Source of the DNA: Paraconexibacter algicola
GTDB lineage: Bacteria; Actinomycetota; Thermoleophilia; Solirubrobacterales; Solirubrobacteraceae
Direction: 5' to 3'
Length of the DNA stretch: 64,000 nucleotides
NCBI RefSeq assembly: GCF_003044185.1
Contig: NZ_PYYB01000001.1
Span: forward strand, 2,748,978 to 2,812,977
Below, piece by piece: positions 1 through 64,000 of the stretch (position 1 is its first letter; the number at the start of each line of letters is the position of its first letter). The notes under the pieces were generated by a model, which searched no databases, was not told the DNA's origin, and saw nothing but the letters and a program-made list of their open reading frames with translations. The translations under genes and the position numbers were made by a program.

Positions 1-1
1 C

Positions 2-112
2 ACCTACGGCGCCGACCTCGTGGACATCGACTGCGCCCAGCACGGGCCGGAGCGGACCGTCCTGCCCGCACACCACTGCGACCACGACCACGGGCACGAC
101 CACCGGCCGTGA
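2..112 (+). CDS. Metal ABC transporter ATP-binding protein, C-terminal end (partial)
   Basis: Only the last 36 residues lie in the window; the start is upstream of the left edge. The fragment reads TYGADLVDID early and ends in a His/Asp-rich tail (HHCDHDHGHDHRP). A 'TYG' segment followed by a histidine-rich tail is typical of ZnuC-type ATPases of zinc/manganese ABC importers. The stop codon overlaps the GTG start of the following permease in a GTGA tetranucleotide, so the two are translationally coupled. The ATPase identity is inferred from this tail and the partner permease, since no Walker motif is visible here. Confidence 0.7.
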   Translation, partial: TYGADLVDIDCAQHGPERTVLPAHHCDHDHGHDHRP

Positions 113-936
113 TCGAGCCGTGGCAGGACCCGCTGATGCAGCGGGCGTTCCTCGAGGTCGTCCTGCTCGGCATCGCCGGCGGGCTGCTCGGCTGCTGGGT
201 CATCCAGTACGAGCTGTCCTACAGCGCCGAGTCGCTGGCGCACGCCCTGCTGCCCGGGCTCGTCCTGTCCGCGCTGACCGGCCTGCCGCTGCTGCTCGGC
301 GGGGCCGCCGGACTCGCGGCCGCCGCGCTCGCCGTCGCGCTCGCCGGCCGGATCCCCGAGCTCGGCCGCGACACCGCGGTCGCGGTCGTCGTGACCGCGA
401 TGCTCGGGCTCGGGGTCCTGCTCGCCCTGTCCCCGGACGCGCCCCCGCGCCTGCAGGACCTCCTCTTCGGCGACGTCCTGGGCGTGTCCGACACCGACCT
501 CCTCCTCGCCGGCGTGCTCGTCCTCGGGGCGGTGCTCGCGCTCGTCCTCCTGCACGGGCGGCTGCTGGCCGTGGGCTTCGACCGCCTCAGCGCCTCCGCG
601 CTCGGCGTCCGGCCGCTGGCCGTGGACGCGGCGCTGCTGCTGCTGCTCGCCGTCGTGCTGCTCGTCGCCGTGCAGGGCCTGGGCAACCTGCTCGTCATCA
701 GCATCCTCATCGCGCCCGCCACCGCGGCGCGCGCCGTCGGCCGCCGGATGGCGCCGATGATGCTCGCCTCCGCCGCGGTCGCCGTCGTCGGCGGGATCGC
801 CGGCCTGTACGTCAGCTACTACGCGGAGACCGCGGCGGGCGCGTCGATCACCGCCTGCCTCGTGCTCCTCGCCCTCGGCGCCTCCGCGGCCCGGGCCCTG
901 CGCCGCGTGACGGTCGCGCGACCACGCGCCGTCTAG
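109..936 (+). CDS. Metal (zinc/manganese-type) ABC transporter permease, ABC-3 family
   Basis: 275 residues, almost entirely hydrophobic with roughly eight membrane segments, and the usual length for ZnuB/TroC/MntB permeases. The N-terminal segment (LEVVLLGIAGGLLGCWVI, then SYSAESLAHALLPGL) matches the family pattern in which an S/AH motif follows the first helix. The late segment GNLLVISILIAPATAARAV is the characteristic 'LLV.ALLI.PAATA' stretch. It forms the membrane channel of an importer with the preceding ATPase. The GTG start lies in the GTGA overlap with the upstream stop. With a CDF exporter and Fur-family gene downstream, zinc is the likeliest substrate, although manganese cannot be excluded. 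Confidence 0.88.
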   Translation: MIEPWQDPLMQRAFLEVVLLGIAGGLLGCWVIQYELSYSAESLAHALLPGLVLSALTGLPLLLGGAAGLAAAALAVALAGRIPELGRDTAVAVVVTAMLGLGVLLALSPDAPPRLQDLLFGDVLGVSDTDLLLAGVLVLGAVLALVLLHGRLLAVGFDRLSASALGVRPLAVDAALLLLLAVVLLVAVQGLGNLLVISILIAPATAARAVGRRMAPMMLASAAVAVVGGIAGLYVSYYAETAAGASITACLVLLALGASAARALRRVTVARPRAV

Positions 937-946
937 CATCCAGTCG

Positions 947-2353
947 GTGATGTGCCGACGCCGCGCCGCCCTGGGCGCCGGGCTGCTCGCCGCGGTCCTG
1001 CTCCCCGCCACCCCCGCCGTCGCGCACGGCATCGACGCCGCCCCGGACCTGCCGGTCCCGTCGTGGCTCTTCGGCTGGGCGGCCGCCATCGTGCTCGTCG
1101 TCTCGTTCGTCTGGCTGGGGACCGCCTGGCGCACCCCCAGGCTGCGGCCCGCCGGCCCCGACGCCCCGGGCGCCGACCGCGCGCCGGACGCCGCGGACCC
1201 CGTGCCGCTCGCCGTGCAGATCCCGGTCGGGGCGCTCGCCGTCGTGCTGTGGCTGGCGACGATGTGGGCGGGCTGGTCGGGCACCGAGGTCCCGGAGGCG
1301 AACCTCGCGCCGACGCTCGTCTTCGTCGTCTTCTGGGTCGGGGTCGCGGTCGCCTCGATCCTGTTCGGCGACGTCTGGTCGACGCTCAGCCCGTTCCGCG
1401 CCCTCGGCCGCGGGGTCGGCGCGCTGACCCGCCGGCTCGGGGTGGAGGGCCCGCCCGCCGTCGACTACCCGCAGCGCCTCGGCGCGTGGCCGGCGGCGCT
1501 GGGGGTGCTCGCGTTCGCCTGGCTGGAGCTCGTCGCGTCCTCCGGGGACCGGCCCGCGAACATCGCGACCGCGACCGCGATCTACTCCGGCGTGACGTTC
1601 GTCGGCATGGCGGTCTACGGCGTCGAGACCTGGCACCGGCGGGCGGAGGCATTCTCGGTCCTCTTCGGGCTGCTCGCGCGCATCCGCCGGCGCCCCGTGC
1701 TGCGCGGCCTGGGCGGCTACGACGCCACCCCGGGCATCACCGCCGTCGTGCTCGTCGCGATCGGGACGACGACCTACGACGGGCTCTCGGGCGGCTCGAT
1801 CTACGCCGACACCGCCCCCGACGTCACGCGCTGGCTCGTGCGCCGCGGGCTCTCCAGCGACTTCTCGTACACGGTCTACGCCGCCGCGCTGATCGTCGTC
1901 TGCATCGCGCTGATCAGCGGCCTGTACTGGCTGGCCTGCCGGTCGGCGGAGCGCACCCGCGGCTGGCCGGCCGGGCGCTCCGCCTGGGACGCGTTCTCGC
2001 CCTCGCTCGTCCCGATCGCCGCCGCGTACCTGGTCGCCCACTACCTGTCGCTGCTGCTGATCAACGGGCAGCGGCTGCCCGCGCTGCTGTCCGACCCGCG
2101 CGGCGCCGGCACCGACTACTTCGGGACCGCGGGGTGGACCGCCGACCCGGGCGTCCTCCCGCCCGAGCGCAACTGGTACGTGCAGGTCGCGATCCTCATC
2201 GCGGGTCACGTCGCCGCGATCGTGCTCGCCCACGACCGCGCGCTCGAGCTGTTCGGCGGCGACCACCGCGCCGCCGCCCGCTCCCAGCAGGTGATGCTCG
2301 TCGTCATGGTCGGCTTCACCGCCCTGGGCCTCTGGCTGCTGTCGAGCCTGTAG
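947..2353 (+). CDS. Polytopic membrane protein of unknown function in the metal locus
   Basis: 468 residues with an N-terminal signal-like segment ending near VAHG and then about ten to twelve hydrophobic segments (first clear one around residues 40-60). Conserved-looking features are HGIDAAPDLPVPSWLFGWAA near the N-terminus, several tryptophan-rich turns, and a short tail after a last helix. I recall similar actinobacterial proteins being labelled 'fenitrothion hydrolase', but no catalytic motif of a hydrolase can be seen and that label should not be trusted. It sits between a zinc-type ABC permease and a CDF exporter, so a role in metal handling is plausible. A TAGCAT hexamer ends 7 nt before the GTG (an ATG follows directly), suggesting a leaderless mRNA. 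Confidence 0.75.
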   Translation: MMCRRRAALGAGLLAAVLLPATPAVAHGIDAAPDLPVPSWLFGWAAAIVLVVSFVWLGTAWRTPRLRPAGPDAPGADRAPDAADPVPLAVQIPVGALAVVLWLATMWAGWSGTEVPEANLAPTLVFVVFWVGVAVASILFGDVWSTLSPFRALGRGVGALTRRLGVEGPPAVDYPQRLGAWPAALGVLAFAWLELVASSGDRPANIATATAIYSGVTFVGMAVYGVETWHRRAEAFSVLFGLLARIRRRPVLRGLGGYDATPGITAVVLVAIGTTTYDGLSGGSIYADTAPDVTRWLVRRGLSSDFSYTVYAAALIVVCIALISGLYWLACRSAERTRGWPAGRSAWDAFSPSLVPIAAAYLVAHYLSLLLINGQRLPALLSDPRGAGTDYFGTAGWTADPGVLPPERNWYVQVAILIAGHVAAIVLAHDRALELFGGDHRAAARSQQVMLVVMVGFTALGLWLLSSL

Positions 2354-2365
2354 GACGCTGTCTCA

Positions 2366-2385
2366 CGACGGTCCCGCTACCGTCG
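2366..2385. other. Short inverted repeat just before the CDF gene
   Basis: Arms CGACGGT and ACCGTCG (7 bp, perfect) flank a 6-nt loop in the 36-bp gap between the membrane protein and the CDF exporter. The right arm overlaps a TACCGT -10-like hexamer (2378-2383) that ends 6 nt before the GTG start. It could be an operator overlapping a leaderless promoter or a weak terminator; the sequence alone does not decide. Confidence 0.4.
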
Positions 2386-2389
2386 GGAC

Positions 2390-3349
2390 GTGGCCCACGA
2401 CCACCACGCCCACGGCGCGCACGACCACGGCCACGACCACGGGCACGGCGGGCACTCGCACGCGATCGATCGGGACGCCGACCGCCGGCTCCTGTGGATC
2501 GCGCTGGTCCTGAACCTCGGGTTCGCGCTCGTCGAGGTCGTCGCCGGCGTGCTCGCCGACTCGGTGGCGCTGCTGTCCGACGCCGCCCACATGGTCACCG
2601 ACGCGGGCGCGATCGCCATTGCGCTCGTCGCCGCCCGGATCGCCGCCCGCCCGCCCGGCGGCCGCTACACCTTCGGGCTCGGCCGCAGCGAGATCCTCAG
2701 CGCCCAGCTCAACGGGGCCGCGATGCTCGTGCTCGCCGCGGTGATCGGCACCGAGGCGATCGGCCGGATCACCGACCCGCCCGACGTCGAGGGCGGGATC
2801 GTCATCGCCATCGGGGTGGCCGGTGCGCTCGTCAACGGGATCGTCGCCTGGGTGCTCGCGCGGGCCAGCCGGGCCAGCCTGAACGTGCGCGGCGCCGCGC
2901 TGCACAACCTCGCCGACCTGTGGTCCTCGATCGGTGCGGCGATCGCCGGCGTGCTCGTCGTCACCGCCGGCTGGGCCGCGGCCGACGGCGTCGCCGCGCT
3001 CACGGTCTGCGTGCTCATGCTCTGGGGCGGCTGGGGGCTGCTGCGCGACAGCAGCCGCGTGCTGCTGGAGGGGGCGCCCGACGGCATCGACCCCGACGAG
3101 GTCGGACGCGCGCTCGCCGCCCGCCCGGGCGTGCGCGAGGTGCACGACCTGCACGTCTGGGAGGTCACCTCGGGCTTCACCGCGCTCGCCGCGCACGTGC
3201 GGGTCGCCCCGGGGGACGACTGCCACGCCCTGCGCCGGGAGCTCCAGGCGTTCCTGCGCGACCGCTACGGCCTCGAGCACACGACGCTGCAGGTCGACCA
3301 CGAGCACCGTGACGAGCTCGTGCAGATCGACGGCCTGCCGCGGCACTGA
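2390..3349 (+). CDS. Cation diffusion facilitator (CDF) family metal exporter
   Basis: 319 residues, typical CDF length. A His-rich N-terminus (HDHHAHGAHDHGHDHGHGGHSH) precedes six membrane segments. The metal-site pattern SLLSDAAHMVTD is present as ALLSDAAHMVTDAG in TM2, and the second HxxxD site appears as ALHNLADLWSS in TM5. The cytoplasmic C-terminal domain (VREVHDLHVWEVTSGF) contains the HDLHxW motif of ZitB/CzcD proteins. It should exchange Zn(2+) or Co(2+)/Cd(2+) for protons across the inner membrane. It lies in a zinc-type locus with an ABC importer and a Fur/Zur-type regulator. Confidence 0.93.
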   Translation: MAHDHHAHGAHDHGHDHGHGGHSHAIDRDADRRLLWIALVLNLGFALVEVVAGVLADSVALLSDAAHMVTDAGAIAIALVAARIAARPPGGRYTFGLGRSEILSAQLNGAAMLVLAAVIGTEAIGRITDPPDVEGGIVIAIGVAGALVNGIVAWVLARASRASLNVRGAALHNLADLWSSIGAAIAGVLVVTAGWAAADGVAALTVCVLMLWGGWGLLRDSSRVLLEGAPDGIDPDEVGRALAARPGVREVHDLHVWEVTSGFTALAAHVRVAPGDDCHALRRELQAFLRDRYGLEHTTLQVDHEHRDELVQIDGLPRH

Positions 3350-3385
3350 CCCCGCCGCCACCGCGATGCGCGGCGAGCGACCCGC

Positions 3386-3841
3386 TCAGCCGTCGGTGCA
3401 GTCGCCGCAGGTGCCGTGCAGCACGATCTCGTGCTCGGTGACGTCGAACGCGACGCGGTCGGCGACGCGGTGGATCGCGCGCTCCAGCTCGTCGTCCTCG
3501 AACGGCGTCACGTCACCGCAGCCGTCGCAGACGAGGTGGTGATGGTGGTGGTGCCCGTCGGGATGGTGCGCCTCGTACCGGGTGATGCCCTGCCCGACCT
3601 CGATCCGCTGCACGAGCTTCAGCTTCTCGAGCTCGTCCAGCACGCGGTACACGCTCGCCCGGGCCACGCGCCGGGAGCCATCGCGCAGCCGGTCCTCGAT
3701 CTCGAACGCCGACAGCGCGCACGGCTGGCGCCCCAGCAGGTCGATCACGGCCTGTCGCGCCCCGCCACGGCGGTACCCGGCGTCGGCGAGCCGGTCGGCC
3801 GCGAGCTGCGCCCAGGGGATCTCGGGGACGGGGTGACCCAT
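3386..3841 (-). CDS. Fur-family metalloregulator (Zur-like)
   Basis: 151 residues. The winged-helix DNA-binding region includes ALSAFEIEDRLRDG followed by RASVYRVLDELEKLKLV. The family metal-site signature appears as HHPDGHHHHHHLVCDGCGDV, and a second CxxC (GTCGDC) near the C-terminus completes the structural zinc site. Placement next to a CDF exporter and a zinc-type ABC importer favours Zur over Fur or PerR, but this is inference from context. On its own strand a TACCAT hexamer (3853-3848) ends 6 nt before the ATG with no Shine-Dalgarno sequence, suggesting a leaderless transcript. It converges with the CDF gene. Confidence 0.9.
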   Translation of the reverse strand: MGHPVPEIPWAQLAADRLADAGYRRGGARQAVIDLLGRQPCALSAFEIEDRLRDGSRRVARASVYRVLDELEKLKLVQRIEVGQGITRYEAHHPDGHHHHHHLVCDGCGDVTPFEDDELERAIHRVADRVAFDVTEHEIVLHGTCGDCTDG

Positions 3842-3862
3842 CCCCTGATGGTAGGCGACCCG

Positions 3863-4723
3863 TCAGAGGCCCGGCCAGCGGCGGGTCACGAAGCCGTCCG
3901 TGCCGCGGTCCATCGGCTGCCAGCGCGTCCCGGCGCGCTTCTGGCCCGAGGTGTCGAACCGGATGCCGGCGACGACGAGGAACGTGTGGTCGGCGTTGGC
4001 GTACACGGTCAGCCACGACCCGGGCCCCGCCGCCCCCCAGGACTCGAGCTCGCCCGAGGTCATGGTGCGCTCGAGCAGGCCCGCGCCGCGCAGCGCGTAG
4101 CCGACGGAGCCCGAGCAGTCGTAGGCGTCGTCCTCGAAGCTGCGGTGCCCGCCCCCGTAGCGGTAGGGGGTCCGGGCGATCGCGTTGCCCGCGGCGATCA
4201 GGTCGACCACCGCCTGCGGCGCCCCGGCGGGCGCCACGGCGAGTCCCTCCGCGGTGATCGTCGCGACCTGGGCGGGCGTGCGCGGCGCCCCGGCCGCGGC
4301 GGCGGGGGAGGCGGTCGTCGTCTCCGTCGGCGCCGCGATCGGCGCCGCCCCGCCGCTGGACGCGGCGGCCCGCAGCGCGGTGATCGTGCGGCGGCCCGCC
4401 ACGCCGCTGGGTTCCAGTCCGGCCGCGCGCTGGAACGCCTGCACTGAGCGGACCGTGTGGCGCGCGTAGGTGCCGGTGATCGGCGTGCGGAACCCGGCAC
4501 GGTTCAGCAGCCGCTGCAGCTCGCGGACGTCGCGGCCGCGGACGCCGTGGCGCAGGCCGCGGCTGCCGAGCGTCGACGGGGTGGCGGCGACCGCGCTCGC
4601 CACGGGCGAGCCGACGACCGCGACGAGCGGCCCGGGGGCCGGGACGGCGAGCGCCGCGCCGGACACGGCGAGCCCCGCCAGCAGGGCGAGGGGACGGCGG
4701 GAGAGGACGCGCGGGCGGACCAT
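3863..4723 (-). CDS. Secreted peptidoglycan-binding and NlpC/P60-type hydrolase
   Basis: 286 residues from the chosen ATG. The N-terminus MVRPRVLSRRPLALLAGLAV is a signal peptide. A PG_binding_1 domain spans about residues 55-110 (GVRGRDVRELQRLLNRAGF, then QAFQRAAGL). An Ala/Pro/Thr linker leads to an NlpC/P60-like domain with catalytic Cys203 in DCSGSVGYAL and a likely catalytic His in NADHTFLVVAG. It should cleave peptide bonds in the wall outside the membrane. An in-frame GTG 54 nt upstream is possible, but it would put 18 polar residues before the signal peptide. The gene diverges from the hypothetical gene at 4890 across a gap with a perfect inverted repeat. Confidence 0.86.
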   Translation of the reverse strand: MVRPRVLSRRPLALLAGLAVSGAALAVPAPGPLVAVVGSPVASAVAATPSTLGSRGLRHGVRGRDVRELQRLLNRAGFRTPITGTYARHTVRSVQAFQRAAGLEPSGVAGRRTITALRAAASSGGAAPIAAPTETTTASPAAAAGAPRTPAQVATITAEGLAVAPAGAPQAVVDLIAAGNAIARTPYRYGGGHRSFEDDAYDCSGSVGYALRGAGLLERTMTSGELESWGAAGPGSWLTVYANADHTFLVVAGIRFDTSGQKRAGTRWQPMDRGTDGFVTRRWPGL

Positions 4724-4830
4724 GGTCGGGGCTTCGTCGGACCCCTCCCGGCTCCCGGCGGGGTCCGCGCTCTGCACGGGGTCATCGACCCGAACCTGCA
4801 GCCACGCAGGGAAAAGCTGCAGCCCGGACG

Positions 4831-4852
4831 GACTGCAACGACCGTTGCAGTC
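4831..4852. promoter_or_regulatory. Perfect 10-bp inverted repeat in a divergent intergenic region
   Basis: Arm GACTGCAACG is followed by two bases and its exact reverse complement CGTTGCAGTC. The 2-nt centre is too small for a hairpin loop, so a dimeric repressor site is more likely than an RNA structure. It sits in the 166-bp gap between the wall hydrolase (minus strand, start 4723) and the hypothetical gene (start 4890), 37 nt before the latter. Extra CTGCAG hexamers nearby (around 4796 and 4817) may be half-site relatives. Confidence 0.6.
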
Positions 4853-4889
4853 GGCAGGAAGGTGTCCGCGTCACGCAGAACCGCCCACC

Positions 4890-6164
4890 ATGCGCAACCG
4901 CCAGCTGCACGCCGCGCTCGCGGCGTTCGCCGAGGAGGCCGCCTGGCAGCTCGCCGCGGCGGCCCAGGACGGCGCGGAGGTCCCGTTCGAGATCGTCGAG
5001 TCCGGCGGACACCGTCGCGACACGCCGCTCTACTGCTACCGGCCGCTCACCGCCGACTTCATCCGCGAGCGGCTCGGGCTGCTCGGGCGGCTCCCGAGCT
5101 ACCTGCCCGCCGTCCACGCGCTGTCGGCCGCGGGCGGTCTCGACGCGTACCTGGCGGCGCACGGGGAGGAGCGGTGCGCCGCGGGCGGCCGCGCCCGCGC
5201 CGAGACCGCGCTGCGCGTCTTCCTCACGACCGTGTTCGCGGACTCCACGGACTTCCAGCTGCTGCCCGAGCGGCTCGACCGCGCGGTCGAGGACCTGGTG
5301 CGCCGCAGCGGCGAGGGACGCACGCTCACCGAGGTCGCCGTCCCGATCCTCGGGCTGCGCCTGCTCGGCGAGGAGGTGGCCCTCGGCGATGGGCTGCTGC
5401 TCGCGCGCGGCGACCTGCTCGAGGACGTGCCCTCCGACGCCGCGTGGCCGCGCAGCGGCGACGAGCCGCACACGGTCGCGCTGCTGAGCTGGGAGGCCGC
5501 GCCCGGGGACGACGCGCCGCTGGACCACGCGCGGGTGCGGCTGCGCCGCCTGCTCGTCGCCCTGCGCCTGTACGACGACGCCGCGTTCGCGTGCGGCGCG
5601 GCCGCGTGGGCGCGGACCGGGGGCGGCGCCTGGCACGGCGTCCCGCTGGGCCTGCCCGGCCGCCCGCCCGCCGCGGTCGGCACCCTGCCCTGCACGGTCA
5701 CGCCCGACGAGGAGGACGAGCTGCGCGCGTTCTGCAGCCTCGTCTCGCGGCGCACGCCGCGCAGCGGGCCGCTCGCGTGGTCGCTGGCCCGCTTCGAGCA
5801 GGGCTGCCTGCAGGCCGATCCGGCCCACGCGCTGACCGACCACCTGCTGGCGCTCCGCGCCCTGCTGGAGCCCGAGGGCCCGTCCGCCGGCCGGCTGGCC
5901 CCGCGCGTCGCGGTGCTCTGCGCCGACGCGGCCGGCCGGACCGCGCTGCGCGACCGGATCGCCGCGATCGTCGACCTCGAGCGCGCGGCGGTCGCCGGGA
6001 CCGCGCCCGCCGCCCTGGACCTCGGGGGCGTCGCCGCCGAGCTCGCCGAGCACCTGCGCGCGATCCTGCGCGACGTGCTCTGCGGCCACCTCGACCCCGA
6101 CCTGCGCGAGCTCGCCGAGCGGCTGCTGGCCCAGGACGGCTTCGAGCAGCCGACCGTGGCCTGA
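4890..6164 (+). CDS. Hypothetical protein, possible degenerate HEPN/ApeA-like C-terminal region
   Basis: 424 residues, soluble, no signal peptide or membrane segment. I do not recognise the whole protein. The C-terminal third (from about RFEQGCLQADPAHALTDHLLALRALLE) recalls ApeA-type HEPN domains: a helix, an 'ALEALL' segment, then a segment resembling 'R..LY..RS.IVHG'. Here that last part reads IAAIVDLERAAVAG, so the catalytic R-x4-6-H RNase motif is not intact. The start is the first ATG before a plausible N-terminus (MRNRQLHAALAAFAEEAAW). It stands alone downstream of the 4831-4852 inverted repeat. The functional suggestion is weak. Confidence 0.7.
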   Translation: MRNRQLHAALAAFAEEAAWQLAAAAQDGAEVPFEIVESGGHRRDTPLYCYRPLTADFIRERLGLLGRLPSYLPAVHALSAAGGLDAYLAAHGEERCAAGGRARAETALRVFLTTVFADSTDFQLLPERLDRAVEDLVRRSGEGRTLTEVAVPILGLRLLGEEVALGDGLLLARGDLLEDVPSDAAWPRSGDEPHTVALLSWEAAPGDDAPLDHARVRLRRLLVALRLYDDAAFACGAAAWARTGGGAWHGVPLGLPGRPPAAVGTLPCTVTPDEEDELRAFCSLVSRRTPRSGPLAWSLARFEQGCLQADPAHALTDHLLALRALLEPEGPSAGRLAPRVAVLCADAAGRTALRDRIAAIVDLERAAVAGTAPAALDLGGVAAELAEHLRAILRDVLCGHLDPDLRELAERLLAQDGFEQPTVA

Positions 6165-6177
6165 CCCGCCCGCGCGC

Positions 6178-7335
6178 TCAGCGCGCTCCGGGAGCGGGCG
6201 CGGGGGCGCCCGGCCCCTCCAGCGGTCGCACCGGGGGCCGCGGCGCGATCGCGCGCGAGCGGCGCTCGGTCCGCACGCCCGCGACCGCCGCGACGACGGG
6301 CACGGCGACGACCGCCCCGCCGACCCCGGCGAGCGTGCCGCCGCAGCCCAGCGCGACGAGCACGACGACCGGGTGCAGCGACACGCTGCGGCCGACCAGC
6401 AGCGGGAACAGCGCGTTGCCCTCGAGCTGCTGCACGAGCACGACCGCGCCGAGCACGATCAGCGCGTCCGTGAGACCGCCGAAGCCCAGCGCGACGAGCA
6501 CGGCGACGAGCCCGGAGACGATCGCCCCGACGACGGGGACGAACGCGAGCACGAACGTCAGGACCGCGATCGGCAGCGCCAGCGGCGCCCCGACGAGCGC
6601 GACCGCGAGCCCGATCCCGATCGCGTCGACCGTCGCCACGAGCGCCTGCGCGCGGATGAACCCCGACAGCGACGCGAACGCGGCCCGGCCGTCCTGGTCG
6701 ATCTCCAGCCGCCGCTCCGGGGGCAGCAGCCGCACGAGCGAGCCCCACAGGCGCGGGCCGTCCTTGAGGAAGAAGAAGACGAGCACGAGCGCGAAGATCG
6801 CCGCGCCGACGAGGCTCGCGGCCGCGAGCGCGACCCGGAACGCGCCCGAGCCGATCTCCCGGGCGTTGTCGTGCAGCGCGTCTGCCGCCCCGTCGACCGC
6901 CCGCTGCGCGTCCTCGCGGGTGATGCCCAGGCCGCCGAGCTCCGACGGCAGGTTCGCGGCGCCCGAGCGCACGCTGTCCTCGAGGTCGCCGGCCTGCGTG
7001 ACCGCCGGCACGACGACGAGCGCGAGCAGCAGCGCGAGGCCCGCGAGGAGCAGCAGGAACGTCGCGGTCGCCGCGCCCGCCGCACCCCAGCCGCGCCGGC
7101 GCAGCGCCGCGGTCAGCGGCCACAGCGCCGAGGTGACGAGCAGCGCGACGACGAGCGGCAGCGTCACGACCTGCAGCCGGAACGCCACCCAGCCGAGCGC
7201 GACGACCGCGGCCGCCAGGACGAGCAGCCGCCACGCCCAGGCGGCGGCCACGTCCAGGCGCGGCGGGACCGCCGGACGGGCCGCGATGGCCCCGTCGCCC
7301 GCGGCCCCCTCGGGGGGCGTCGGCTCGTGCAGCAC
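6178..7335 (-). CDS. AI-2E family (YdiK/PerM-like) membrane transporter
   Basis: 385 residues from a GTG. Eight or so hydrophobic segments follow a short soluble N-terminus. Family features include the long amphipathic region after TM3 (around DLEDSVRSGAANLPSELGG), FFFLKDGPRLWGSLVRLLPPE in mid-protein and the late pattern ALIVLGAVVLVQQLEGNALFPLLVGRSV, which is the strongest AI-2E family signature. Family members include sodium/lithium antiporters, and the autoinducer export role is not general, so the substrate is unknown. It is last in a minus-strand run bicupin, ATPase, ATPase, transporter, 29 nt after the stop of the second ATPase. A CTGGGGG stretch before the GTG supports the start. Confidence 0.85.
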   Translation of the reverse strand: MLHEPTPPEGAAGDGAIAARPAVPPRLDVAAAWAWRLLVLAAAVVALGWVAFRLQVVTLPLVVALLVTSALWPLTAALRRRGWGAAGAATATFLLLLAGLALLLALVVVPAVTQAGDLEDSVRSGAANLPSELGGLGITREDAQRAVDGAADALHDNAREIGSGAFRVALAAASLVGAAIFALVLVFFFLKDGPRLWGSLVRLLPPERRLEIDQDGRAAFASLSGFIRAQALVATVDAIGIGLAVALVGAPLALPIAVLTFVLAFVPVVGAIVSGLVAVLVALGFGGLTDALIVLGAVVLVQQLEGNALFPLLVGRSVSLHPVVVLVALGCGGTLAGVGGAVVAVPVVAAVAGVRTERRSRAIAPRPPVRPLEGPGAPAPAPGAR

Positions 7336-7364
7336 GCCCCCAGGATGCCCGGGACCGAGCGCCG

Positions 7365-8519
7365 CTACGCCAGACCGGCGGCCTGCGCGAGCAGTCGCTC
7401 GCGCTCGGCGTCGCTGGCGAACAGGTGCTGCTGCACCCGTGCGAGCCCGCCGATGTCGTGCACGTCGCCGTCGAGCTGCGGGACGAGCACGGGGTCGCTG
7501 ACCCGCAGCTCCTCCTGCAGCCGGGCGATCGCGCGGCGGTCGCGGCGGGCGAGCGCCTGCGCCTCCGCGTAGGTCTTCGCGACCTTGCCGGCGAGCGAGC
7601 CGCCGAGCCCCTCGGTCAGGGACGCGGTCAGGGCGGGGACGTCGACCTCCTCGTCGCCGGCGCCGGGCGTGACGCGGTTGACGATCAGCCCCCCGAACGG
7701 CATCCGCGCCTCGTCGAGCTTGCCCCGGAAGAAGATCGCCTCGTCGACCGGCTCGCGCTGGGGCGAGGTGACGATGAGGAACGTCGTGCCCGGGTCGGCG
7801 AGCAGGGCCTTCACCCCGGACGCCCGCTCGGTGAAGCCGTCGATGATCCCGCCGAGCGCCCGGAAGAAGACGCTGAGGTCCTGGAGCAGGTCGACGCCGG
7901 TGACGCGCTTGAGCACGCTGAAGACGACCCCGGTGCCGCGCGCGGCGACCTTCGCCGCGAGCCCGGACGGGGCGAGGAAGAGCTTCAGCGCCCGGCCCTC
8001 GAAGAAGCTCGTGAGCCGGTCCGGGGCGTCGAGGAAGTCCAACGCGTTGCGCGACGGCGGCGTGTCGAGGATCACCACGTCGTAGTTGCCGTCGCGGTCG
8101 AGCTCGTAGAGCTTCGCGATCGCGGTGAACTCCTGGGTGCCCGCGACCGCCCCGGAGAGCTCCTGGTAGATGCGGTTGTCGAGGATCTCGCGGCGGGTGC
8201 GCTCGTCGGGGGAGAGGCGCTCGATCAGCTCGTCGAAGGTCCGCTTGGCGTCGAGCATCATCGCCCACAGCTCGCCGCGGACCTCGACGCCGGCCTGCGC
8301 GAACAGCGCCGGGTCGACGCGGTGCGGCTCGTTGCCGAGCTCCTCGAGCCCGAGCGCGCTCGCGAGCCGCCGGGCGGGATCGATCGTCACGACGGCGACC
8401 CGCTTGCCCTCGGCGGCGAGGCCGAGCGCGATCGCGGCGGACGTCGTCGTCTTGCCGACTCCGCCGGAGCCCGCCACGATGCAGACCCGCTTGCCCTCGA
8501 GGCGGCGCGCGACGCTCAC
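7365..8519 (-). CDS. ArsA/Get3-like ATPase, second of a pair (BagB/Rv3680-like)
   Basis: 384 residues, close to the 386 of mycobacterial Rv3680. The N-terminal P-loop reads VAGSGGVGKTTTSAA, so the deviant Walker A signature lysine (GKGGVGKT) is replaced by serine. Switch and Walker B-like elements follow (VVTIDPARRLASALG, then YDVVILDTPPSRNALDFLDAP). Its GTG start overlaps the stop of the upstream paralogue in GTGA. By analogy with Rv3679/Rv3680 the two likely form a cytoplasmic heterodimeric ATPase related to tail-anchored-protein or anion ATPases. No membrane partner such as ArsB is nearby. The pair resemblance is from memory of the mycobacterial genes. Confidence 0.88.
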   Translation of the reverse strand: MSVARRLEGKRVCIVAGSGGVGKTTTSAAIALGLAAEGKRVAVVTIDPARRLASALGLEELGNEPHRVDPALFAQAGVEVRGELWAMMLDAKRTFDELIERLSPDERTRREILDNRIYQELSGAVAGTQEFTAIAKLYELDRDGNYDVVILDTPPSRNALDFLDAPDRLTSFFEGRALKLFLAPSGLAAKVAARGTGVVFSVLKRVTGVDLLQDLSVFFRALGGIIDGFTERASGVKALLADPGTTFLIVTSPQREPVDEAIFFRGKLDEARMPFGGLIVNRVTPGAGDEEVDVPALTASLTEGLGGSLAGKVAKTYAEAQALARRDRRAIARLQEELRVSDPVLVPQLDGDVHDIGGLARVQQHLFASDAERERLLAQAAGLA

Positions 8520-9472
8520 GACGCCACCGCCGCGGCCGTCCGCTCCAGCCGGCGGCCGAGCAGCCCGCCGAGGCCGTCGAGCTCGGCGGGGGAGAGGTCG
8601 CCGTCCCCGGCGAACGGGAGCGTCACCACGGGCACGTCGCTGCCCTGCAGCGCGCGACGCAGTCGCCCGAGCTGGGCCTGCTGCTCGCGGGTGACGTCGT
8701 GCGCCCGGCGCACGGCCCGCGCGACCGGGGCCGGCGCGGCGGCGCTCGCGCGCTCCACCTCGGGGCCGGTCAGGCGCGCGGCGCGCACCGCGTTGGCGAC
8801 GACGAGCGCGGGCTCGGCGCCGAGGACGCGGCGCAGGTCGTCGCGGAGCATGAGCGTCTCGCCGACGGGCAGCTCCTCCGCGGTGGTGACGGCGAGCACG
8901 GCGGTGCGGCGGGGATCGAGCAGCATCTCGCTGATCGTACGGCCCTGTCGGGCGATCGGACCGACGCGCGCGGCGTCCGCGAACGTGCGGGGGGCGTCGA
9001 GCAGCGCGACGGCGTGCCCGGTGGCCGGTGCGTCGACGACGACGAGGTCGTACGGGCGGGCACCGGGCGTGCGGCGCGTGTCCTGCGCGAGCTCCCAGAT
9101 CTTCCCGACGGTCAGCAGCTCCCGGAACCCCGGGGTGGCGGCGGCCAGGTAGGCGAACGCGCGGCTGCCGGTCAGCACGTCGGCCATCGCGCGGACTGGC
9201 AGCTGGTCGGCGAGGTACTCGCGCAGGGCGGGCTCGGCGTCCACGGAGACGTGCACGAGCCCGTCGGTGAGCGGACGCTCGCGGAAGACGTCGGCGGGGC
9301 CGAGGCCGAAGGCGCGGGAGACGTGGTCGCGGGCGGCGACCTCGACCAGCGCGACCCGCCGGCCGCGCCGTGCCGCGTGCAGCGCGAACGCGGTCGCGAC
9401 CGTCGTCTTGCCGACCCCGCCCTTGCCCGTGACGAGCACGAGCCGCCGGTCCAGCAGCGGCAGGTCGCTCAC
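8516..9472 (-). CDS. ArsA/Get3-like ATPase, first of a pair (BagA/Rv3679-like)
   Basis: 318 residues from a GTG. The N-terminus is LVLVTGKGGVGKTTVATAFAL, with the intact signature lysine of the deviant Walker A motif. A DAPATGHAVALLDAPRTF segment corresponds to Walker B/switch II, and VANAVRAARL resembles the adenine-binding region. It overlaps both neighbours by 4 bp (bicupin upstream, second ATPase downstream), so the three are translationally coupled. One partner keeps the signature lysine and the other lacks it, which suggests an asymmetric heterodimer in which hydrolysis at the two sites differs. The client is unknown. Confidence 0.87.
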   Translation of the reverse strand: MSDLPLLDRRLVLVTGKGGVGKTTVATAFALHAARRGRRVALVEVAARDHVSRAFGLGPADVFRERPLTDGLVHVSVDAEPALREYLADQLPVRAMADVLTGSRAFAYLAAATPGFRELLTVGKIWELAQDTRRTPGARPYDLVVVDAPATGHAVALLDAPRTFADAARVGPIARQGRTISEMLLDPRRTAVLAVTTAEELPVGETLMLRDDLRRVLGAEPALVVANAVRAARLTGPEVERASAAAPAPVARAVRRAHDVTREQQAQLGRLRRALQGSDVPVVTLPFAGDGDLSPAELDGLGGLLGRRLERTAAAVAS

Positions 9473-10404
9473 TCGCCGTCCCAGTAGTCGACGGGCTCGA
9501 CGCGGAAGCACTGCCCGGCGATCGCGATCTTCCCCGAGCGCGGGTAGTGGACGACGTCCGCCGGGACCCGCGTGCCCCACGACAGGTAGGTCATGCCCTG
9601 CGGCCCGCCGCGCAGCGCGTGCGCGACCGCGGTGCCGGGCGGGCGGGCCAGCACCGAGCCGGCGCGCAGCGGCACCTCGTCGTCGCCGAGCAGCGCGTGC
9701 CCGTCGCCGTCGAGCACGACGAACAGCTCCTCCTCGGCGCTGTGCCAGTGCGGCGGGCAGCTCAGGGCCCCGGGCGCGATCCACGTGTGCCGCAGGCCGG
9801 TGCTGCGGGCGCCGAGATGCTCGCCCAGGCGCCGCTCGACGCCCTCGTACCCGGGGCGGTCGTAGCGCTCGGCCGGGACGTCGTCGCGGTGCGCGACGGT
9901 CGCGGGCCGCGTCGGCTCGGGCCCGCCGGCGGGCATCGGCAGCGGACCCGCCGTCACCTCCGCGGCGTACGGGTCGGCGACCTCGGCGGGCAGCCAGCGC
10001 GGCCCGACGCGCATCACGCCCGCGTGGGGAAGCCAGGTGAGGTTCGTGGCGCTCGCGGGCCCGAACACGAGCACGTCGAGGCCGTCGGGGCCGGCGATCA
10101 GCGTGTGCGCCTCCGCGTGGATGCGGTGCAGCAGCACGTCGCCGTCCGCGATCGCGTGCGTGCGGCCGTCCTGCCAGCTCAGCCCGCCGCCCGCGAGCAC
10201 GTAGACGAGCTCCTCCTCGTCGCCGTGCACGTGCGCCGGGGTCGTCCGGCCGCCCGGCGGGACGACGAACCGCGTGACGCCCGCGCCCACCGCACCGATG
10301 TCCCGGGCGAGCCGCTGCTCCTGGCAGCGCAGCTCGCCGGCGGCGACGGCGACGGTCGCGACGGCGTCCCGGTGCGTGACGTTGGGATGCCCCTCGCACT
10401 CCAT
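9469..10404 (-). CDS. Bicupin (two-domain cupin) protein
   Basis: 311 residues with two cupin barrels. The first (about residues 40-110) has PAHVHGDEEELVYVLAGG, and the second (about 215-280) has CPPHWHSAEEELFVVLDGDG. Each shows the GxxxHxH..E pattern of cupin motif 1, so both probably bind metal. Bicupins include oxalate decarboxylases and dioxygenases, but the substrate cannot be inferred. It is the first gene of a minus-strand operon with the ArsA-like pair, joined by a 4-bp overlap, which is an unusual partnership. On its strand a TAGCGT hexamer (10419-10414) ends 9 nt before the ATG, a candidate leaderless promoter. Confidence 0.85.
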   Translation of the reverse strand: MECEGHPNVTHRDAVATVAVAAGELRCQEQRLARDIGAVGAGVTRFVVPPGGRTTPAHVHGDEEELVYVLAGGGLSWQDGRTHAIADGDVLLHRIHAEAHTLIAGPDGLDVLVFGPASATNLTWLPHAGVMRVGPRWLPAEVADPYAAEVTAGPLPMPAGGPEPTRPATVAHRDDVPAERYDRPGYEGVERRLGEHLGARSTGLRHTWIAPGALSCPPHWHSAEEELFVVLDGDGHALLGDDEVPLRAGSVLARPPGTAVAHALRGGPQGMTYLSWGTRVPADVVHYPRSGKIAIAGQCFRVEPVDYWDGE

Positions 10405-10472
10405 CCGGCGCCGACGCTATCGCACGCGTCACGGAAGGAAACATCGCGTGCAGGGCGAAAACACGGGGCGGA

Positions 10473-10495
10473 GCAGCCCCCAGCCGGGGGGCTGC
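10473..10495 (+). other. Hairpin in the 5' leader of parA
   Basis: A perfect 9-bp stem (GCAGCCCCC pairing with GGGGGCTGC) closes a 5-nt loop, 26 nt before the predicted parA start. No T-tract follows on either strand. It lies in the 117-bp divergent gap between the bicupin and parA, so it is not a terminator for a same-strand upstream gene. It may influence parA mRNA stability or translation. I could not match the leader to a known riboswitch class. Confidence 0.45.
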
Positions 10496-10521
10496 GCACC
10501 GTTTCAGCCATCGGAGCCACC

Positions 10522-11298
10522 GTGGAGAGCGTGGAGCACAAGCCCAAGGTCATCGTCTTCGCGAACCAGAAGGGCGGCGTCGCCAAGACGACGACGACCC
10601 TGAACCTCGCCGTCGCGTTCGCTGAGCGCGGCCACCGCGTCCTGTGCGTGGACATGGACCCCCAGGGCAACCTGACGATGTCGCAGGGCATCGACCCCGA
10701 CGGGCTCGAGCAGTCGATGTTCGACGTCCTCGTCCACCAGCTGCCGATCCGCGAGATCATCCGAAAGCGCGAGATCGACGTCGCGTGCGCCTCGATCGAC
10801 CTCGCCGGGGCGGAGATCGCGATGTCGACGATGATCGGTCGCGAGCGCGCCCTGGAGAAGGCGTTCCGCGCGATCAAGGACGACTACGACTTCATCTGCA
10901 TCGACACGCCGCCGAGCCTCGGGCTGCTCACGATCAACGCCCTGACGGCCGCGGACAAGGTGATCGTCCCCGTCCAGTGCGAGTATCTCTCCATGCGCGG
11001 GCTGATCCAGCTCCAGAACACCCTCGCGATGATCCGCGAGAACCTCAATCCGCACGTCGAGATCGAGGGGATCCTCCCCACGCTGATGGACACCCGCACG
11101 GTGCACGCCAAGGAGGCGATCGAGATCCTCGAGGAGAACTTCGGGGATCGCGTCTTCGCCTCGCGGATCAAGAAGACGGTCCGCTTCGCCGAGGCGCCCG
11201 TGAAGGGGATGTCGGTGCTCAAGTACGAACCGGACGGCATGGCCGCCCAGTCCTATCGCGATCTCGCGAAGGAGGTCCTCACCCATGGAGAGCGGTAA
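10522..11298 (+). CDS. ParA/MinD-superfamily ATPase next to ftsZ
   Basis: 258 residues. The deviant Walker A motif is NQKGGVAKTTTTLNLA, with the signature lysine present and Ala replacing the usual second Gly. Switch I/Walker A' is CVDMDPQGNLT and Walker B is DFICIDTPPSLGLLTINAL. The end (RFAEAPVKGMSVLKYEPDGMAAQSYRDLAKEV) is typical of chromosomal ParA/Soj proteins. No MinD-type C-terminal amphipathic helix is seen, so nucleoid association is likelier than membrane binding. The GTG at 10522 is preceded by GGAG with 5-nt spacing; a GTG at 10531 is an alternative. There is no parB; the next gene, overlapping by 14 nt, is ftsZ. See the findings for the proposed partnership. Confidence 0.93.
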   Translation: MESVEHKPKVIVFANQKGGVAKTTTTLNLAVAFAERGHRVLCVDMDPQGNLTMSQGIDPDGLEQSMFDVLVHQLPIREIIRKREIDVACASIDLAGAEIAMSTMIGRERALEKAFRAIKDDYDFICIDTPPSLGLLTINALTAADKVIVPVQCEYLSMRGLIQLQNTLAMIRENLNPHVEIEGILPTLMDTRTVHAKEAIEILEENFGDRVFASRIKKTVRFAEAPVKGMSVLKYEPDGMAAQSYRDLAKEVLTHGER

Positions 11299-12895
11299 GC
11301 GCGCGTCGATGCGGGAGGGCCCCCTCGCGGCCCTGTTCCGCAAGACCGAAGAGGTCCAGGAGAACATCGCGCGCGCCGAGGGCGCCGCGACCGAGCCGCC
11401 GCCGCCGCAGGCGTCCGCGCCCGTCGCGCCGCCGCAGGCCGCGGCGCCGGCGCCCGCGCCCGCCGCGCCCGCGCCGATCCCCGGACAGCAGGAGCTCGCT
11501 CCCGCCCCGGCGACGCCGGCGGCGCGAGCCCAGGCCGGTGCGCGGGGGGACTACCCGCACCCGTCGCTCGGCGCCGTCCCGGCCGAGCCGCAGGCGCTGC
11601 CCGTCCCCGAGCCCGCACCGCTGCCCGTCGCCGAGCCGTTCGCGGCCGCCGACCCGTACGCGCGGCAGCCCGCCACGCAGGCGCCGCACACCGTGGCCCC
11701 GGACGTGACGCCGCCGCCCGCCCCGATCCAGCACGACCCGTACGCCCGCGACCGCGGCTCCGCGTGGGGCTCCGCGCAGCCGGTCGGCCAGCCGGTCATC
11801 CGCGTGGTCGGCGTCGGTGGCGCCGGCGTCAACGCGGTCAACCGCATGGTCGAGGCGGAGGTCGAGGGCGTCGAGTTCATCGCCGTCAACACCGACGTGC
11901 AGTCGCTGCAGCAGTCGACCGCCGACATCACCCTGCACATCGGCCCGCAGATCACGCGCGGCCTGGGGGCGGGCTCCAACCCGGAGCTCGGTCGGGCCTC
12001 CGCGATGGAGGAGTACGACAAGGTCAAGGCGCTGCTCAAGGGCTCCGACATGGTCTTCATCGCGGCCGGTGCCGGTGGCGGCACGGGCACGGGCGCCGCG
12101 CCGGTCGTGGCGCGCATCGCGCGGGAGATCGGCGCCCTCACGGTCGGGATCGTCACGAAGCCGTTCGGCTTCGAGGGCAACCGCCGGATGAAGGCCGCCG
12201 ACATGGGCGTCGAGGCGCTCGGCGACGAGGTCGACACGCTGATCGTGGTGCCGAACAACCGGCTCCTCGACGTGCTCGACAAGAAGATCTCGATGGTCGA
12301 CGCGTTCCGGGTCGCCGACGACGTGCTGCGTCAGGGCGTCCAGGGCATCTCCGATCTCGTCACCCTTCCGGGGCTCATCAACCTCGACTTCGCGGACGTC
12401 CGCACGATCATGTCGGAGGCCGGCAACGCGCTGCTGGGCATCGGCATGGGCGACGGGGAGGACCGGGCGCTCGAGGCCGCCCAGCAGGCGGTCAGCTCGC
12501 CGCTGCTGGAGACGAGCATGGAGGGCGCCCGCAAGATCCTGCTGTCGATCACCGCGGGCCGGGACCTCTCGCTGTGGGAGGTCAACGAGGCCGCCAAGGC
12601 GGTGGCCGAGGCCGCGCACCCGGAGGCGAACATCATCTTCGGCGCGATGGTCGACGAGAAGCTCGAGGACCAGGTCTGGGTCACGGTCGTGGCGACCGGC
12701 TTCGGCGACACGCCGGGGCGGCCCGCCGCCCGCCGTCCGATCGAGGAGCCGCGGGGCGAGCCGCGCGTCGAGCGCCGCACGGCGAGCGGTCGCACCGGCG
12801 AGTTCCGTGCGGTCGACACGCGCCGTCCCGGGCGCAGCTCGGGCGGTCTCGGCGTCGGCGAGCTCGACGTCCCGGAGTTCATCCCCCGCGGGTGA
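11285..12895 (+). CDS. ftsZ: FtsZ with a long N-terminal extension
   Basis: 536 residues. The GTPase domain begins around residue 171 (VIRVVGVGGAGVNAVNRM) and carries the tubulin signature in AGAGGGTGTGAAP, NLDFADVR for the T7 loop, and a C-terminal peptide LDVPEFIPRG for FtsA/SepF-type partners. The usual N-terminal spacer is 10-20 residues; here 170 residues precede the domain, starting GKRASMREGPLAALFRKTEE and continuing as a Pro/Ala-rich linker. The ATG at 11285 has AAGGAGG nine nucleotides upstream, inside parA, so the extension is likely translated. FtsZ polymerises into the division ring. The gene is outside any dcw cluster and overlaps parA; a second, canonical ftsZ elsewhere is possible. 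Confidence 0.95.
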   Translation: MESGKRASMREGPLAALFRKTEEVQENIARAEGAATEPPPPQASAPVAPPQAAAPAPAPAAPAPIPGQQELAPAPATPAARAQAGARGDYPHPSLGAVPAEPQALPVPEPAPLPVAEPFAAADPYARQPATQAPHTVAPDVTPPPAPIQHDPYARDRGSAWGSAQPVGQPVIRVVGVGGAGVNAVNRMVEAEVEGVEFIAVNTDVQSLQQSTADITLHIGPQITRGLGAGSNPELGRASAMEEYDKVKALLKGSDMVFIAAGAGGGTGTGAAPVVARIAREIGALTVGIVTKPFGFEGNRRMKAADMGVEALGDEVDTLIVVPNNRLLDVLDKKISMVDAFRVADDVLRQGVQGISDLVTLPGLINLDFADVRTIMSEAGNALLGIGMGDGEDRALEAAQQAVSSPLLETSMEGARKILLSITAGRDLSLWEVNEAAKAVAEAAHPEANIIFGAMVDEKLEDQVWVTVVATGFGDTPGRPAARRPIEEPRGEPRVERRTASGRTGEFRAVDTRRPGRSSGGLGVGELDVPEFIPRG

Positions 12896-12896
12896 T

Positions 12897-12912
12897 CTGA
12901 CCGGACGGTCAG
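12897..12912. promoter_or_regulatory. Perfect palindrome after ftsZ
   Basis: CTGACCG and CGGTCAG (7-bp arms) are separated by GA, starting 2 nt after the ftsZ stop. The 2-nt centre favours a protein-binding site over a hairpin. A TATATT hexamer, very AT-rich for this genome, follows at 12941-12946 and could be the -10 of a promoter for the gamma-glutamyltransferase operon, with the palindrome about 30 bp upstream of it. Confidence 0.45.
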
Positions 12913-12980
12913 TCGCGACGCACGCCGCGACGGATCCGGCTATATTCACAGTCCGTCTCCTGAGGGGGAGAGCGTGCCGT

Positions 12981-13008
12981 CGGCCCCGGAACCCGCGTTC
13001 CGGGGCCG
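12981..13008 (+). terminator. Strong GC-rich hairpin between ftsZ and ggt
   Basis: Perfect 11-bp arms (CGGCCCCGGAA / TTCCGGGGCCG) around a 6-nt loop. There is no T-run after it, so it is either a non-canonical terminator of the parA-ftsZ transcript or a leader structure of the ggt mRNA, which begins translation 38 nt later. If the TATATT at 12941 is a real -10 box, the hairpin would lie in the ggt leader. Confidence 0.5.
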
Positions 13009-13045
13009 ATGTCGTTCCGGGACGGTTTCCTGGAAGGATGCCGCG

Positions 13046-14530
13046 ATGCCCAGCCGCGGAGTCGTCGCCGCCGGACACCCGCTCAGCGCGGAGGCCGGCG
13101 CGCGCGTGCTGCGCGAGGGCGGCAACGCGGTCGACGCCGCGGTCGCCTCGATGCTCACCTCGTTCACGGCCGAGCCGCTGCTCACCGGGCCGGGGGCGGG
13201 CGGCTACCTGCTGGTGGCCGGGCCGGGGGTCGAGCCGGTGCTGCTGGACTTCTTCGTCGCCGCGCCCGGGCAGGGCGGTGGTGACGCGCCGCGCGCCGCG
13301 CTGCTGCCGGTGCACGTCTCGTTCGGCGACGCGGTGCAGGTCTTCAACGTCGGGCCCGCGTCGATCGGCGCGTGGGGCATGCCCGCCGGGCTGGCGACCG
13401 CGATCGACCGCTGGGGCACCGTGCCCCTGGCGGACCTGTGCGCCCCGGCGGCCGCGCACGCCCGCGCCGGCGTGCCGCTGAACGCGCCGCAGGGCTACGT
13501 GTCGGAGATCCTCGAGGCGATCCTCGTCTCGACGCCCGAGGCCGCCGCGCTGTTCGCCCCCGGGGGCCGGGCGCTGCGCGAGGGCGACGTGTTCGCGTTC
13601 CCGGAGCTCGGCGACGCGATCGAGCGGCTGGGGGCCGAGGGCGCGGAGCCGTTCTACACCGGGGAGATCGCCCGGCGCGTGCTCGCGTGGCTGGCCGACC
13701 GCGGGGCGGTGCTCACCGCGCAGGACCTCGCCGACTACGGCGCGATCGCCCGCGAGCCGGTGCGGGTCGCCTACCGGGGCCGGGAGATCGCGACGAACCC
13801 GCCGCCGTCGGCGGGCGGAGCGCTGATCGCGCTGGCCCTCGCGACGCTCGAGCGCGACGACCGCGCCGGGGCGCCCGGGCCGGCCCGGCTCGTGGAGGTG
13901 ATGGAGGCCGTGCAGGCGCGGCGCACGCCCGCCTTCGTGAAGGGCCTGGACCGTCCCGGCTTCGCGGAGGAGCTGCTCGCGACGCAGCTCGGCTCCACCA
14001 CGCACGTCTCGGTCCTCGACGGCGACGGGCTGGCCTGCGCGATCACCGCCACCAACGGGGAGGGCTCGGGGATCGTCGTCCCGGGCACCGGCATGCACCC
14101 GAACAACATGATGGGCGAGGAGGACCTCAACCCGCTGGGCTTCCACGCCTTCCCACCCGGGCGGCGGATGCCGTCGATGATGGCGCCGACCGTGGTCCGC
14201 GGCGACCGCGGCGTCGAGCTGGTCCTCGGCAGCGCCGGGTCCAACCGCATCCGCTCGGCGATCCTCCAGACGGTGATCGGGGTCGTCGACCGCGGCCTCG
14301 ACGCGCAGGAGGCGGTGGTCGCGCCGCGGCTGCACTTCGAGGACGACACCGTCTACGCGGAGCCGGGGATCGACCTCGCCGCGCTGCGCGCCGCGGGCCG
14401 CACCGTCGCCCCGTTCCGGGCGCGCAACCTCTTCTTCGGGGGCGTGCAGGCGGTCCAGCACGACCCGGACAGCGGTCGCACGACCGCGGGCGGCGACCCG
14501 CGCCGCGGCGGTGCGGCGGTGCACGCATGA
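13046..14530 (+). CDS. Gamma-glutamyltransferase family protein (Ntn hydrolase)
   Basis: 494 residues. The N-terminus GVVAAGHPLSAEAGARVLREGGNAVDAAVA is the family pattern. The autoprocessing site GSTTHVSVLDGDG places the nucleophile at about Thr318, dividing the precursor into large and small subunits. ATNGEGSGIVVPGTGMHPNNMM and PGRRMPSMMAPT in the small subunit bind the glutamyl moiety. No signal peptide is seen, so it may be cytoplasmic or a related acylase-type Ntn hydrolase. GGAAGG eight nucleotides before the ATG supports this start over an upstream GTG at 12974 that would add 24 unconserved residues. It overlaps the lipoprotein gene by 4 bp. Confidence 0.9.
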   Translation: MPSRGVVAAGHPLSAEAGARVLREGGNAVDAAVASMLTSFTAEPLLTGPGAGGYLLVAGPGVEPVLLDFFVAAPGQGGGDAPRAALLPVHVSFGDAVQVFNVGPASIGAWGMPAGLATAIDRWGTVPLADLCAPAAAHARAGVPLNAPQGYVSEILEAILVSTPEAAALFAPGGRALREGDVFAFPELGDAIERLGAEGAEPFYTGEIARRVLAWLADRGAVLTAQDLADYGAIAREPVRVAYRGREIATNPPPSAGGALIALALATLERDDRAGAPGPARLVEVMEAVQARRTPAFVKGLDRPGFAEELLATQLGSTTHVSVLDGDGLACAITATNGEGSGIVVPGTGMHPNNMMGEEDLNPLGFHAFPPGRRMPSMMAPTVVRGDRGVELVLGSAGSNRIRSAILQTVIGVVDRGLDAQEAVVAPRLHFEDDTVYAEPGIDLAALRAAGRTVAPFRARNLFFGGVQAVQHDPDSGRTTAGGDPRRGGAAVHA

Positions 14531-14967
14531 CCCGTCGGGGGCCCGTCGCCGCCCTGGCGCTGGGCGCCGTGCTCGCGGGGTGCGCGGGCGGCACGCCGTC
14601 CCCCGACCTCTTCGTCGTCGAGCGCAGCGGCACCAACCCCGGGGCGCAGCTGCGCCTGCGCGTGACCGACGGCGGCTTCGTCAGCTGCAACGGCGGCCCG
14701 GAGCGGGCGATCAGCTCCGACCAGCTGATCGACGCGCGCGACATCGTCCGCGACCTCAACGACGACGACCGCGAGGACACCCCGGGCCTGCTGCGCACCC
14801 GCCCGTCGCTGCCGCCGCGCCCCGGGTCGCAGCTGCGCTACGTCGTGCGCGCCGAGGACGGCAGCGCCCGCTTCGCCGACAACGCCGCCGACGCCCCGGA
14901 GGCGTACCTGAAGCTCGCGGCGCTCGTGCGCGCCCTCGCCAAGGGCCCCTGCGGCCTGCCGCGCTAG
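14527..14967 (+). CDS. Putative lipoprotein of unknown function
   Basis: 146 residues. The signal sequence ends in a lipobox (AVLAGCAGG), predicting lipid attachment at the cysteine and location on the outer face of the membrane. The mature part holds two further cysteines (VSCNGG and GPCGLP) that could form a disulfide. No domain is recognised. The start ATG overlaps the gamma-glutamyltransferase stop (ATGA), so it is the second gene of that operon. Confidence 0.8.
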   Translation: MTRRGPVAALALGAVLAGCAGGTPSPDLFVVERSGTNPGAQLRLRVTDGGFVSCNGGPERAISSDQLIDARDIVRDLNDDDREDTPGLLRTRPSLPPRPGSQLRYVVRAEDGSARFADNAADAPEAYLKLAALVRALAKGPCGLPR

Positions 14968-15042
14968 GGCCATCAGCGCGGCTTCTCCCCGTCCCCAGAA
15001 GACCGACTGGCGCCGCCGGTCGCGCAATGGGATCGTGCGCCG

Positions 15043-15963
15043 GTGTCCCGTCGCCACCTGCTCGTGCTCGCCGTCCTGGCCGCGACCTGGGGTGCCTCCT
15101 ACCTGTTCATCAAGGTCGGGCTGCGGGACTTCTCCAGCTCGTTCCTCGTCTTCGCCCGCACCGCGCTCGCCGCCGCCGTGCTCGCGCCGATCGCGTACCG
15201 GCGCGGGGCGCTGCGCGAGCTGCAGGGGGCGTGGGGCGCGATCGTCGTGCTCGCCGTCGTGCAGGTCGCGGTGCCGTTCCTGCTCATCACCGAGGGCGAG
15301 CACCACATCCCCAGCGCGCTCGCCGGGATCCTCGTGGCGTCCGCCCCGATCTACACGGCGTTGCTGGCGCTGCGCTTCGCCGAGAGCGAGCGCGTCACCG
15401 GCTGGGCGCTGGTCGGGATCCTCGTCGGGATCGTCGGGGTCGTGCTGCTGTTCGGCGTCGACCTGTCGGGGGACACGGAGACGCTGCTCGGCGGCCTGAT
15501 GGTGCTCGTGGCCAGCCTCGGCTACTCGGTCGGCGCGCTCTACCTCAAGGCGCGGCTCGGGACGCTCCAGCCCGCCGGCATCGCGACCGCGACGATGGGC
15601 GTCAGCGCCCTGCTGCTGGCGCCGTTCGCGCTCGTGTCGTTCCCGAGCGCCGCGGGCGCCGACAGCGTCGCGGCGGTGCTCGCGCTCGGCGTCCTGGGGA
15701 CCGGCGTGGCGTTCCTGCTCTTCTACTCGCTGATCAGCGAGCTGGGCGCGTCGAAGGCCTCGCTCGTGGCCTATCTGGCGCCGGTCTTCGCGGTCCTCTA
15801 CGGCGTGACGCTGCTGGGCGAGGCGATCTCCGTCGCGACGGTCGCCGGGCTGGCCCTGATCCTCGGCGGCAGCTACCTCGGGGCGGGCGGTCGGCCGCCC
15901 CGGTGGCTCAGCCGAACCGGACCTTCCCGTTCGACTTCGCCCGGACCTGCGCGCGCTCGATGA
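15043..15963 (+). CDS. EamA/DMT-family transporter
   Basis: 306 residues, ten predicted helices as two EamA repeats (about residues 5-135 and 145-285). The repeat signatures are AATWGASYLFIKVGLRDF at the start, and the second-repeat ends GTGVAFLLFYSLISELGASKASLVAYLAPVFAVLYG with LGE following, typical of the drug/metabolite superfamily. It probably exports small metabolites; the substrate is unknown. The 3' end overlaps the convergent LON-domain gene by 56 bp, and the last 20 or so residues (PPRWLSRTGPSRS...) are low-complexity and likely a by-product of that overlap. Confidence 0.88.
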   Translation: MSRRHLLVLAVLAATWGASYLFIKVGLRDFSSSFLVFARTALAAAVLAPIAYRRGALRELQGAWGAIVVLAVVQVAVPFLLITEGEHHIPSALAGILVASAPIYTALLALRFAESERVTGWALVGILVGIVGVVLLFGVDLSGDTETLLGGLMVLVASLGYSVGALYLKARLGTLQPAGIATATMGVSALLLAPFALVSFPSAAGADSVAAVLALGVLGTGVAFLLFYSLISELGASKASLVAYLAPVFAVLYGVTLLGEAISVATVAGLALILGGSYLGAGGRPPRWLSRTGPSRSTSPGPARAR

Positions 15964-16534
15964 AGTCCAGGCGCTTGGTCGCCGCGCGGAACAGGCGCGT
16001 GACGAGCCGCAGCCGGGCGTTCTCGGAGCGCAGCTCCAGCAGCGCCTGCTTGGCCTCGAGGCCGAAGTCGACGGTCGCCGCCATCTCGTAGGCGTCCATC
16101 GCGTCGAGCTCGTCGCGCTCGAGCTCCTTCTCGGTCGCCTCGCGGACGAGCTCGGCGTACGCCTCGTGCGCGGCGGCGGCCGCGTCGGCGTCCGCGTCCT
16201 CGGGCTCCTCCTCCTCGAACCGCACGTCCCCGGTCGGGTAGGGCACGTCGGCGGTGCGCTCCAGCAGCTCGAACACGCGCGTGCCGCGGGTGAGGATGTT
16301 CACGCGGCCGTCGTCGAACCGCTCGAGCACCTGCTCGATCCGCATCGCGCAGCCCGCGGTCCGCAGCCCGTCGTCGCCGGACCAGACGATCCCGAACTCG
16401 CTCTCGCCCTCCAGGCACTGGGCGATCATCGTCCGGTAGCGCTCCTCGAAGATGTGGAGCGGGACGAGCTCGTTCGGCAGGGCGACCATGCCGAGCGGGA
16501 AGAGCGGGAATTGGTGCTGGACGTCTCCGGGCAT
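15908..16534 (-). CDS. LON N-terminal (substrate-binding) domain protein
   Basis: 208 residues. FPLFPLGMVALPNELVPLHIFEERYRTMI near the start is the hallmark of the Lon substrate-binding (PUA-like) domain. An acidic stretch (EEEEPEDADADA) and a helical C-terminal part follow. There is no AAA or protease domain, so this is a stand-alone member; it may be a protein-quality-control adaptor, but the role is unproven. CGGAGG lies just before the ATG. An in-frame ATG at 16567 would add 11 residues and overlap the divergent photolyase gene, so the shorter form is preferred. The divergent gap is only 31 bp. Confidence 0.85.
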   Translation of the reverse strand: MPGDVQHQFPLFPLGMVALPNELVPLHIFEERYRTMIAQCLEGESEFGIVWSGDDGLRTAGCAMRIEQVLERFDDGRVNILTRGTRVFELLERTADVPYPTGDVRFEEEEPEDADADAAAAAHEAYAELVREATEKELERDELDAMDAYEMAATVDFGLEAKQALLELRSENARLRLVTRLFRAATKRLDFIERAQVRAKSNGKVRFG

Positions 16535-16565
16535 GACCTCCGCACCGAGTCTAGTCGTAGGACCC

Positions 16566-17990
16566 ATGATGTCTTCGCGCCCATCCACCGCCATCGTCTG
16601 GTTCCGCCGTGAGCTGCGGGTCCACGACCTGCCCGCGCTGCACGACGCGCGCGCCGACCACGACCGCGTCGTGCCGGTGTTCGTGCTCGACCCGCGCCTG
16701 ATCGGCGGGCGCTTCGCGTCCGGTCCGCGGACGCGGTTCATGCTCGACTGCCTCGCCGAGCTCGACGACGCGCTCGGGCAGCGCAACTCCGGGCTCGTCG
16801 TCCGCGAGGGCGACCCGGCGACGGAGCTCGTCGACGTCGCCCGCGAGGCGGGGGCCGACGCGGTGCTGTGGACGAGCGACGCGGCGCCGTACGCCCGGGC
16901 GCGCGACCGCCGGGTCACCGAGGCGCTGCGCGAGGCGGGCATCGAGCCGGTCCCGTGCCCGGGCAGCTACTGCGCCGACGTGTCGAAGCCCCGCACCGGG
17001 GGTGGCAAGCCGTACGCGGTCTTCACGCCGTTCTCGAAGGTGTGGGAGACGCTCCCGCGTCGCGAGGTCCACGGCGCCCCGCGCGATCTCGGCGGGCTGC
17101 CGTCGGGCCTGCGCAAGGGCCGGCTGCCATCGCTCCAGGCGCTGGGCCTGACCGACGAGGTCCCCGAGCCGGTCGTCGCCCCCGGCGAGCGCGCCGCGCG
17201 GGCGGCGATGCACGACTGGCTGCGCGGGCCCGTCGACGACTACGCCGACCTGCACGACCGGCTCAGCGGCGGCACGAGCGTCATGTCGCCGTACCTGCGC
17301 TGGGGCTGCGTCTCGCCGCGCGAGATGGAGGTCCTCGCCCGCGAGCGCGACACCGACGGGGCGCGCGCCTACGTGCGCCAGCTCGCCTGGCGGGACTTCT
17401 ACGCCCACGTGCTGCTGCACCACCCGGACAACCTGCGCCACGAGTACCAGGAGCGGTTCCGCAAGCTCAGCTGGGACGACGACGAGGAGCTGCTCGACGC
17501 CTGGCGCGAGGGCCGCACCGGCTTCCCGATCGTCGACGCCGGCATGCGGCAGCTGGCGCGCACCGGCTGGATGCACAACCGCGCCCGCATGGTCGTCGGC
17601 TCGTTCCTGACGAAGGACCTGCACCTCGACTGGCGCGCCGGTGAGGCGCACTTCGAGCGGCTCCTGCTCGACGCCGAGCCGTCGCAGAACAACGGCAACT
17701 GGCAGTGGATCGCCTCCACCGGCGTCGACCCCGCCCCGTACTTCCGCCGCATCTTCAACCCGGTGCTGCAGTCCAAGAAGTTCGACCCCGACGGCGACTA
17801 CCTGCGCCGCTGGGTGCCCGAGCTCGCCGACGTCCCGGACGCCCGGATCCACGAGCCGTGGACGATGAGCGACGCCGAGCAGGAGCGCGCGGGCTGCGTC
17901 ATCGGCCGCGACTACCCGTCCCCGGTCGTCGACCACAAGCACGAGCGGCAGGTCGCGATGGACCGCTACCGCGCGGTCGGCGAGGGCTGA
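16566..17990 (+). CDS. Deoxyribodipyrimidine photolyase (cryptochrome/photolyase family, class I type)
   Basis: 474 residues. The N-terminal Rossmann antenna domain starts TAIVWFRRELRVHDLPAL. The FAD-binding helical domain shows GTSVMSPYLRWGCVSPRE, QLAWRDFYAHVL, GFPIVDAGMRQLARTGWMHNRARM and EPSQNNGNWQWIASTGVDPAPYFRRIFNP, the classic sequence of CPD photolyases including the residues around the Trp triad and the N/D that contacts flavin N5. It repairs UV cyclobutane dimers using light. A second photolyase of a different class lies 1.2 kb downstream, with one membrane-protein gene between them. Confidence 0.95.
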   Translation: MMSSRPSTAIVWFRRELRVHDLPALHDARADHDRVVPVFVLDPRLIGGRFASGPRTRFMLDCLAELDDALGQRNSGLVVREGDPATELVDVAREAGADAVLWTSDAAPYARARDRRVTEALREAGIEPVPCPGSYCADVSKPRTGGGKPYAVFTPFSKVWETLPRREVHGAPRDLGGLPSGLRKGRLPSLQALGLTDEVPEPVVAPGERAARAAMHDWLRGPVDDYADLHDRLSGGTSVMSPYLRWGCVSPREMEVLARERDTDGARAYVRQLAWRDFYAHVLLHHPDNLRHEYQERFRKLSWDDDEELLDAWREGRTGFPIVDAGMRQLARTGWMHNRARMVVGSFLTKDLHLDWRAGEAHFERLLLDAEPSQNNGNWQWIASTGVDPAPYFRRIFNPVLQSKKFDPDGDYLRRWVPELADVPDARIHEPWTMSDAEQERAGCVIGRDYPSPVVDHKHERQVAMDRYRAVGEG

Positions 17991-18010
17991 GCGGCGTAGT
18001 CTTCCGCGCC

Positions 18011-19114
18011 GTGCGCGCGGAGTACGAGCAGCAGTTCCACCGGGCCGGCCTCCCGCTGCTGATCGAGGACCGGGAGGCCGACACCGACATCTGGAACCGC
18101 GCGTTCCCCCTGCTGGCGCTCGTGTTCCTCGCGCAGGTGTTCAACGGCCTGAACTTCGACTGGGGCGTCGCCGCGAACATCGCGTCGGTCTTCGGATCGC
18201 TCGCCGTGATCCTCGTCGGGGTCGCGCTCGTCAACCGCTTCCGCGGCCGCGAGATGCTCGCGATCCCCGAGTCGCTCGGCCGCGCAGAGCTCGCCGCGTT
18301 CGTCGTCCTGCCGTCGCTGCTGCCGCTGATCTTCGGCGGCCAGGTGGTCAGCGCGGTGGTCACGCTCGTCGGCAACACCGTCCTGCTGGCGCTGGTCTAC
18401 GGGGTGCTCGGCCTCGGCTTCGTGTCGATCGTCGTGTGGGCGGCGCGACGTCTCGTCGGCCAGCTCGGCCGGTCGGTGATGCTCCTGGCCCGCGCGGTCC
18501 CGCTGCTGCTGCTGTTCAGCGTGGTCCTGTTCATCAACACCGAGATGTGGCAGGTGTTCTCGGCCATGAGCGACCCGTCGCTGGGCGCGATGGTCGGGCT
18601 GCTCGTCCTCATCGGCACCGGCTTCCTCGTCGCGCGGATCCCCCGCGAGGTCGCGGCGATCGAGCGCGAGGCAGGCGGGGAGGGGCCGCCGCTGCGCCGC
18701 TCGCAGCTGTTCAACGTCGGGCTCGTCCTGTTCGTCAGCCAGGCGCTGCAGGTGCTCGTCGTCTCGCTCGCGATCGCCGGGTTCTTCGTCGTCTTCGGGC
18801 TGCTGGCGATCTCCCCGGAGGTGCTCGAGAGCTGGACCGGCAGCCGCGGCAGCCCGGTCCCCGTGCTCGGCGACACCGAGATCCTCGGGATCGAGATCCA
18901 CCTGACCGAGGAGCTGCTGCGGGTCGCCACCGCGATCGCCTCGTTCAGCGGCCTCTACTACTCGATCGCGGTGCTGACCGACTCGACCTACCGCGAGGAG
19001 TTCCTCGAGGAGGTCACCGAGGAGATGCGCGAGACGTTCACCGCGCGCAGCGCCTACCTCGCCGAGCGGGACGCCGAGCTGGCCGCCGCCGGCGGGGCCG
19101 CCACGCCCGACTGA
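18011..19114 (+). CDS. Polytopic membrane protein of unknown function between two photolyases
   Basis: 367 residues. An N-terminal cytosolic segment (VRAEYEQQFHRAGLPLLIEDREA) precedes about seven to eight membrane helices, with a loop rich in charged residues (RIPREVAAIEREAGGEG) in the middle. The C-terminal tail DSTYREEFLEEVTEEMRETF is acidic and probably helical and cytosolic. No transporter or enzyme motif is recognised. A TAGTCT hexamer (17997-18002) ends 8 nt before the GTG with no Shine-Dalgarno sequence, so it probably has its own leaderless promoter although it follows the photolyase by 20 nt. Confidence 0.75.
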   Translation: MRAEYEQQFHRAGLPLLIEDREADTDIWNRAFPLLALVFLAQVFNGLNFDWGVAANIASVFGSLAVILVGVALVNRFRGREMLAIPESLGRAELAAFVVLPSLLPLIFGGQVVSAVVTLVGNTVLLALVYGVLGLGFVSIVVWAARRLVGQLGRSVMLLARAVPLLLLFSVVLFINTEMWQVFSAMSDPSLGAMVGLLVLIGTGFLVARIPREVAAIEREAGGEGPPLRRSQLFNVGLVLFVSQALQVLVVSLAIAGFFVVFGLLAISPEVLESWTGSRGSPVPVLGDTEILGIEIHLTEELLRVATAIASFSGLYYSIAVLTDSTYREEFLEEVTEEMRETFTARSAYLAERDAELAAAGGAATPD

Positions 19115-19160
19115 CCGGAGGCCCGGAAGCCCGCGCGCCGTCGCGGCCCGTACCCCGGCC

Positions 19161-20672
19161 ATGGGTCACACCGCGGTCATCCTCGGCGATCAGCTGCTGC
19201 GCGACCACCCCGCGCTCGACGGGGCGTCGCGCGCGGTGCTCGTCGAGTCCACCGCCCTCATGGGGCGGCGTCCCGTGCACCGCCGCCGCCTGCACGCGGT
19301 GCTCGTCGCGCTGCGCGCCTACGCGCAGGAGCTGCGCGAGCGCCACCCCGACCTCGAGGTCGTCGAGCACCGCGGCGCGGCGAGCTTCGCCGACGCGCTG
19401 GCGGCCCACGAGGGGGAGCGGCTCGTCGCCGCGCACCCCAACCGGCGCAGCGCCGTCCGGCACCTGCGCGACGACCTCGGGGTCGAGCTCGTCGACTCGA
19501 CCCAGTTCCTCGTCGGACCGGAGCGGTTCGCCGCCTACGCTCGCGGCCGACGCACGCTGACGATGGAGCACTTCTACCGCGAGATGCGCCGCGAGCACCG
19601 GGTCCTGCTCGACGACGCCGGCGAGCCGCTGGGCGGACGCTGGAACTTCGACGCGGAGAACCGGCGCCCGCCGAAGGAGGGCCTGTCGGCGCCCGCCCCG
19701 TACCGTCCGCGCGAGGGCGAGCTCGACGCCGCGGTCCGCGACGACCTCGACCGGCTCGTCGCCGCCGGGGCGATCACGACGATCGGCCGGGACGGTCCGC
19801 GGCAGGTCGCCGTCACCCACGACGAGGGCCGCCGGGCGCTGCGGTCGTTCGTCGACGAGCGGCTCCCCGACTTCGGTCCGTGGCAGGACGCGATGGTCCC
19901 GGGCGAGCGGATGCTCTTCCACGCGAACCTGTCGGCGCCCCTGAACCTCGGGGTGCTCGACCCGCTGACCGTCGTGCGGGCGGCCGAGCGCGCGCACCGC
20001 GAGGACGGCGTGCCGCTGCAGAGCGTCGAGGGGTTCGTCCGCCAGATCATCGGCTGGCGCGAGTACGTGTGGGGCATGTACTGGCTGCGCGCCGACGAGT
20101 GGCCGCGGCGCAACGCCCTGGACGCCGACCGGCCGCTCCCGGTCGCGATCGCGGCGCCCGGCGAGCACGAGACGGGCTGGAACTGCCTGGACACGACGCT
20201 CAGCGCGGTGGGGGAGGACGCCTACGCGCACCACATCGAGCGGCTGATGGTGCTCGGCAACATCATGCTCCTGCACGGCACCCGGCCGGTCGAGGCGCTG
20301 CGCTGGTTCGAGACCGCGTTCGTCGACGGGGCGGAGTGGGTGATGGCCCCCAACGCGATGGGCATGGCGCTCTACGCGGACGGCGGCGAGATGATGACCA
20401 AGCCGTACGCGGCGGGCGGCAACTACGTCTCGAAGATGAGCCGCCACTGCCCGTCGTGCCGCTACGACCCCAAGCAGCGGACCGGGCCGGACGCCTGCCC
20501 GCTGTCGGCGCTCTACTGGGACTTCCTGGACCGCCACCGCGACCGCTTCACCGGCAACCACCGCATGGCGATGCCGCTGAAGACGCTCGGGCGCTTCGAC
20601 CCGGCGGAGCTCGCCGCGATCCGCGCCCGCGCCGACGACGCGCGCGAGGAGCTCGACACCGGCGGCGGCTAG
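19161..20672 (+). CDS. FeS-type bacterial cryptochrome/(6-4) photolyase (PhrB-like)
   Basis: 503 residues, starting HTAVILGDQLLRDHPAL, the FeS-BCP N-terminus. The C-terminal catalytic part has WREYVWGMYW, MVLGNIMLLHG and GMALYADGGEMMTKPYAAGG. Four cysteines (one in GWNCLD, two in SRHCPSCRYD, one in DACPLSALYWDFL) match the [4Fe-4S] ligands of this class. These enzymes repair (6-4) photoproducts and bind FAD and a lumazine-type antenna. It complements the class I photolyase upstream, giving a UV-repair locus with both dimer types covered. The start is the first ATG before the conserved N-terminus. Confidence 0.93.
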   Translation: MGHTAVILGDQLLRDHPALDGASRAVLVESTALMGRRPVHRRRLHAVLVALRAYAQELRERHPDLEVVEHRGAASFADALAAHEGERLVAAHPNRRSAVRHLRDDLGVELVDSTQFLVGPERFAAYARGRRTLTMEHFYREMRREHRVLLDDAGEPLGGRWNFDAENRRPPKEGLSAPAPYRPREGELDAAVRDDLDRLVAAGAITTIGRDGPRQVAVTHDEGRRALRSFVDERLPDFGPWQDAMVPGERMLFHANLSAPLNLGVLDPLTVVRAAERAHREDGVPLQSVEGFVRQIIGWREYVWGMYWLRADEWPRRNALDADRPLPVAIAAPGEHETGWNCLDTTLSAVGEDAYAHHIERLMVLGNIMLLHGTRPVEALRWFETAFVDGAEWVMAPNAMGMALYADGGEMMTKPYAAGGNYVSKMSRHCPSCRYDPKQRTGPDACPLSALYWDFLDRHRDRFTGNHRMAMPLKTLGRFDPAELAAIRARADDAREELDTGGG

Positions 20673-20683
20673 GCTGCGCGGCC

Positions 20684-21916
20684 ATGAGCACGGCCGCCCG
20701 CACGCACGGACGTCAGCGCCTGACCGGCCGCGACCCGGGCGAGACGCACCGCACCGCGACGCCGCTGGAGCTCCTCTACGACCTGACGTTCGTCGTCGCG
20801 TTCGGCGTGGCCGCCGACGAGTTCGCCCACTACGTCGCCGACGACCACGTGCGGACCGCCCTGCTGGGCTTCGTGTTCGCGGTCTTCGCGGTCAGCTGGG
20901 CGTGGATCAACTACTCCTGGTTCGCCTCCGCGTACGACACCGACGACTGGATCTGCCGGCTGGCGGTCATGGTCCAGATGGCCGGGGTCGTGATCGTCGC
21001 GCTCGGGATCGAGTCCGTGTTCGACTCGATCGACGAGGGCGACACGCTCGACAACACCGTGCTCGTCCTCGGGTACGTCGTCATGCGCGTCGCGCTGCTC
21101 TTCCTGTGGCTGCAGGCCGCCCGGCACGACCCCGCGCGCCGGCCGACGATCATGGTCTACGTGCGGACGCTGGCGCTCGCCCAGGTCGGCTGGGTCGCGC
21201 TGATCGTGCTCGAGCTGCCGCTGGCCACCGCGTTCGCCGCGAGCGCCGTCCTGATCGCCGTCGAGGTCAGCGGCCCGACGCTCGCCGAGCGCCGGGGTGG
21301 CACCCCGTGGCACGCCCACCACATCGCCGAGCGCTACGGCCTGCTGGTCATCATCACGCTCGGGGAGGGGATCATCGGCACGGTCGCGGCGATGAACGCC
21401 GTCGTCCACGGCGAGGACGGCTGGACCACGACCGCCGCCGTCGTCGTGTTCGCCGGGATCGGGATGACGTTCGCCGCCTGGTGGGCGTACTTCTCGGTCC
21501 CGTGGGCGCTGGCGCTCGAGCGCCACCGCGACCGCTCCTTCGGCTGGGGGTACGGGCACATCGCGGTGTTCGGTGGGCTGGCCGCGATGGGCGGCGGGCT
21601 GCACGTCGTCGCCTACCTGCTGGAGGGCAAGGCGAAGATCGGCGAGGTCGGCGTCGTGCTCAGCGTGGCGCTGCCGCTGGCCCTGTTCCTGCTGGCGCTC
21701 TACGCGATGGTCACGGCGATCTTCCGCTCGCACGACCCGCTGCACCTGCTGCTCGTCGCGCTGACCGTCGTCGTCCTGCTGGCCGGGGTCGGGCTGGCGG
21801 CGGCCGGCGTGAGCGTCGCGGTCTGCCTCGTGGTCCTGATGCTCGCCCCGATCGTCACGGTCGTGGGCTACGAGGTGGCGGGGCACCGCCACCTCGCCGC
21901 GCAGCTCGCGGACTAG
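20684..21916 (+). CDS. Low temperature requirement A (LtrA) family membrane protein
   Basis: 410 residues with about twelve hydrophobic segments. The family N-terminus is clear: HRTATPLELLYDLTFVVAFGVAADEFAH, then WINYSWFASAYDTDDWICRL in the next helices, and HIAERYGLLVIITLGEGIIG in mid-protein. LtrA was named from a Listeria growth phenotype; the molecular function is not established. A TAGGCT hexamer (20670-20675) that includes the stop codon of the preceding photolyase gene ends 8 nt before the ATG, so a separate leaderless transcript is likely. The 3' end overlaps the convergent methyltransferase by 4 bp. Confidence 0.9.
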   Translation: MSTAARTHGRQRLTGRDPGETHRTATPLELLYDLTFVVAFGVAADEFAHYVADDHVRTALLGFVFAVFAVSWAWINYSWFASAYDTDDWICRLAVMVQMAGVVIVALGIESVFDSIDEGDTLDNTVLVLGYVVMRVALLFLWLQAARHDPARRPTIMVYVRTLALAQVGWVALIVLELPLATAFAASAVLIAVEVSGPTLAERRGGTPWHAHHIAERYGLLVIITLGEGIIGTVAAMNAVVHGEDGWTTTAAVVVFAGIGMTFAAWWAYFSVPWALALERHRDRSFGWGYGHIAVFGGLAAMGGGLHVVAYLLEGKAKIGEVGVVLSVALPLALFLLALYAMVTAIFRSHDPLHLLLVALTVVVLLAGVGLAAAGVSVAVCLVVLMLAPIVTVVGYEVAGHRHLAAQLAD

Positions 21917-22830
21917 CCGGGCTTGCGGGCGCTGACGATCAGGTTGTAGAAGATCTGCGGCGGCAGTCGCGACTCGAGCAGCGCGCGGTCGACGGCCTGG
22001 AACGCGAGGTAGCCGCGGTAGGCGTACTGGCGCCACAGCCACGGCACGTCCTCCTGCTCGGCGGAGGACTCCAGCGCCCGGTTGGCCCAGCCGAACCAGT
22101 TGGCCAGCAGCTCCTCGCCGCGGACCTTCACCGCGCTGAAGCCCGCCTGGGTCGCGTGGCCGCGCAGGTCGTCGGGGACGAACGCGTGGACGTCGACGAC
22201 GCTCTCGAGCTGGTGGTTCTCGGCGCCGCCGTCGGTGTGGCCCTCCGGCGCCTTGCGGGCGCGCAGCACCGCGCGCCACAGCGGCGCGACGCGGGTCGCG
22301 CCGCGCTTGGGGTAGGCGGCGATCCGGTCGCCGATCTCCGAGGGCTCCCCGGCGAAGTAGAGGGTGCCGCCCGGCTTCAGCACGCGGAAGAACTCGCGGA
22401 ACGCCTGGTCGAGGTCGGGCAGGTGGTGCAGCACCGCGTGGCCGAGCACGAGGTCGAACGACGCGTCCTCGAACGGGAGCTTCTCGGCGTCGGTGACGAC
22501 CGTCTCGACGTCGAGCCCGAGGCGCGCGGCGTTGCCCGCGCACGTGTCCATCATCCCCTGGGAGATGTCGCTGCAGACCGCGGCGCGCACGACGCCCGCC
22601 TGCATGAGGTTCAGGGTGAAGTAGCCGGTGCCGGCACCGATCTCCAGCGCCCGGTCGTACACGGGCAGCGGGGCGCCGAGCGCCTTCTCGAGCTTGCCGA
22701 GCACCTGGCGCTGGCCGATCGCGCCGAAGTCGATGCCCCACTTGGCGTCGTACTGCGCGGCGGCGCCGTCGTGGTAGCGGGTGTTGACGTCCCGGATCTC
22801 CTCGGGCGTCGCGGTGGCGGGGGACGGCAT
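21913..22830 (-). CDS. Class I SAM-dependent methyltransferase (Methyltransf_11 type)
   Basis: 305 residues. SAM-binding motif I is ALEIGAGTGYFTLNLM around residues 60-75, followed by CSDISQGMMD (acidic residue of motif II), TDAEKLPFEDASFDLVLGHAVLHHLPD (motifs III/IV) and FFRVLKPGGTLYFAGEP. A long C-terminal portion (about 120 residues) is outside the core fold and probably binds substrate. It is transcribed divergently from a second methyltransferase at 22870 with a 39-bp mirrored promoter, suggesting co-expression. The substrate may be a sugar or polysaccharide given the GH57/GT4 genes nearby, but this is inference. Confidence 0.88.
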   Translation of the reverse strand: MPSPATATPEEIRDVNTRYHDGAAAQYDAKWGIDFGAIGQRQVLGKLEKALGAPLPVYDRALEIGAGTGYFTLNLMQAGVVRAAVCSDISQGMMDTCAGNAARLGLDVETVVTDAEKLPFEDASFDLVLGHAVLHHLPDLDQAFREFFRVLKPGGTLYFAGEPSEIGDRIAAYPKRGATRVAPLWRAVLRARKAPEGHTDGGAENHQLESVVDVHAFVPDDLRGHATQAGFSAVKVRGEELLANWFGWANRALESSAEQEDVPWLWRQYAYRGYLAFQAVDRALLESRLPPQIFYNLIVSARKPG

Positions 22831-22840
22831 GAGGCCGCTG

Positions 22841-22861
22841 AGGGTAGCGGGGCTCTACCCT
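22841..22861. promoter_or_regulatory. Mirrored divergent promoter (back-to-back TACCCT boxes)
   Basis: AGGGTAG and CTACCCT form a perfect 7-bp inverted repeat with a 7-nt centre. Read outward, each arm supplies a TACCCT -10-like hexamer: the plus-strand one (22856-22861) ends 8 nt before the ATG at 22870 and the minus-strand one (22846-22841) ends 10 nt before the ATG at 22830. Both flanking genes encode methyltransferases. The symmetry gives a compact bidirectional promoter and possibly an operator. Confidence 0.55.
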
Positions 22862-22869
22862 TCGCCGCC

Positions 22870-23670
22870 ATGTCGTCGCCGACCGTCTACCTCCAGCAGG
22901 ACCAGCCCGAGGGCGTCCCGCCGCTGGCCCTCACCGGGGAGCGCACGCTGCCCGACGTGCCGGAGGAGAACTACTGGTTCCGTCGGCACCTGATCGTCTA
23001 CGAGCACATCCGCGCCCGCGTCGGCGGCCGCCGGGTCGTCGACATGGCCTGCGGCGAGGGCTACGGCACCGCGACGCTCGGCCGCACCGCGGCGTCGGCC
23101 GTCGGCGTCGACGCCAACCCGGAGGCGCACGAGCACGCGCGCCTGAAGTACACGACCCCGGACGGCCGCGTGCGCTTCGCGCGCGACCTCGTCGAGACGT
23201 TCTCCGAGCCCTGCGACGACGTCGTCTTCCTGCAGACGATCGAGCACGTCCAGGACCCGGGCGCGATCCTCGAGCACTTCAAGACGCTGCTGGCCGACAG
23301 CCCCGCCGGGGTGGCCTGGATCTCGACGCCGAACCTCCTGACGCTGGCGCCCGAGGGGGCGGAGAAGTCGGAGAACCCGTGGCACGTCAAGGAGTACCGC
23401 GCGCACGAGTTCCGGGCGCTGTGCGAGGCGCACTTCCCGCACGTCGAGCTGCTCGGGCTGTTCCACGCGCGCAAGCTCGCGGTGCACGCGTTCGCGATCG
23501 AGCACCTCTTCTGGGACGAGCTGCACAAGGCGCTGCGCTTCACCAAGCCGTTCTACGACCGCTTCACCCCGGCGATCAGCGAGCGCGACTTCGTGCTGCG
23601 CCCGGCGGGGACGTGCGACCTCGACGCGGCGCTCGACTTCGTCGCGGTCTGCCGCACCGCGGCCCCATGA
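22870..23670 (+). CDS. SAM-dependent methyltransferase (Rv3030-like), first gene of a GH57/GT4 operon
   Basis: 266 residues. RRVVDMACGEGYGTATLGRTA is SAM motif I, with VGVDANPEAHEHARLKY for motif II and DDVVFLQTIEHVQDPGAILEHF for motif IV. The sequence starts after GERTLPDVPEENYWFRRHLIVYEHI, which I associate with actinobacterial Rv3030-type proteins. It overlaps the GH57 gene (ATGA) which overlaps the GT4 gene, the same order as Rv3030-Rv3031-Rv3032 of the mycobacterial methylglucose lipopolysaccharide locus. A sugar O-methyltransferase role is likely by analogy. The leaderless-type promoter is shared with the divergent methyltransferase. Confidence 0.88.
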   Translation: MSSPTVYLQQDQPEGVPPLALTGERTLPDVPEENYWFRRHLIVYEHIRARVGGRRVVDMACGEGYGTATLGRTAASAVGVDANPEAHEHARLKYTTPDGRVRFARDLVETFSEPCDDVVFLQTIEHVQDPGAILEHFKTLLADSPAGVAWISTPNLLTLAPEGAEKSENPWHVKEYRAHEFRALCEAHFPHVELLGLFHARKLAVHAFAIEHLFWDELHKALRFTKPFYDRFTPAISERDFVLRPAGTCDLDAALDFVAVCRTAAP

Positions 23671-25091
23671 GCGGTCGCCTGGCGATCGTCCTGCACTCCC
23701 ACATGCCCTACGTGGAGGGCTTCGGGACGTGGCCGTTCGGCGAGGAGTGGCTGTGGGAGGCGATGGCCACCTCCTACCTGCCGCTGCTCGACATCCTCGA
23801 CGGGGTGCCGGGCGGGCGCGACGTGACGCTGTCCTTGACCCCGGTCCTGTGCGACCAGCTCGCGGCGCCGGGCGCGGGGGAGCGGTTCCTGGCGTTCCTG
23901 CGGGACGTGCGCCGCGCCTCGCACCGGCTCGACGTCGACGGCTGCCGGGCCAGCGGCCGCGACGACCTCGCCGACGAGCTCGCCCGGGCCGCCTGGGACT
24001 ACGAGTGGGCCGCGGACCGCTTCCGGGCGCTCCCCGGGCAGGACCTGCTCGCGGCGCTCGCGCCGCACGCGGCCTGGTGCAGCAGCGCGACCCACGCGGT
24101 GCTGCCGCTGGTGGCCACCGACGGGGGCGTGCGGCTGCAGCTGCGCGCCGGGATCGACGCGCACCGCCGCCGCTTCGACGCCGCCGTCCGCGGCGGCCAC
24201 GGTTGGCGCGGCGGGCTGTGGCTTCCGGAGTGCGCGCACGCCTCCTGGCTCGATCCGCTGCTCGAGGAGGCCGGCGTCCACGCGACCTGCGTCGATCTCA
24301 CCGACGTGTTCGGATACGGCGACGCGCGCCACCTGCGGCCGCTGCGGACCGACGCCGGCCCGCTGCTCGTGCCGATCGACCGGCAGACGATGGAGCTCGT
24401 CTGGAGCGCGGACGGCTACCCCGCCCACGGCCACTACCGCGACTACCACCACCGCACCACGCACGACCACCATCCCTGGGCGGTGGACGGCAGCGTCTAC
24501 GACCCGGAGCGGGCGCGGGCGCGGGTGCGGGTCGACGCCGCCGACTTCGTCGCCCGCACCCGCGAGCGGGTCGCCGGCGGCGGCCTGGCGGTCTGCGCGC
24601 TGGACACCGAGCTGCTCGGCCACTGGTGGTACGAGGGCGTCTGGTGGCTGCGCGCGGTGCTCGAGGAGTGCGTCGCGCAGGGCCTGGAGCTCGTCCACCT
24701 CGACGACGCGCTGGCCCACGGCGATCCCGAGCCTGCGGCCCCGCTGCCGCCGGACGACCGGCGGGTCACGAGCTGGGGGACCCCGCGGGACCTGTCCACC
24801 TGGGACGCCCCGGGGGTCGCGGAGCTCGCCTGGCAGATGCGCGAGGCGGAGCTGCGGGTCGTGGCGGCAGGGGCCGACGCGGACCCTCGCGCGGTCCGGG
24901 AGCTGTTGGCGCTGCAGTCCAGCGACTGGGCGTTCATGGTGACCCGCGAGCTCGCCGGGACCTACCCGGTGGAGCGTGCCGCGGGTCATCGCGAGGCGCT
25001 CGACGCGGCGCTCGGGTCGGTAGGCTCGTCCGAGCCGACCGTGCGGCACCTGGCGCCGCACGCCACCGCAGCACCCCTGCTCGAGCCCTGA
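23667..25091 (+). CDS. Glycoside hydrolase family 57 alpha-glucan branching-type enzyme (Rv3031-like)
   Basis: 474 residues. The family motifs are in order: AIVLHSHMPYVEGFG (motif 1), GGLWLPECAHASWLDPLLEEAG with nucleophile Glu188 (motif 3), and VCALDTELLGHWWYEGVWWL with acid/base Asp313 (motif 4). The C-terminal region (TSWGTPRDLSTW, then LLALQSSDWAFMVTRELAGTYP) is typical of GH57 1,4-alpha-glucan branching enzymes. It would form alpha-1,6 branches or process an alpha-1,4-glucan in the cytoplasm. It overlaps the methyltransferase start by 4 bp and the GT4 gene by 1 bp, indicating one translationally coupled operon. Confidence 0.93.
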   Translation: MSGRLAIVLHSHMPYVEGFGTWPFGEEWLWEAMATSYLPLLDILDGVPGGRDVTLSLTPVLCDQLAAPGAGERFLAFLRDVRRASHRLDVDGCRASGRDDLADELARAAWDYEWAADRFRALPGQDLLAALAPHAAWCSSATHAVLPLVATDGGVRLQLRAGIDAHRRRFDAAVRGGHGWRGGLWLPECAHASWLDPLLEEAGVHATCVDLTDVFGYGDARHLRPLRTDAGPLLVPIDRQTMELVWSADGYPAHGHYRDYHHRTTHDHHPWAVDGSVYDPERARARVRVDAADFVARTRERVAGGGLAVCALDTELLGHWWYEGVWWLRAVLEECVAQGLELVHLDDALAHGDPEPAAPLPPDDRRVTSWGTPRDLSTWDAPGVAELAWQMREAELRVVAAGADADPRAVRELLALQSSDWAFMVTRELAGTYPVERAAGHREALDAALGSVGSSEPTVRHLAPHATAAPLLEP

Positions 25092-26296
25092 TGTCCGCGC
25101 TGCGCACCCTCATCCTGTCCTGGGAGTTCCCGCCGGTCGTGGAGGGGGGCCTCGCCCGCCACGTGCGCAAGCTGACGGAGCAGCTCGTGCCCGCCGACGT
25201 CGAGGTCCACGTGCTCACGCGCGGGGACGAGACGATGCCGGCCGAGGAGCTCGTCGCGGGCGTGCACGTGCACCGCGTGCGCGAGCCGAGCCGCCCGCGC
25301 GACCTCGGCGAGTTCGTCACGTGGATCGAGCACATGAACGCGGACATGCTCGCCGCGGGCGTCGAGCTCGGCGACCGCTACACGTTCGACGTCGTCCACG
25401 GCCACGACTGGCTCGTCGCGAACGCGTGCGACCACCTCGCCAAGCGGTTCGGCTGCCCGATGGTCATGACCGTCCACGCGACGGAGCACGGCCGCCACCA
25501 GGGCTGGGTCGACCAGCACCCGCAGAGCTACATCCACGGCGTCGAGCAGTGGATGACGCACCGCGCGCAGCACGTGATCACCTGCTCCCACTACATGCGC
25601 GAGCACGTCCTGGACGTCTACGGGCTCGACGAGGGCCACGTCAGCGTCATCGCCAACGGGATCGACCCTCACGACCTGCAGCCGATCGAGGACCTCGACA
25701 CGCTGCGTGCCCGTTTCGCCGCGCCGGACGAGAAGCTCGTCCTGCTCGTCGGCCGCCTCGACTACTACAAGGGCTTCCAGCTGGCGCTCGAGGCGATCGC
25801 GGGGGTCATCGAGCGGCTCGGGGACGGCGTGCGCACGCGCTACCTCGTCGCGGGCTCCGGACCGCACGAGGCGGAGCTGAAGGCGCAGGCGGCCGCGCTG
25901 GGGATCGACGGGGCCGGCACGTTCCTGGGCTGGATCGGGGACGACGTGCTGCACTCGCTCTACCGCATCGCCGACCTCTGCGTGGTGCCGTCGCTGTACG
26001 AGCCGTTCGGGCTCGTGGCGCTGGAGGCGATGGCCTCGGGCTGCGCCTGCATCGTGGCCGACACCGGCGGGCTGCGCGAAGTCGTCCCGGCCGACGAGCG
26101 CGTGGGCCTGCGGTTCAACGGCGGCGACGCCGAGCACCTCGGCGTGATGGTCGAGCGGCTGCTCACCGACGAGCCGCTGCGCGAGCGCCTCGTGGGGGAG
26201 GCGATGGAGCACGTCCGTCGCTTCGACTGGGCGGACATCGCCCGGCAGACCGCCGCGGTGTACCGCGCCGCGGTCGACGCGCACGCCCGCGCCTAG
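25091..26296 (+). CDS. GT4 family alpha-glucosyltransferase (Rv3032-like)
   Basis: 401 residues with a GT-B fold. The N-terminal WEFPPVVEGGLARHVRKL gives the glycogen-synthase-like acceptor/donor loop. FDVVHGHDWLVANA and ITCSHYMREHVLDVYGL follow, and the C-terminal domain has LLVGRLDYYKGFQLALEA plus CVVPSLYEPFGLVALEAMASG, the EX7E donor site. Rv3032-type enzymes elongate alpha-1,4-glucans for methylglucose lipopolysaccharides and glycogen. It is the third gene of the coupled operon with methyltransferase and GH57 genes. Confidence 0.92.
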   Translation: MSALRTLILSWEFPPVVEGGLARHVRKLTEQLVPADVEVHVLTRGDETMPAEELVAGVHVHRVREPSRPRDLGEFVTWIEHMNADMLAAGVELGDRYTFDVVHGHDWLVANACDHLAKRFGCPMVMTVHATEHGRHQGWVDQHPQSYIHGVEQWMTHRAQHVITCSHYMREHVLDVYGLDEGHVSVIANGIDPHDLQPIEDLDTLRARFAAPDEKLVLLVGRLDYYKGFQLALEAIAGVIERLGDGVRTRYLVAGSGPHEAELKAQAAALGIDGAGTFLGWIGDDVLHSLYRIADLCVVPSLYEPFGLVALEAMASGCACIVADTGGLREVVPADERVGLRFNGGDAEHLGVMVERLLTDEPLRERLVGEAMEHVRRFDWADIARQTAAVYRAAVDAHARA

Positions 26297-26599
26297 GGGC
26301 TCGCGACCCGCCGAGGACCCGTCCGCGCCGCCCGCCGCGGTGAGCGTTAACGCGCCATGGTCGCCGGTGGTTATGTCGCCGTCGACCGCCCGGGCCAGAA
26401 ACCCTCCAGCGGTGGTCGAGAGTTGACCGAACTCCCGTGATGATCACGGGATTTTCGATGCTCGCGGAGTCGGACACCGTGTCCGTAACCCTCAAGCTCG
26501 ACATGAGGTCGAGCTATCCGGGTCGGGATCCGTAACGCGGCGGGGTCGCGAACCCGCGTTCGGTTGCTACTGTTCCCGGCGGCCGTCCGAGGCGGCCGA
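26297..26599. other. Non-coding region rich in inverted repeats upstream of the riboswitch
   Basis: No convincing gene is seen. The stretch is less GC-rich than its surroundings. It holds the self-complementary GCGTTAACGC (26344-26353), a hairpin with a T-tract (26434-26455, listed separately), CGGACAC/GTGTCCG around one base (26471-26485), AGCTCGAC/GTCGAGCT around a 5-nt loop (26495-26515), and direct repeats TCCGTAAC at 26482 and 26529. A TACTGT hexamer at 26568-26573 could be the -10 box of the riboswitch transcript. Dense small palindromes suggest regulator sites or a small RNA. Confidence 0.5.
26434..26455 (+). terminator. Candidate intrinsic terminator after the GT4 operon
   Basis: CCCGTGA and TCACGGG form a perfect 7-bp stem around a TGA loop, followed directly by ATTTT and then CGAT. 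A T-run after a hairpin is uncommon in this GC-rich window. It lies 138 nt after the GT4 stop, so it would end the methyltransferase/GH57/GT4 transcript or a small RNA in the gap. Confidence 0.5.
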
Positions 26600-26740
26600 A
26601 CCAGACGCCGAGTCCCCGCCGCCCTGTGCCGCGGGGAACGGGGGACCCAGTGGACCACGGTCCTGGGGCGAATCGCCGCACGATGCGGCGTAGCGCAGTC
26701 TCACGCGCGAGCCCGACAGCTAACCCCGTAGGCGACGAGA
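26600..26740 (+). promoter_or_regulatory. Cyclic di-AMP riboswitch (ydaO/yuaA class)
   Basis: The conserved core elements of this class occur in order: GCGGGGAACGGGGGACCCA (around 26630-26650), TGGGGCGAATCGCC (around 26664-26680), GGCGTAGCGC (around 26688), and CCCGACAGCTAACCCCGTAG (26712-26731). P1 can form between CGCC at 26606 and GGCG at 26731. The class binds c-di-AMP and in actinobacteria commonly controls wall hydrolases and Rpf proteins, which fits the gene starting 30 nt later. Boundaries are approximate. In known members ligand binding turns expression off. Confidence 0.93.
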
Positions 26741-26763
26741 CAACCCAAGGGGTGCTGGACGTC

Positions 26764-27483
26764 GTGACAACGCTGCTCAACCGCCGGACCGCCGGACCGC
26801 TGCTCGCCCTCGCGTGCGCCTTCTCCGTCCCGGGCGCCGCCCAGGCGCAGACCGAGGCCCCGGCCAACACCGGGGGTGCGACGCCGCAGGCCGCGCCCGC
26901 GCCCGCCACCACGCAGGCCGCGACGCCTGCGACGACGACGCCGGCCGCCGGCCCGTCGGCGGTGCGCACGCTCAAGCCCGGCTCGCGCGGCCGCCGCGTG
27001 CGTTCGCTGCAGCGCCGCCTGAAGATCCGCGTCGACGGCGTCTACGGGCGGACGACGAAGATCGCCGTCATGCGGTTCCAGCGCCGCAAGAAGCTCACGG
27101 TCGACGGCATCGCCGGCCCCGCGACGCTGCGCGCGCTCGGGCTCGTCCCGACGTCCGCCTCCGCCGGCCCGGTGGGCTCGAAGAACCCGCCGGCGAAGGT
27201 CACGCTCCCCGACACCATCCCCGCCAAGGCGATGCGCGTCCTCGAGCAGATCGCCGAGTGCGAGTCCGGGGGCGATCCGACGATCGTCTCGCCCGACGGC
27301 ACCTACCGCGGCAAGTACCAGTTCCACGTCGACACGTGGGCCGCGATGGGCGGCTCCGGCGATCCCGCCGCCGCGCCCGAGGACGAGCAGGACAAGCGCG
27401 CCTACGTGCTCTACGACCGCCAGGGCGTCGACCCGTGGCCGGTCTGCGGCCCGAAGGCCGCCGCCGCGGCCCGCCGCGGCTGA
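26764..27483 (+). CDS. Secreted Rpf-like (transglycosylase-like) peptidoglycan hydrolase
   Basis: 239 residues. The signal peptide is MTTLLNRRTAGPLLALACAF, cut near AQAQ. A Thr/Ala/Pro linker is followed by a PG_binding_1 domain (about residues 62-120, GSRGRRVRSLQRRLKIRVDGVYG). The C-terminal domain (about 155-235) has IAECESGGDPTIV with catalytic Glu165, then YRGKYQFHVDTWAAMGGSGDPAAAPEDEQDKRA, the resuscitation-promoting-factor lysozyme-like fold. It cleaves glycan strands during growth or resuscitation. The GTG at 26764 directly precedes the signal peptide; an AAGGGG lies 11 nt upstream. It is controlled by the c-di-AMP riboswitch. Confidence 0.9.
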   Translation: MTTLLNRRTAGPLLALACAFSVPGAAQAQTEAPANTGGATPQAAPAPATTQAATPATTTPAAGPSAVRTLKPGSRGRRVRSLQRRLKIRVDGVYGRTTKIAVMRFQRRKKLTVDGIAGPATLRALGLVPTSASAGPVGSKNPPAKVTLPDTIPAKAMRVLEQIAECESGGDPTIVSPDGTYRGKYQFHVDTWAAMGGSGDPAAAPEDEQDKRAYVLYDRQGVDPWPVCGPKAAAAARRG

Positions 27484-27508
27484 CCGACCGCAGCGCCCCG
27501 TGCCGTCC

Positions 27509-27781
27509 TCAGGCCTCCGGGGGACGGCGCAGCCGGATCGGTCCGCGCGCCGCGCGACCGTCCACGACCCGGCCGCGCTGCGTGACCTGCACGACGCCCC
27601 GGTCGGCCAGGGCGAACGCCACCGCGCGCACCGGCTCCATGAGGGGACGGAAGCCGTCGTCGCCCGCGAGCGCCCGCGCGGCCTCCGACGGGCAGATCGT
27701 CTTGCCGCTCGTCGCGCTCCCGCGCGCGTCGAGCAACGCGAGGATCGTCTCCTCGATCGCCCGGTCCGACGGGCCGCTCAC
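27509..27781 (-). CDS. DUF3253 domain protein
   Basis: 90 residues. RAIEETILALLDARGSATSGKTICPSEAARAL, then LMEPVRAVAFALADRGVVQVTQRGRVVDG and GPIRLRR, is the whole DUF3253 pattern. The fold is probably a small winged helix, but the function is unknown. The GTG start overlaps the stop of the upstream acyltransferase in GTGA, so the two form an operon. An origin in nucleic-acid binding is a guess from the predicted winged helix. Confidence 0.88.
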   Translation of the reverse strand: MSGPSDRAIEETILALLDARGSATSGKTICPSEAARALAGDDGFRPLMEPVRAVAFALADRGVVQVTQRGRVVDGRAARGPIRLRRPPEA

Positions 27782-28461
27782 GACCAGCGCAGCCGCGTCG
27801 GTGCGTCCCGCATGCGCAGCACCCGGGCGGGGACCCCGCCCGAGACCGCGTTGGCGGGCACGTCGCGGGTGACGACGCTGTTGGTGCCGACGACCGCGTT
27901 GTCGCCGACCGTCACGCCCCGCAGGAAGCAGGCCCCGTAGCCGACCCAGACGTTGTGCCCGACGCGCACGTCGCGCATGTAGATGCCCTGGGCGCGGATC
28001 GGACGCTCCACGTCGACGACGCCGTGGTCGAAGTCGATGAACATCGCCCGGTCGGCGACGATGCACTCCCGGCCGATCGACACGTGCTGGTAGCAGCTGA
28101 TCGTGCACTCCTGGCCGAGCACGGTCTTTGCGCCGATCCGCACCTCGCCCTCGTGCGCCCGCACCTTCGTGCCGTGGCCCAGCCACGACCAGCGCCCGAG
28201 GTGCACGACGGCGTTCGGCCCGATCTCGAACGTGACCTTCGGGCACACGAACGCGACCCCGTCGAGCTGCAGCCGCTCGCCGAAGCGGAGCTTCAGCCAC
28301 GCGAGCCGCAGGCCCATCCGCAGGTACTGGGGGCGGAACATCCCGTGCTCGCGCGCGAATCGCAGGAACGCGCCGATCCCGCCGCGCAGGGGCGGCGGCT
28401 CGCCGCGGACCGTCGGCGGCGACGCGTCGGTCGCCACGGGAGGGGAGAGGGCGGGATCCAC
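27778..28461 (-). CDS. Hexapeptide-repeat (left-handed beta-helix) acyltransferase
   Basis: 227 residues. From about residue 75 to the end the sequence repeats the [LIV]-G-x4 hexapeptide pattern (IGPNAVVHLGRWSWLGHG, VRIGAKTVLGQECTIS, VRVGHNVWVGYGACFLRGVTVGDNAVVGTNSVV). The segment MFIDFDHG supplies a likely catalytic His of the maltose/galactoside O-acetyltransferase group. It probably transfers an acetyl or other acyl group to a sugar; the acceptor is unknown. The GTG start is 7 nt after a minus-strand TACCCT hexamer (28474-28469), a leaderless-type promoter divergent from meaB. Confidence 0.87.
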   Translation of the reverse strand: MDPALSPPVATDASPPTVRGEPPPLRGGIGAFLRFAREHGMFRPQYLRMGLRLAWLKLRFGERLQLDGVAFVCPKVTFEIGPNAVVHLGRWSWLGHGTKVRAHEGEVRIGAKTVLGQECTISCYQHVSIGRECIVADRAMFIDFDHGVVDVERPIRAQGIYMRDVRVGHNVWVGYGACFLRGVTVGDNAVVGTNSVVTRDVPANAVSGGVPARVLRMRDAPTRLRWS

Positions 28462-28468
28462 AGGCGCA

Positions 28469-28478
28469 AGGGTAATCT
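28469..28478. promoter_or_regulatory. Overlapping divergent -10 boxes between the acyltransferase gene and meaB
   Basis: The decamer AGGGTAATCT contains TAATCT (28473-28478) reading right and TACCCT (28474-28469) reading left. They end 9 nt before the meaB ATG and 7 nt before the acyltransferase GTG. The whole divergent gap is 26 bp, so the two promoters overlap and both mRNAs would be leaderless. The two -10 elements share two base pairs, so RNA polymerase could occupy only one at a time. Confidence 0.55.
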
Positions 28479-28487
28479 GCCCCGTCC

Positions 28488-29468
28488 ATGTCCGATGCGC
28501 CGAACCCCACCGAGAAGCGGTCGCTGGCCCAGCGGCTGCTCGACGGCGACAAGCGCGCGCTCGCCCGCGCGATCACGCTCGTCGAGAACGACGACCCGGC
28601 CGGCTGGGAGCTGGTGCGCGAGGTGTACCCGCACACCGGCAGGGCGGCGATCGTCGGCCTCACCGGGGCGCCGGGCGCGGGCAAGTCGACGCTCATCAGC
28701 GCGCTGACGAAGCTGCGCCGCGAGCAGGACCGGCAGGTCGCCGTGCTGTCGATCGACCCGTCGTCCCCGTTCACGAAGGGCGCGCTGCTCGGCGACCGGA
28801 TCCGCCTGACCGAGCACTTCCTCGACCCCGGGGTGTTCATCCGCTCGATGGCCAACCGCGGCGCCCTGGGCGGCCTCTCGGAGGCCGCCCTGCAGGGAGC
28901 GCTGCTCATGGACGCGGCGGGCAAGCAGGACGTGCTGCTCGAGACCGTCGGGGTCGGCCAGGCCGAGATCGACGTCATCGACCACGCGGACACCGTCGTG
29001 CTCGTGCTGATGCCGGGCTCGGGTGACTCGATCCAGGCGCTGAAGGCCGGCGTCATGGAGATCCCGGACATCATCGTCGTCAACAAGGCCGACCACCCGA
29101 TGACCGACACGATGGTCCGGGAGATCCGGTCGGTCCTGTCGCTGGCACCCGAGAGCGGCTGGCGCGTCCCGATCGTCAAGACCGAGGCCGCGTTCGGCAA
29201 GGGCGTCGACGAGCTGCTCGAGCAGCTCGACGCGCACCGCTCCTACATCGAGGAGGAGGGGACGCTCAGCGAGCGCCGCACGCGCAATCTCCGCAACGAG
29301 GTCCTCGCGATCTGCACCGCGCGGATGCGCCGGGCGCTCGAGGAGCGCCTCGCCGCCGACGAGCGGTTCCAGGCGATGCTCGACGAGGTCGTCGCGCGCA
29401 AGCTCGACCCCGCCACCGCGGCGACCCGCGTGCTGGCCGAGCTCGACGCGCCCGACGCGCGGGCCTAG
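28488..29468 (+). CDS. MeaB/ArgK-type G3E GTPase, chaperone of a B12-dependent acyl-CoA mutase
   Basis: 326 residues. IVGLTGAPGAGKSTLISALTK is the P-loop, VAVLSIDPSSPFTKGALLGDRIRL the switch region, VLLETVGVGQAEIDVIDHADTVVLVLMPGSGDSIQALKAGVMEI the Walker B region, and VVNKADHP the NKxD base-recognition motif. Proteins of this family gate adenosylcobalamin loading and protect methylmalonyl-, isobutyryl- or related acyl-CoA mutases from inactivation. A two-subunit mutase is encoded at 41872 and 45556 in the same window and is its likely client. The gene stands alone here. Confidence 0.93.
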   Translation: MSDAPNPTEKRSLAQRLLDGDKRALARAITLVENDDPAGWELVREVYPHTGRAAIVGLTGAPGAGKSTLISALTKLRREQDRQVAVLSIDPSSPFTKGALLGDRIRLTEHFLDPGVFIRSMANRGALGGLSEAALQGALLMDAAGKQDVLLETVGVGQAEIDVIDHADTVVLVLMPGSGDSIQALKAGVMEIPDIIVVNKADHPMTDTMVREIRSVLSLAPESGWRVPIVKTEAAFGKGVDELLEQLDAHRSYIEEEGTLSERRTRNLRNEVLAICTARMRRALEERLAADERFQAMLDEVVARKLDPATAATRVLAELDAPDARA

Positions 29469-29471
29469 GGG

Positions 29472-31910
29472 TCAGCGGTCGCCGACGGCCGCCGGCTCGG
29501 CGGGCAAGCCGCCCGCACCGATCTCCGGGTCGGCCTCGGCGGCCTTGGCGTCCTCGGCGCGCAGGTCGCCGCGCTTGACGGCCTTGCGGACCGGGCGCTT
29601 CACCTTGACCTCGCGCGCGAGGTAGTAGGAGCCGATCACGAACACCGCGGCGATCACCTGGGCGCCGACGGTCTCCCACGTCGGGTAGACGCCGAACCAG
29701 AGGCCGGACCAGTAGGGCATGTCCACGTCGAGCGGCGTGATCGGCAGCCAGCCGGTGCCCTGCATCGTGCGGGCGGTCTGACCGACCATCACGACGAGCA
29801 CGAAGCCGATCATCACCCCGGTGACGATCAGCATCTTCTTGTAGGGGAGCTTGCGCTGCAGGGCGAAGGTCACGACCGCGACGAGGAAGGTGAGGGCGAG
29901 GCCGAGCCCGGCGCCCTCGACGACCGCGGCGGTCCCGGCGCTGAGCTGCAGCGACTGCAGGAACAGGACGGTCTCGAAGCCCTCGCGGTAGACGCTCGTC
30001 AGCCCGAGCAGCCCGAGGCCGAGGACCTGGGCCGAGAAGAACCCGACCTTGTCCATCGTCTCGATCTTCTTGCGCTGCCGGTGGAACTTGCCGATCCACT
30101 CGCTCCAGTAGACGCGGTGGAAGAACCAGTTGGTGATCAGCAGCAGCACGCCGATCGCGATCAGGCCGACGACCGCCTCGAGCTTCTCGCCGTACTGGTC
30201 CAGGGACCGCAGCAGCGTCTGCGCGAGCACCCAGGTGATCAGCGAGACGAGCAGGCCCAGCAGCGCCCCGACGAACACGGGACGGCGGTTGCGGCGCCGC
30301 ACGCCGACGAACGACGCGGTGATCGCGGCGAGGATGAGGACGCCCTCGAGACCCTCACGGAACACGATGATCGCGGCGTTGGTGACGACGGTCGCGCGGT
30401 TGGCGGAGTCGCCGAGCGTGGCGGCGGCGTCACCGAGGCGCTTGTCGAGCTGCACGCGCGTCTCGCGGATCTGCCGGCGCGGGGCGCGGTCGGCGATCAG
30501 CGTCGCGAGGCCGTCCTTGCCGTCGGCGCCGAACCAGATGAGGCCCTCGACGGTGAGCGCGAGGCCCTGGTCGAACGACTTGAGGCGGCGCTCGGGGCCG
30601 AACTCGAAGAACGCGTAGGCCTCCAGGCGGGCCTGCTCGGCCTGGCGGTACTGCCCGGCGCCGACCGCCGCCTCCATGCGGTCGAGCGTCAGCGCGATCA
30701 GGTCGTAGTCGGACTCGTCGGTCGGCTCGGTCCAGGCGTCGGGCATGATCGCGCGCAGGCCGTCGTCGATGCGGTCCTCGACGTCCTCGACCTCGTCGGC
30801 GGTGGGGACGCCCCGGGTCGTCGTCGCCGCGCGATCGACCATCGTCCCGAGGGTCTCGAGGTCCGCCTTGGCGCGCAGCGTCTGAGCGCGCCCGCGACGG
30901 GTCAGCTGGTCCTGGAGGTCGGCGAACGCGGCGACCGCGCCCGCCTGGAAGGCGACGGCCTCCTGGATCTCGAAGTCCTTGGTGACCTCGTCGTCCTTCG
31001 TGCCGCGGCGGTACTCGACCGGGATCAGGGCGACGAACCGCAGCAGCTGCTGGGCGCGGCGCGCGGACTCCTGCGCCGTGAACGGGGCGGCGGTGAAGCC
31101 GTCCAGCGCCGCGGCGACGCGTCGCTGGGCGGTGGCCGCGGCGGTCGCGTCGCCCGCGGACGCGGCGCGCCGCAGCGCGGCGAAGGCGCGGTCGGCGGTC
31201 TGCGTGGCAGCCTCGCCGCGGTCCTCGCGGTAGCGGCCGGCGAGGATGCGCCAGGAGCCGTCGGCCTGGGCGGCCGCCTCGGCCCACGGGGCGCGGAAGC
31301 CGCGCTGGGCGTTGCGCGCGGCGTCGGCGAGCAGCTCGCGCAGCCGGCCCTGGTAGGCGTCGAGGAGGTCCTTGCGGACGGCCTGCTCGGCCTTCGCGGG
31401 GGAGAGCTTCCCGGTGTCGAGCTGCTCGACGGCGAGCGTGCCGTCGGCCCCTGCGCGGGTGAAGCGCGTGGCGGTGCGGAACTCCCGCAGCAGCAGCCAC
31501 TCGCGGGCGGTGTCGGCGTCTCCCGCGCGCACGGCGCGCAGCGTCACGGTGGCGCTGCCGCGCAGGAGCGCGGCGCGGATGGCGCCGCGCGCGGCCGCGA
31601 GCACCGGGGCGTCGCCGTCGGCCGCCGCGCGGCGGGCGGCGGCGAGCTCGGAGCGGACGGTCCGGTCGGCGGCGGGATCCGCCTGCGCGATGCCGTCGCG
31701 CAGGGCGCCGGCGTACGCGTCGGCCGCGGCGTCGGCGGCCTTCGCCGCCTCGCGCGGGCCGTCGAGGATCAGCGCCTGCTGGGCGTCGAAGAGGCGGTCG
31801 CGGACCTGCTCGGCGGTCCGCCACGCCGGATCGGCGGCGCGCGCCGGGCCGGCGAGCGCCAGGAGCGACAGCAGCGCGGCGAGCGCCGCGACGACCGTCC
31901 GGGACCGCAC
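29472..31910 (-). CDS. FTR1/EfeU-family iron permease with large N-terminal exported domain
   Basis: 812 residues. A signal peptide (MRSRTVVAALAALLSLLALAG) is followed by about 480 residues of Ala-rich helical extracytoplasmic sequence. The FTR1 membrane domain starts near residue 510 and carries both REXXE iron motifs, FREGLEG at Arg518 and YREGFETV at Arg642, with seven helices and a charged C-terminal tail. It would import ferric iron after oxidation. The EfeO-like lipoprotein gene lies 3 nt upstream on the same strand. No EfeB (DyP peroxidase) is adjacent. The large N-terminal part is longer than in classical EfeU and resembles EfeO-like helical regions. Confidence 0.88.
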   Translation of the reverse strand: MRSRTVVAALAALLSLLALAGPARAADPAWRTAEQVRDRLFDAQQALILDGPREAAKAADAAADAYAGALRDGIAQADPAADRTVRSELAAARRAAADGDAPVLAAARGAIRAALLRGSATVTLRAVRAGDADTAREWLLLREFRTATRFTRAGADGTLAVEQLDTGKLSPAKAEQAVRKDLLDAYQGRLRELLADAARNAQRGFRAPWAEAAAQADGSWRILAGRYREDRGEAATQTADRAFAALRRAASAGDATAAATAQRRVAAALDGFTAAPFTAQESARRAQQLLRFVALIPVEYRRGTKDDEVTKDFEIQEAVAFQAGAVAAFADLQDQLTRRGRAQTLRAKADLETLGTMVDRAATTTRGVPTADEVEDVEDRIDDGLRAIMPDAWTEPTDESDYDLIALTLDRMEAAVGAGQYRQAEQARLEAYAFFEFGPERRLKSFDQGLALTVEGLIWFGADGKDGLATLIADRAPRRQIRETRVQLDKRLGDAAATLGDSANRATVVTNAAIIVFREGLEGVLILAAITASFVGVRRRNRRPVFVGALLGLLVSLITWVLAQTLLRSLDQYGEKLEAVVGLIAIGVLLLITNWFFHRVYWSEWIGKFHRQRKKIETMDKVGFFSAQVLGLGLLGLTSVYREGFETVLFLQSLQLSAGTAAVVEGAGLGLALTFLVAVVTFALQRKLPYKKMLIVTGVMIGFVLVVMVGQTARTMQGTGWLPITPLDVDMPYWSGLWFGVYPTWETVGAQVIAAVFVIGSYYLAREVKVKRPVRKAVKRGDLRAEDAKAAEADPEIGAGGLPAEPAAVGDR

Positions 31911-31913
31911 GGC

Positions 31914-33026
31914 TCAGTCCTCCAGCGTGATGCCGAGCTTGCCCGCGGCCTGCGAGACCTGGCCGGCGACCGCCTCCGCGCGCGTCTGCGCCTCGCCGCC
32001 GAGCGTCTCGGCGTCCTCGGCGGTGAACGTCCTGCCGGCCTGCTCCTCCTTGCGGAGCTTGGCGGCGAAGTCGCGCAGGTCGGTCAGCGCCCGCCCGGTC
32101 TGCTCGGCCTGCGCCGGGTCGACGGTGCCGATCGCCGGCTCGATGCTGTCGTAGACGAGGACGAGGCCGGAGAGGATGTCGGTGATGTCGGCCAGGCGCG
32201 ACGTCGCGACGAAGCCCTTCTCCGACGCGTCGTCGCCGGCGATGAAGCGCGAGTTCTTCCACGCCTCGAAGTACTCGCTCATCGTCGGCGTCATCACGAC
32301 GACGGCGGTGAACGCATCGGCGGGTGCGGGCGTCCACGCCTTCGCCGCGGCGTCGAGCTCCTTGGCGTTCTTCTCGAAGTCGCGTGCGGCGGCGACGTAG
32401 AAGTCGGCGTCGGGGAGCGCCTCGCCGAACTCGATCGTGCCGTCGCCGTCGAGGTCGGGCGTCACGTCCTTGGCGGCGAACCTCGGCTCGGTGCCGAACA
32501 GCGAGGACTCGAGCAGGAAGAAGAAGTTGCCGGGCTGCTTGTAGGTCCTGCCCGCGGGCGTCTCGATCGAGAACGGCACGGCGCTGGCGGGGTCGCTCGC
32601 GTCGCTGCCGGCGTCGAGGATGACGTCGTAGTCGGCGAGGACGGGCACGCCCGCGACGACGCCCTCGGCCTGCTCGTAGGCCGGGTTGGCCCGGCGGAAC
32701 GTCGCCTGCGCGTCGCGCAGCAGCGCGCGGACCTCGGCGCGCCGGGTGCGCAGCAGGCGGGCGTGGTCGAAGTCGACGGCGGCGGCGAGCGCGTGGTAGC
32801 GCTCGGCCTGGGTGCGCAGCGTGCCGGTCTCGCGCACGAGCTCGCGGGTGTGGTCGAGCAGGTAGGTCTTGACCGCGCCGAGGTCGGCGCCGGCGGCGGC
32901 ACCCGTGGTGGCCGGGCGTGCGGCGGTGTCGTCGCCGTCGTCGCCGCATCCGGCGGCGAGCAGGGCGGTGGCGACGAGGGCGCAGGCGAGGGTCGCGCGA
33001 CGGCGCGCGGGGCGGGGACGGCTCAT
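31914..33026 (-). CDS. EfeO/EfeM-like iron-uptake lipoprotein
   Basis: 370 residues. The signal has a lipobox (TALLAAGCGDD), so the mature protein is membrane-anchored outside. The rest is a helical domain of the imelysin/EfeO kind, beginning DLGAVKTYLLDHTRELVRETGTL. A well-conserved part reads QPGNFFFLLESSLFGTEPRF, and VTPDLDGDGTIEFGEALPDADF contains an EF-hand-like DLDGDGTIEFGE loop that may bind Ca(2+). I do not see the M75 HxxE motif with certainty. It lies in operon with the FTR1-type permease. GGAG about 10 nt before the ATG supports the start. Confidence 0.8.
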   Translation of the reverse strand: MSRPRPARRRATLACALVATALLAAGCGDDGDDTAARPATTGAAAGADLGAVKTYLLDHTRELVRETGTLRTQAERYHALAAAVDFDHARLLRTRRAEVRALLRDAQATFRRANPAYEQAEGVVAGVPVLADYDVILDAGSDASDPASAVPFSIETPAGRTYKQPGNFFFLLESSLFGTEPRFAAKDVTPDLDGDGTIEFGEALPDADFYVAAARDFEKNAKELDAAAKAWTPAPADAFTAVVVMTPTMSEYFEAWKNSRFIAGDDASEKGFVATSRLADITDILSGLVLVYDSIEPAIGTVDPAQAEQTGRALTDLRDFAAKLRKEEQAGRTFTAEDAETLGGEAQTRAEAVAGQVSQAAGKLGITLED

Positions 33027-33063
33027 GGTGCGATGACTCCGTGGGGGCTGATGTAGGGGCGGC

Positions 33064-33108
33064 CGCTTGCGCTGGGTAAGGGCCACCTGCCGTTGGTGGG
33101 CGCAAGCG
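33064..33108. promoter_or_regulatory. 45-bp stem-loop upstream of the iron-uptake genes
   Basis: Perfect 9-bp arms CGCTTGCGC and GCGCAAGCG enclose 27 nt that can form an inner CCACC/GGTGG stem. It lies 38-82 nt upstream of the lipoprotein start and after the stop of the GT-C-like gene on the same strand. It could be a terminator for the latter or a regulatory leader for iron uptake. It does not match an IdeR or DtxR box. Confidence 0.5.
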
Positions 33109-33145
33109 TACGGCATTCCGACCGTGGACGTCGGAGATGGCGCGT

Positions 33146-34252
33146 TCAGGTCAGCGGGCCGGCGGCGAGCAGCCACACGGAGCCCACCGCCGTCAGTGCG
33201 ACCAGCCCCCGGGTCGTCCGCGGCACCCGCCGCGCGGACCAGGCGGCCAGCGCCGCTGCGACGGGGAGCGCGGCGACCGGCTGCAGCACGCACGCCGCCA
33301 CCACGAGCAGCAGCAGCGTCACCGCGATCTCGACGTCGAGCTGCTCCGGCAGCGCCACCGCGAGCCGCTCGCGACGCGACCGCACGAGCAGCCCCGCCGC
33401 GACGAGCACGAGCGCGAGCACCGGGGCCCGCAGCAGCTCGCCCGCCTGCTCGAGGTCCCACACGCCGACCGGCGGGGCGCCCGCCGCCCGCGCCGCGTCG
33501 GGCACGGCGCCGCCGAACAGCCGGTCGTTCACCGCCACGAAGAACACGCCGCTGGTCAGCACGACCTCCAGCGCGGTGAACCCCACCAGCCCGCGGCTGC
33601 GCCGTCGCAGCCAGCGCGCGAGCGCGAGCGCCACGACGAGCGCCGGCAGCAGCAGCCCGATCGCCAGCCAGGGCAGCAGCGCCACGAGCGCCGCGCAGCC
33701 CGCCGTGGGCGCCAGCCGCGGACGGTCGCGGACCCGCAGGGCGAGCGCCACCGCCGCGATCAGCAGCAGCGCCGCGGGCGTCGCGGGCGCGACGGTCCCG
33801 GCGGCCAGCAACGCCGGCGGCGACAGCCCGACCGCCAGCGTCAGGCCGGTCGGCCACGGGTCGGGCACGAGCCGCCGCGCCACCCCGGCCGCGACGACGA
33901 ACGCGACCGCCAGCAGGGCCGCGAGCAGCAGCTCCGCGCCCAGCGCCCCGCCGAGCGCGTACGCGGGCGCGACGAGCGCCCCGAGCGCGATCCCGTACGG
34001 CTCGTGCAGGCGCCCGTTCGTCAGCGTGCCGGCGGGCTCCACCGGGCCGTCGGTGAACGCCCGCCACGCCCGCGCGCGGTACTCGTCGCGCAGGTCGACG
34101 TCGCCGTCGGAGACGATCGACTCCGCGACGAGCAGGACGTGCGCCTCGTCGTCGGTGCGCTCGTCGCGGCCGCCCGTGCTCAGGGCCAGGGTCGCCCCGT
34201 AGGCCCCGAGCAGGACGGCGAACAGCAGCAGCCGACGGCGCCAGCGGCCCAT
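33146..34252 (-). CDS. Polytopic membrane protein, GT-C-like N-terminus
   Basis: 368 residues, about ten hydrophobic segments. The first loop (GRDERTDDEAHVLLVAESIVSDGDVDLRDEY) carries an acidic motif like that of membrane GT-C glycosyltransferases, where an Asp/Glu in the first extracytoplasmic loop is catalytic. After the first third the protein is mostly Leu/Ala/Val helices. It could be a polyprenyl-phosphate-sugar-dependent transferase, but no further motif supports this. It precedes the EfeO-like gene by 119 bp on the same strand. The start is the ATG after which the first helix begins. Confidence 0.75.
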   Translation of the reverse strand: MGRWRRRLLLFAVLLGAYGATLALSTGGRDERTDDEAHVLLVAESIVSDGDVDLRDEYRARAWRAFTDGPVEPAGTLTNGRLHEPYGIALGALVAPAYALGGALGAELLLAALLAVAFVVAAGVARRLVPDPWPTGLTLAVGLSPPALLAAGTVAPATPAALLLIAAVALALRVRDRPRLAPTAGCAALVALLPWLAIGLLLPALVVALALARWLRRRSRGLVGFTALEVVLTSGVFFVAVNDRLFGGAVPDAARAAGAPPVGVWDLEQAGELLRAPVLALVLVAAGLLVRSRRERLAVALPEQLDVEIAVTLLLLVVAACVLQPVAALPVAAALAAWSARRVPRTTRGLVALTAVGSVWLLAAGPLT

Positions 34253-34262
34253 CGGCCCGCGC

Positions 34263-35708
<1,446 letters not shown>

Positions 35709-35766
35709 GCCGTCCAACCTACCCTGCGGGTGCCGCGGCGCCACATGGGCGTACCATCCCGCCTCT

Positions 35767-36951
35767 ATGCCCAAGACCGTCATCCTCGGCACCGCCCGCA
35801 CCCCCATCGGCAAGATGGGCGGCGGCCTGTCCACCCTCCGCGCTCCCGAGCTGGGCGCGGTCGCCATCTCCGCGGCCCTCGAGCGCGCGGACGTCGCTCC
35901 TGAGCAGGTCGACCACGTCGTGATGGGCCAGGTCCTGCAGGCCGGCGAGGGGCAGATCCCCTCGCGTCAGGCGCAGATCAAGGCCGGCATCCCCAAGGAG
36001 GTCTCCTCCGAGACGATCAACAAGGTCTGCGCCTCCTCCGTGCGCGCCGCGGTGATCCTCGACCAGGCGATCCGCGCCGGGGACGTCACGGTCGGCGTCG
36101 GCGGCGGCCAGGAGTCGATGAGCCAGGCCCCGTACCTGCTCCCCAACGCGCGCTTCGGCTACCGCATGGGCGACGCCAAGACCCTCGACGCGATGGTCCA
36201 CGACGGGCTCACCAACGCCTTCACCGGCAAGCAGATGTTCGTCGAGGCGACCGAGGTCGGCGACGAGATGGAGATCACCCGTCCCGACCTCGACCGCTGG
36301 GCGCTGCGCTCCCACGAGCTCGCGCTGCAGTCGATCGACGAGGGCAAGATGGCCGAGGAGATCGTCCCGGTCACCGTCAAGGGCCGCAAGGGCGACACGG
36401 TCGTCGACACCGACGAGGCGCCGCGCCGCGGCTCCACGCTCGAGTCGCTCGCCGGTCTGCCGGGCCTCGTCTCCAAGGAGGGCTCGCACACGGCCGGCAA
36501 CTCGCCGGGCGTCAACGACGGCGCGGGCGCCCTCGTGTTCGCCTCCGACGAGTGGGCGGCCGCGAACGGCAAGGAGGTCCTCGCCGAGATCGTCACGCAC
36601 GCGCAGTCGGCCAACGAGTTCCACATCCTCGGCACGACGCCCGCGACCGCGGCGCTCAAGGCGCTCGACCGGGCGGGCCTGCAGCCCTCGGACATCGACC
36701 TCTGGGAGATCAACGAGGCGTTCGCCTCGGTCGCCCTGCACTCCTCGCGGATGCTGAACCTCGACGAGGACCGCGTGAACGTCAACGGCGGCGCGGTGGC
36801 CCTCGGGCACCCGATCGGCGCGTCCGGCGCCCGCATCATCGGGGCGCTCGTGCTCGAGCTGCGCCGTCGCGGCGGCGGCCTGGGCTGCGCGGCGATCTGC
36901 TCCGGCGGCGGTCAGGGCGACGCGATCATCGTGCGGGTGCCGGCCGCCTGA
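35767..36951 (+). CDS. Acetyl-CoA C-acetyltransferase (thiolase)
   Basis: 394 residues. The nucleophile is Cys88 in NKVCASSVRAA, and the C-terminal catalytic elements are WEINEAFA, NGGAVALGHPIGASGARI and CSGGGQGDAI. It condenses two acetyl-CoA units or cleaves 3-ketoacyl-CoA. The covering loop is of the biosynthetic type, but direction cannot be fixed from sequence. It is followed by a HAD phosphatase whose ATG overlaps its stop by one base. A TACCAT hexamer (35753-35758) ends 8 nt before the ATG, so the transcript may be leaderless. Confidence 0.94.
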   Translation: MPKTVILGTARTPIGKMGGGLSTLRAPELGAVAISAALERADVAPEQVDHVVMGQVLQAGEGQIPSRQAQIKAGIPKEVSSETINKVCASSVRAAVILDQAIRAGDVTVGVGGGQESMSQAPYLLPNARFGYRMGDAKTLDAMVHDGLTNAFTGKQMFVEATEVGDEMEITRPDLDRWALRSHELALQSIDEGKMAEEIVPVTVKGRKGDTVVDTDEAPRRGSTLESLAGLPGLVSKEGSHTAGNSPGVNDGAGALVFASDEWAAANGKEVLAEIVTHAQSANEFHILGTTPATAALKALDRAGLQPSDIDLWEINEAFASVALHSSRMLNLDEDRVNVNGGAVALGHPIGASGARIIGALVLELRRRGGGLGCAAICSGGGQGDAIIVRVPAA

Positions 36952-37760
36952 TGACGAGCGGACCGGGGGAGGAGATCGCGGCGACGCCGGACGCCCGGCG
37001 TCCGGCCGCCTTCTTCGACCTCGACCGGACGCTGATGGCCGGGTCGTCCGGGCTCTTCTGGGCCCGGGCGGCCTACGAGACCGGCGTCATCGGCCGCCGG
37101 CAGCTCGCCTCCGACGGCTGGGCGAACGTCAAGTTCCGCCTCAACGGCTCCACCGACGCGGCGACCGACGAGGTCCGCGAGCGGGTCTGCCGCATGATCG
37201 AGGGGCACCACGAGAAGGAGTTCGCGCGGCTCGCGCCGCGCGTGCTCGCCGGGGTGCTGCCGCGGATCTACCCGCAGATGCTCGAGGTCGCCTACGGGCA
37301 CCAGGACGCGGGCCGGCAGGTCTACATCGCCACGGCCGCCTCGCAGGGCCTGGCCGAGCTGCTCGCCCAGGTGCTCGCGTTCGACGGCGGCCTGGGCTCC
37401 CGCTACGAGGTCGACGCCGACGGCGTCTACACCGGCCGCGAGGACGGCCCGTTCTCCTACCGCGAGGGCAAGGCCCAGCGGGTCCGCGAGCTGGCGGCCG
37501 CCGAGGGCATCGACCTCGCCGCGTCGTACGCGTACAGCGACTCGGAGAGCGATCTGCCGCTGCTGCGCGCGGTCGGCAACCCCGTCGCCGTCAACCCCGA
37601 CGTCCCGCTCGGCCGGATCGCCGAGCAGGAGGGCTGGGAGGTCCTGCGCTTCGAGCAGCTCGGCCGTCGGCTCAAGGCGTTCGGGGCGGTTGGCGCGGCC
37701 GCGCTCGTCGGGACCGCGGGCGCCACCGCGGCGCGCGGCCGCCGCGTGCCGCCGGCCTGA
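36951..37760 (+). CDS. HAD-superfamily subfamily IB hydrolase (SerB-like phosphatase)
   Basis: 269 residues. AAFFDLDRTLMAGSSG is HAD motif I, IATAASQGLAELLAQ motif II, and YAYSDSESDLPLLRAVGNPVAVNPD the motif III/IV region with SDSxSD. This is the group that includes SerB and the phosphatases fused to acyltransferases. The C-terminus ends in a hydrophobic segment (AFGAVGAAALVGTAGATAA), possibly a membrane anchor. Substrate unknown. Its ATG overlaps the thiolase stop by one base (TGATG), so it is co-translated. Confidence 0.88.
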   Translation: MTSGPGEEIAATPDARRPAAFFDLDRTLMAGSSGLFWARAAYETGVIGRRQLASDGWANVKFRLNGSTDAATDEVRERVCRMIEGHHEKEFARLAPRVLAGVLPRIYPQMLEVAYGHQDAGRQVYIATAASQGLAELLAQVLAFDGGLGSRYEVDADGVYTGREDGPFSYREGKAQRVRELAAAEGIDLAASYAYSDSESDLPLLRAVGNPVAVNPDVPLGRIAEQEGWEVLRFEQLGRRLKAFGAVGAAALVGTAGATAARGRRVPPA

Positions 37761-37824
37761 CCTGCACACGATCCGCACACGTGCGCGACACGACGCGCAC
37801 CTGCGGCGCCTAGCATCGTCGGCG

Positions 37825-38508
37825 ATGAGCGGCGCGACGATCGTGGTGATCGAGGACGAGGAGCAGATCGCGGACGCGGTCGCCGCCCGGCTGCGCGCCG
37901 AGGGGCACCGGGTCGAGGTCGCCCACAGCGGCCCGGCCGGGGTCGAGGCCTGCGCCGCGCACGCCCCGGACCTCGTCGTGCTGGACTGGATGCTGCCGGG
38001 CTTCGACGGCATCGAGGTCTGCCGCCGGATCCAGTCCGAGCGCCCGGTCGCGGTCCTCTTCCTCACCGCGCGCGACGCGGAGGCCGACCTGCTGGTGGGA
38101 CTGGGGGTCGGGGCCGACGACTACCTCACGAAGCCGTTCAGCATGCGCGAGCTGGTCGCGCGCGTCACCGCGGTGCTGCGTCGCAGCGCCCGGGCCGCCT
38201 CCACGCCGGACGGGCCGCTGCGCCTCGGCGCGGTGACCGTGGACCTCGACGGCCGGCGGGTGCTGCGCGACGACCGCGAGATCCACCTGACGCCGACCGA
38301 GTTCGACCTCCTGGCGACGCTCGCGCGCCGGCCGTCGCGCGCGTTCTCCCGCGAGGAGCTGCTGGCGGAGGTGTGGGACTGGCACGGCGCGGGCGGCACC
38401 ACCCGGACGGTCGACTCGCACGTCGCCGGCCTGCGCCGCAAGGTCGGCGCCGGGATCGTCCGCACGGTGCAGCGCCACGGCTACGCGCTCGGGGACGGCT
38501 CGACGTGA
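37825..38508 (+). CDS. OmpR/PhoB-family response regulator
   Basis: 227 residues. The receiver domain has EDEEQ acidic residues near the start, phosphoacceptor Asp54 in VLDWMLPGFDG, the TAR switch Thr in FLTARDAE and Lys in YLTKPFSMRELVARV. The winged-helix C-terminal domain reads LTPTEFDLLATLARRPSRAFSREELLAEVW and then TRTVDSHVAGLRRKVG. It is coupled to the histidine kinase by a 4-bp overlap. A TAGCAT hexamer (37811-37816) ends 8 nt before the ATG. Confidence 0.94.
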   Translation: MSGATIVVIEDEEQIADAVAARLRAEGHRVEVAHSGPAGVEACAAHAPDLVVLDWMLPGFDGIEVCRRIQSERPVAVLFLTARDAEADLLVGLGVGADDYLTKPFSMRELVARVTAVLRRSARAASTPDGPLRLGAVTVDLDGRRVLRDDREIHLTPTEFDLLATLARRPSRAFSREELLAEVWDWHGAGGTTRTVDSHVAGLRRKVGAGIVRTVQRHGYALGDGST

Positions 38509-39449
38509 GCCCGCTGGCCCGCATCGCCTCGCTGAAGCTGAAGCTCGGGCTCGTCATCGTCCTGGCGATCATCGTGACGCTGGCGACGATGGTGGTCGCC
38601 GCGAAGCTCGGCCTGCGGCTGCGCTGGGGCGCGCTCGCGGCGCTGGTCCTGTCGCTCGTCTCCGTCCAGCTCGTCGCCCGCGGGCTGACGTCGCCGCTGC
38701 GCGCGATGGCCCGCGCGGCGGAGGCGATGGCGCGCGGCGAGCACGGCCAGCGCGTGCCGGAGACCTCCCGCGACGAGGTCGGGCAGCTCGCGGCCGCCTT
38801 CAACGTCATGGCCGCCGAGCTCGAGACGCTGGACCGTGCCCGCCGCGACCTCGTGGCGGACGCCGCACACGAGCTGCGCACGCCCATCAGCGCCCTGCGC
38901 GCCGCGCTGGAGAACGCGGTCGACGGGGTCCAGCCCGCCGACCTCCCGGCGCTGCTCGCGCAGGTCGAGCGGCTCGGGCGGCTCGCCGACCAGCTGCTGG
39001 ACCTGTCCGCGCTCGAGGCCGGCGCGGTCGCGCTGCGCCGTCGGCCGTTCCCGGTGGGGGAGCTCGTGGCCGGCCGCGACGTCGCGCTGGAGGCGCCCGC
39101 CGACCTCCTGCTGCACGGCGACGCCGACCGGCTGCTGCAGGTCGTCGACAACCTGCTGGAGAACGCGGCCCGCCACGCGCCGGGCAGCCCGGTCGTGGTG
39201 CGGGCGCAGCCCGCGGGGGACGGGGTCCGTGTGGAGGTGGAGGACCGTGGCCCGGGGCTGCCGCCGGGGGACGCCGAGCGGCTCTTCGACCGCTTCGCGC
39301 GCGCCGACCGGTCGCGGACCGTCGCGGGCTCCGGGCTGGGCCTCGCGATCTCGCGCTCGATCGTCGAACTGCACGGCGGCGCGCTGCGCGCCGAGCCCGT
39401 CGCCCCGCACGGGTGCCGCATGGTGCTCGAGCTGCCCGGGGCGCGCTAG
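38505..39449 (+). CDS. Sensor histidine kinase, two transmembrane segments, HAMP domain
   Basis: 314 residues from the GTG. Two closely spaced hydrophobic segments (about residues 12-60) leave almost no extracytoplasmic sensor, so it may sense membrane state. A HAMP linker follows, then the HisKA H-box with His122 in DAAHELRTPISAL, N-box in LLENAARHAPG, G-boxes in EDRGPGLPP and GSGLGLAI. It autophosphorylates and transfers phosphate to the response regulator whose stop it overlaps (GTGA). The target genes are unknown; the adjacent DUF4173-like gene is a candidate. Confidence 0.92.
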   Translation: MSPLARIASLKLKLGLVIVLAIIVTLATMVVAAKLGLRLRWGALAALVLSLVSVQLVARGLTSPLRAMARAAEAMARGEHGQRVPETSRDEVGQLAAAFNVMAAELETLDRARRDLVADAAHELRTPISALRAALENAVDGVQPADLPALLAQVERLGRLADQLLDLSALEAGAVALRRRPFPVGELVAGRDVALEAPADLLLHGDADRLLQVVDNLLENAARHAPGSPVVVRAQPAGDGVRVEVEDRGPGLPPGDAERLFDRFARADRSRTVAGSGLGLAISRSIVELHGGALRAEPVAPHGCRMVLELPGAR

Positions 39450-39524
39450 CCCCGCCGGCGGCCGGTCGCGGCCGCCGCCCGTCCCGTCGTCCGTCGAACC
39501 CGACCCCTCCAGGGAGGTCCCCGC

Positions 39525-40850
39525 ATGTCCCGTCCCGTCCTGTGCCGCTCGCTCGCGGCCGCGCTGCTGGCCGCCGTCGCGGTCGCCCATCACCGCGTCG
39601 GCCTCGCGCTCGCCGTCGTGCTCCTGCTCGTGCTCGGCGCCGCGCTGGCGGCGGCGCCGCGGCGGTCCGTCGGCCTCGGCGCGATCGCGGCCCTGCTGGC
39701 GGTCCAGCCGGTCCTGCGCGACGCCGCGTGGGTGCTCGCCCTGACCGTCCCGGCGTTCGCGCTCGCCTGCGCCGCCATCGTGCGGCCGCCCGGCGGCTGG
39801 GCGGCCCTGCGCGCGCTGCCCGCGGTCCCGTTGCGGTGGGCGCGGGGCGGTGCGCTCGTCGCGGGCGCGCTGCGACGGGCGCTGCCGGACGGGTCGGGCG
39901 CGGCCGGGACGGTCGGGCCGCTGCTGCGCGGCGCCGCGCTCGCGGCCGCCCTGGTGGCCGCGTTCGGGACGCTGCTCGTCTCGGCCGACGGGGCGTTCGC
40001 GCAGCTCGCGGGTGGGCTCGCGGACGTCGAGGTCCGCACCGACGTGCTGGTCGCCCGGGCGGTGCTCGCGGTGGTCGTGCTCGCGACGTGCGGGGCGCTG
40101 GCGCACGCTGCCGCCCGCGGGACCGAGCACGGGCCGGCGCCGCGGGGCCCGGCACCCGGGCGGATCGAGCTGCGGGTCGCGCTGGGGGCGCTGACGCTGC
40201 TGTTCGCCCTGTTCGTCGCGGTCCAGTTGCGCGTGCTGTTCGGCGGCGCGGAGTACGTGCGGCGGACCACCGGGCTGGGCTACGGCGACTACGCCCGCCA
40301 GGGGGTCGTCCAGCTGCTGCTCGTGGCGGCGCTCACGCTCGCCGTCGTCGCGGTGGCGGCGCGCCGCCGCGATCCCGTCGTCCGGGCGCTGCTGGGCACG
40401 ATCTGCCTGCTCGTCCTCGTCGTCCTGGCCAGCGCGCTGCACCGGGTCGTCCTGGTCCAGGACGCGTACGGCCTCACGCGCGTGCGGCTCGCGGGCGGCG
40501 CGCTCGTCGTCTGGCTCGGGGCGCTCGTCGGCCTCGTGCTCGCCGCCGGGACCGGCCCCCGCGTCGCGCGGCACGCTCCCCGTGCGGCGCTGCTACTGAC
40601 GCTCGGGTCCGTCGCCGTGTTCTCGCTGGCGAACCCGGACGGGCGCATCGCGCAGCGCGCGGCCGACCGCGCCCGTGCGGGGGAGCCCGTCGACCTGCCC
40701 TTCCTGCAGTCCCTCAGCGCGGACGCGCTGCCGGCGCTGCGCACGCTGCCGGTCGGGCTGCGCGCGGCGGCGGTCGCGCCGCTCCAGGCCCGTCTGCGCC
40801 GCCCCGACGGGGCCGCGGGCTGGAACATTGCCCGGTGGCGCGCGCGGTGA
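39525..40850 (+). CDS. DUF4153/DUF4173-like polytopic membrane protein
   Basis: 441 residues with about ten or more hydrophobic segments. TGLGYGDYARQGVVQLLLVAALTL and VVLVQDAYGLTRVRLAGGALVVWLG match the pattern of DUF4153/DUF4173 membrane proteins ('Y..YAR.GF..L' and 'AYGLT..R'). The C-terminal stretch (NPDGRIAQRAADRARAGEPVDLPFLQSL) is polar and also typical. Function is unknown. CAGGGAGGTCCCCGC before the ATG gives a good Shine-Dalgarno sequence. It follows a two-component system and overlaps the next small gene by 4 bp. Confidence 0.82.
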   Translation: MSRPVLCRSLAAALLAAVAVAHHRVGLALAVVLLLVLGAALAAAPRRSVGLGAIAALLAVQPVLRDAAWVLALTVPAFALACAAIVRPPGGWAALRALPAVPLRWARGGALVAGALRRALPDGSGAAGTVGPLLRGAALAAALVAAFGTLLVSADGAFAQLAGGLADVEVRTDVLVARAVLAVVVLATCGALAHAAARGTEHGPAPRGPAPGRIELRVALGALTLLFALFVAVQLRVLFGGAEYVRRTTGLGYGDYARQGVVQLLLVAALTLAVVAVAARRRDPVVRALLGTICLLVLVVLASALHRVVLVQDAYGLTRVRLAGGALVVWLGALVGLVLAAGTGPRVARHAPRAALLLTLGSVAVFSLANPDGRIAQRAADRARAGEPVDLPFLQSLSADALPALRTLPVGLRAAAVAPLQARLRRPDGAAGWNIARWRAR

Positions 40851-41245
40851 GGGTCCTCCTGCCGGTGGGCCTCCTGCTCGGGGTGCTCAGCCGCCTCGAC
40901 GAGACGACGGCGACCGCGGTCCCGCTGAGCGACAACGCGACCTGGGTGGGGGCCGCCGTGCTGGCGGGGCTCCTGCTGCCGGCGGCCGGGGCGCGGGCCG
41001 GGGTGCTCGTCCTGACGGCCGCGAACGGCGCCTACTACGCGTGGATCGCCGCCACCGAGCCGGGGACGCCGCTGGGCGCCCCGCTGCACTGGCTGCTGCT
41101 GGGCGTGCTCACCGGCGCGGTCTTCGGGAGCGCCGGGGCGGTGGCCCGGCGGGCGGCGCCGCCCGCCCGCGCGCTGGCGCTCGCCGCCCCGCTGCTGGCC
41201 GTCGCCCTGGACCGCGCCGGGCTGCTCGCGGCGCTGCTGCCGTGA
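40847..41245 (+). CDS. Small membrane protein of unknown function
   Basis: 132 residues with four to five hydrophobic segments (first LLPVGLLLGVLSRLDE). It may belong to the DUF6518-type small actinobacterial membrane proteins, but I am not certain. Its GTG overlaps the stop of the preceding DUF4173-like gene in GTGA, which is the main evidence that it is a real gene and co-expressed with it. Confidence 0.7.
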   Translation: MRVLLPVGLLLGVLSRLDETTATAVPLSDNATWVGAAVLAGLLLPAAGARAGVLVLTAANGAYYAWIAATEPGTPLGAPLHWLLLGVLTGAVFGSAGAVARRAAPPARALALAAPLLAVALDRAGLLAALLP

Positions 41246-41263
41246 GCGCCTATCCTGCGGGCC

Positions 41264-41764
41264 GTGACCCTGCGGATCGATCCGATCGCCGAGGCGCGCC
41301 GCCACTGGGAGGCGCGCTGGGGGGCCGAGCCCGGCCGCGCGATGGCGGCGATCACCTCGATCGTCCGCGCCCAGCAGCTGCTGCTGGCGCGCTACGACGA
41401 GCTGCTGAAGCCGTTCGGGATCACGTTCGCCCGCTACGAGGCGCTGATGCTGCTGCTGTTCACGCGCAGCGGCGAGCTGCCGGTGGGGAAGATCGGCGAG
41501 CGGCTGCAGGTGCACCGCAGCTCGGTGACCAACGCGGTCGACAAGCTCGCAGGCGACGGGCTCGTGGAGCGCGTGCCGCACCCGACCGACGGGCGCACGA
41601 CGCTCATCCGGATCACCGACGCGGGCCGCGACGTGGCGACGCGGGCGACCGAGGTCCTCAACGCCGAGGACTTCGCGGTCGGGGCGCTGAGCGTCGAGGA
41701 GCGCGAGGCGCTCACGCGCGTGCTGACCACGCTGCGCGCGGACGCCGGCGACTTCGCCGCCTGA
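41264..41764 (+). CDS. MarR-family transcriptional regulator
   Basis: 166 residues. The winged helix is visible as LKPFGITFARYEALMLL, VGKIGERLQVHRSSVTNAVDKLAGDGLVERVPHPTDGRTTLIRITDAG, with the wing Arg in DGRTT. The N- and C-terminal helices form the dimer interface and a ligand pocket. A TATCCT hexamer (41251-41256) ends 7 nt before the GTG. It lies directly upstream of the mutase gene, whose promoter carries two similar palindromes; the small-subunit promoter carries a third. I infer that this protein binds GTGGACGTCCAC and responds to an acyl-CoA or acid. Confidence 0.92.
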   Translation: MTLRIDPIAEARRHWEARWGAEPGRAMAAITSIVRAQQLLLARYDELLKPFGITFARYEALMLLLFTRSGELPVGKIGERLQVHRSSVTNAVDKLAGDGLVERVPHPTDGRTTLIRITDAGRDVATRATEVLNAEDFAVGALSVEEREALTRVLTTLRADAGDFAA

Positions 41765-41779
41765 CCGGTCCCGCCGCGG

Positions 41780-41808
41780 TTGGTGGACGTCCACCTATCC
41801 GGTACCAT
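41780..41808 (+). promoter_or_regulatory. Mutase promoter with overlapping palindromic operator O1
   Basis: TTGGTG (41780-41785) and TACCAT (41803-41808) are spaced by 17 bp and resemble a sigma-70-type promoter. The perfect 14-bp palindrome GGTGGACGTCCACC occupies 41782-41795, covering the -35 and part of the spacer, so a bound repressor would block RNA polymerase. The expected transcript start is around 41815, giving a leader with a Shine-Dalgarno GGAG before the ATG at 41872. Confidence 0.7.
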
Positions 41809-41820
41809 TGAGGCCGTCGA

Positions 41821-41842
41821 GATAGGCGGACTTCCACCTATC
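41821..41842. promoter_or_regulatory. Second operator-like palindrome O2 downstream of the mutase promoter
   Basis: An imperfect palindrome begins GATAGGCGGA and ends TTCCACCTATC, with GATAGG/CCTATC arms. Its right half TCCACCTATC is identical to the right half and flank of O1 (GTCCACCTATC). It lies just after the predicted transcript start, where a bound regulator could loop with O1 or block clearance. Confidence 0.6.
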
Positions 41843-41871
41843 TCCCTGGAACCCGATCCCGGAGCCTCCTC

Positions 41872-43539
<1,668 letters not shown>

Positions 43540-43557
43540 CACCACCCAGGAGTCCAC

Positions 43558-43896
43558 ATGACCAAGCCGTCCCTCGTCGCCGCGGCCGCACTCGTCGCCG
43601 CCGGCGCCGGCGTCGTCGCCATCCCTGCCATGGCCGCGACGAAGACCGTCAAGGCCACCTCGGCGAACACCTGGTCGCCGAAGAGCCTCAGCGTCAAGAA
43701 GGGCGACACGGTCCGATTCACGTGGAGCACCTCCGTGCCGCACAACGTCCGCAAGACCTCCGGCGCGGGCAAGGCGCTGCGCACCGGCATCTCGCAGAAG
43801 GGCAGCGGCTCGTTCAAGGTGCCCGCGAAGGGCACCTACCGCTTCGTGTGCGACGTGCACCCGGGCACGATGAAGATCACCGTCAAGGCCTCCTGA
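43558..43896 (+). CDS. Secreted plastocyanin/pseudoazurin-type cupredoxin
   Basis: 112 residues. A signal peptide ends near AMAA. The type 1 copper ligands are recognisable: His in VPHNV, then Cys, His and Met in FVCDVHPGTMKI. WSPKSLSVKKGDTVRFTW is the usual strand before the first ligand. It is a small soluble electron carrier or copper-storage protein outside the cell. CAGGAG is 5 nt before the ATG. It follows the mutase by 18 bp and may be co-transcribed with it, although no functional link is obvious. Confidence 0.9.
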   Translation: MTKPSLVAAAALVAAGAGVVAIPAMAATKTVKATSANTWSPKSLSVKKGDTVRFTWSTSVPHNVRKTSGAGKALRTGISQKGSGSFKVPAKGTYRFVCDVHPGTMKITVKAS

Positions 43897-43920
43897 GCCG
43901 GCCCGTCGCGGGTCCGCGGT

Positions 43921-45351
43921 TCAGGCCGCGTCCGCGCTGCGGGCGCGGCGCGGGCCCGCGATCGCGCCGACCTCGAGCGCCGCGGCGCTGAGCGCCTGCG
44001 GCAGCTCGAGCGCCTGCGGCAGCGCCGTCGGATCGAGGTAGACGCTGAAGGTCACCTCGTCGCGGACGGTGAAGATGCCGATCGACAGCGCGTGGCCGTC
44101 GGTGATCGGGATGACCGGTGCCGCCTCGATCAGCTCCGCCCCGAGCAGGTAGACGGGCATCCGGGGCCCGGGCACGTTGGAGACGGTCAGGTTGTAGGTC
44201 CGCGGGCTCGCCGCGAGCCGGGCGGCCGCCTCCTTCAGCGGCTCGGGGAGCACGCCGAGCGCCCCCATCAGCGTCTCGCCGCCGCCCGCGCGACCCTGGT
44301 CCTTGAACCGCGAGGTCTCCGCGTGGATCGCCGCGAGCCGCTCCGCCGGCCGGTGCAGCTGCACCGGCAGCTCGACGAACACGAACGAGATCCGGTTGCC
44401 CAGATCGCCCGCCTCCTCCGCGGCGCGCGTGCTCACCGGCACCATGACCTTCAGCGGGGCCGGCACCCGGCCGGCGCGCATCGACAGCTCGCGCAGCGCG
44501 CCGCTGACGACGCACAGCGCGACGTCGTTGAGCGTCACGCCGTGGCGGCGCTTGACGTCCAGCAGCGGCCCGATCGCCGTCGTGTGGTGCACGAGGGCGC
44601 GGTGCGCGGTGATCGGGCGGTTGACGTAGGAGGACGGTGCGGGCTTCAGCACGTCCTCGCCGACCGAGAGCGCCGCGCGGCGCAGCGTGTCCGCCAGCCG
44701 CACGCCGGAGCGCAGGCCCCCGGGGCCGCTGCGCGCCATCCGCGCCAGGCCGCCCGCGGCCCGCAGCGACTCGAGGCCGCCGTCGGCCAGCGCCTCGAGC
44801 GCCAGGCGCGTCGGCCCGGGCGCGGCCCGGGCGGTCCACTCGTCCGGGTCACCGTGGTCGGCGTCGGCGCTGACGTCGAGCAGCAGCAGCGCGAGCTCGA
44901 CCGCGCTCTTGCCGTCGACCATCGCGTGGTGGATCTTCATGACCATGCCGATCGTCCCGTCCTCGAGCTGCGGCGCGAGCTCGATGCGCCACAGCGCGCG
45001 GGTGCGGTCCAGCGGCGTCGAGAGGCAGCGGTCGACGAGCTCGTCGAAGCGGGCCCGCGACAGCGGCTCGTCCGGGGCCGACATCGGGACGACGTGCGCG
45101 GCGATGTCGAACCGCTCGTCGTCGATCCAGACCGGCTCCCCGAAGCCGGCGGGCGGGAACGCGACGCGCTGACGGAACCGCTCGGCGTACCGCAGCCGGG
45201 CCGACACCGAGGCGCGCAGCGCCTCGATCGTCACCGGTCGCCCGTCGGCGCGCGGGGCGAAGCGCCCCTTCCAGGCGACGTGCATGTGCGCGCTCGCCGT
45301 CTCGACCCGGAAGAACGACGCGTCGAGGGTGGAGAGGCGGGAGCGGGGCAT
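43921..45351 (-). CDS. Wax ester synthase/diacylglycerol acyltransferase (WS/DGAT)
   Basis: 476 residues from the ATG at 45351. The catalytic motif HHxxxDG appears as HHAMVDG at His141-His142. PVSTRAAEEAGDLGNRISFVFVELPV and NLTVSNVPGPRMPVYLLGAE later in the protein are also family signatures. It acylates diacylglycerol or fatty alcohol to storage lipids at the inner membrane. A further in-frame GTG 45 nt upstream would give MSVARGPRRRD, which is not conserved. It lies between the two mutase subunit genes on the opposite strand and shares its promoter region with the small subunit, so it may be under the same regulator. Confidence 0.92.
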   Translation of the reverse strand: MPRSRLSTLDASFFRVETASAHMHVAWKGRFAPRADGRPVTIEALRASVSARLRYAERFRQRVAFPPAGFGEPVWIDDERFDIAAHVVPMSAPDEPLSRARFDELVDRCLSTPLDRTRALWRIELAPQLEDGTIGMVMKIHHAMVDGKSAVELALLLLDVSADADHGDPDEWTARAAPGPTRLALEALADGGLESLRAAGGLARMARSGPGGLRSGVRLADTLRRAALSVGEDVLKPAPSSYVNRPITAHRALVHHTTAIGPLLDVKRRHGVTLNDVALCVVSGALRELSMRAGRVPAPLKVMVPVSTRAAEEAGDLGNRISFVFVELPVQLHRPAERLAAIHAETSRFKDQGRAGGGETLMGALGVLPEPLKEAAARLAASPRTYNLTVSNVPGPRMPVYLLGAELIEAAPVIPITDGHALSIGIFTVRDEVTFSVYLDPTALPQALELPQALSAAALEVGAIAGPRRARSADAA

Positions 45352-45493
45352 GGTGGGACGATCGTCGCGCCGGCGTGGCCCGCGCGCCACGGACACCCGG
45401 TCCAGAACCGCGGCCCCGTGCCCGTCCGCCGCGTCGAGCCGTGGGACGTCGGCGCGGCCTCCCTAGTAACACGCGCGCGCGCCCAGCCGTCAC

Positions 45494-45505
45494 GTGGACG
45501 TCCAC
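45494..45505. promoter_or_regulatory. Palindromic operator O3 at the mutase small-subunit promoter
   Basis: GTGGACGTCCAC is a perfect 12-bp palindrome identical to the core of O1 upstream of the large-subunit gene. A TAGACT hexamer at 45511-45516 can serve as -10 box, so the site would lie in its spacer. It sits in the 204-bp divergent gap between the WS/DGAT gene and the small-subunit gene and could control both. Confidence 0.7.
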
Positions 45506-45555
45506 CTGACTAGACTTCCGACCGCGCCCGTCCGCCCGCCGAGGAGCTCCATCGC

Positions 45556-45972
45556 ATGTCCACCAGCACCGCCCAGAAGAAGATCCGCGTCGTCGTCGCC
45601 AAGCCGGGACTCGACGGCCACGACCGTGGCGCGAAGATCATCGCCCGGGCGTTGCGGGACGCGGGCATGGAGGTCATCTACACCGGCCTCCACCAGACGC
45701 CGGAGCAGATCGTCGAGACGGTGATCCAGGAGGACGCCGACGCTGTCGGTCTGTCCATCCTGTCGGGCGCGCACATGACGCTGGTGCCGCGCATCGTCGA
45801 GCTGCTGAAGGAGCAGGGCATCGACGACGTGCTCGTCACCGTCGGCGGGACGATTCCCGCCGACGACATCCCGGAGCTGAAGAAGCTCGGTGTGGCGGAG
45901 GTGTTCACCCCCGGCGCGCCCACGAGCGACATCATCGACTTCATCCAGGGCGCCGTCGCCGAGCGGGAGTAG
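45556..45972 (+). CDS. B12-binding small subunit of the acyl-CoA mutase (IcmB-like)
   Basis: 138 residues. The cobalamin-binding motif DxHxxG is present as [10 protein letters not shown] with His22, followed by GLSIL and VGGTIP. The length matches IcmB of Streptomyces (136 residues). It supplies adenosylcobalamin to the large subunit at 41872. A GAGGAG Shine-Dalgarno sequence precedes the ATG. The two subunits are encoded 2 kb apart (large-subunit stop to small-subunit start) rather than adjacent, with a cupredoxin and WS/DGAT gene between, yet both promoters carry the same palindrome. Confidence 0.93.
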
Positions 45973-46026
45973 ATCCCGCTCGTAACGTCGCCCATGGCGC
46001 GGGGGTATGTCATGCCGTCGCGCCTC

Positions 46027-46046
46027 GATTGACTCGTCAGTCAATC
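46027..46046. promoter_or_regulatory. TetR-type operator at the ETF operon promoter
   Basis: GATTGACT and AGTCAATC form perfect 8-bp arms around CGTC. The TTGACT in the left arm can serve as a -35 box, with TACACT at 46054-46059 as the -10 (19-bp spacer). The sequence has the form of sites bound by TetR-family regulators of fatty-acid and branched-chain catabolism. Its regulator is not identified; a TetR gene at 56547 is one candidate. Confidence 0.65.
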
Positions 46047-46092
46047 ACGCAGGTACACTCCCGAACGTTCGTTTCCCCCCGAGGAGGCCGCA

Positions 46093-46881
46093 GTGAAGAT
46101 CGCCGTCCTGGTCAAAGAGGTCCCGGACGCCGCTGTCCAGAAGCGTGTCGACCCCAGCACGGGTCGCATGGATCGCAGTGGTGAGAAGAACCTGAACCCG
46201 TACGACACGCACGCCATCGAGGCCGCGATGCAGATCAAGGAAGGCGGCGTCGCCGTCGACGAGATCGTCGCCGTCACGATGGGCCCGGAGTCCGCCGTGC
46301 GCGCGCTCCACAAGGCCGTGTCCCTGGGTGCCGACCGCTCCGTCCACCTGACCGACCCGGCCGTCGCCGGCTCGGACGTGGCCGCGACCGGCTACGCGCT
46401 CGCGCAGACGCTCAAGCGCGAGAACCCCGACCTCGTCCTGCTGGGTCAGCAGTCCGACGACGGCGAGTGCTACACGATCGGTGCGGTCGTCGCCGAGCAC
46501 CTCGGCGCCCCCTCGCTGACGCAGGTCATCAAGCTCGACGTCGAGGGCGAGACCCTCGTCTGCGAGCGTCAGGCCGAGTACGGCTACGACACCGTCGAGG
46601 TCGGCCTCCCGGCCGTCATCTCCGTCGGTGACGCCATCAACGAGCCGCGCTACCCGTCGCTGAAGGCGATCATGGGCGCGAAGAAGAAGCCGCTCGACAC
46701 CGTCGCCACCGGCGATGTCGACATCGACACCTCGAAGGTCGGCGCCGACAACTCCGCCGCCCAGTGGACCGCCGCGAAGGCCCCGCCGCAGAAGGCCGCC
46801 GGCACCATCATCGAGGACGAGGACACCGCCGAGACGGTCGAGAAGATCGTCGCCTGGCTCGACGAGCGCAAGCTCATCTAA
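46093..46881 (+). CDS. etfB: Electron transfer flavoprotein beta subunit
   Basis: 262 residues. The N-terminus MKIAVLVKEVPDAAV and the family signature around VLLGQQSDDGECYTIGAVVAEHLG are typical of EtfB/FixA. It binds AMP and, with the alpha subunit, accepts electrons from acyl-CoA dehydrogenases. GAGGAGG lies ahead of the GTG. First of a three-gene operon etfB, etfA and ETF dehydrogenase, with spacings of 12 and 10 bp. The promoter has a TetR-type operator. A Lys/Ala-rich insertion near residues 215-235 is longer than in most orthologues. Confidence 0.95.
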   Translation: MKIAVLVKEVPDAAVQKRVDPSTGRMDRSGEKNLNPYDTHAIEAAMQIKEGGVAVDEIVAVTMGPESAVRALHKAVSLGADRSVHLTDPAVAGSDVAATGYALAQTLKRENPDLVLLGQQSDDGECYTIGAVVAEHLGAPSLTQVIKLDVEGETLVCERQAEYGYDTVEVGLPAVISVGDAINEPRYPSLKAIMGAKKKPLDTVATGDVDIDTSKVGADNSAAQWTAAKAPPQKAAGTIIEDEDTAETVEKIVAWLDERKLI

Positions 46882-46893
46882 GGAGACATCACC

Positions 46894-47865
46894 ATGGCGA
46901 ACATCCTGGTCTACGCGCTCCACTACGAGGGCGCGGTCAACAAGAACTCCCTCGGTGCCGTGTCCGAGGCCGCGAAGCTCGCGGGCGAGCTCGGCGGCGA
47001 GGCGCACGCGATCCTGATCGGCGACGGCGCGGCCGACGTCGCGGGCTCGCTCGGCGCGTACGGCGCCAAGAAGGTCTTCGTGGCGGACGCCCCGGCCGGC
47101 CTGGCCGGTCCGGCGATCGACGCGATGGCGGGCGTCCTGAACGGCGGCGACTACAAGTACGTCCTGTTCGGCGGCGGCCTCCTGGGCTTCGAGATCGGCG
47201 CCGGCCTCGCCGCGCGCCTCGGCGCGGGCGTCGCGATGGAGGTCACCGCGGTGACCGTCCAGGGCGGCGAGCTCGTCGCGGAGCGTCCGATCCTCGGCGA
47301 CTCCTCGATCTCCGAGATCAAGTTCCGCTCGGACATCGGCATCATCATCGGCCGCCTCAACGCGTTCGAGATCAAGCAGTCCGGCGGCGACGCGGCCGTC
47401 GAGAACGTCTCCGTCGAGCTGTCGGCGCAGGCCGGCAAGGCGACGCTGCGCACCCGCGGTGAGCAGCGCGGCGCCGACGTCGACATCGAGGGCGCGGACG
47501 TCCTCGTCGCCGGCGGTCGCGGCCTGGGCAAGGCGGAGGGCTTCGACCTCTGCGACCAGCTCGCCGCCGCGTTCGGTGGCAACTCCGCCGTCGCCGCGAC
47601 CCGCGCGGTCGTCGACGCCGGCTGGTACCCCTACGCCGCCCAGATCGGCCAGACCGGCAAGACGGTCGCGCCGAAGCTGTACCTCGCGGCCGGCATCTCC
47701 GGCGCGATCCAGCACAAGGTCGGCATGCAGTCCTCGGAGAACATCGTCGCGATCAACAAGGACGCGAACGCCCCGATCTTCGAGTTCAGCGACCTCGGCA
47801 TCGTCGGCGATCTGAACAAGATCCTCCCGAAGCTGACCGAGGCCATCAAGGCGAAGAAGGGCTAA
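46894..47865 (+). CDS. etfA: Electron transfer flavoprotein alpha subunit
   Basis: 323 residues. The FAD-binding C-terminal domain is evident: [19 protein letters not shown], then [45 protein letters not shown], with [27 protein letters not shown] at the end. It carries the FAD that relays electrons from dehydrogenases to ETF dehydrogenase. It follows etfB by 12 bp with an AAGGAG Shine-Dalgarno sequence. Confidence 0.95.
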
Positions 47866-47875
47866 GGAGCACGGC

Positions 47876-49627
47876 ATGGCCGCCACCACGAAGAACGGGA
47901 AGACCGCGCCCGCGGCCTACCCGCCGCCGGTGAACACCCAGCAGGAGTTCATCAAGCGGGAGGTCGACCCCGAGGACGAGATCATCGAGGTCGGCGTCGC
48001 CATCGTCGGTGGCGGCACCGCCGGTCTCGCGACCGCGAACCGGCTCCTGCAGCTGCTGCACGAGGACGCCGAGAACGGCGGCGACGTGATGGAGCGCCTC
48101 GGCGAGGTGCCCGTCGCGATCGTCGAGAAGGCGAAGGTCTGCGGTGGGCACACGCTGTCCGGCGCGGTCGTCCGCCCCGACCCGCTGCTCGAGCTCTTCC
48201 CGGACATGACCCGGGAGGACTGGCGCAAGGAGGGCTTCGCCTACGGCGAGGTCACGAAGGAGGCGGTCTACGCGACGCCCACCTCGAAGATCTCCCTGCG
48301 CGTCCCGACGCCGCCGAACTTCAAGAACCACGGCAACGAGGTCATCTCGGTCTCGGCGCTCGCCCGCTACCAGGCGCGCGTCGCCGAGGAGGCCGGCGCG
48401 TACATCCTCACCGAGACCGCGGCGACCCAGCTGCTCGTCGAGGACGGTCGCGTCCGCGGCGTCCGCTCGGGCGACAAGGGCCGCGGCAAGGAGGGCCAGG
48501 AGCTCGGCAACTTCGAGCCCGGCACCGACATCGTCGCCCAGCACACGGTCCTCGCCGAGGGCTGCTGGGGCCACCTGACCGGTGCGGCGATCCGCGAGTT
48601 CGACCTCGCGGAGAACCGCGAGCCCCAGGTCTGGGAGCTCGGCGTCAAGGAGGTCTGGAAGGTCCCGAAGCCGCTGGACCGCCTGATCCACACGCTCGGC
48701 CCGTGGCCGCTGGCGATCAGCCCGAAGTACGGGCAGGTCGGCGGCACCTGGATCTACCCGATGAAGGACGAGAAGACCGGGGAGGACCTGGTCTCGATCG
48801 GCTTCGTCGTCGAGCTCGAGTACGCGGACGCCACCACGTCCCCGCACGACATGCTCCAGACGTTCAAGACGCACCCGCTGGTCCGCAAGATCCTCGAGGG
48901 CGGCGAGCGCGTCGCGTGGGGCGCCAAGGCGCTCCCGGGCGGCGGCTACTGGTCGATGCCGAAGCTCAGCATGCCCGGCGCGCTGATCGTCGGCGACGCG
49001 GGCGGCATGGTCGACACGCTGGCGCTCAAGGGCGTCCACCACTGCATCAAGTCCGGCATCCTCGCGGGCGAGGCGATCTTCAACGCGCTGAAGACCGGCG
49101 AGAGCAGCCTCGAGTCCTACGAGCAGGCGATCGAGGAGTCGACGGTCGGCAAGGAGCTGTGGGAGGTGCGCAACGCGCGCCAGCCGCTGCAGAAGGGCCT
49201 GCTGATCGGCGGCCCGATCTCCGGCCTGCACCAGGTCACCAAGGGCAAGCTGCCCGGGCGCCTGGCGTGGCACCGCAACGACCACAAGCCGATGTTCATC
49301 GGCAAGACGAAGGACCGCTACGTCAAGCCGGACGGGAAGTACACGTTCGACAAGCTGTCCTCGGTCTACATCACGGGCAACGCGACCCGTGACGACGCGC
49401 CGAACCACATCCGCGTCCAGAAGAACGTCCCCCGCGAGGTCGCGGAGACGTGGGTCTGGATGTGCCCGGCCGGCGTGTACGAGATCCCCGAGGACGAGCC
49501 CGAGACGGGCAAGGTCAACGTCGTCGTGAACTACACGAACTGCGTGCAGTGCGGTGCGATCACCGCCAAGGGCGGCCGCCTCACCACCCCCGAGGGTGGC
49601 GACGGCCCGCTCTACCAGATCACCTGA
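47876..49627 (+). CDS. Electron transfer flavoprotein-ubiquinone (quinone) oxidoreductase
   Basis: 583 residues. The FAD Rossmann motif reads VAIVGGGTAGLATANRLL near residue 45, with GGHTLSGAVVRPDPL and GGYWSMPKLSMPGALIVGDAGGMVDTLALKGVHHCIKSG. The C-terminal domain carries the 4Fe-4S cysteines in WMCPAGVYEI and NYTNCVQCGAITAK. It transfers electrons from reduced ETF into the membrane quinone pool, coupling acyl-CoA dehydrogenation to respiration. It is last in the etf operon and is followed by a strong hairpin. Confidence 0.93.
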   Translation: MAATTKNGKTAPAAYPPPVNTQQEFIKREVDPEDEIIEVGVAIVGGGTAGLATANRLLQLLHEDAENGGDVMERLGEVPVAIVEKAKVCGGHTLSGAVVRPDPLLELFPDMTREDWRKEGFAYGEVTKEAVYATPTSKISLRVPTPPNFKNHGNEVISVSALARYQARVAEEAGAYILTETAATQLLVEDGRVRGVRSGDKGRGKEGQELGNFEPGTDIVAQHTVLAEGCWGHLTGAAIREFDLAENREPQVWELGVKEVWKVPKPLDRLIHTLGPWPLAISPKYGQVGGTWIYPMKDEKTGEDLVSIGFVVELEYADATTSPHDMLQTFKTHPLVRKILEGGERVAWGAKALPGGGYWSMPKLSMPGALIVGDAGGMVDTLALKGVHHCIKSGILAGEAIFNALKTGESSLESYEQAIEESTVGKELWEVRNARQPLQKGLLIGGPISGLHQVTKGKLPGRLAWHRNDHKPMFIGKTKDRYVKPDGKYTFDKLSSVYITGNATRDDAPNHIRVQKNVPREVAETWVWMCPAGVYEIPEDEPETGKVNVVVNYTNCVQCGAITAKGGRLTTPEGGDGPLYQIT

Positions 49628-49656
49628 TCCGGGCACGAGCACGATCGAGCAGGACC

Positions 49657-49685
49657 GCGAGGGGCGCAACATCTGCGCCCCTCGC
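49657..49685 (+). terminator. Terminator hairpin after the ETF operon
   Basis: Perfect 12-bp arms (GCGAGGGGCGCA / TGCGCCCCTCGC) flank a 5-nt loop, 30 nt after the stop of the ETF dehydrogenase gene. No T-run follows, only CTGTTCG, but the stem is strong. It probably ends the etf transcript. It lies 19 nt upstream of the next gene. Confidence 0.7.
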
Positions 49686-49703
49686 CTGTTCGTGGGGGTG
49701 ACC

Positions 49704-50465
49704 ATGCCGTTCCGTCCCCCCGTCCTGGGCGCCCTCGCCGGCGCCGTCGCGCTGCTGGCGTCCGCCGCGACCCCGACGTCGGCCGCGACCGATCCCGGGC
49801 CGCGGCCGACGCTCGCCGCGAAGCTCACCGCCTGCGAGCCGGCGACAGACGTCGCGGGCGGCAGCGCCGCGTTCACCGCGTCGATGCCGGCACGCCGGGG
49901 CGCCTCGCGCCTGTGGATCCGCTTCGCGCTCGAGCGCCAGGCGCCCGGTCGCCGCGGCTGGGAGCGGGTCGCCGCCCCGACCTTCGGCGAGTGGGAGAAG
50001 TCGCGGCCCGGCGTCTCCGGGTTCGTCTACGCCAAGCGGGTCGAGGGGCTCGCCCCCGGGGCCTACCGGGCGGTCGTCCGCTTCCGCTGGGTCGACGCCG
50101 AGGGCCGCACGGTCCGCCGCGCTCAGCGCACGACGCCCGCCTGCCGGCAGCCGGACCCGCGGCCGAACCTCGAGCTCGTGCGGCTGCGGCCCGCCATGGG
50201 CGACGGCGGCCCGGTCGCCGAGGTCACCGTCCGCAACGGCGGTCGCACCGACACGCTCGCCCCCGCCGTGGTGACGCTGCGCGTGGCCGGCGTCGAGCAG
50301 CCGTCGCAGACCGTGCCGCCGCTGGGGCCGGGCGTCACCGCGATCGTGACGTTCCCGCTGGCCGGCTGCGCGCCCGGCCAGGAGCTGCGGGCCGAGGTCG
50401 ACCCGGCCGACGGCATCGACGAGGCCTCCGAGACCGACAACGTCGCCGTCCGTCCGTGCGGCTGA
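49704..50465 (+). CDS. Secreted protein with a CARDB-like C-terminal domain
   Basis: 253 residues. Signal peptide [21 protein letters not shown]. Two beta-rich parts: about residues 30-150 with no recognised domain, then a CARDB-like domain ([61 protein letters not shown]), which matches the usual end 'D..N.I.E..E.NN'. CARDB domains are cell-adhesion or enzyme accessory modules. Several in-frame GTGs precede this ATG by 6-12 nt; GGGGG with 7-nt spacing supports the ATG. Four cysteines could form disulfides outside the cell. Confidence 0.8.
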
Positions 50466-50502
50466 CCGCCCGCTGGACGCGTTCCCTACACTCGTAGATG
50501 AG

Positions 50503-50730
50503 ATGAAGACCGCAATCCACCCCGAGTACGTCGAGGCGCACGTCCGCTGCACGTGCGGCAACGAGTTCACGACGCGCTCCACCATGCCCGAGATCCACGT
50601 GGAGATCTGCTCCAACTGCCACCCGTTCTACACGGGCCGGCAGAAGCTGGTCGACACCGGCGGTCGCGTCGAGCGCTTCAAGCGCCGCGCCGCCAAGCGC
50701 GCTGCCGATCAGCGCGTCTCGCAGGGCTAG
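50503..50730 (+). CDS. rpmE: 50S ribosomal protein L31 (zinc-binding form)
   Basis: 75 residues. [28 protein letters not shown] is the L31 start. Cysteines CTC and CSNC (in [12 protein letters not shown]) give the C+ (zinc-binding) form rather than the zinc-free RpmE2. It is a component of the large ribosomal subunit and bridges the head of the 30S. A TACACT hexamer ends 10 nt before the ATG. It precedes prfA, an order common in many bacteria. Confidence 0.96.
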
Positions 50731-50861
50731 CGCCCACCGCACACCGCGACACCACGCGCCCGTCGGGACCACCCCGGCGGGCCGTTCGTCGTCCGGGACC
50801 CTGACGGGCCGGCCCCGGGCGGCGGACGCCCGCGCGCGCGGGTTCCCTCTACGCTCGTGGG

Positions 50862-51920
50862 GTGATCGAGCAGCTGGTCGGGCAGATCGAGGCGCGCTTC
50901 GCGGACCTCGAGCGGATGATGGTCGACCCCGAGGTGATCGGGGACCGGCAGCGCTACGCCGAGACCGGCCGCGAGTACCGCCAGCTCGAGGTCGCCGCGA
51001 AGCTCGCCGAGGAGTGGCGCCGCGCGTCCGACGACGTCGCCGGCGCCCAGGAGCTGCTGGCCGAGGGCGAGGACGACGAGGTCCGCGAGATGCTGAACGC
51101 CGGCCGCGCGCGCCTCGGGGAGCTCGAGGAGGAGCTGCGCCTGGCGATGGTCGAGCGCGACCCCAACGACGAGAAGAACGTCATCGTCGAGATCCAGGGC
51201 GGCGCCGGCGGGGAGGAGGCCGGCCTGTGGGCGGGCGACCTCTACCGGATGCTCACGAAGTACGGGGAGCGGCTGAAGTTCACGGTCGAGCCGATGGACA
51301 TCGGCGACGGCAAGTACACCTTCGCGGTCAAGGGCGACGGCGCGTTCAGCGTCTACAAGTTCGAGGGCGGCACGCACCGCGTCCAGCGCGTGCCCGCGAC
51401 CGAGACCCAGGGCCGCATCCACACCTCGACCGCCACGGTCGCGGTGCTGCCCGAGGCCGAGGAGGTCGACGTGCAGATCCACCAGTCCGACCTCCAGATC
51501 GACGTGTACCGCTCCGGCGGCCCGGGCGGCCAGTCGGTCAACACGACCGACTCGGCGGTGCGGATCACGCACAAGCCCACGGGGATCGTCGTGGCGATGC
51601 AGGACGAGAAGAGCCAGCTGCAGAACCGCGAGAAGGCGATGCGCGTGCTGCGCGCCCGGATCTACGAGGCGGCGCTCGCCGAGCAGCAGGCCGCCTGGTC
51701 GGCCGACCGCAAGGCCCAGGTCGGCACCGGCGACCGCGCCGAGAAGATCCGCACGTACAACTACGGCGAGCGCCGGGTCACCGACCACCGCATCAAGCTC
51801 ACCGCCCACAACCTCGACGCGGTCCTCGAGGGCGAGCTCGACGAGTTCACCGCCGCGCTCACCGCCGACGAGAAGCGCCGCCGGCTCGAGGCGCAGACCA
51901 CCGCCGGCGCCGGGTCGTGA
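50862..51920 (+). CDS. prfA: Peptide chain release factor 1
   Basis: 352 residues. The tripeptide anticodon region is PAT in RVPATETQGRIHTS, the PxT of RF1 for UAG/UAA rather than the SPF of RF2. The catalytic GGQ is in YRSGGPGGQSVNTTDSAVRITH. It hydrolyses peptidyl-tRNA at stop codons. A TACGCT hexamer (50850-50855) ends 6 nt before the GTG. Its stop overlaps the prmC start, which methylates this factor. Confidence 0.96.
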   Translation: MIEQLVGQIEARFADLERMMVDPEVIGDRQRYAETGREYRQLEVAAKLAEEWRRASDDVAGAQELLAEGEDDEVREMLNAGRARLGELEEELRLAMVERDPNDEKNVIVEIQGGAGGEEAGLWAGDLYRMLTKYGERLKFTVEPMDIGDGKYTFAVKGDGAFSVYKFEGGTHRVQRVPATETQGRIHTSTATVAVLPEAEEVDVQIHQSDLQIDVYRSGGPGGQSVNTTDSAVRITHKPTGIVVAMQDEKSQLQNREKAMRVLRARIYEAALAEQQAAWSADRKAQVGTGDRAEKIRTYNYGERRVTDHRIKLTAHNLDAVLEGELDEFTAALTADEKRRRLEAQTTAGAGS

Positions 51921-52759
51921 GCTTCGCGGGCGTCCCGGTCCGGGAGGCCCTCGACAGCGCGCTCGTCGCGCTGCGTGGCAGCGGCTCGGCGACGCCGGAG
52001 CTCGACGCCGAGCTGCTGCTCGCCCACGCGCTGGGCTGGGACCGCACGCGGCTGTTCCTCGAGCGCGACACCCCGGTCGAGGGGGCGGCGATCCGGGTCT
52101 TCCGCGACCTCGTGCGGCGCCGCACCGTCCTGCGCGAGCCCGTCGCCTACCTGCTAGGCACGCGCGGCTTCCGCCACCTCGACCTCGCGGTCGACCCGCG
52201 CGTGCTGATCCCGCGGCCGGAGACCGAGCTGCTGGTGGAGCTCGCCGTCGCCGCGCTGCCGTCCGGGGCCCGCGTGCTCGACGTCGGCACCGGGAGCGGC
52301 GCGATCGCGCTCGCGCTGAAGGACGAGCGGCCCGACCTGGAGGTGCACGCCGTCGACGCCAGCGCCGCGGCGCTCGAGGTCGCGCGGGCGAACGCGCGGC
52401 GACTGCGCCTCGACGTCGCGTTCGCGGCGGCCGACCTCCTGGACGGGGCGCCCGACGGCCCGTGGGACGCGGTCGTCTCCAACCCGCCCTACGTGCCCGA
52501 CGGCGACCGGGCGACGATGATGCACGACGTCGTCCAGCACGAGCCCGGGGACGCGCTGTTCGCCGGGCCGGACGGGCTCGACGTGCTGCGCCGGCTGCTC
52601 CCGGCGTGCGCGGCGGCGGCCGTGCCGTGGGTCGCCGTCGAGCACGGGATCGGGCAGCGCGGCGCGGTCGTCGGACTCGCCCGGGGGGCCGGCTACCCGC
52701 ACGCCGACGTGCACGACGACCTCGCGGGGATCGACCGCGTGGTGGTCGCCCGGCGCTGA
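51917..52759 (+). CDS. prmC: Release factor glutamine methyltransferase
   Basis: 280 residues. SAM motif I is VLDVGTGSGAIALAL and the catalytic NPPY is SNPPYVPDGD. The N-terminal helical domain (LLLAHALGWDRTRLFL) recognises the release factor. It methylates the Gln of the GGQ motif of RF1/RF2. The GTG overlaps the prfA stop in GTGA, the usual coupling. Confidence 0.94.
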   Translation: MSFAGVPVREALDSALVALRGSGSATPELDAELLLAHALGWDRTRLFLERDTPVEGAAIRVFRDLVRRRTVLREPVAYLLGTRGFRHLDLAVDPRVLIPRPETELLVELAVAALPSGARVLDVGTGSGAIALALKDERPDLEVHAVDASAAALEVARANARRLRLDVAFAAADLLDGAPDGPWDAVVSNPPYVPDGDRATMMHDVVQHEPGDALFAGPDGLDVLRRLLPACAAAAVPWVAVEHGIGQRGAVVGLARGAGYPHADVHDDLAGIDRVVVARR

Positions 52760-52779
52760 GCGGTCCGTACCCTCGGCAG

Positions 52780-53397
52780 ATGGCCCTCACCTCCGCCGAC
52801 GCCCAGACCTTCGAGCGCTGCATGAGCGTGGCCGGCGTCGCCGTGTTCCCGGCCGACACGGTCTACGGCCTGGCGTGCGACGCCGACGAGAAGGAGGCGG
52901 TCCGCCGCCTCTACGCGCTCAAGCGCCGCCGCCCGGACAAGCCCGCCGCGGTCATGTTCTTCCAGAGCGAGCTCGCGCTCACCGCCCTGCCGGAGCTCGG
53001 CGACCGCACCCGTGAGGCGGTCCGCCGGCTGACCCCGGGCGGGGTGACGCTGCTGCTGCCCAACCCGGCGCACCGCTTCCCGCTGGCCTGCGGGCCGTCC
53101 CCGGACGTGCTGGGCCTGCGGATCCCCGCGCTCGGCCTGGAGGCCGCGGCGCTGCACGAGGTCCGCTGGCCGGTGCTGCAGTCCAGTGCCAACCTCGCCG
53201 GGGGGCCGGACGCGCGCCGTCTGGACGAGGTCGACCCGGTGCTGCGCGAGGAGGCCGATCTCGTCCTCGACGCCGGGGAGCTGCCGGGCACGCCGTCGAC
53301 CGTGGTCGACCTCACGACCTACGAGCAGGACGGCGACCACCGGATCGTCCGGCAGGGCCTGGTCGCCGCCGACGAGGTCGCCGCCGCGCTGGTCTGA
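52780..53397 (+). CDS. L-threonylcarbamoyladenylate synthase (Sua5/TsaC/YwlC type)
   Basis: 205 residues. [41 protein letters not shown] is the family core with KxR around the substrate site, and [20 protein letters not shown] matches the conserved C-terminal SSAN motif. It makes threonylcarbamoyl-AMP for the t6A modification of tRNA. A TACCCT hexamer (52768-52773) ends 6 nt before the ATG. It is in the common prfA-prmC-sua5 order. Confidence 0.93.
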
Positions 53398-53414
53398 GCA
53401 CTACGATCGCGCCC

Positions 53415-53852
53415 ATGCGCATCGCCGTCGGCTCCGACCACGCCGGGTTCCACCTCAAGGAGCACGTCGCCGCGACGCTGCGTGCCGCCGGGCACGAGGT
53501 CGTCGACGTGGGCACCACCTCGCCGGACTCCGTCGACTACCCGGGCTTCGCGCGCGACGCCGCCGCCCTCGTCGCCCGCGGCGAGGCCGAGCGCGGCGTG
53601 CTGGCCTGCGGGTCGGGCGTCGGGGTCGCGATCGTCGCGAACAAGGTCGGCGGCATCCGGGCGGTCAACGCGCACGACCCGCAGGAGGCGGAGATGTCGC
53701 GGCGCCACAACGACGCGAACGTCGTGACGCTGTCGGGCGCCCGGCTCGAGCCCGGTACGGCCGACGAGATCGTCCGCACCTTCCTCGACACCGACTTCGA
53801 GGGCGGCCGTCACGCCCGCCGCGTCGGGCAGATCGCCGACATCGAGGCGTAG
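53415..53852 (+). CDS. rpiB: Ribose-5-phosphate isomerase B
   Basis: 145 residues. [13 protein letters not shown] gives the first active-site segment, [15 protein letters not shown] has the catalytic Cys, and [12 protein letters not shown] contains the catalytic-base region. It interconverts ribose-5-phosphate and ribulose-5-phosphate. A TACGAT hexamer (53402-53407) ends 7 nt before the ATG and follows the sua5 stop directly, indicating a second leaderless promoter within the tight cluster. Confidence 0.94.
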
Positions 53853-53880
53853 GAGCACGCACCCCCAGGTGGTACCTTGG

Positions 53881-53985
53881 GGGCGTCGCGACTGGCGCAG
53901 CCGCGGCCGGACGGCGTCCGGTCGACGAGGTGGAGACGACCACCGGGGAGCGACGAGAGCCACACCGCCGCGCGCCTGGGCACCA
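53881..53985 (+). promoter_or_regulatory. ZTP (pfl) riboswitch upstream of glyA
   Basis: The class signature appears in order: GCGTCGCGACTGGCGC (53883-53898), GGTGGAGACGACCACCGGGG (around 53929-53948) followed by AGCGA, and CGCGCCTGGGCACC (from 53971). In the pfl consensus these are 'GACUGGCG', 'UGGA...ACCACnGGGGAGC' and 'GCCUGGGCA'. It senses ZTP/ZMP, signals of 10-formyl-THF shortage, and commonly raises expression of glyA and other folate genes. A TACCTT hexamer at 53873-53878 is a candidate -10 box. The switch likely acts by terminator control or by access to the RBS before GTG 54023. Confidence 0.92.
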
Positions 53986-54022
53986 CCCGCAACGTCCGCC
54001 GCCACCGCAAGGGAGCACGCCC

Positions 54023-55321
54023 GTGTCCGACCTGCCGTCCGACTTCTTCAACCGCCCGATCGCCGAGGTCGACCCCGAGGTCGCGCACGCGATCGGCCTC
54101 GAGCTCGAGCGCCAGCAGCGCACGCTCGAGATGATCGCCAGCGAGAACTTCGTCCCGCAGGCGATCCTCGACGCGCAGGGCAGCGTCCTGACCAACAAGT
54201 ACGCCGAGGGCTACCCGGGCCGCCGCTACTACGGCGGCTGCGAGCACGTCGACGTCATCGAGCAGCTGGCGATCGACCGCGCCAAGCAGCTGTTCGGCGC
54301 CGAGCACGCCAACGTCCAGCCGCACGCGGGCGCCCAGACCAACACCGCCGTCTACCACGCGCTGCTGCAGCCCGGGGACACCGTCATGGGCCTCGCGCTC
54401 CCGCACGGCGGCCACCTCTCGCACGGCATGAAGCTCAACGTCTCGGGTCGCCTGTACGACATCGCCCCGTACGAGGTCTCGGCCGAGACCGGGCTCGTGG
54501 ACATGGACGCCGTCGAGCGGATCGCGCACGAGCGCAAGCCGAAGATGATCGTCGCGGGCTGGTCCGCGTACCCGCGCCACCTCGACTTCGCGCGCTTCCG
54601 CGAGATCGCCGACGCGGTCGGCGCCTACCTGCTCGTGGACATGGCGCACTTCGCCGGCCTCGTCGCCGCGGGCGTGCACCCGAGCCCCGTCCCGCACGCG
54701 GACGTCGTGACGACCACCGTCCACAAGACCCTCGGCGGCGCCCGTGGCGGCCTCATCCTCTGCCGCGAGGAGCACCAGAAGAAGATCGACAGCGCCGTCT
54801 TCCCGGGCCAGCAGGGCGGCCCGCTGGAGCACGTCGTCGCCGGCAAGGCCGTCGCGTTCAAGATCGCGATGAGCGAGCAGTTCAAGGAGCGCCAGGTCCG
54901 CACCATCGCCGGCGCCCGCGCGGTCGCCGACGCGCTGCTGGCCGAGGGGCCGCGCAGCCACGGCGTGAACGTCCTGACCGGGGGCACCGACGTGCACCTC
55001 GTGCTCGCCGACCTGCGCGAGAGCGAGATCGACGGCCAGCAGAGCGAGGACCGCCTGCACGAGATCGGCATCACGGTCAACCGCAACTCGGTCCCGTTCG
55101 ACCCGCGCCCGCCGATGGTCACGAGCGGCCTGCGCGTCGGCGCGTCGGCGCTCGCCACCCGGGGCCTGTCGGTCGAGGACTTCGCCGAGGTCGGCGAGAT
55201 CATCGCGACCGCGCTGACCCCTGAGTTCGCGGACCGCAAGGCGGAACTCGCCGAGCGCGTCGTCGCGATCGCCGACAAGCACCCGCTCTACGAGCACCTG
55301 GGCGCCCGCGCCGCGGTCTGA
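54023..55321 (+). CDS. glyA: Serine hydroxymethyltransferase
   Basis: 432 residues. The PLP lysine is Lys235 in [58 protein letters not shown] is the family N-terminus, and [12 protein letters not shown] lies in mid-protein. It converts serine and THF to glycine and 5,10-methylene-THF. AGGGAG precedes the GTG. The upstream ZTP riboswitch ties its expression to folate status. Confidence 0.97.
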
Positions 55322-55378
55322 GCCCCGCGCCGCCCCGCGGCTGCCTGGCCGCTCCGGGGCGTAGGCTTCCCGGCGGCC

Positions 55379-56575
55379 ATGACCGTCGAAGACGCCATCC
55401 TCGCCCTGGTGGCGGCCTTCGTGGTCGCGGCCCTGGCGACCCCGCTGACGTCCCGGCTGGCCCGGGCCGTCGGGGCGGTCGACCGGCCGCGCGACCGCGG
55501 ACTGGCCGCCGGCGGCACGCCGCTGCTCGGCGGCCTGGCGATGCTCGCGGCGGTCCTCGTCGCGGGCCTGCTGTTCCTCGACTTCGGCGGCATCCTCGGC
55601 GACCGCCTGCACGGCATCCTCGCCGGGGCGGTCGTGATCGCGCTCGTCGGCGCGCTGGACGACCGCTTCGACCTGCACCCGGCGGTCAAGCTGCTCGGCC
55701 AGATCGGGGCGGCGAGCGTGCCGGTCGCCGCCGGCGTCGAGGTCACGAACATCACGTTCCCGTTCCTCGGCGCGGTCGACTTCGGCAGCGCGGGCGCGCC
55801 CCTGACCGTGGTCGGGCTGGTGGCGGTGATGAACGTCGTGAACCTCTCCGACGGCATCGACGGCCTCGCGGCCGGGGTCTGCGCGATCGCCGCGGCGGCG
55901 TTCGCGATCATCGCGTTCGACCTGCAGCGCGACCACGCGGGCGTGCTCGCGGCGATCACCTGCGGGGCGGCGCTCGGCTTCCTCGTGCACAACTTCCACC
56001 CGGCGAGCGCCTTCATGGGCGACTGCGGGTCGAACCTGCTCGGGCTGCTGCTGGGCTGCGTCGCGGTGGAGGGCGCGGTCAAGACGCAGGCGATCCTCGC
56101 CCTGCTGTTCCCGCTCGTCGTCCTGGCGGTGCCGTTCCTGGACACGACCTTCGTCGTCCTGAAGCGGCTGAAGTACCGCCGGCCGATCTACGCGGCGGAC
56201 ACCAACCACTTCCACCACCGCTTCAGCGCGATCGGCTTCAGCCAGCGGCGGACGGTCCTGTACCTCTACGCGTGGACGGTCTGCCTGGCGGGGTTCGCGG
56301 TGGCGCTGCGGTTCGTCCCCTACTCCGACAACGGCGGCAGCTTCGACCCCGGCTGGACGGCGGTGATGGCCGGGCTCGGGCTGCTCGTGCTCGCCGCCAG
56401 CGTGTACCTCGTCTACACGCTCGAGATCCTGAAGTTCCGGGTGACGCTGCGGCGGCGCACGGGCCGGGCGGCCGCGGACGTCGACGCCGAGGTGGCGCGG
56501 GCGATGGAGACCGGCGAGTTCCAGGCGCTGCGGGCGGACGACGGTCCTAGCGGACCCCGTACACCGTCCGCATGA
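55379..56575 (+). CDS. Undecaprenyl-phosphate GlcNAc-1-phosphate transferase (WecA/TagO/MraY-like)
   Basis: 398 residues with about ten helices. Catalytic motifs: GTPLLGGLAML, ALDDRFDLHPAVKLLGQ with the Asp pair, NVVNLSDGIDGLAAG, and HNFHPASAFMGDCGSNLLG. The late motif TNHFHHRFSAIG matches the WecA/TagO group rather than MraY. It loads a sugar-1-phosphate, probably GlcNAc-P, on undecaprenyl phosphate to start a wall polymer or arabinogalactan-like linkage unit. The 3' end overlaps the convergent TetR gene by 29 bp. TAGGCT ends 11 nt before the ATG. Confidence 0.92.
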   Translation: MTVEDAILALVAAFVVAALATPLTSRLARAVGAVDRPRDRGLAAGGTPLLGGLAMLAAVLVAGLLFLDFGGILGDRLHGILAGAVVIALVGALDDRFDLHPAVKLLGQIGAASVPVAAGVEVTNITFPFLGAVDFGSAGAPLTVVGLVAVMNVVNLSDGIDGLAAGVCAIAAAAFAIIAFDLQRDHAGVLAAITCGAALGFLVHNFHPASAFMGDCGSNLLGLLLGCVAVEGAVKTQAILALLFPLVVLAVPFLDTTFVVLKRLKYRRPIYAADTNHFHHRFSAIGFSQRRTVLYLYAWTVCLAGFAVALRFVPYSDNGGSFDPGWTAVMAGLGLLVLAASVYLVYTLEILKFRVTLRRRTGRAAADVDAEVARAMETGEFQALRADDGPSGPRTPSA

Positions 56576-57152
56576 AGATCCCGCAGAGCGCGTCGACGAG
56601 CTCCTCGGGCGCGTACGGCTCGCCCTGGGCGAGCTGCTCGTAGAAGGCGCGCTCGACCATCCACACGAGCGCGAACGCGGTCGGGTGCGGGGCGCCGAGG
56701 ACCGTTCCCTCCGGGCGCTCGGCGGCGATCCGCTCGGCGGCCGCGTCGACGAAGCGGCCGAGCAGCGTGCGCCAGAACGCGGCGACCTCCGGGCCGCCGG
56801 CGGCCGCCTCGACGACCGCGCGCACGAGCGGCGCGTGGTCGCGGTAGACCCCCTGGATCGCGGTGAGCGCGGCGTGCATCTCCTGGTGGGGGTCCTCGCC
56901 GCCGGAGAACCAGATGTCCGCCTGCCGGTAGAGCTCGTCGCTGAGGTCCTCGGTCAGGCGCGCGAGCAGCTCGCGCTTGTCCTTGAAGTAGAAGTAGAAC
57001 GCGGTCCGCGAGATGCCGGCGCGGGTGGCGATGCGCTCGATCCCCAGGTCGGGGAACGAGGCGCCCTCGGCCAGCAGGTCCTCGGTGGCCTGCAGCACGG
57101 CCGCCTGGATCGCGGCGCGCTTGGGGGACGGGTCGTCGGCGGTCCGGGCCAT
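56547..57152 (-). CDS. TetR-family transcriptional regulator
   Basis: 201 residues. The helix-turn-helix reads GIERIATRAGISRTAFYFYFKDKRELLARL. The C-terminal ligand domain (residues 60-200) has no specific signature. On its strand a TAGGCT hexamer (57167-57162) ends 9 nt before the ATG. The TTGAC-N5-GTCAA repeat at 57187-57201 is in its upstream region and could be its own site; it also resembles, with one base less spacing, the ETF operator at 46027. Its target is therefore only suggested. Confidence 0.9.
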   Translation of the reverse strand: MARTADDPSPKRAAIQAAVLQATEDLLAEGASFPDLGIERIATRAGISRTAFYFYFKDKRELLARLTEDLSDELYRQADIWFSGGEDPHQEMHAALTAIQGVYRDHAPLVRAVVEAAAGGPEVAAFWRTLLGRFVDAAAERIAAERPEGTVLGAPHPTAFALVWMVERAFYEQLAQGEPYAPEELVDALCGIFMRTVYGVR

Positions 57153-57186
57153 CGGCGCGGCAGCCTACCACCGGGTCATTCGTCCA

Positions 57187-57201
57187 TTGACGGGGTGTCA
57201 A
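57187..57201. promoter_or_regulatory. TTGAC/GTCAA inverted repeat near the TetR gene
   Basis: Arms TTGAC and GTCAA are separated by GGGGT in the 100-bp divergent gap between the TetR gene and the first GH-A-like gene. It is a candidate autoregulatory site of the TetR protein. The left arm TTGACG can also serve as -35 for a plus-strand promoter. Confidence 0.4.
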
Positions 57202-57252
57202 GTCGGTTCGACGTTGCATCCGCGTGACGCGTCGTGGAACATCCCCGGCCGC

Positions 57253-58173
57253 ATGCGCCTCCGAAGCCTGTCCGTCGCGGCCCTCGCCGCGCTGTCCCTC
57301 AGCGCGCTCGCGGCGCTGCCCAGCCCGGCGTCGGCCAAGCCGCTGATCGGCATCGCCGACCAGAAGCCGGACATGTTCGCCGACCCGCGCTTCGTCGCGC
57401 TGCAGCTGAAGACCGCGCGCTACTTCGTGCCCTTCGACGTGAGCACGAACCCGTTCCAGCTCGCGCGCCTCGACGCCTGGATGGCGGGCGCCGCCCGGGA
57501 CGGCATCGCGCCGCTGATCACGATGGAGCGCTCGAGCAACGCGCGCACCCGCAAGAAGGGCGCCCCGAGCGTCGCCGCCTACCGCAAGGCGGTGCGCTAC
57601 CTGCGCCAGCGCTACCCGTTCGTGACGGCGTACTCGGCGTGGAACGAGCCCAACGACGGCGGCCAGCCGACGTTCCGCAAGCCGCAGCTGCTGGCCTCCT
57701 ACACGAAGGTGCTGCAGCAGGAGTGCAAGGGCTGCAAGATCCTCGCGGGCGACCTGCTCGACAACCCGAACATGGTCAGCTACGCGCGGCAGGTCGAGAA
57801 GGCGCTGAAGAAGCCCGCGAAGATCTGGGGCCTGCACAGCTACTCCGACGCGAACAACTTCCGCACGACCTCGACGAAGAAGCTGCTGAAGGGCGTCAAG
57901 GGCAAGGTCTGGCTGACCGAGGTCGGCGGCGTCGTCGCGCGGCGCTCCGCGTTCTCGAAGGCGACGTTCAAGGGCAAGGGCGAGGCGCACGCCGCGAAGG
58001 CGACGTCCTACCTGTTCAAGACGATCGCGAAGCTCAGCCCGCGGATCGAGCGGATGTACCTCTACCACTGGAACTCGGCCTCCCCGAACGACTCGTGGGA
58101 CTCCGCGTTCATCGGCCCGGACGGCCGCGAGCGCCCGGCGCTGGCCCTGCTGCGCAAGCAGCTCGGGCGCTGA
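57253..58173 (+). CDS. Secreted glycoside-hydrolase-like protein (clan GH-A type), copy 1
   Basis: 306 residues. Signal peptide MRLRSLSVAALAALSLSALA. The mature part starts PLIGIADQKPDMFADPRFVAL. Clan GH-A signatures are AWNEPNDGG with acid/base Glu132 and VWLTEVGGVV with nucleophile Glu223, 91 residues apart; YLYHWNSASPNDSWDSAFIG follows. This supports a TIM-barrel retaining glycosidase acting outside the cell. The CAZy family is not identified. It has a paralogue 430 bp downstream with identical Glu spacing. Confidence 0.82.
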   Translation: MRLRSLSVAALAALSLSALAALPSPASAKPLIGIADQKPDMFADPRFVALQLKTARYFVPFDVSTNPFQLARLDAWMAGAARDGIAPLITMERSSNARTRKKGAPSVAAYRKAVRYLRQRYPFVTAYSAWNEPNDGGQPTFRKPQLLASYTKVLQQECKGCKILAGDLLDNPNMVSYARQVEKALKKPAKIWGLHSYSDANNFRTTSTKKLLKGVKGKVWLTEVGGVVARRSAFSKATFKGKGEAHAAKATSYLFKTIAKLSPRIERMYLYHWNSASPNDSWDSAFIGPDGRERPALALLRKQLGR

Positions 58174-58175
58174 CC

Positions 58176-58562
58176 GTGCACGTCGCGAACCTCGCGGACC
58201 GCGAGACCTTCACGACCCTCGACGGGTCCACGATCCGCGAGCTGTGCGGGCCGTCGTGGACGCCCGCGCGCAACCAGAGCCTCGCCGAGGCCACCGTGCC
58301 GGTCGGCGGCGAGACGATCGCGCACTACCACCGCACCTCCGAGGAGCTCTACTACTTCACCGCCGGCCGTGGCCGGCTGCGGGTGGGGGAGGAGACGCGC
58401 GAGGTCGGCCCGGGGGACTGCGCGGTGATCCCGCCCGGGATCGAGCACCAGCTCTGGTGCGACGGCGAGGAGCCGCTCGTGCTGCTGTGCTGCTGCGCTC
58501 CCGCCTACTCGCACGAGGACACGGTCCTCACCGGCGCAACCCCTCCGTCCGCCGCGCGTTAG
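58176..58562 (+). CDS. Cupin domain protein
   Basis: 128 residues, single cupin. Motif 1 is HYHRTSEELYYFTAGRGRL and motif 2 VGPGDCAVIPPGIEHQLWCDG. It probably binds a metal and is cytoplasmic; no signal peptide is seen. Substrate unknown. It follows the first GH-A-like gene by 2 bp and precedes the second by 43 bp, so it is in the same transcript. Phosphomannose-isomerase-type cupins share these motifs, but the length is too short for that enzyme. GTG start. Confidence 0.87.
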   Translation: MHVANLADRETFTTLDGSTIRELCGPSWTPARNQSLAEATVPVGGETIAHYHRTSEELYYFTAGRGRLRVGEETREVGPGDCAVIPPGIEHQLWCDGEEPLVLLCCCAPAYSHEDTVLTGATPPSAAR

Positions 58563-58605
58563 AAGCTGCAGGACCCCGGGCAGGACCGCCGGGACCCGCA
58601 GCCGC

Positions 58606-59577
58606 ATGCCCACGTTCCCCCGTGCACTCCGCTCCGTCGTCGCGCTCTGCGCGCTCGGCCTCGCCCTCGCCGCCGCCGCGGCGACGCCCGCGCACGCCCT
58701 GCGCCCGAGCCTGACCGTCGGCATCGGCGACCAGAAGCCGGGGATGTTCACCGACCCGCTGTTCGGGGAGCTGGGCGTCCGCGACGCGCGCATCGTCGTC
58801 CCGTGGGACGTCCGCACGATCGACTGGCAGGCCCAGGACGTCGACGCCTGGATGCGCGCGGCGCGCCGCGCGCGCTCGCGCGTGCTCGTGACGTTCTCGA
58901 ACTCGCGAGGGGAGGGGCGTCGGCGCGTCCTGCCCACGCCCGAGCGGTTCAAGTACGAGTTCCAGCGGTTCCGCGAGCGCTACCCGTGGGCGACGACGTT
59001 CGCGGTCTGGAACGAGCCCAACCACTGCGGGCAGCCGACCTGCACCCGGCCGGCGCTCGTCGCCGCCTACTACCGCAAGCTGCGCCAGGCCTGCCCGCGC
59101 TGCACGATCCTGCCGGCCGAGCTGCTGGACATGCCGAACATGATCCGCTGGACCCGGCAGCTGCGCCGCGCGCTGAGGGTCGAGCCGAAGATCTGGGGCC
59201 TGCACAACTACGTCGACGCCAACCGGATGTCGACGGCGCGCACCCGCTCGCTGCTGCGCGCCGTCAAGGGCGACGTGTGGCTGACCGAGACCGGCGGACT
59301 GGTCGCCCGGCGCAACCGCCGCAAGGAGACCGTGGGGTTCACCGAGGGGACGCAGCACGCCGCGCGGGTCACGCGGTTCGTGCTCGACCGGCTGGCCGGG
59401 ACGAGCCGGCGGATCTCGCGCGTCTACCTCTACCACTGGGACACGATCAGCCCGCAGGACAGCTGGGACAGCGCGCTGATCGGGCCGCGCGGGCCACGCC
59501 CGGCGTTCACCGTCCTGGACGGGCTGCTGCGCCGTCAGCGGGTGCTGATCGCCCGCCAGCGCGCCGCCCGTCGCTGA
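58606..59577 (+). CDS. Secreted glycoside-hydrolase-like protein (clan GH-A type), copy 2
   Basis: 323 residues, paralogue of the protein at 57253. Signal peptide MPTFPRALRSVVALCALGLALA. The N-terminus LTVGIGDQKPGMFTDPLFGEL parallels copy 1. WNEPNHCGQP carries Glu137 and DVWLTETGGLV carries Glu228, again 91 residues apart, followed by YLYHWDTISPQDSWDSALIG. Four cysteines around residues 140-170 suggest two disulfides absent from copy 1. Presumed exported TIM-barrel glycosidase of unknown family and substrate. Confidence 0.82.
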   Translation: MPTFPRALRSVVALCALGLALAAAAATPAHALRPSLTVGIGDQKPGMFTDPLFGELGVRDARIVVPWDVRTIDWQAQDVDAWMRAARRARSRVLVTFSNSRGEGRRRVLPTPERFKYEFQRFRERYPWATTFAVWNEPNHCGQPTCTRPALVAAYYRKLRQACPRCTILPAELLDMPNMIRWTRQLRRALRVEPKIWGLHNYVDANRMSTARTRSLLRAVKGDVWLTETGGLVARRNRRKETVGFTEGTQHAARVTRFVLDRLAGTSRRISRVYLYHWDTISPQDSWDSALIGPRGPRPAFTVLDGLLRRQRVLIARQRAARR

Positions 59578-59614
59578 TCGACGGCGGTCTGTCGCCCGGC
59601 GCGCTCGCGCCGAG

Positions 59615-59654
59615 TGTCACAATGTTGTTACAAGCTCGGCGGATCAGGTAGGGT
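59615..59654 (+). promoter_or_regulatory. Promoter of the ATP synthase operon with overlapping palindrome
   Basis: TTGTTA (59625-59630) and TAGGGT (59649-59654) are 18 bp apart and form a plausible promoter. The imperfect palindrome TGTCACAATGTTGTTACA (59615-59632) overlaps the -35 box; its half sites TGTnACAA/TTGTnACA resemble sites of redox or energy regulators, but do not match Rex or CRP exactly. It lies in the gap after the second GH-A-like gene and about 110 bp before the first atp gene. Confidence 0.5.
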
Positions 59655-59658
59655 GTGG

Positions 59659-59716
59659 GTGGCACTCCTCCGCTGTCCCCGAAGGTGGAGTGTCACGGCC
59701 CGCGCGCTGCGCGGGC
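59659..59716 (+). other. Two consecutive hairpins in the atp leader
   Basis: The first has GTGGCACTCC pairing with GGAGTGTCAC with one G-U pair (59659-59668 with 59687-59696). The second has GCCCGCGC pairing with GCGCGGGC around GCT (59698-59705 with 59709-59716), followed by TTCG. Neither has a T-run. They start just after the predicted transcript start and lie before the AtpI-like gene, so the mRNA leader is structured. Confidence 0.5.
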
Positions 59717-59767
59717 TTCGCACGTCCAGGGAGCAGCGCCGCACCTCCCATGCCCCATCAGGAACTC

Positions 59768-60196
59768 ATGATCGATGCCCCGTCCGACCCGTCGGCCCCC
59801 GAGCCGACCCCGGGCGGTCCCCGCCTGGGGACGAGCCCGCTGCGGCTCGCCGACATCGTCCTGATCGTCATGGCGGCGCCGGTCGTCTGCCTCCTCGGGG
59901 CGCCCGTCCTGGGCATCCTCGCCGGGGCCGGCGTGTGGGTCCTCAACCGCGTCCTCGAGCTCGCGCTCGCCCGGCGCGCGGCCACCCGCGAGGACGTCCG
60001 CGCCGCAATCGGATACAACCTCGGCGGCGTCATCGGACGCGCGTGGCTCGTGGGCCTTACGATCCTCGCCGTCGGAACCGCCGGAGAGCGGGAGGACGGG
60101 CTCGCCGCCGCCGTCCTCGTCTTCGCCGCCTTCACGCTCTACTTCGCCAACTCGCTGCTCGCACGCTCGTTCGAGAGGAACGCTTCCCCGTCATGA
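59768..60196 (+). CDS. AtpI-like small membrane protein, first gene of the atp operon
   Basis: 142 residues. A polar N-terminus (MIDAPSDPSAPEPTPGGP) is followed by about four hydrophobic segments in hairpins, as in AtpI/ATP synthase protein I. It may assist assembly of the c-ring or act in Mg(2+) uptake as proposed for AtpI; sequence similarity is low, so the call relies mainly on position. CAGGA a few nucleotides before the ATG supports the start at 59768 over one at 59750. Its stop overlaps atpB by 4 bp. Confidence 0.72.
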   Translation: MIDAPSDPSAPEPTPGGPRLGTSPLRLADIVLIVMAAPVVCLLGAPVLGILAGAGVWVLNRVLELALARRAATREDVRAAIGYNLGGVIGRAWLVGLTILAVGTAGEREDGLAAAVLVFAAFTLYFANSLLARSFERNASPS

Positions 60197-61083
60197 CGAC
60201 CAAAGCCAAAGTCGGCATCGGCCTCGGCATCTACGTCGGTGTCATCGTCCTGTTCGTCGCGATCTTCGGCTTCTCGCGGACCGACAACGACTTCTTCCAG
60301 CCGCAGGAGGAGTTCAAGCTCGACACCTGGTTCGAGCTCGGGCCCCTGGCCTTCAACAAGGCCACGATGTACGTCCTCGTCGCCGCGATCTTCATGTGCG
60401 CGACGATGATCTACGTCGCCCGCCGCATGAAGCAGAAGCCCAACCGCGTCCAGACGCTGGTCGAGCTCGCGTACACCACGATGCGCGACAACATCACCAA
60501 GCAGAACATGGACCACAGCGTCGCCGCCAAGTGGTTCCCGTTCATCGCCGCGCTGTTCCTGTTCATCTGGTTCTCGAACATGCTCGGCTACATCCCGCTG
60601 CCGACGAACACGGCCCACAAGGTCGACATCTTCGGCTTCGACGTCCCCTCCTTCGCCCTCTACGCGGCGACCGCGAACCTCTCGATCCCGCTCGCGCTCT
60701 CGCTGCTCGTGTGGATCATCTACAACGCGGTCGGCATCCGGACCAAGGGCTTCGGCGGCTACATGCGGAGCTTCATCCCGGCCGGCGTGCCGAAGGCGAT
60801 CGTCCCGATGGTCTTCGTCCTCGAGCTGATGTCGAACTTCATGCGGCTGATCTCGCTGAGCGTCCGCCTCTTCGCGAACATCCTCGCGGGCCACCTCATC
60901 ATCCTGTTCATGGGCGGCGCGCTCGTCGTGCTCCTCGGCATCGAGGCGCTCGGCATCGTCACCTTCCCGATGGCCGTCGGCCTCTTCATGTTCGAGGTCG
61001 GCCTCGTCGCCACCCTGCAGGCCTTCATCTTCGCCACCCTCACCGCCATCTACCTCGGCGGGGCGACCTCAGACCACCACTAA
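60193..61083 (+). CDS. atpB: ATP synthase F0 subunit a
   Basis: 296 residues with about six helices. The essential Arg is in LISLSVRLFANILAGHL, and the C-terminal helix VGLVATLQAFIFATLTAIYLGGA is diagnostic. It forms the proton half-channels with the c-ring. Start ATG overlaps the preceding stop in ATGA. Confidence 0.95.
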   Translation: MTTKAKVGIGLGIYVGVIVLFVAIFGFSRTDNDFFQPQEEFKLDTWFELGPLAFNKATMYVLVAAIFMCATMIYVARRMKQKPNRVQTLVELAYTTMRDNITKQNMDHSVAAKWFPFIAALFLFIWFSNMLGYIPLPTNTAHKVDIFGFDVPSFALYAATANLSIPLALSLLVWIIYNAVGIRTKGFGGYMRSFIPAGVPKAIVPMVFVLELMSNFMRLISLSVRLFANILAGHLIILFMGGALVVLLGIEALGIVTFPMAVGLFMFEVGLVATLQAFIFATLTAIYLGGATSDHH

Positions 61084-61172
61084 CCGACCCCGGGACCCAC
61101 CTGGGGCGGCCCCGGTCGCCGCAGGCCCGAGACCTCACTCGTCGCACGAAACCCCCAAGGAGAATCAGGACC

Positions 61173-61454
61173 ATGGACCTCAGCACCATCACCGTGCTCG
61201 CGCAGGCTGCAGCCGACCCCGAGGCGTACGGCGCCAACGCCGGTCGCGCGATCGCCCTCGGCGTGGGTGGCGGCCTCGGTGCCGTCGGCGCCGGCATCGG
61301 CATCGGCCAGATCTTCGGCAAGGTCATCGAGTCGGTGACCCGTCAGCCGGAGATGAAGGACGAGATCACCTCGATCCAGTGGCTCGGCTTCGCGCTCTGC
61401 GAGGCGTGCTTCTTCTACGGCCTCGTCGCGGGCCTCATCGCGTTCTTCCTCTAG
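61173..61454 (+). CDS. atpE: ATP synthase F0 subunit c
   Basis: 93 residues in two helices. GLGAVGAGIGIGQIFGKVIESVTRQPEM is the loop region. The ion-binding carboxylate is Glu77 in GFALCEACFFYGLVAGL, without the Gln/Ser ligands of Na+-type c-subunits, so proton coupling is expected. AAGGAG precedes the ATG. An extra ~12-residue polar start precedes the first helix. Confidence 0.96.
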   Translation: MDLSTITVLAQAAADPEAYGANAGRAIALGVGGGLGAVGAGIGIGQIFGKVIESVTRQPEMKDEITSIQWLGFALCEACFFYGLVAGLIAFFL

Positions 61455-61460
61455 GTCGCG

Positions 61461-62048
61461 ATGCTCTCCGCCGTCACCACCACGATCCTCGCCGCCACCG
61501 AAGGTGGCGCCGAGGCCGCCGAGGGGGGAGGGTCCTTCCTCGTCGAGCCCGGCGTCGGCCTGATGGTGTGGACCCTCGTCATCTTCGGAGTCGCCATGGC
61601 GCTGCTCTACAAGCTGGCGTTCCCGGCGATCGCCGAGGCCCTCGACAAGCGGCAGAAGCTCATCGAGGACTCGATCGAGTCCGCCGACCGCACCAAGGCC
61701 GAGGCCAACCAGCTGCTGGAGGAGTACCGCCAGCGCCTGGCCGATGCCCGCGTCCAGGCCGACGACATCGTCGCGCGTGCGCAGAAGGCCGGCGAGGAGG
61801 AGAAGCGCTCCCTCGTCGAGTCCGGCCGCGCCGAGCGCGAGGAGAAGGTCGCCCAGGCCCAGAAGGACATCGAGCAGGAGCAGCTGCGCGCCCTGCAGGA
61901 GGTCCGCAAGGAGGTCGCCGCGATGACCGTCCTGGCCACCGAGAAGGTCACGCGCAAGACGCTGACCGAGGAGGACCAGCGCCGGCTCGTCGAGGAGGCC
62001 CTCTCCGAGCTCGACTTCTCCGCCCTCGGCGGGGAGCGGAACAGCTAG
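61461..62048 (+). CDS. atpF: ATP synthase F0 subunit b
   Basis: 195 residues. A single membrane helix (VGLMVWTLVIFGVAMALLYKLAFPAI) is followed by a long charged coiled coil and a C-terminal helix. It is the peripheral stalk that links F0 to the delta subunit. Six bp after atpE, in operon. Confidence 0.94.
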   Translation: MLSAVTTTILAATEGGAEAAEGGGSFLVEPGVGLMVWTLVIFGVAMALLYKLAFPAIAEALDKRQKLIEDSIESADRTKAEANQLLEEYRQRLADARVQADDIVARAQKAGEEEKRSLVESGRAEREEKVAQAQKDIEQEQLRALQEVRKEVAAMTVLATEKVTRKTLTEEDQRRLVEEALSELDFSALGGERNS

Positions 62049-62050
62049 AC

Positions 62051-62581
62051 ATGGAAGAGATCGCCCGCGTCTACGCCCGCTCCCTGTACGAGGTCGCGCA
62101 GGCCCAGGGGAAGGCCGAGGTCGTCCGGGACCAGCTCGGCGCGTTCACGGACGCCGTCGACGGGAACCGCGACCTGCAGGTCTTCCTCTTCTCGCCCTAC
62201 TTCTCCACCGAGGAGAAGCTGGACGGGCTGCGCCGCGCGGTGTCCGATGCGGAGCCGATCGTGAGCAACGTGCTCGAGCTGCTGGTCGAGAAGCACCGCA
62301 TGCCGGTGATCTTCCGCATCCGGCGCGAGTACGACGCTCTGTGGGAGGACGCCAACAAGCTCCTTCCCGTCGAGATCACCTCCGCGATCGCCCTGGACGA
62401 CGCCCTCGTGCAGCAGCTCTCGGCCCGCATCGGCGAGCAGACCGGCCGCAAGGTCGCGCTCACCACCACGGTCGACCCCGACGTCATCGGCGGCATCGTC
62501 ATGCGCGTCGGCAACAACATCCTCGACGCGTCGATCCGGACGCGTCTCGAATCCCTTCGCAAGCAGGTCGCGACCGCCTAG
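62051..62581 (+). CDS. atpH: ATP synthase F1 subunit delta
   Basis: 176 residues. RVYARSLYEVAQAQGKAEVVRDQL opens the N-terminal domain and VALTTTVDPDVIGGIVMRVGNNILDASIRTRLESLRKQ is the C-terminal signature. It connects the b stalk to the F1 head. It follows atpF by 2 bp. In many actinobacteria b and delta are fused; here they are separate. Confidence 0.95.
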   Translation: MEEIARVYARSLYEVAQAQGKAEVVRDQLGAFTDAVDGNRDLQVFLFSPYFSTEEKLDGLRRAVSDAEPIVSNVLELLVEKHRMPVIFRIRREYDALWEDANKLLPVEITSAIALDDALVQQLSARIGEQTGRKVALTTTVDPDVIGGIVMRVGNNILDASIRTRLESLRKQVATA

Positions 62582-62611
62582 GTCGCGTCCACTCAGGAGA
62601 CCTCCCACGTC

Positions 62612-64000
<1,389 letters not shown>

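What the first reader, a model, noticed from the sequence alone, without database searches (positions are those of the whole stretch)
57253..59577. Paralogous pair of exported clan GH-A-like proteins around a cupin
Both copies start the mature chain with GI(A/G)DQKP(D/G)MF and share WNEPN and WLTE(V/T)GG Glu residues exactly 91 residues apart, then YLYHW and NDSWDSA/QDSWDSA. The combination is consistent with retaining glycosidases, but I cannot place the family. Copy 2 has four extra cysteines. The genes flank a cupin, and a TetR gene is divergent.
Basis: partly seen in the sequence, partly recalled or inferred. Interest (0 to 1): 0.55.

Follow-up and report, generated by a model that had tools for sequence, protein, structure and literature searches.

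The report
Exported sugar-cutting enzyme pair, new family
Two neighbouring genes of a soil-type actinobacterium encode secreted enzymes that almost certainly cut sugar chains; they belong to a family that standard catalogues do not yet name, found in one bacterial order, and are probably switched by the repressor gene beside them.

Summary
Copies 1 (57253-58173) and 2 (58606-59577) are 46% identical exported paralogues around a cupin, with a divergent TetR gene. One detail is wrong: mature copy 2 has two extra cysteines, not four. Both AlphaFold2 models are (beta/alpha)8 barrels (pLDDT 95.0, 94.2), with the Glu pair just after strand 4 and at the end of strand 7, the clan GH-A layout. Both Glu are invariant in 93 of 93 family members. 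Pfam and NCBIfam name neither copy. The nearest solved relative is the endo-beta-glucosidase PslG (filed under GH39; 17-19% identity). Canonical GH39 profiles match no better than a GH10 control, and GH39's beta-sandwich domain is missing. Full-length members were seen only within the order Solirubrobacterales, up to 7 per genome. Copy 2 belongs to a clade that lies between a WecA-type gene and the atp operon. A palindrome, TTGACN5GTCAA, sits once in the own genome, between the TetR gene and copy 1, and recurs at the same place in relatives. Best reading: a TetR-controlled operon exporting retaining endo-beta-glycosidases, probably acting on cell-surface or environmental beta-glycan. Substrate unproven. 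A new family-level branch of a known clan; moderate interest.

The parts
57253..58173 (+). Copy 1: exported GH-A-like glycosidase, 306 aa (P0001)
   Evidence: AF2 (beta/alpha)8, pLDDT 95.0
57253..57336 (+). Copy 1 signal peptide (28 aa, cleavage after ASA; read by eye, no predictor run)
   Evidence: sequence
57646..57648 (+). Copy 1 E132, putative acid/base, just after strand 4 (WNEPN)
   Evidence: invariant 93 of 93; strand 126-128 in the model
57919..57921 (+). Copy 1 E223, putative nucleophile, end of strand 7 (WLTEVGG)
   Evidence: invariant 93 of 93; strand 218-224 in the model
58176..58562 (+). Cupin, 128 aa, GTG start 2 bases after the stop of copy 1
   Evidence: Pfam Cupin_2 E 2.8e-18
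58606..59577 (+). Copy 2: exported GH-A-like glycosidase, 323 aa (P0002)
   Evidence: AF2 (beta/alpha)8, pLDDT 94.2
59014..59016 (+). Copy 2 E137, putative acid/base
   Evidence: aligned with E132; strand 131-133 in the model
59287..59289 (+). Copy 2 E228, putative nucleophile
   Evidence: aligned with E223; strand 223-229 in the model
59026..59043 (+). Copy 2 C141-C146, probable extra disulphide beside the catalytic Glu
   Evidence: both present in 34, both absent in 59, never one alone, of 93
56547..57152 (-). Divergent TetR-family regulator (TetR_N + EthR_C)
57187..57201 (.). Candidate operator TTGACggggtGTCAA between TetR and copy 1
   Evidence: only site in the 4.74 Mb own genome; same palindrome exact in 6 of 23 distinct TetR upstream regions (window included), shuffles 0
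55379..56575 (+). WecA/MraY-type sugar-phosphate transferase upstream of the module (context)
   Evidence: Pfam Glycos_transf_4 E 6.8e-35; TIGR02380 wecA E 1.1e-33, below its curated cut-off
60193..61083 (+). AtpB, start of the atp operon downstream (context)
   Evidence: Pfam ATP-synt_A E 7.1e-54

Best explanation
A TetR-controlled operon (copy 1 - cupin - copy 2) that exports two clan GH-A retaining beta-glycosidases. E132/E137 act as acid/base and E223/E228 as nucleophile in a double-displacement cut. They form a sequence family of Solirubrobacterales, nearest to PslG among solved proteins, and probably are endo-acting on a beta-glycan outside the cell: most likely the cell's own or a neighbour's surface polysaccharide rather than a plant polymer. 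The TetR protein probably binds the 15-bp palindrome between its gene and copy 1 and lets go when it binds a small ligand. Shown by computation: fold, position and invariance of the Glu pair, family limits, conserved place, palindrome. Directly from sequence: export signals. Inferred: activity, retaining mechanism, endo mode, substrate, regulation. My odds: glycosidase of clan GH-A type 0.88; separate family-level branch 0.7; TetR acts at the palindrome 0.7; own/neighbour surface glycan as substrate 0.35.
For: Barrels with Glu after strand 4 and at the end of strand 7. E132, E223, R56, W220, D283, R294 and G33 identical in 93 of 93; H195 and Y197 in 91 of 93. PslG is the best solved match by profile (E 1.8e-7 and 1.1e-7), by Foldseek for copy 1 (E 2.4e-12) and by VIA-align for both (Z 23.3 against 22.1 for the next protein; 24.4 against 21.6). 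Copy 2 lies in a 30-row clade of which 29 are in the wec/atp block. Immediate neighbours of copies outside the block show no sugar-utilisation locus: 87 genes, no Pfam family in more than 4. Palindrome: exact in 6 and at least 9 of 10 positions in 8 of 23 distinct regions, against shuffle means of 0 and 0.04; once in the own genome, control 0.
Against: No activity data. The profile match to PslG covers mainly strands 2-4 (profile positions 46-137 of 329), so the nucleophile is not aligned by sequence. Foldseek's top 50 for copy 2 do not list PslG. The Wec-TetR-cupin-AtpB block also occurs without these enzymes (L159; L163 without a TetR hit), and 17 of 26 cupin loci show no copy within the 1.5 kb fetched (some contigs end sooner), so the enzymes are not obligate partners of those genes. 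13 of 23 TetR regions score under 8 of 10 for the palindrome, and in 12 relatives the exact pattern also occurs away from this place (21 sites in all).
Confidence: 0.72

Rival explanations
1. They are divergent GH39 enzymes of the PslG kind: a subfamily of a known family rather than a new one.
For: PslG tops profile and structure comparisons; PslG is classified GH39 (PMC11912335, passages seen); hhalign to six remote GH39-like proteins gives probability 98.4, E 7e-15.
Against: Canonical GH39 (six proteins at PF01229 E 1e-59 or better) scores probability 8.0, equal to the GH10 control at 8.0; phmmer of copy 1 to PslG only E 0.042; no accessory beta-sandwich domain, which reported GH39 structures have (PMC6933502, passages).
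Confidence: 0.3
2. They are GH128 (Glyco_hydro_cc) beta-1,3-glucanases.
For: 5 of 10 relatives scanned singly pass PF11790's curated cut-off, best E 8e-8 (9 of 20 at E 1 or better); GH128 also has an H-x-Y before the nucleophile: E168, H245, Y247, E272 in CBM6E (PMC10956234, passages), against E132, H195, Y197, E223 here.
Against: Neither window copy matches PF11790 (own genome no match); the matches are partial; the one strong actinobacterial GH128 found does not match the family profile (probability 4.6, one sequence only); Glu spacing 104 there, 86-102 here.
Confidence: 0.12
3. They digest plant or fungal polysaccharide for food (arabinan, galactan, xylan and others).
For: Exported and multi-copy (up to 7 per genome); the own genome also carries a GH10 xylanase homologue (E 8.6e-98).
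Against: No extra carbohydrate-binding domain in the models; no other glycosidase or sugar transporter recognised among the 7 Pfam-scanned neighbours of two of the three other own copies and one of the third (not all neighbours were scanned), and no such enrichment among 87 neighbours elsewhere.
Confidence: 0.25
4. They are catalytically dead glycan-binding barrels.
For: No activity is known.
Against: The Glu pair is kept in 93 of 93 and its surroundings nearly so.
Confidence: 0.06

Closest known systems
PslG of Pseudomonas aeruginosa (GH39; PDB 5bx9, 4zn2, 9g17)
   Same: (beta/alpha)8 barrel, WNEPN motif, acid/base Glu165 and nucleophile Glu276; best match. Endo-beta-glucosidase by PMC11912335 (abstract and passages).
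   Different: 17-19% identity over 272-284 aligned residues; PslG has a C-terminal beta-sandwich (PMC6933502, passages); Glu spacing 111 against 91; PslG lies in an exopolysaccharide synthesis cluster, these do not.
GH128 / Pfam PF11790 Glyco_hydro_cc
   Same: Barrel enzyme; H-x-Y before the nucleophile; some relatives pass the Pfam cut-off.
   Different: The window copies do not; Glu spacing 104 in CBM6E against 91.
Canonical GH39 beta-xylosidases / iduronidases (PF01229)
   Same: WNEPN motif and clan fold.
   Different: No profile match above the GH10 control.
EthR-type TetR regulators (PF21313)
   Same: TetR_N and EthR_C domains; divergent gene; palindrome in the shared upstream region.
   Different: Ligand and targets unknown; the palindrome here was defined here.

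Membership tests
Clan GH-A | (beta/alpha)8 barrel | tested here: met
   AF2 models, pLDDT 95.0 and 94.2
Clan GH-A | Acid/base Glu after strand 4 (N-E motif) and nucleophile Glu at the end of strand 7 | tested here: met
   E132 follows strand 126-128, E223 in strand 218-224; copy 2 likewise; both Glu 93 of 93. Catalytic role itself not tested
Clan GH-A | Retaining hydrolysis | not testable with these tools
   needs an enzyme assay
GH39 | Match to PF01229 / canonical GH39 profile | tested here: not met
   no PF01229 hit for either copy or in the own genome at E 1e-10; hhalign probability 8.0, same as GH10 control
GH39 | Accessory beta-sandwich domain as in reported structures | tested here: not met
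   mature chains end with the barrel; feature from passages of PMC6933502
GH39 | Significant similarity to a characterised member (PslG) | tested here: inconclusive
   family profile E 1.1e-7 over part of the barrel; single copy 1 E 0.042
GH128 | PF11790 above its curated cut-off | tested here: not met
   neither window copy; 5 of 10 relatives do
GH128 | Structural closeness to GH128 | tested here: inconclusive
   AmGH128 at rank 47 for copy 2; not among the 50 shown for copy 1
Other CAZy GH-A families (GH5, GH79, GH51 and later ones) | CAZy/dbCAN profile match | not testable with these tools
   no CAZy library on hand; Pfam gave no such hit for the two copies
EthR-like TetR regulators | TetR_N and EthR_C domains above cut-off | tested here: met
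   36.1 against 24 bits, 65.8 against 27 bits

The most novel reading that the evidence does not exclude
A new clan GH-A family, founded within Solirubrobacterales, whose block copies are a regulated envelope module: the cell exports endo-glycosidases from the WecA-atp junction, under a one-operon TetR switch, to trim or release its own surface glycan, the actinobacterial counterpart of PslG.
Probability: 0.25. Interest if true: 0.62.

Novelty: new variant of a known kind. Interest (0 to 1): 0.42.

Why it matters
The family is multi-copy in an actinobacterial order, and the general catalogues searched give it no name, so genome surveys will undercount these organisms' glycan-active enzymes. 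The fixed place beside a WecA-type gene and a defined candidate operator make the question of its glycan and its trigger directly testable with a few purified proteins and one DNA fragment.

Tried and rejected
Single-sequence searches gave nothing useful: Pfam and NCBIfam, PDB sequences (PslG at E 0.042 and 0.44). Plasmids and phages by protein: no match for copy 2. NCBIfam on 93 members: three single weak hits, taken as chance. Pfam Lipase_GDSL_2 hits of 5 of 20 members are under that family's cut-off where scanned singly and were rejected. Promoter scan of the module: none found, which says little for this phylum.

A first hhalign run used wrong reading frames for several controls and a global mode; it is superseded. 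The GH128 control there rests on one sequence. Tree row own_L003 is missing because my filter demanded TETG-like letters and that copy reads EETG; 95 rows remain (2 window, 91 relatives, 2 own). From, 3 of 94 hits were dropped (two overlapping frames of one broken copy in L062, one partial in L110). The genome scan kept the best 80 of 127, so invariance counts lean to closer relatives. GH128 not being among Foldseek's first 50 for copy 1, and PslG not among those for copy 2, exclude nothing.

A broader regulon reading of the palindrome was considered: in 12 relatives the exact pattern has 21 sites; of the 16 loci held (own site included), 5 have a homologue of this TetR nearby. So uniqueness holds for the own genome only.

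Papers: PMC11912335, PMC10956234 and PMC6933502 were read as passages only. PMC4653695 is not held. Searches for an earlier description showed, in their listings, no paper on this family; only open-licence PMC papers are covered. The place of rfe beside the atp operon in mycobacteria is recalled; one search did not settle it.

Full report
What is there. The two genes are at the stated coordinates: copy 1, 306 aa, 57253-58173; copy 2, 323 aa, 58606-59577; 46% identical, E 9e-88. Each begins with a signal-peptide-like stretch ending ASA or AHA, read by eye. The cupin starts 2 bases after the stop of copy 1 and ends 43 bases before copy 2, so the three genes look like one operon. The TetR-type gene (TetR_N, EthR_C) is divergent. 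The cysteine count in the finding is wrong: copy 2 has two extra mature cysteines (C141, C146), not four. Across 93 members these two are both present in 34 and both absent in 59, never one alone, which points to a disulphide; C158/C161 of copy 1 are both present in 92 of 93.

Fold and active site. AlphaFold2 with the 93-member alignment gives copy 1 a (beta/alpha)8 barrel at pLDDT 95.0, pTM 0.90; copy 2 the same with a 62-member alignment, pLDDT 94.2, pTM 0.88. E132 lies just after strand 4 (126-128), E223 within strand 7 (218-224); copy 2 is equivalent. Both Glu, with R56, W220, D283, R294 and G33, are identical in 93 of 93; H195 and Y197 in 91. This is the arrangement of clan GH-A retaining glycosidases (general knowledge). 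The chemistry was not tested.

Which family. Pfam and NCBIfam name neither copy; nor does NCBIfam name the other members of the 93-member alignment beyond three single weak hits. Among solved proteins PslG is nearest: profile E 1.8e-7 (20 sequences) and 1.1e-7 (93 sequences); Foldseek rank 1 for copy 1, E 2.4e-12, 18% identity; VIA-align Z 23.3, rmsd 3.0, 272 aligned for copy 1, next protein 22.1; Z 24.4, rmsd 3.2, 281 aligned for copy 2, next 21.6. For copy 2 Foldseek's first 50 rows lack PslG. In hhalign, six canonical GH39 proteins score probability 8.0, equal to 16 GH10 controls (8.0), while six remote GH39-like proteins score 98.4 and three remote proteins of the same class 97.6. The models end with the barrel, whereas reported GH39 structures carry a beta-sandwich (PMC6933502, passages). 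Some relatives pass the GH128 Pfam cut-off (5 of 10 scanned), the window copies do not. I therefore place the family beside PslG in clan GH-A, as a branch of about family rank, and do not file it as GH39 or GH128. CAZy itself was not available.

Distribution. The own genome has five copies and a sixth partial, distant match. Of 61 genomes of the order, 41 have the family: counted from the listing, 32 of 37 in the own family, 5 of 10, 4 of 5 and 0 of 9 in three others; up to 7 copies each. Of 296 genomes across the phylum, full-length strong matches occur in four, all of the own family; five others of the same order or class have only partial matches at E 4e-6 to 6e-8. The genome scan found 127 relatives and kept 80; their titles name Solirubrobacterales, Thermoleophilia families or unspecified actinobacteria, with one record set called Bifidobacterium breve that looks mislabelled. 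No plasmid or phage match for copy 2.

Neighbourhood. In 28 of 80 loci at least one gene of the window's surroundings is near a copy: the WecA-type gene in 20, TetR in 18, cupin in 15, AtpB in 15 (counted; many contigs end early). The order Wec - TetR (divergent) - cupin/enzymes - AtpB repeats. Enzyme-cupin-enzyme order as in the window recurs in L041, L050, L062, L155 and L157. In the tree, copy 2 lies in a clade of 30 rows of which 29 are in the block (support 97); copy 1 lies in another, weakly supported group with upstream copies of L041, L050 and L055. So both look like old paralogues kept in place. Against a tight link, the block also exists without the enzymes (L159; L163, where no TetR was found). 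Copies outside the block have unrelated neighbours: no Pfam family in more than 4 of 87 adjacent genes, and the neighbours scanned beside the three other own copies show no sugar-utilisation locus.

Regulation. The 100-base gap between the TetR gene and copy 1 holds TTGACggggtGTCAA at 57187-57201. The exact pattern occurs once in the 4.74 Mb own genome, with none for the reversed control. In 23 distinct upstream regions of homologous TetR genes (39 before merging overlaps), 6 have the exact pattern, 8 match at 9 or more of 10 positions, 10 at 8 or more; shuffles give means of 0, 0.04 and 0.69. Two regions carry CTGAC..GTCAG, changed symmetrically on both arms. L012 and L062 carry two sites 22 bases apart. 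13 of 23 score lower, and in 12 other genomes the pattern also occurs elsewhere, 21 sites in all. The pattern was first seen in the window and then tested on relatives, so the window's own site, one of the 6, is not independent evidence.

How it most likely works. The TetR protein sits on the palindrome and keeps the operon low; a ligand, unknown, releases it. Copies 1 and 2 are exported; the acid/base Glu protonates the leaving sugar, the nucleophile Glu forms a covalent intermediate, water completes the cut. By analogy with PslG the target is an internal beta-linkage of a surface polysaccharide. Only the anatomy is shown; every functional step is inferred. The cupin shows no export signal and so is taken as cytoplasmic; its role is open.

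Noticed in passing
L040, L043, L086, L096: Contigs titled 'Bifidobacterium breve isolate TrH-03may19-71' carry members of this family, and L040 the Solirubrobacteraceae-type wec-TetR-cupin-enzyme block; the record is probably mislabelled.
   Followed up: partly
L012, L062: Two copies of the palindrome 22 bases apart upstream of the TetR gene, as if two regulator dimers bind side by side.
   Followed up: no
L088:5905-9060; L090:2294-5285: Arrays of three tandem copies of the enzyme family.
   Followed up: no
L069:1958-3721: Two copies tail to tail whose coding ends overlap by about 33 bases.
   Followed up: no
L062:3562-4475: One copy is split over two frames, a broken gene or a sequencing error.
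   Followed up: no
G000:C1:384526-385110 (L150): A sixth, distant and partial match of the family profile in the own genome, E 2.1e-9.
   Followed up: no
window 59758-60196: Small ORF in the usual AtpI position before atpB with no Pfam or NCBIfam match; called AtpI here by position only.
   Followed up: partly
L222, L228: The palindrome also lies near TetR genes 38-40% identical to this one elsewhere in related genomes, hinting at a wider family of such regulators.
   Followed up: partly
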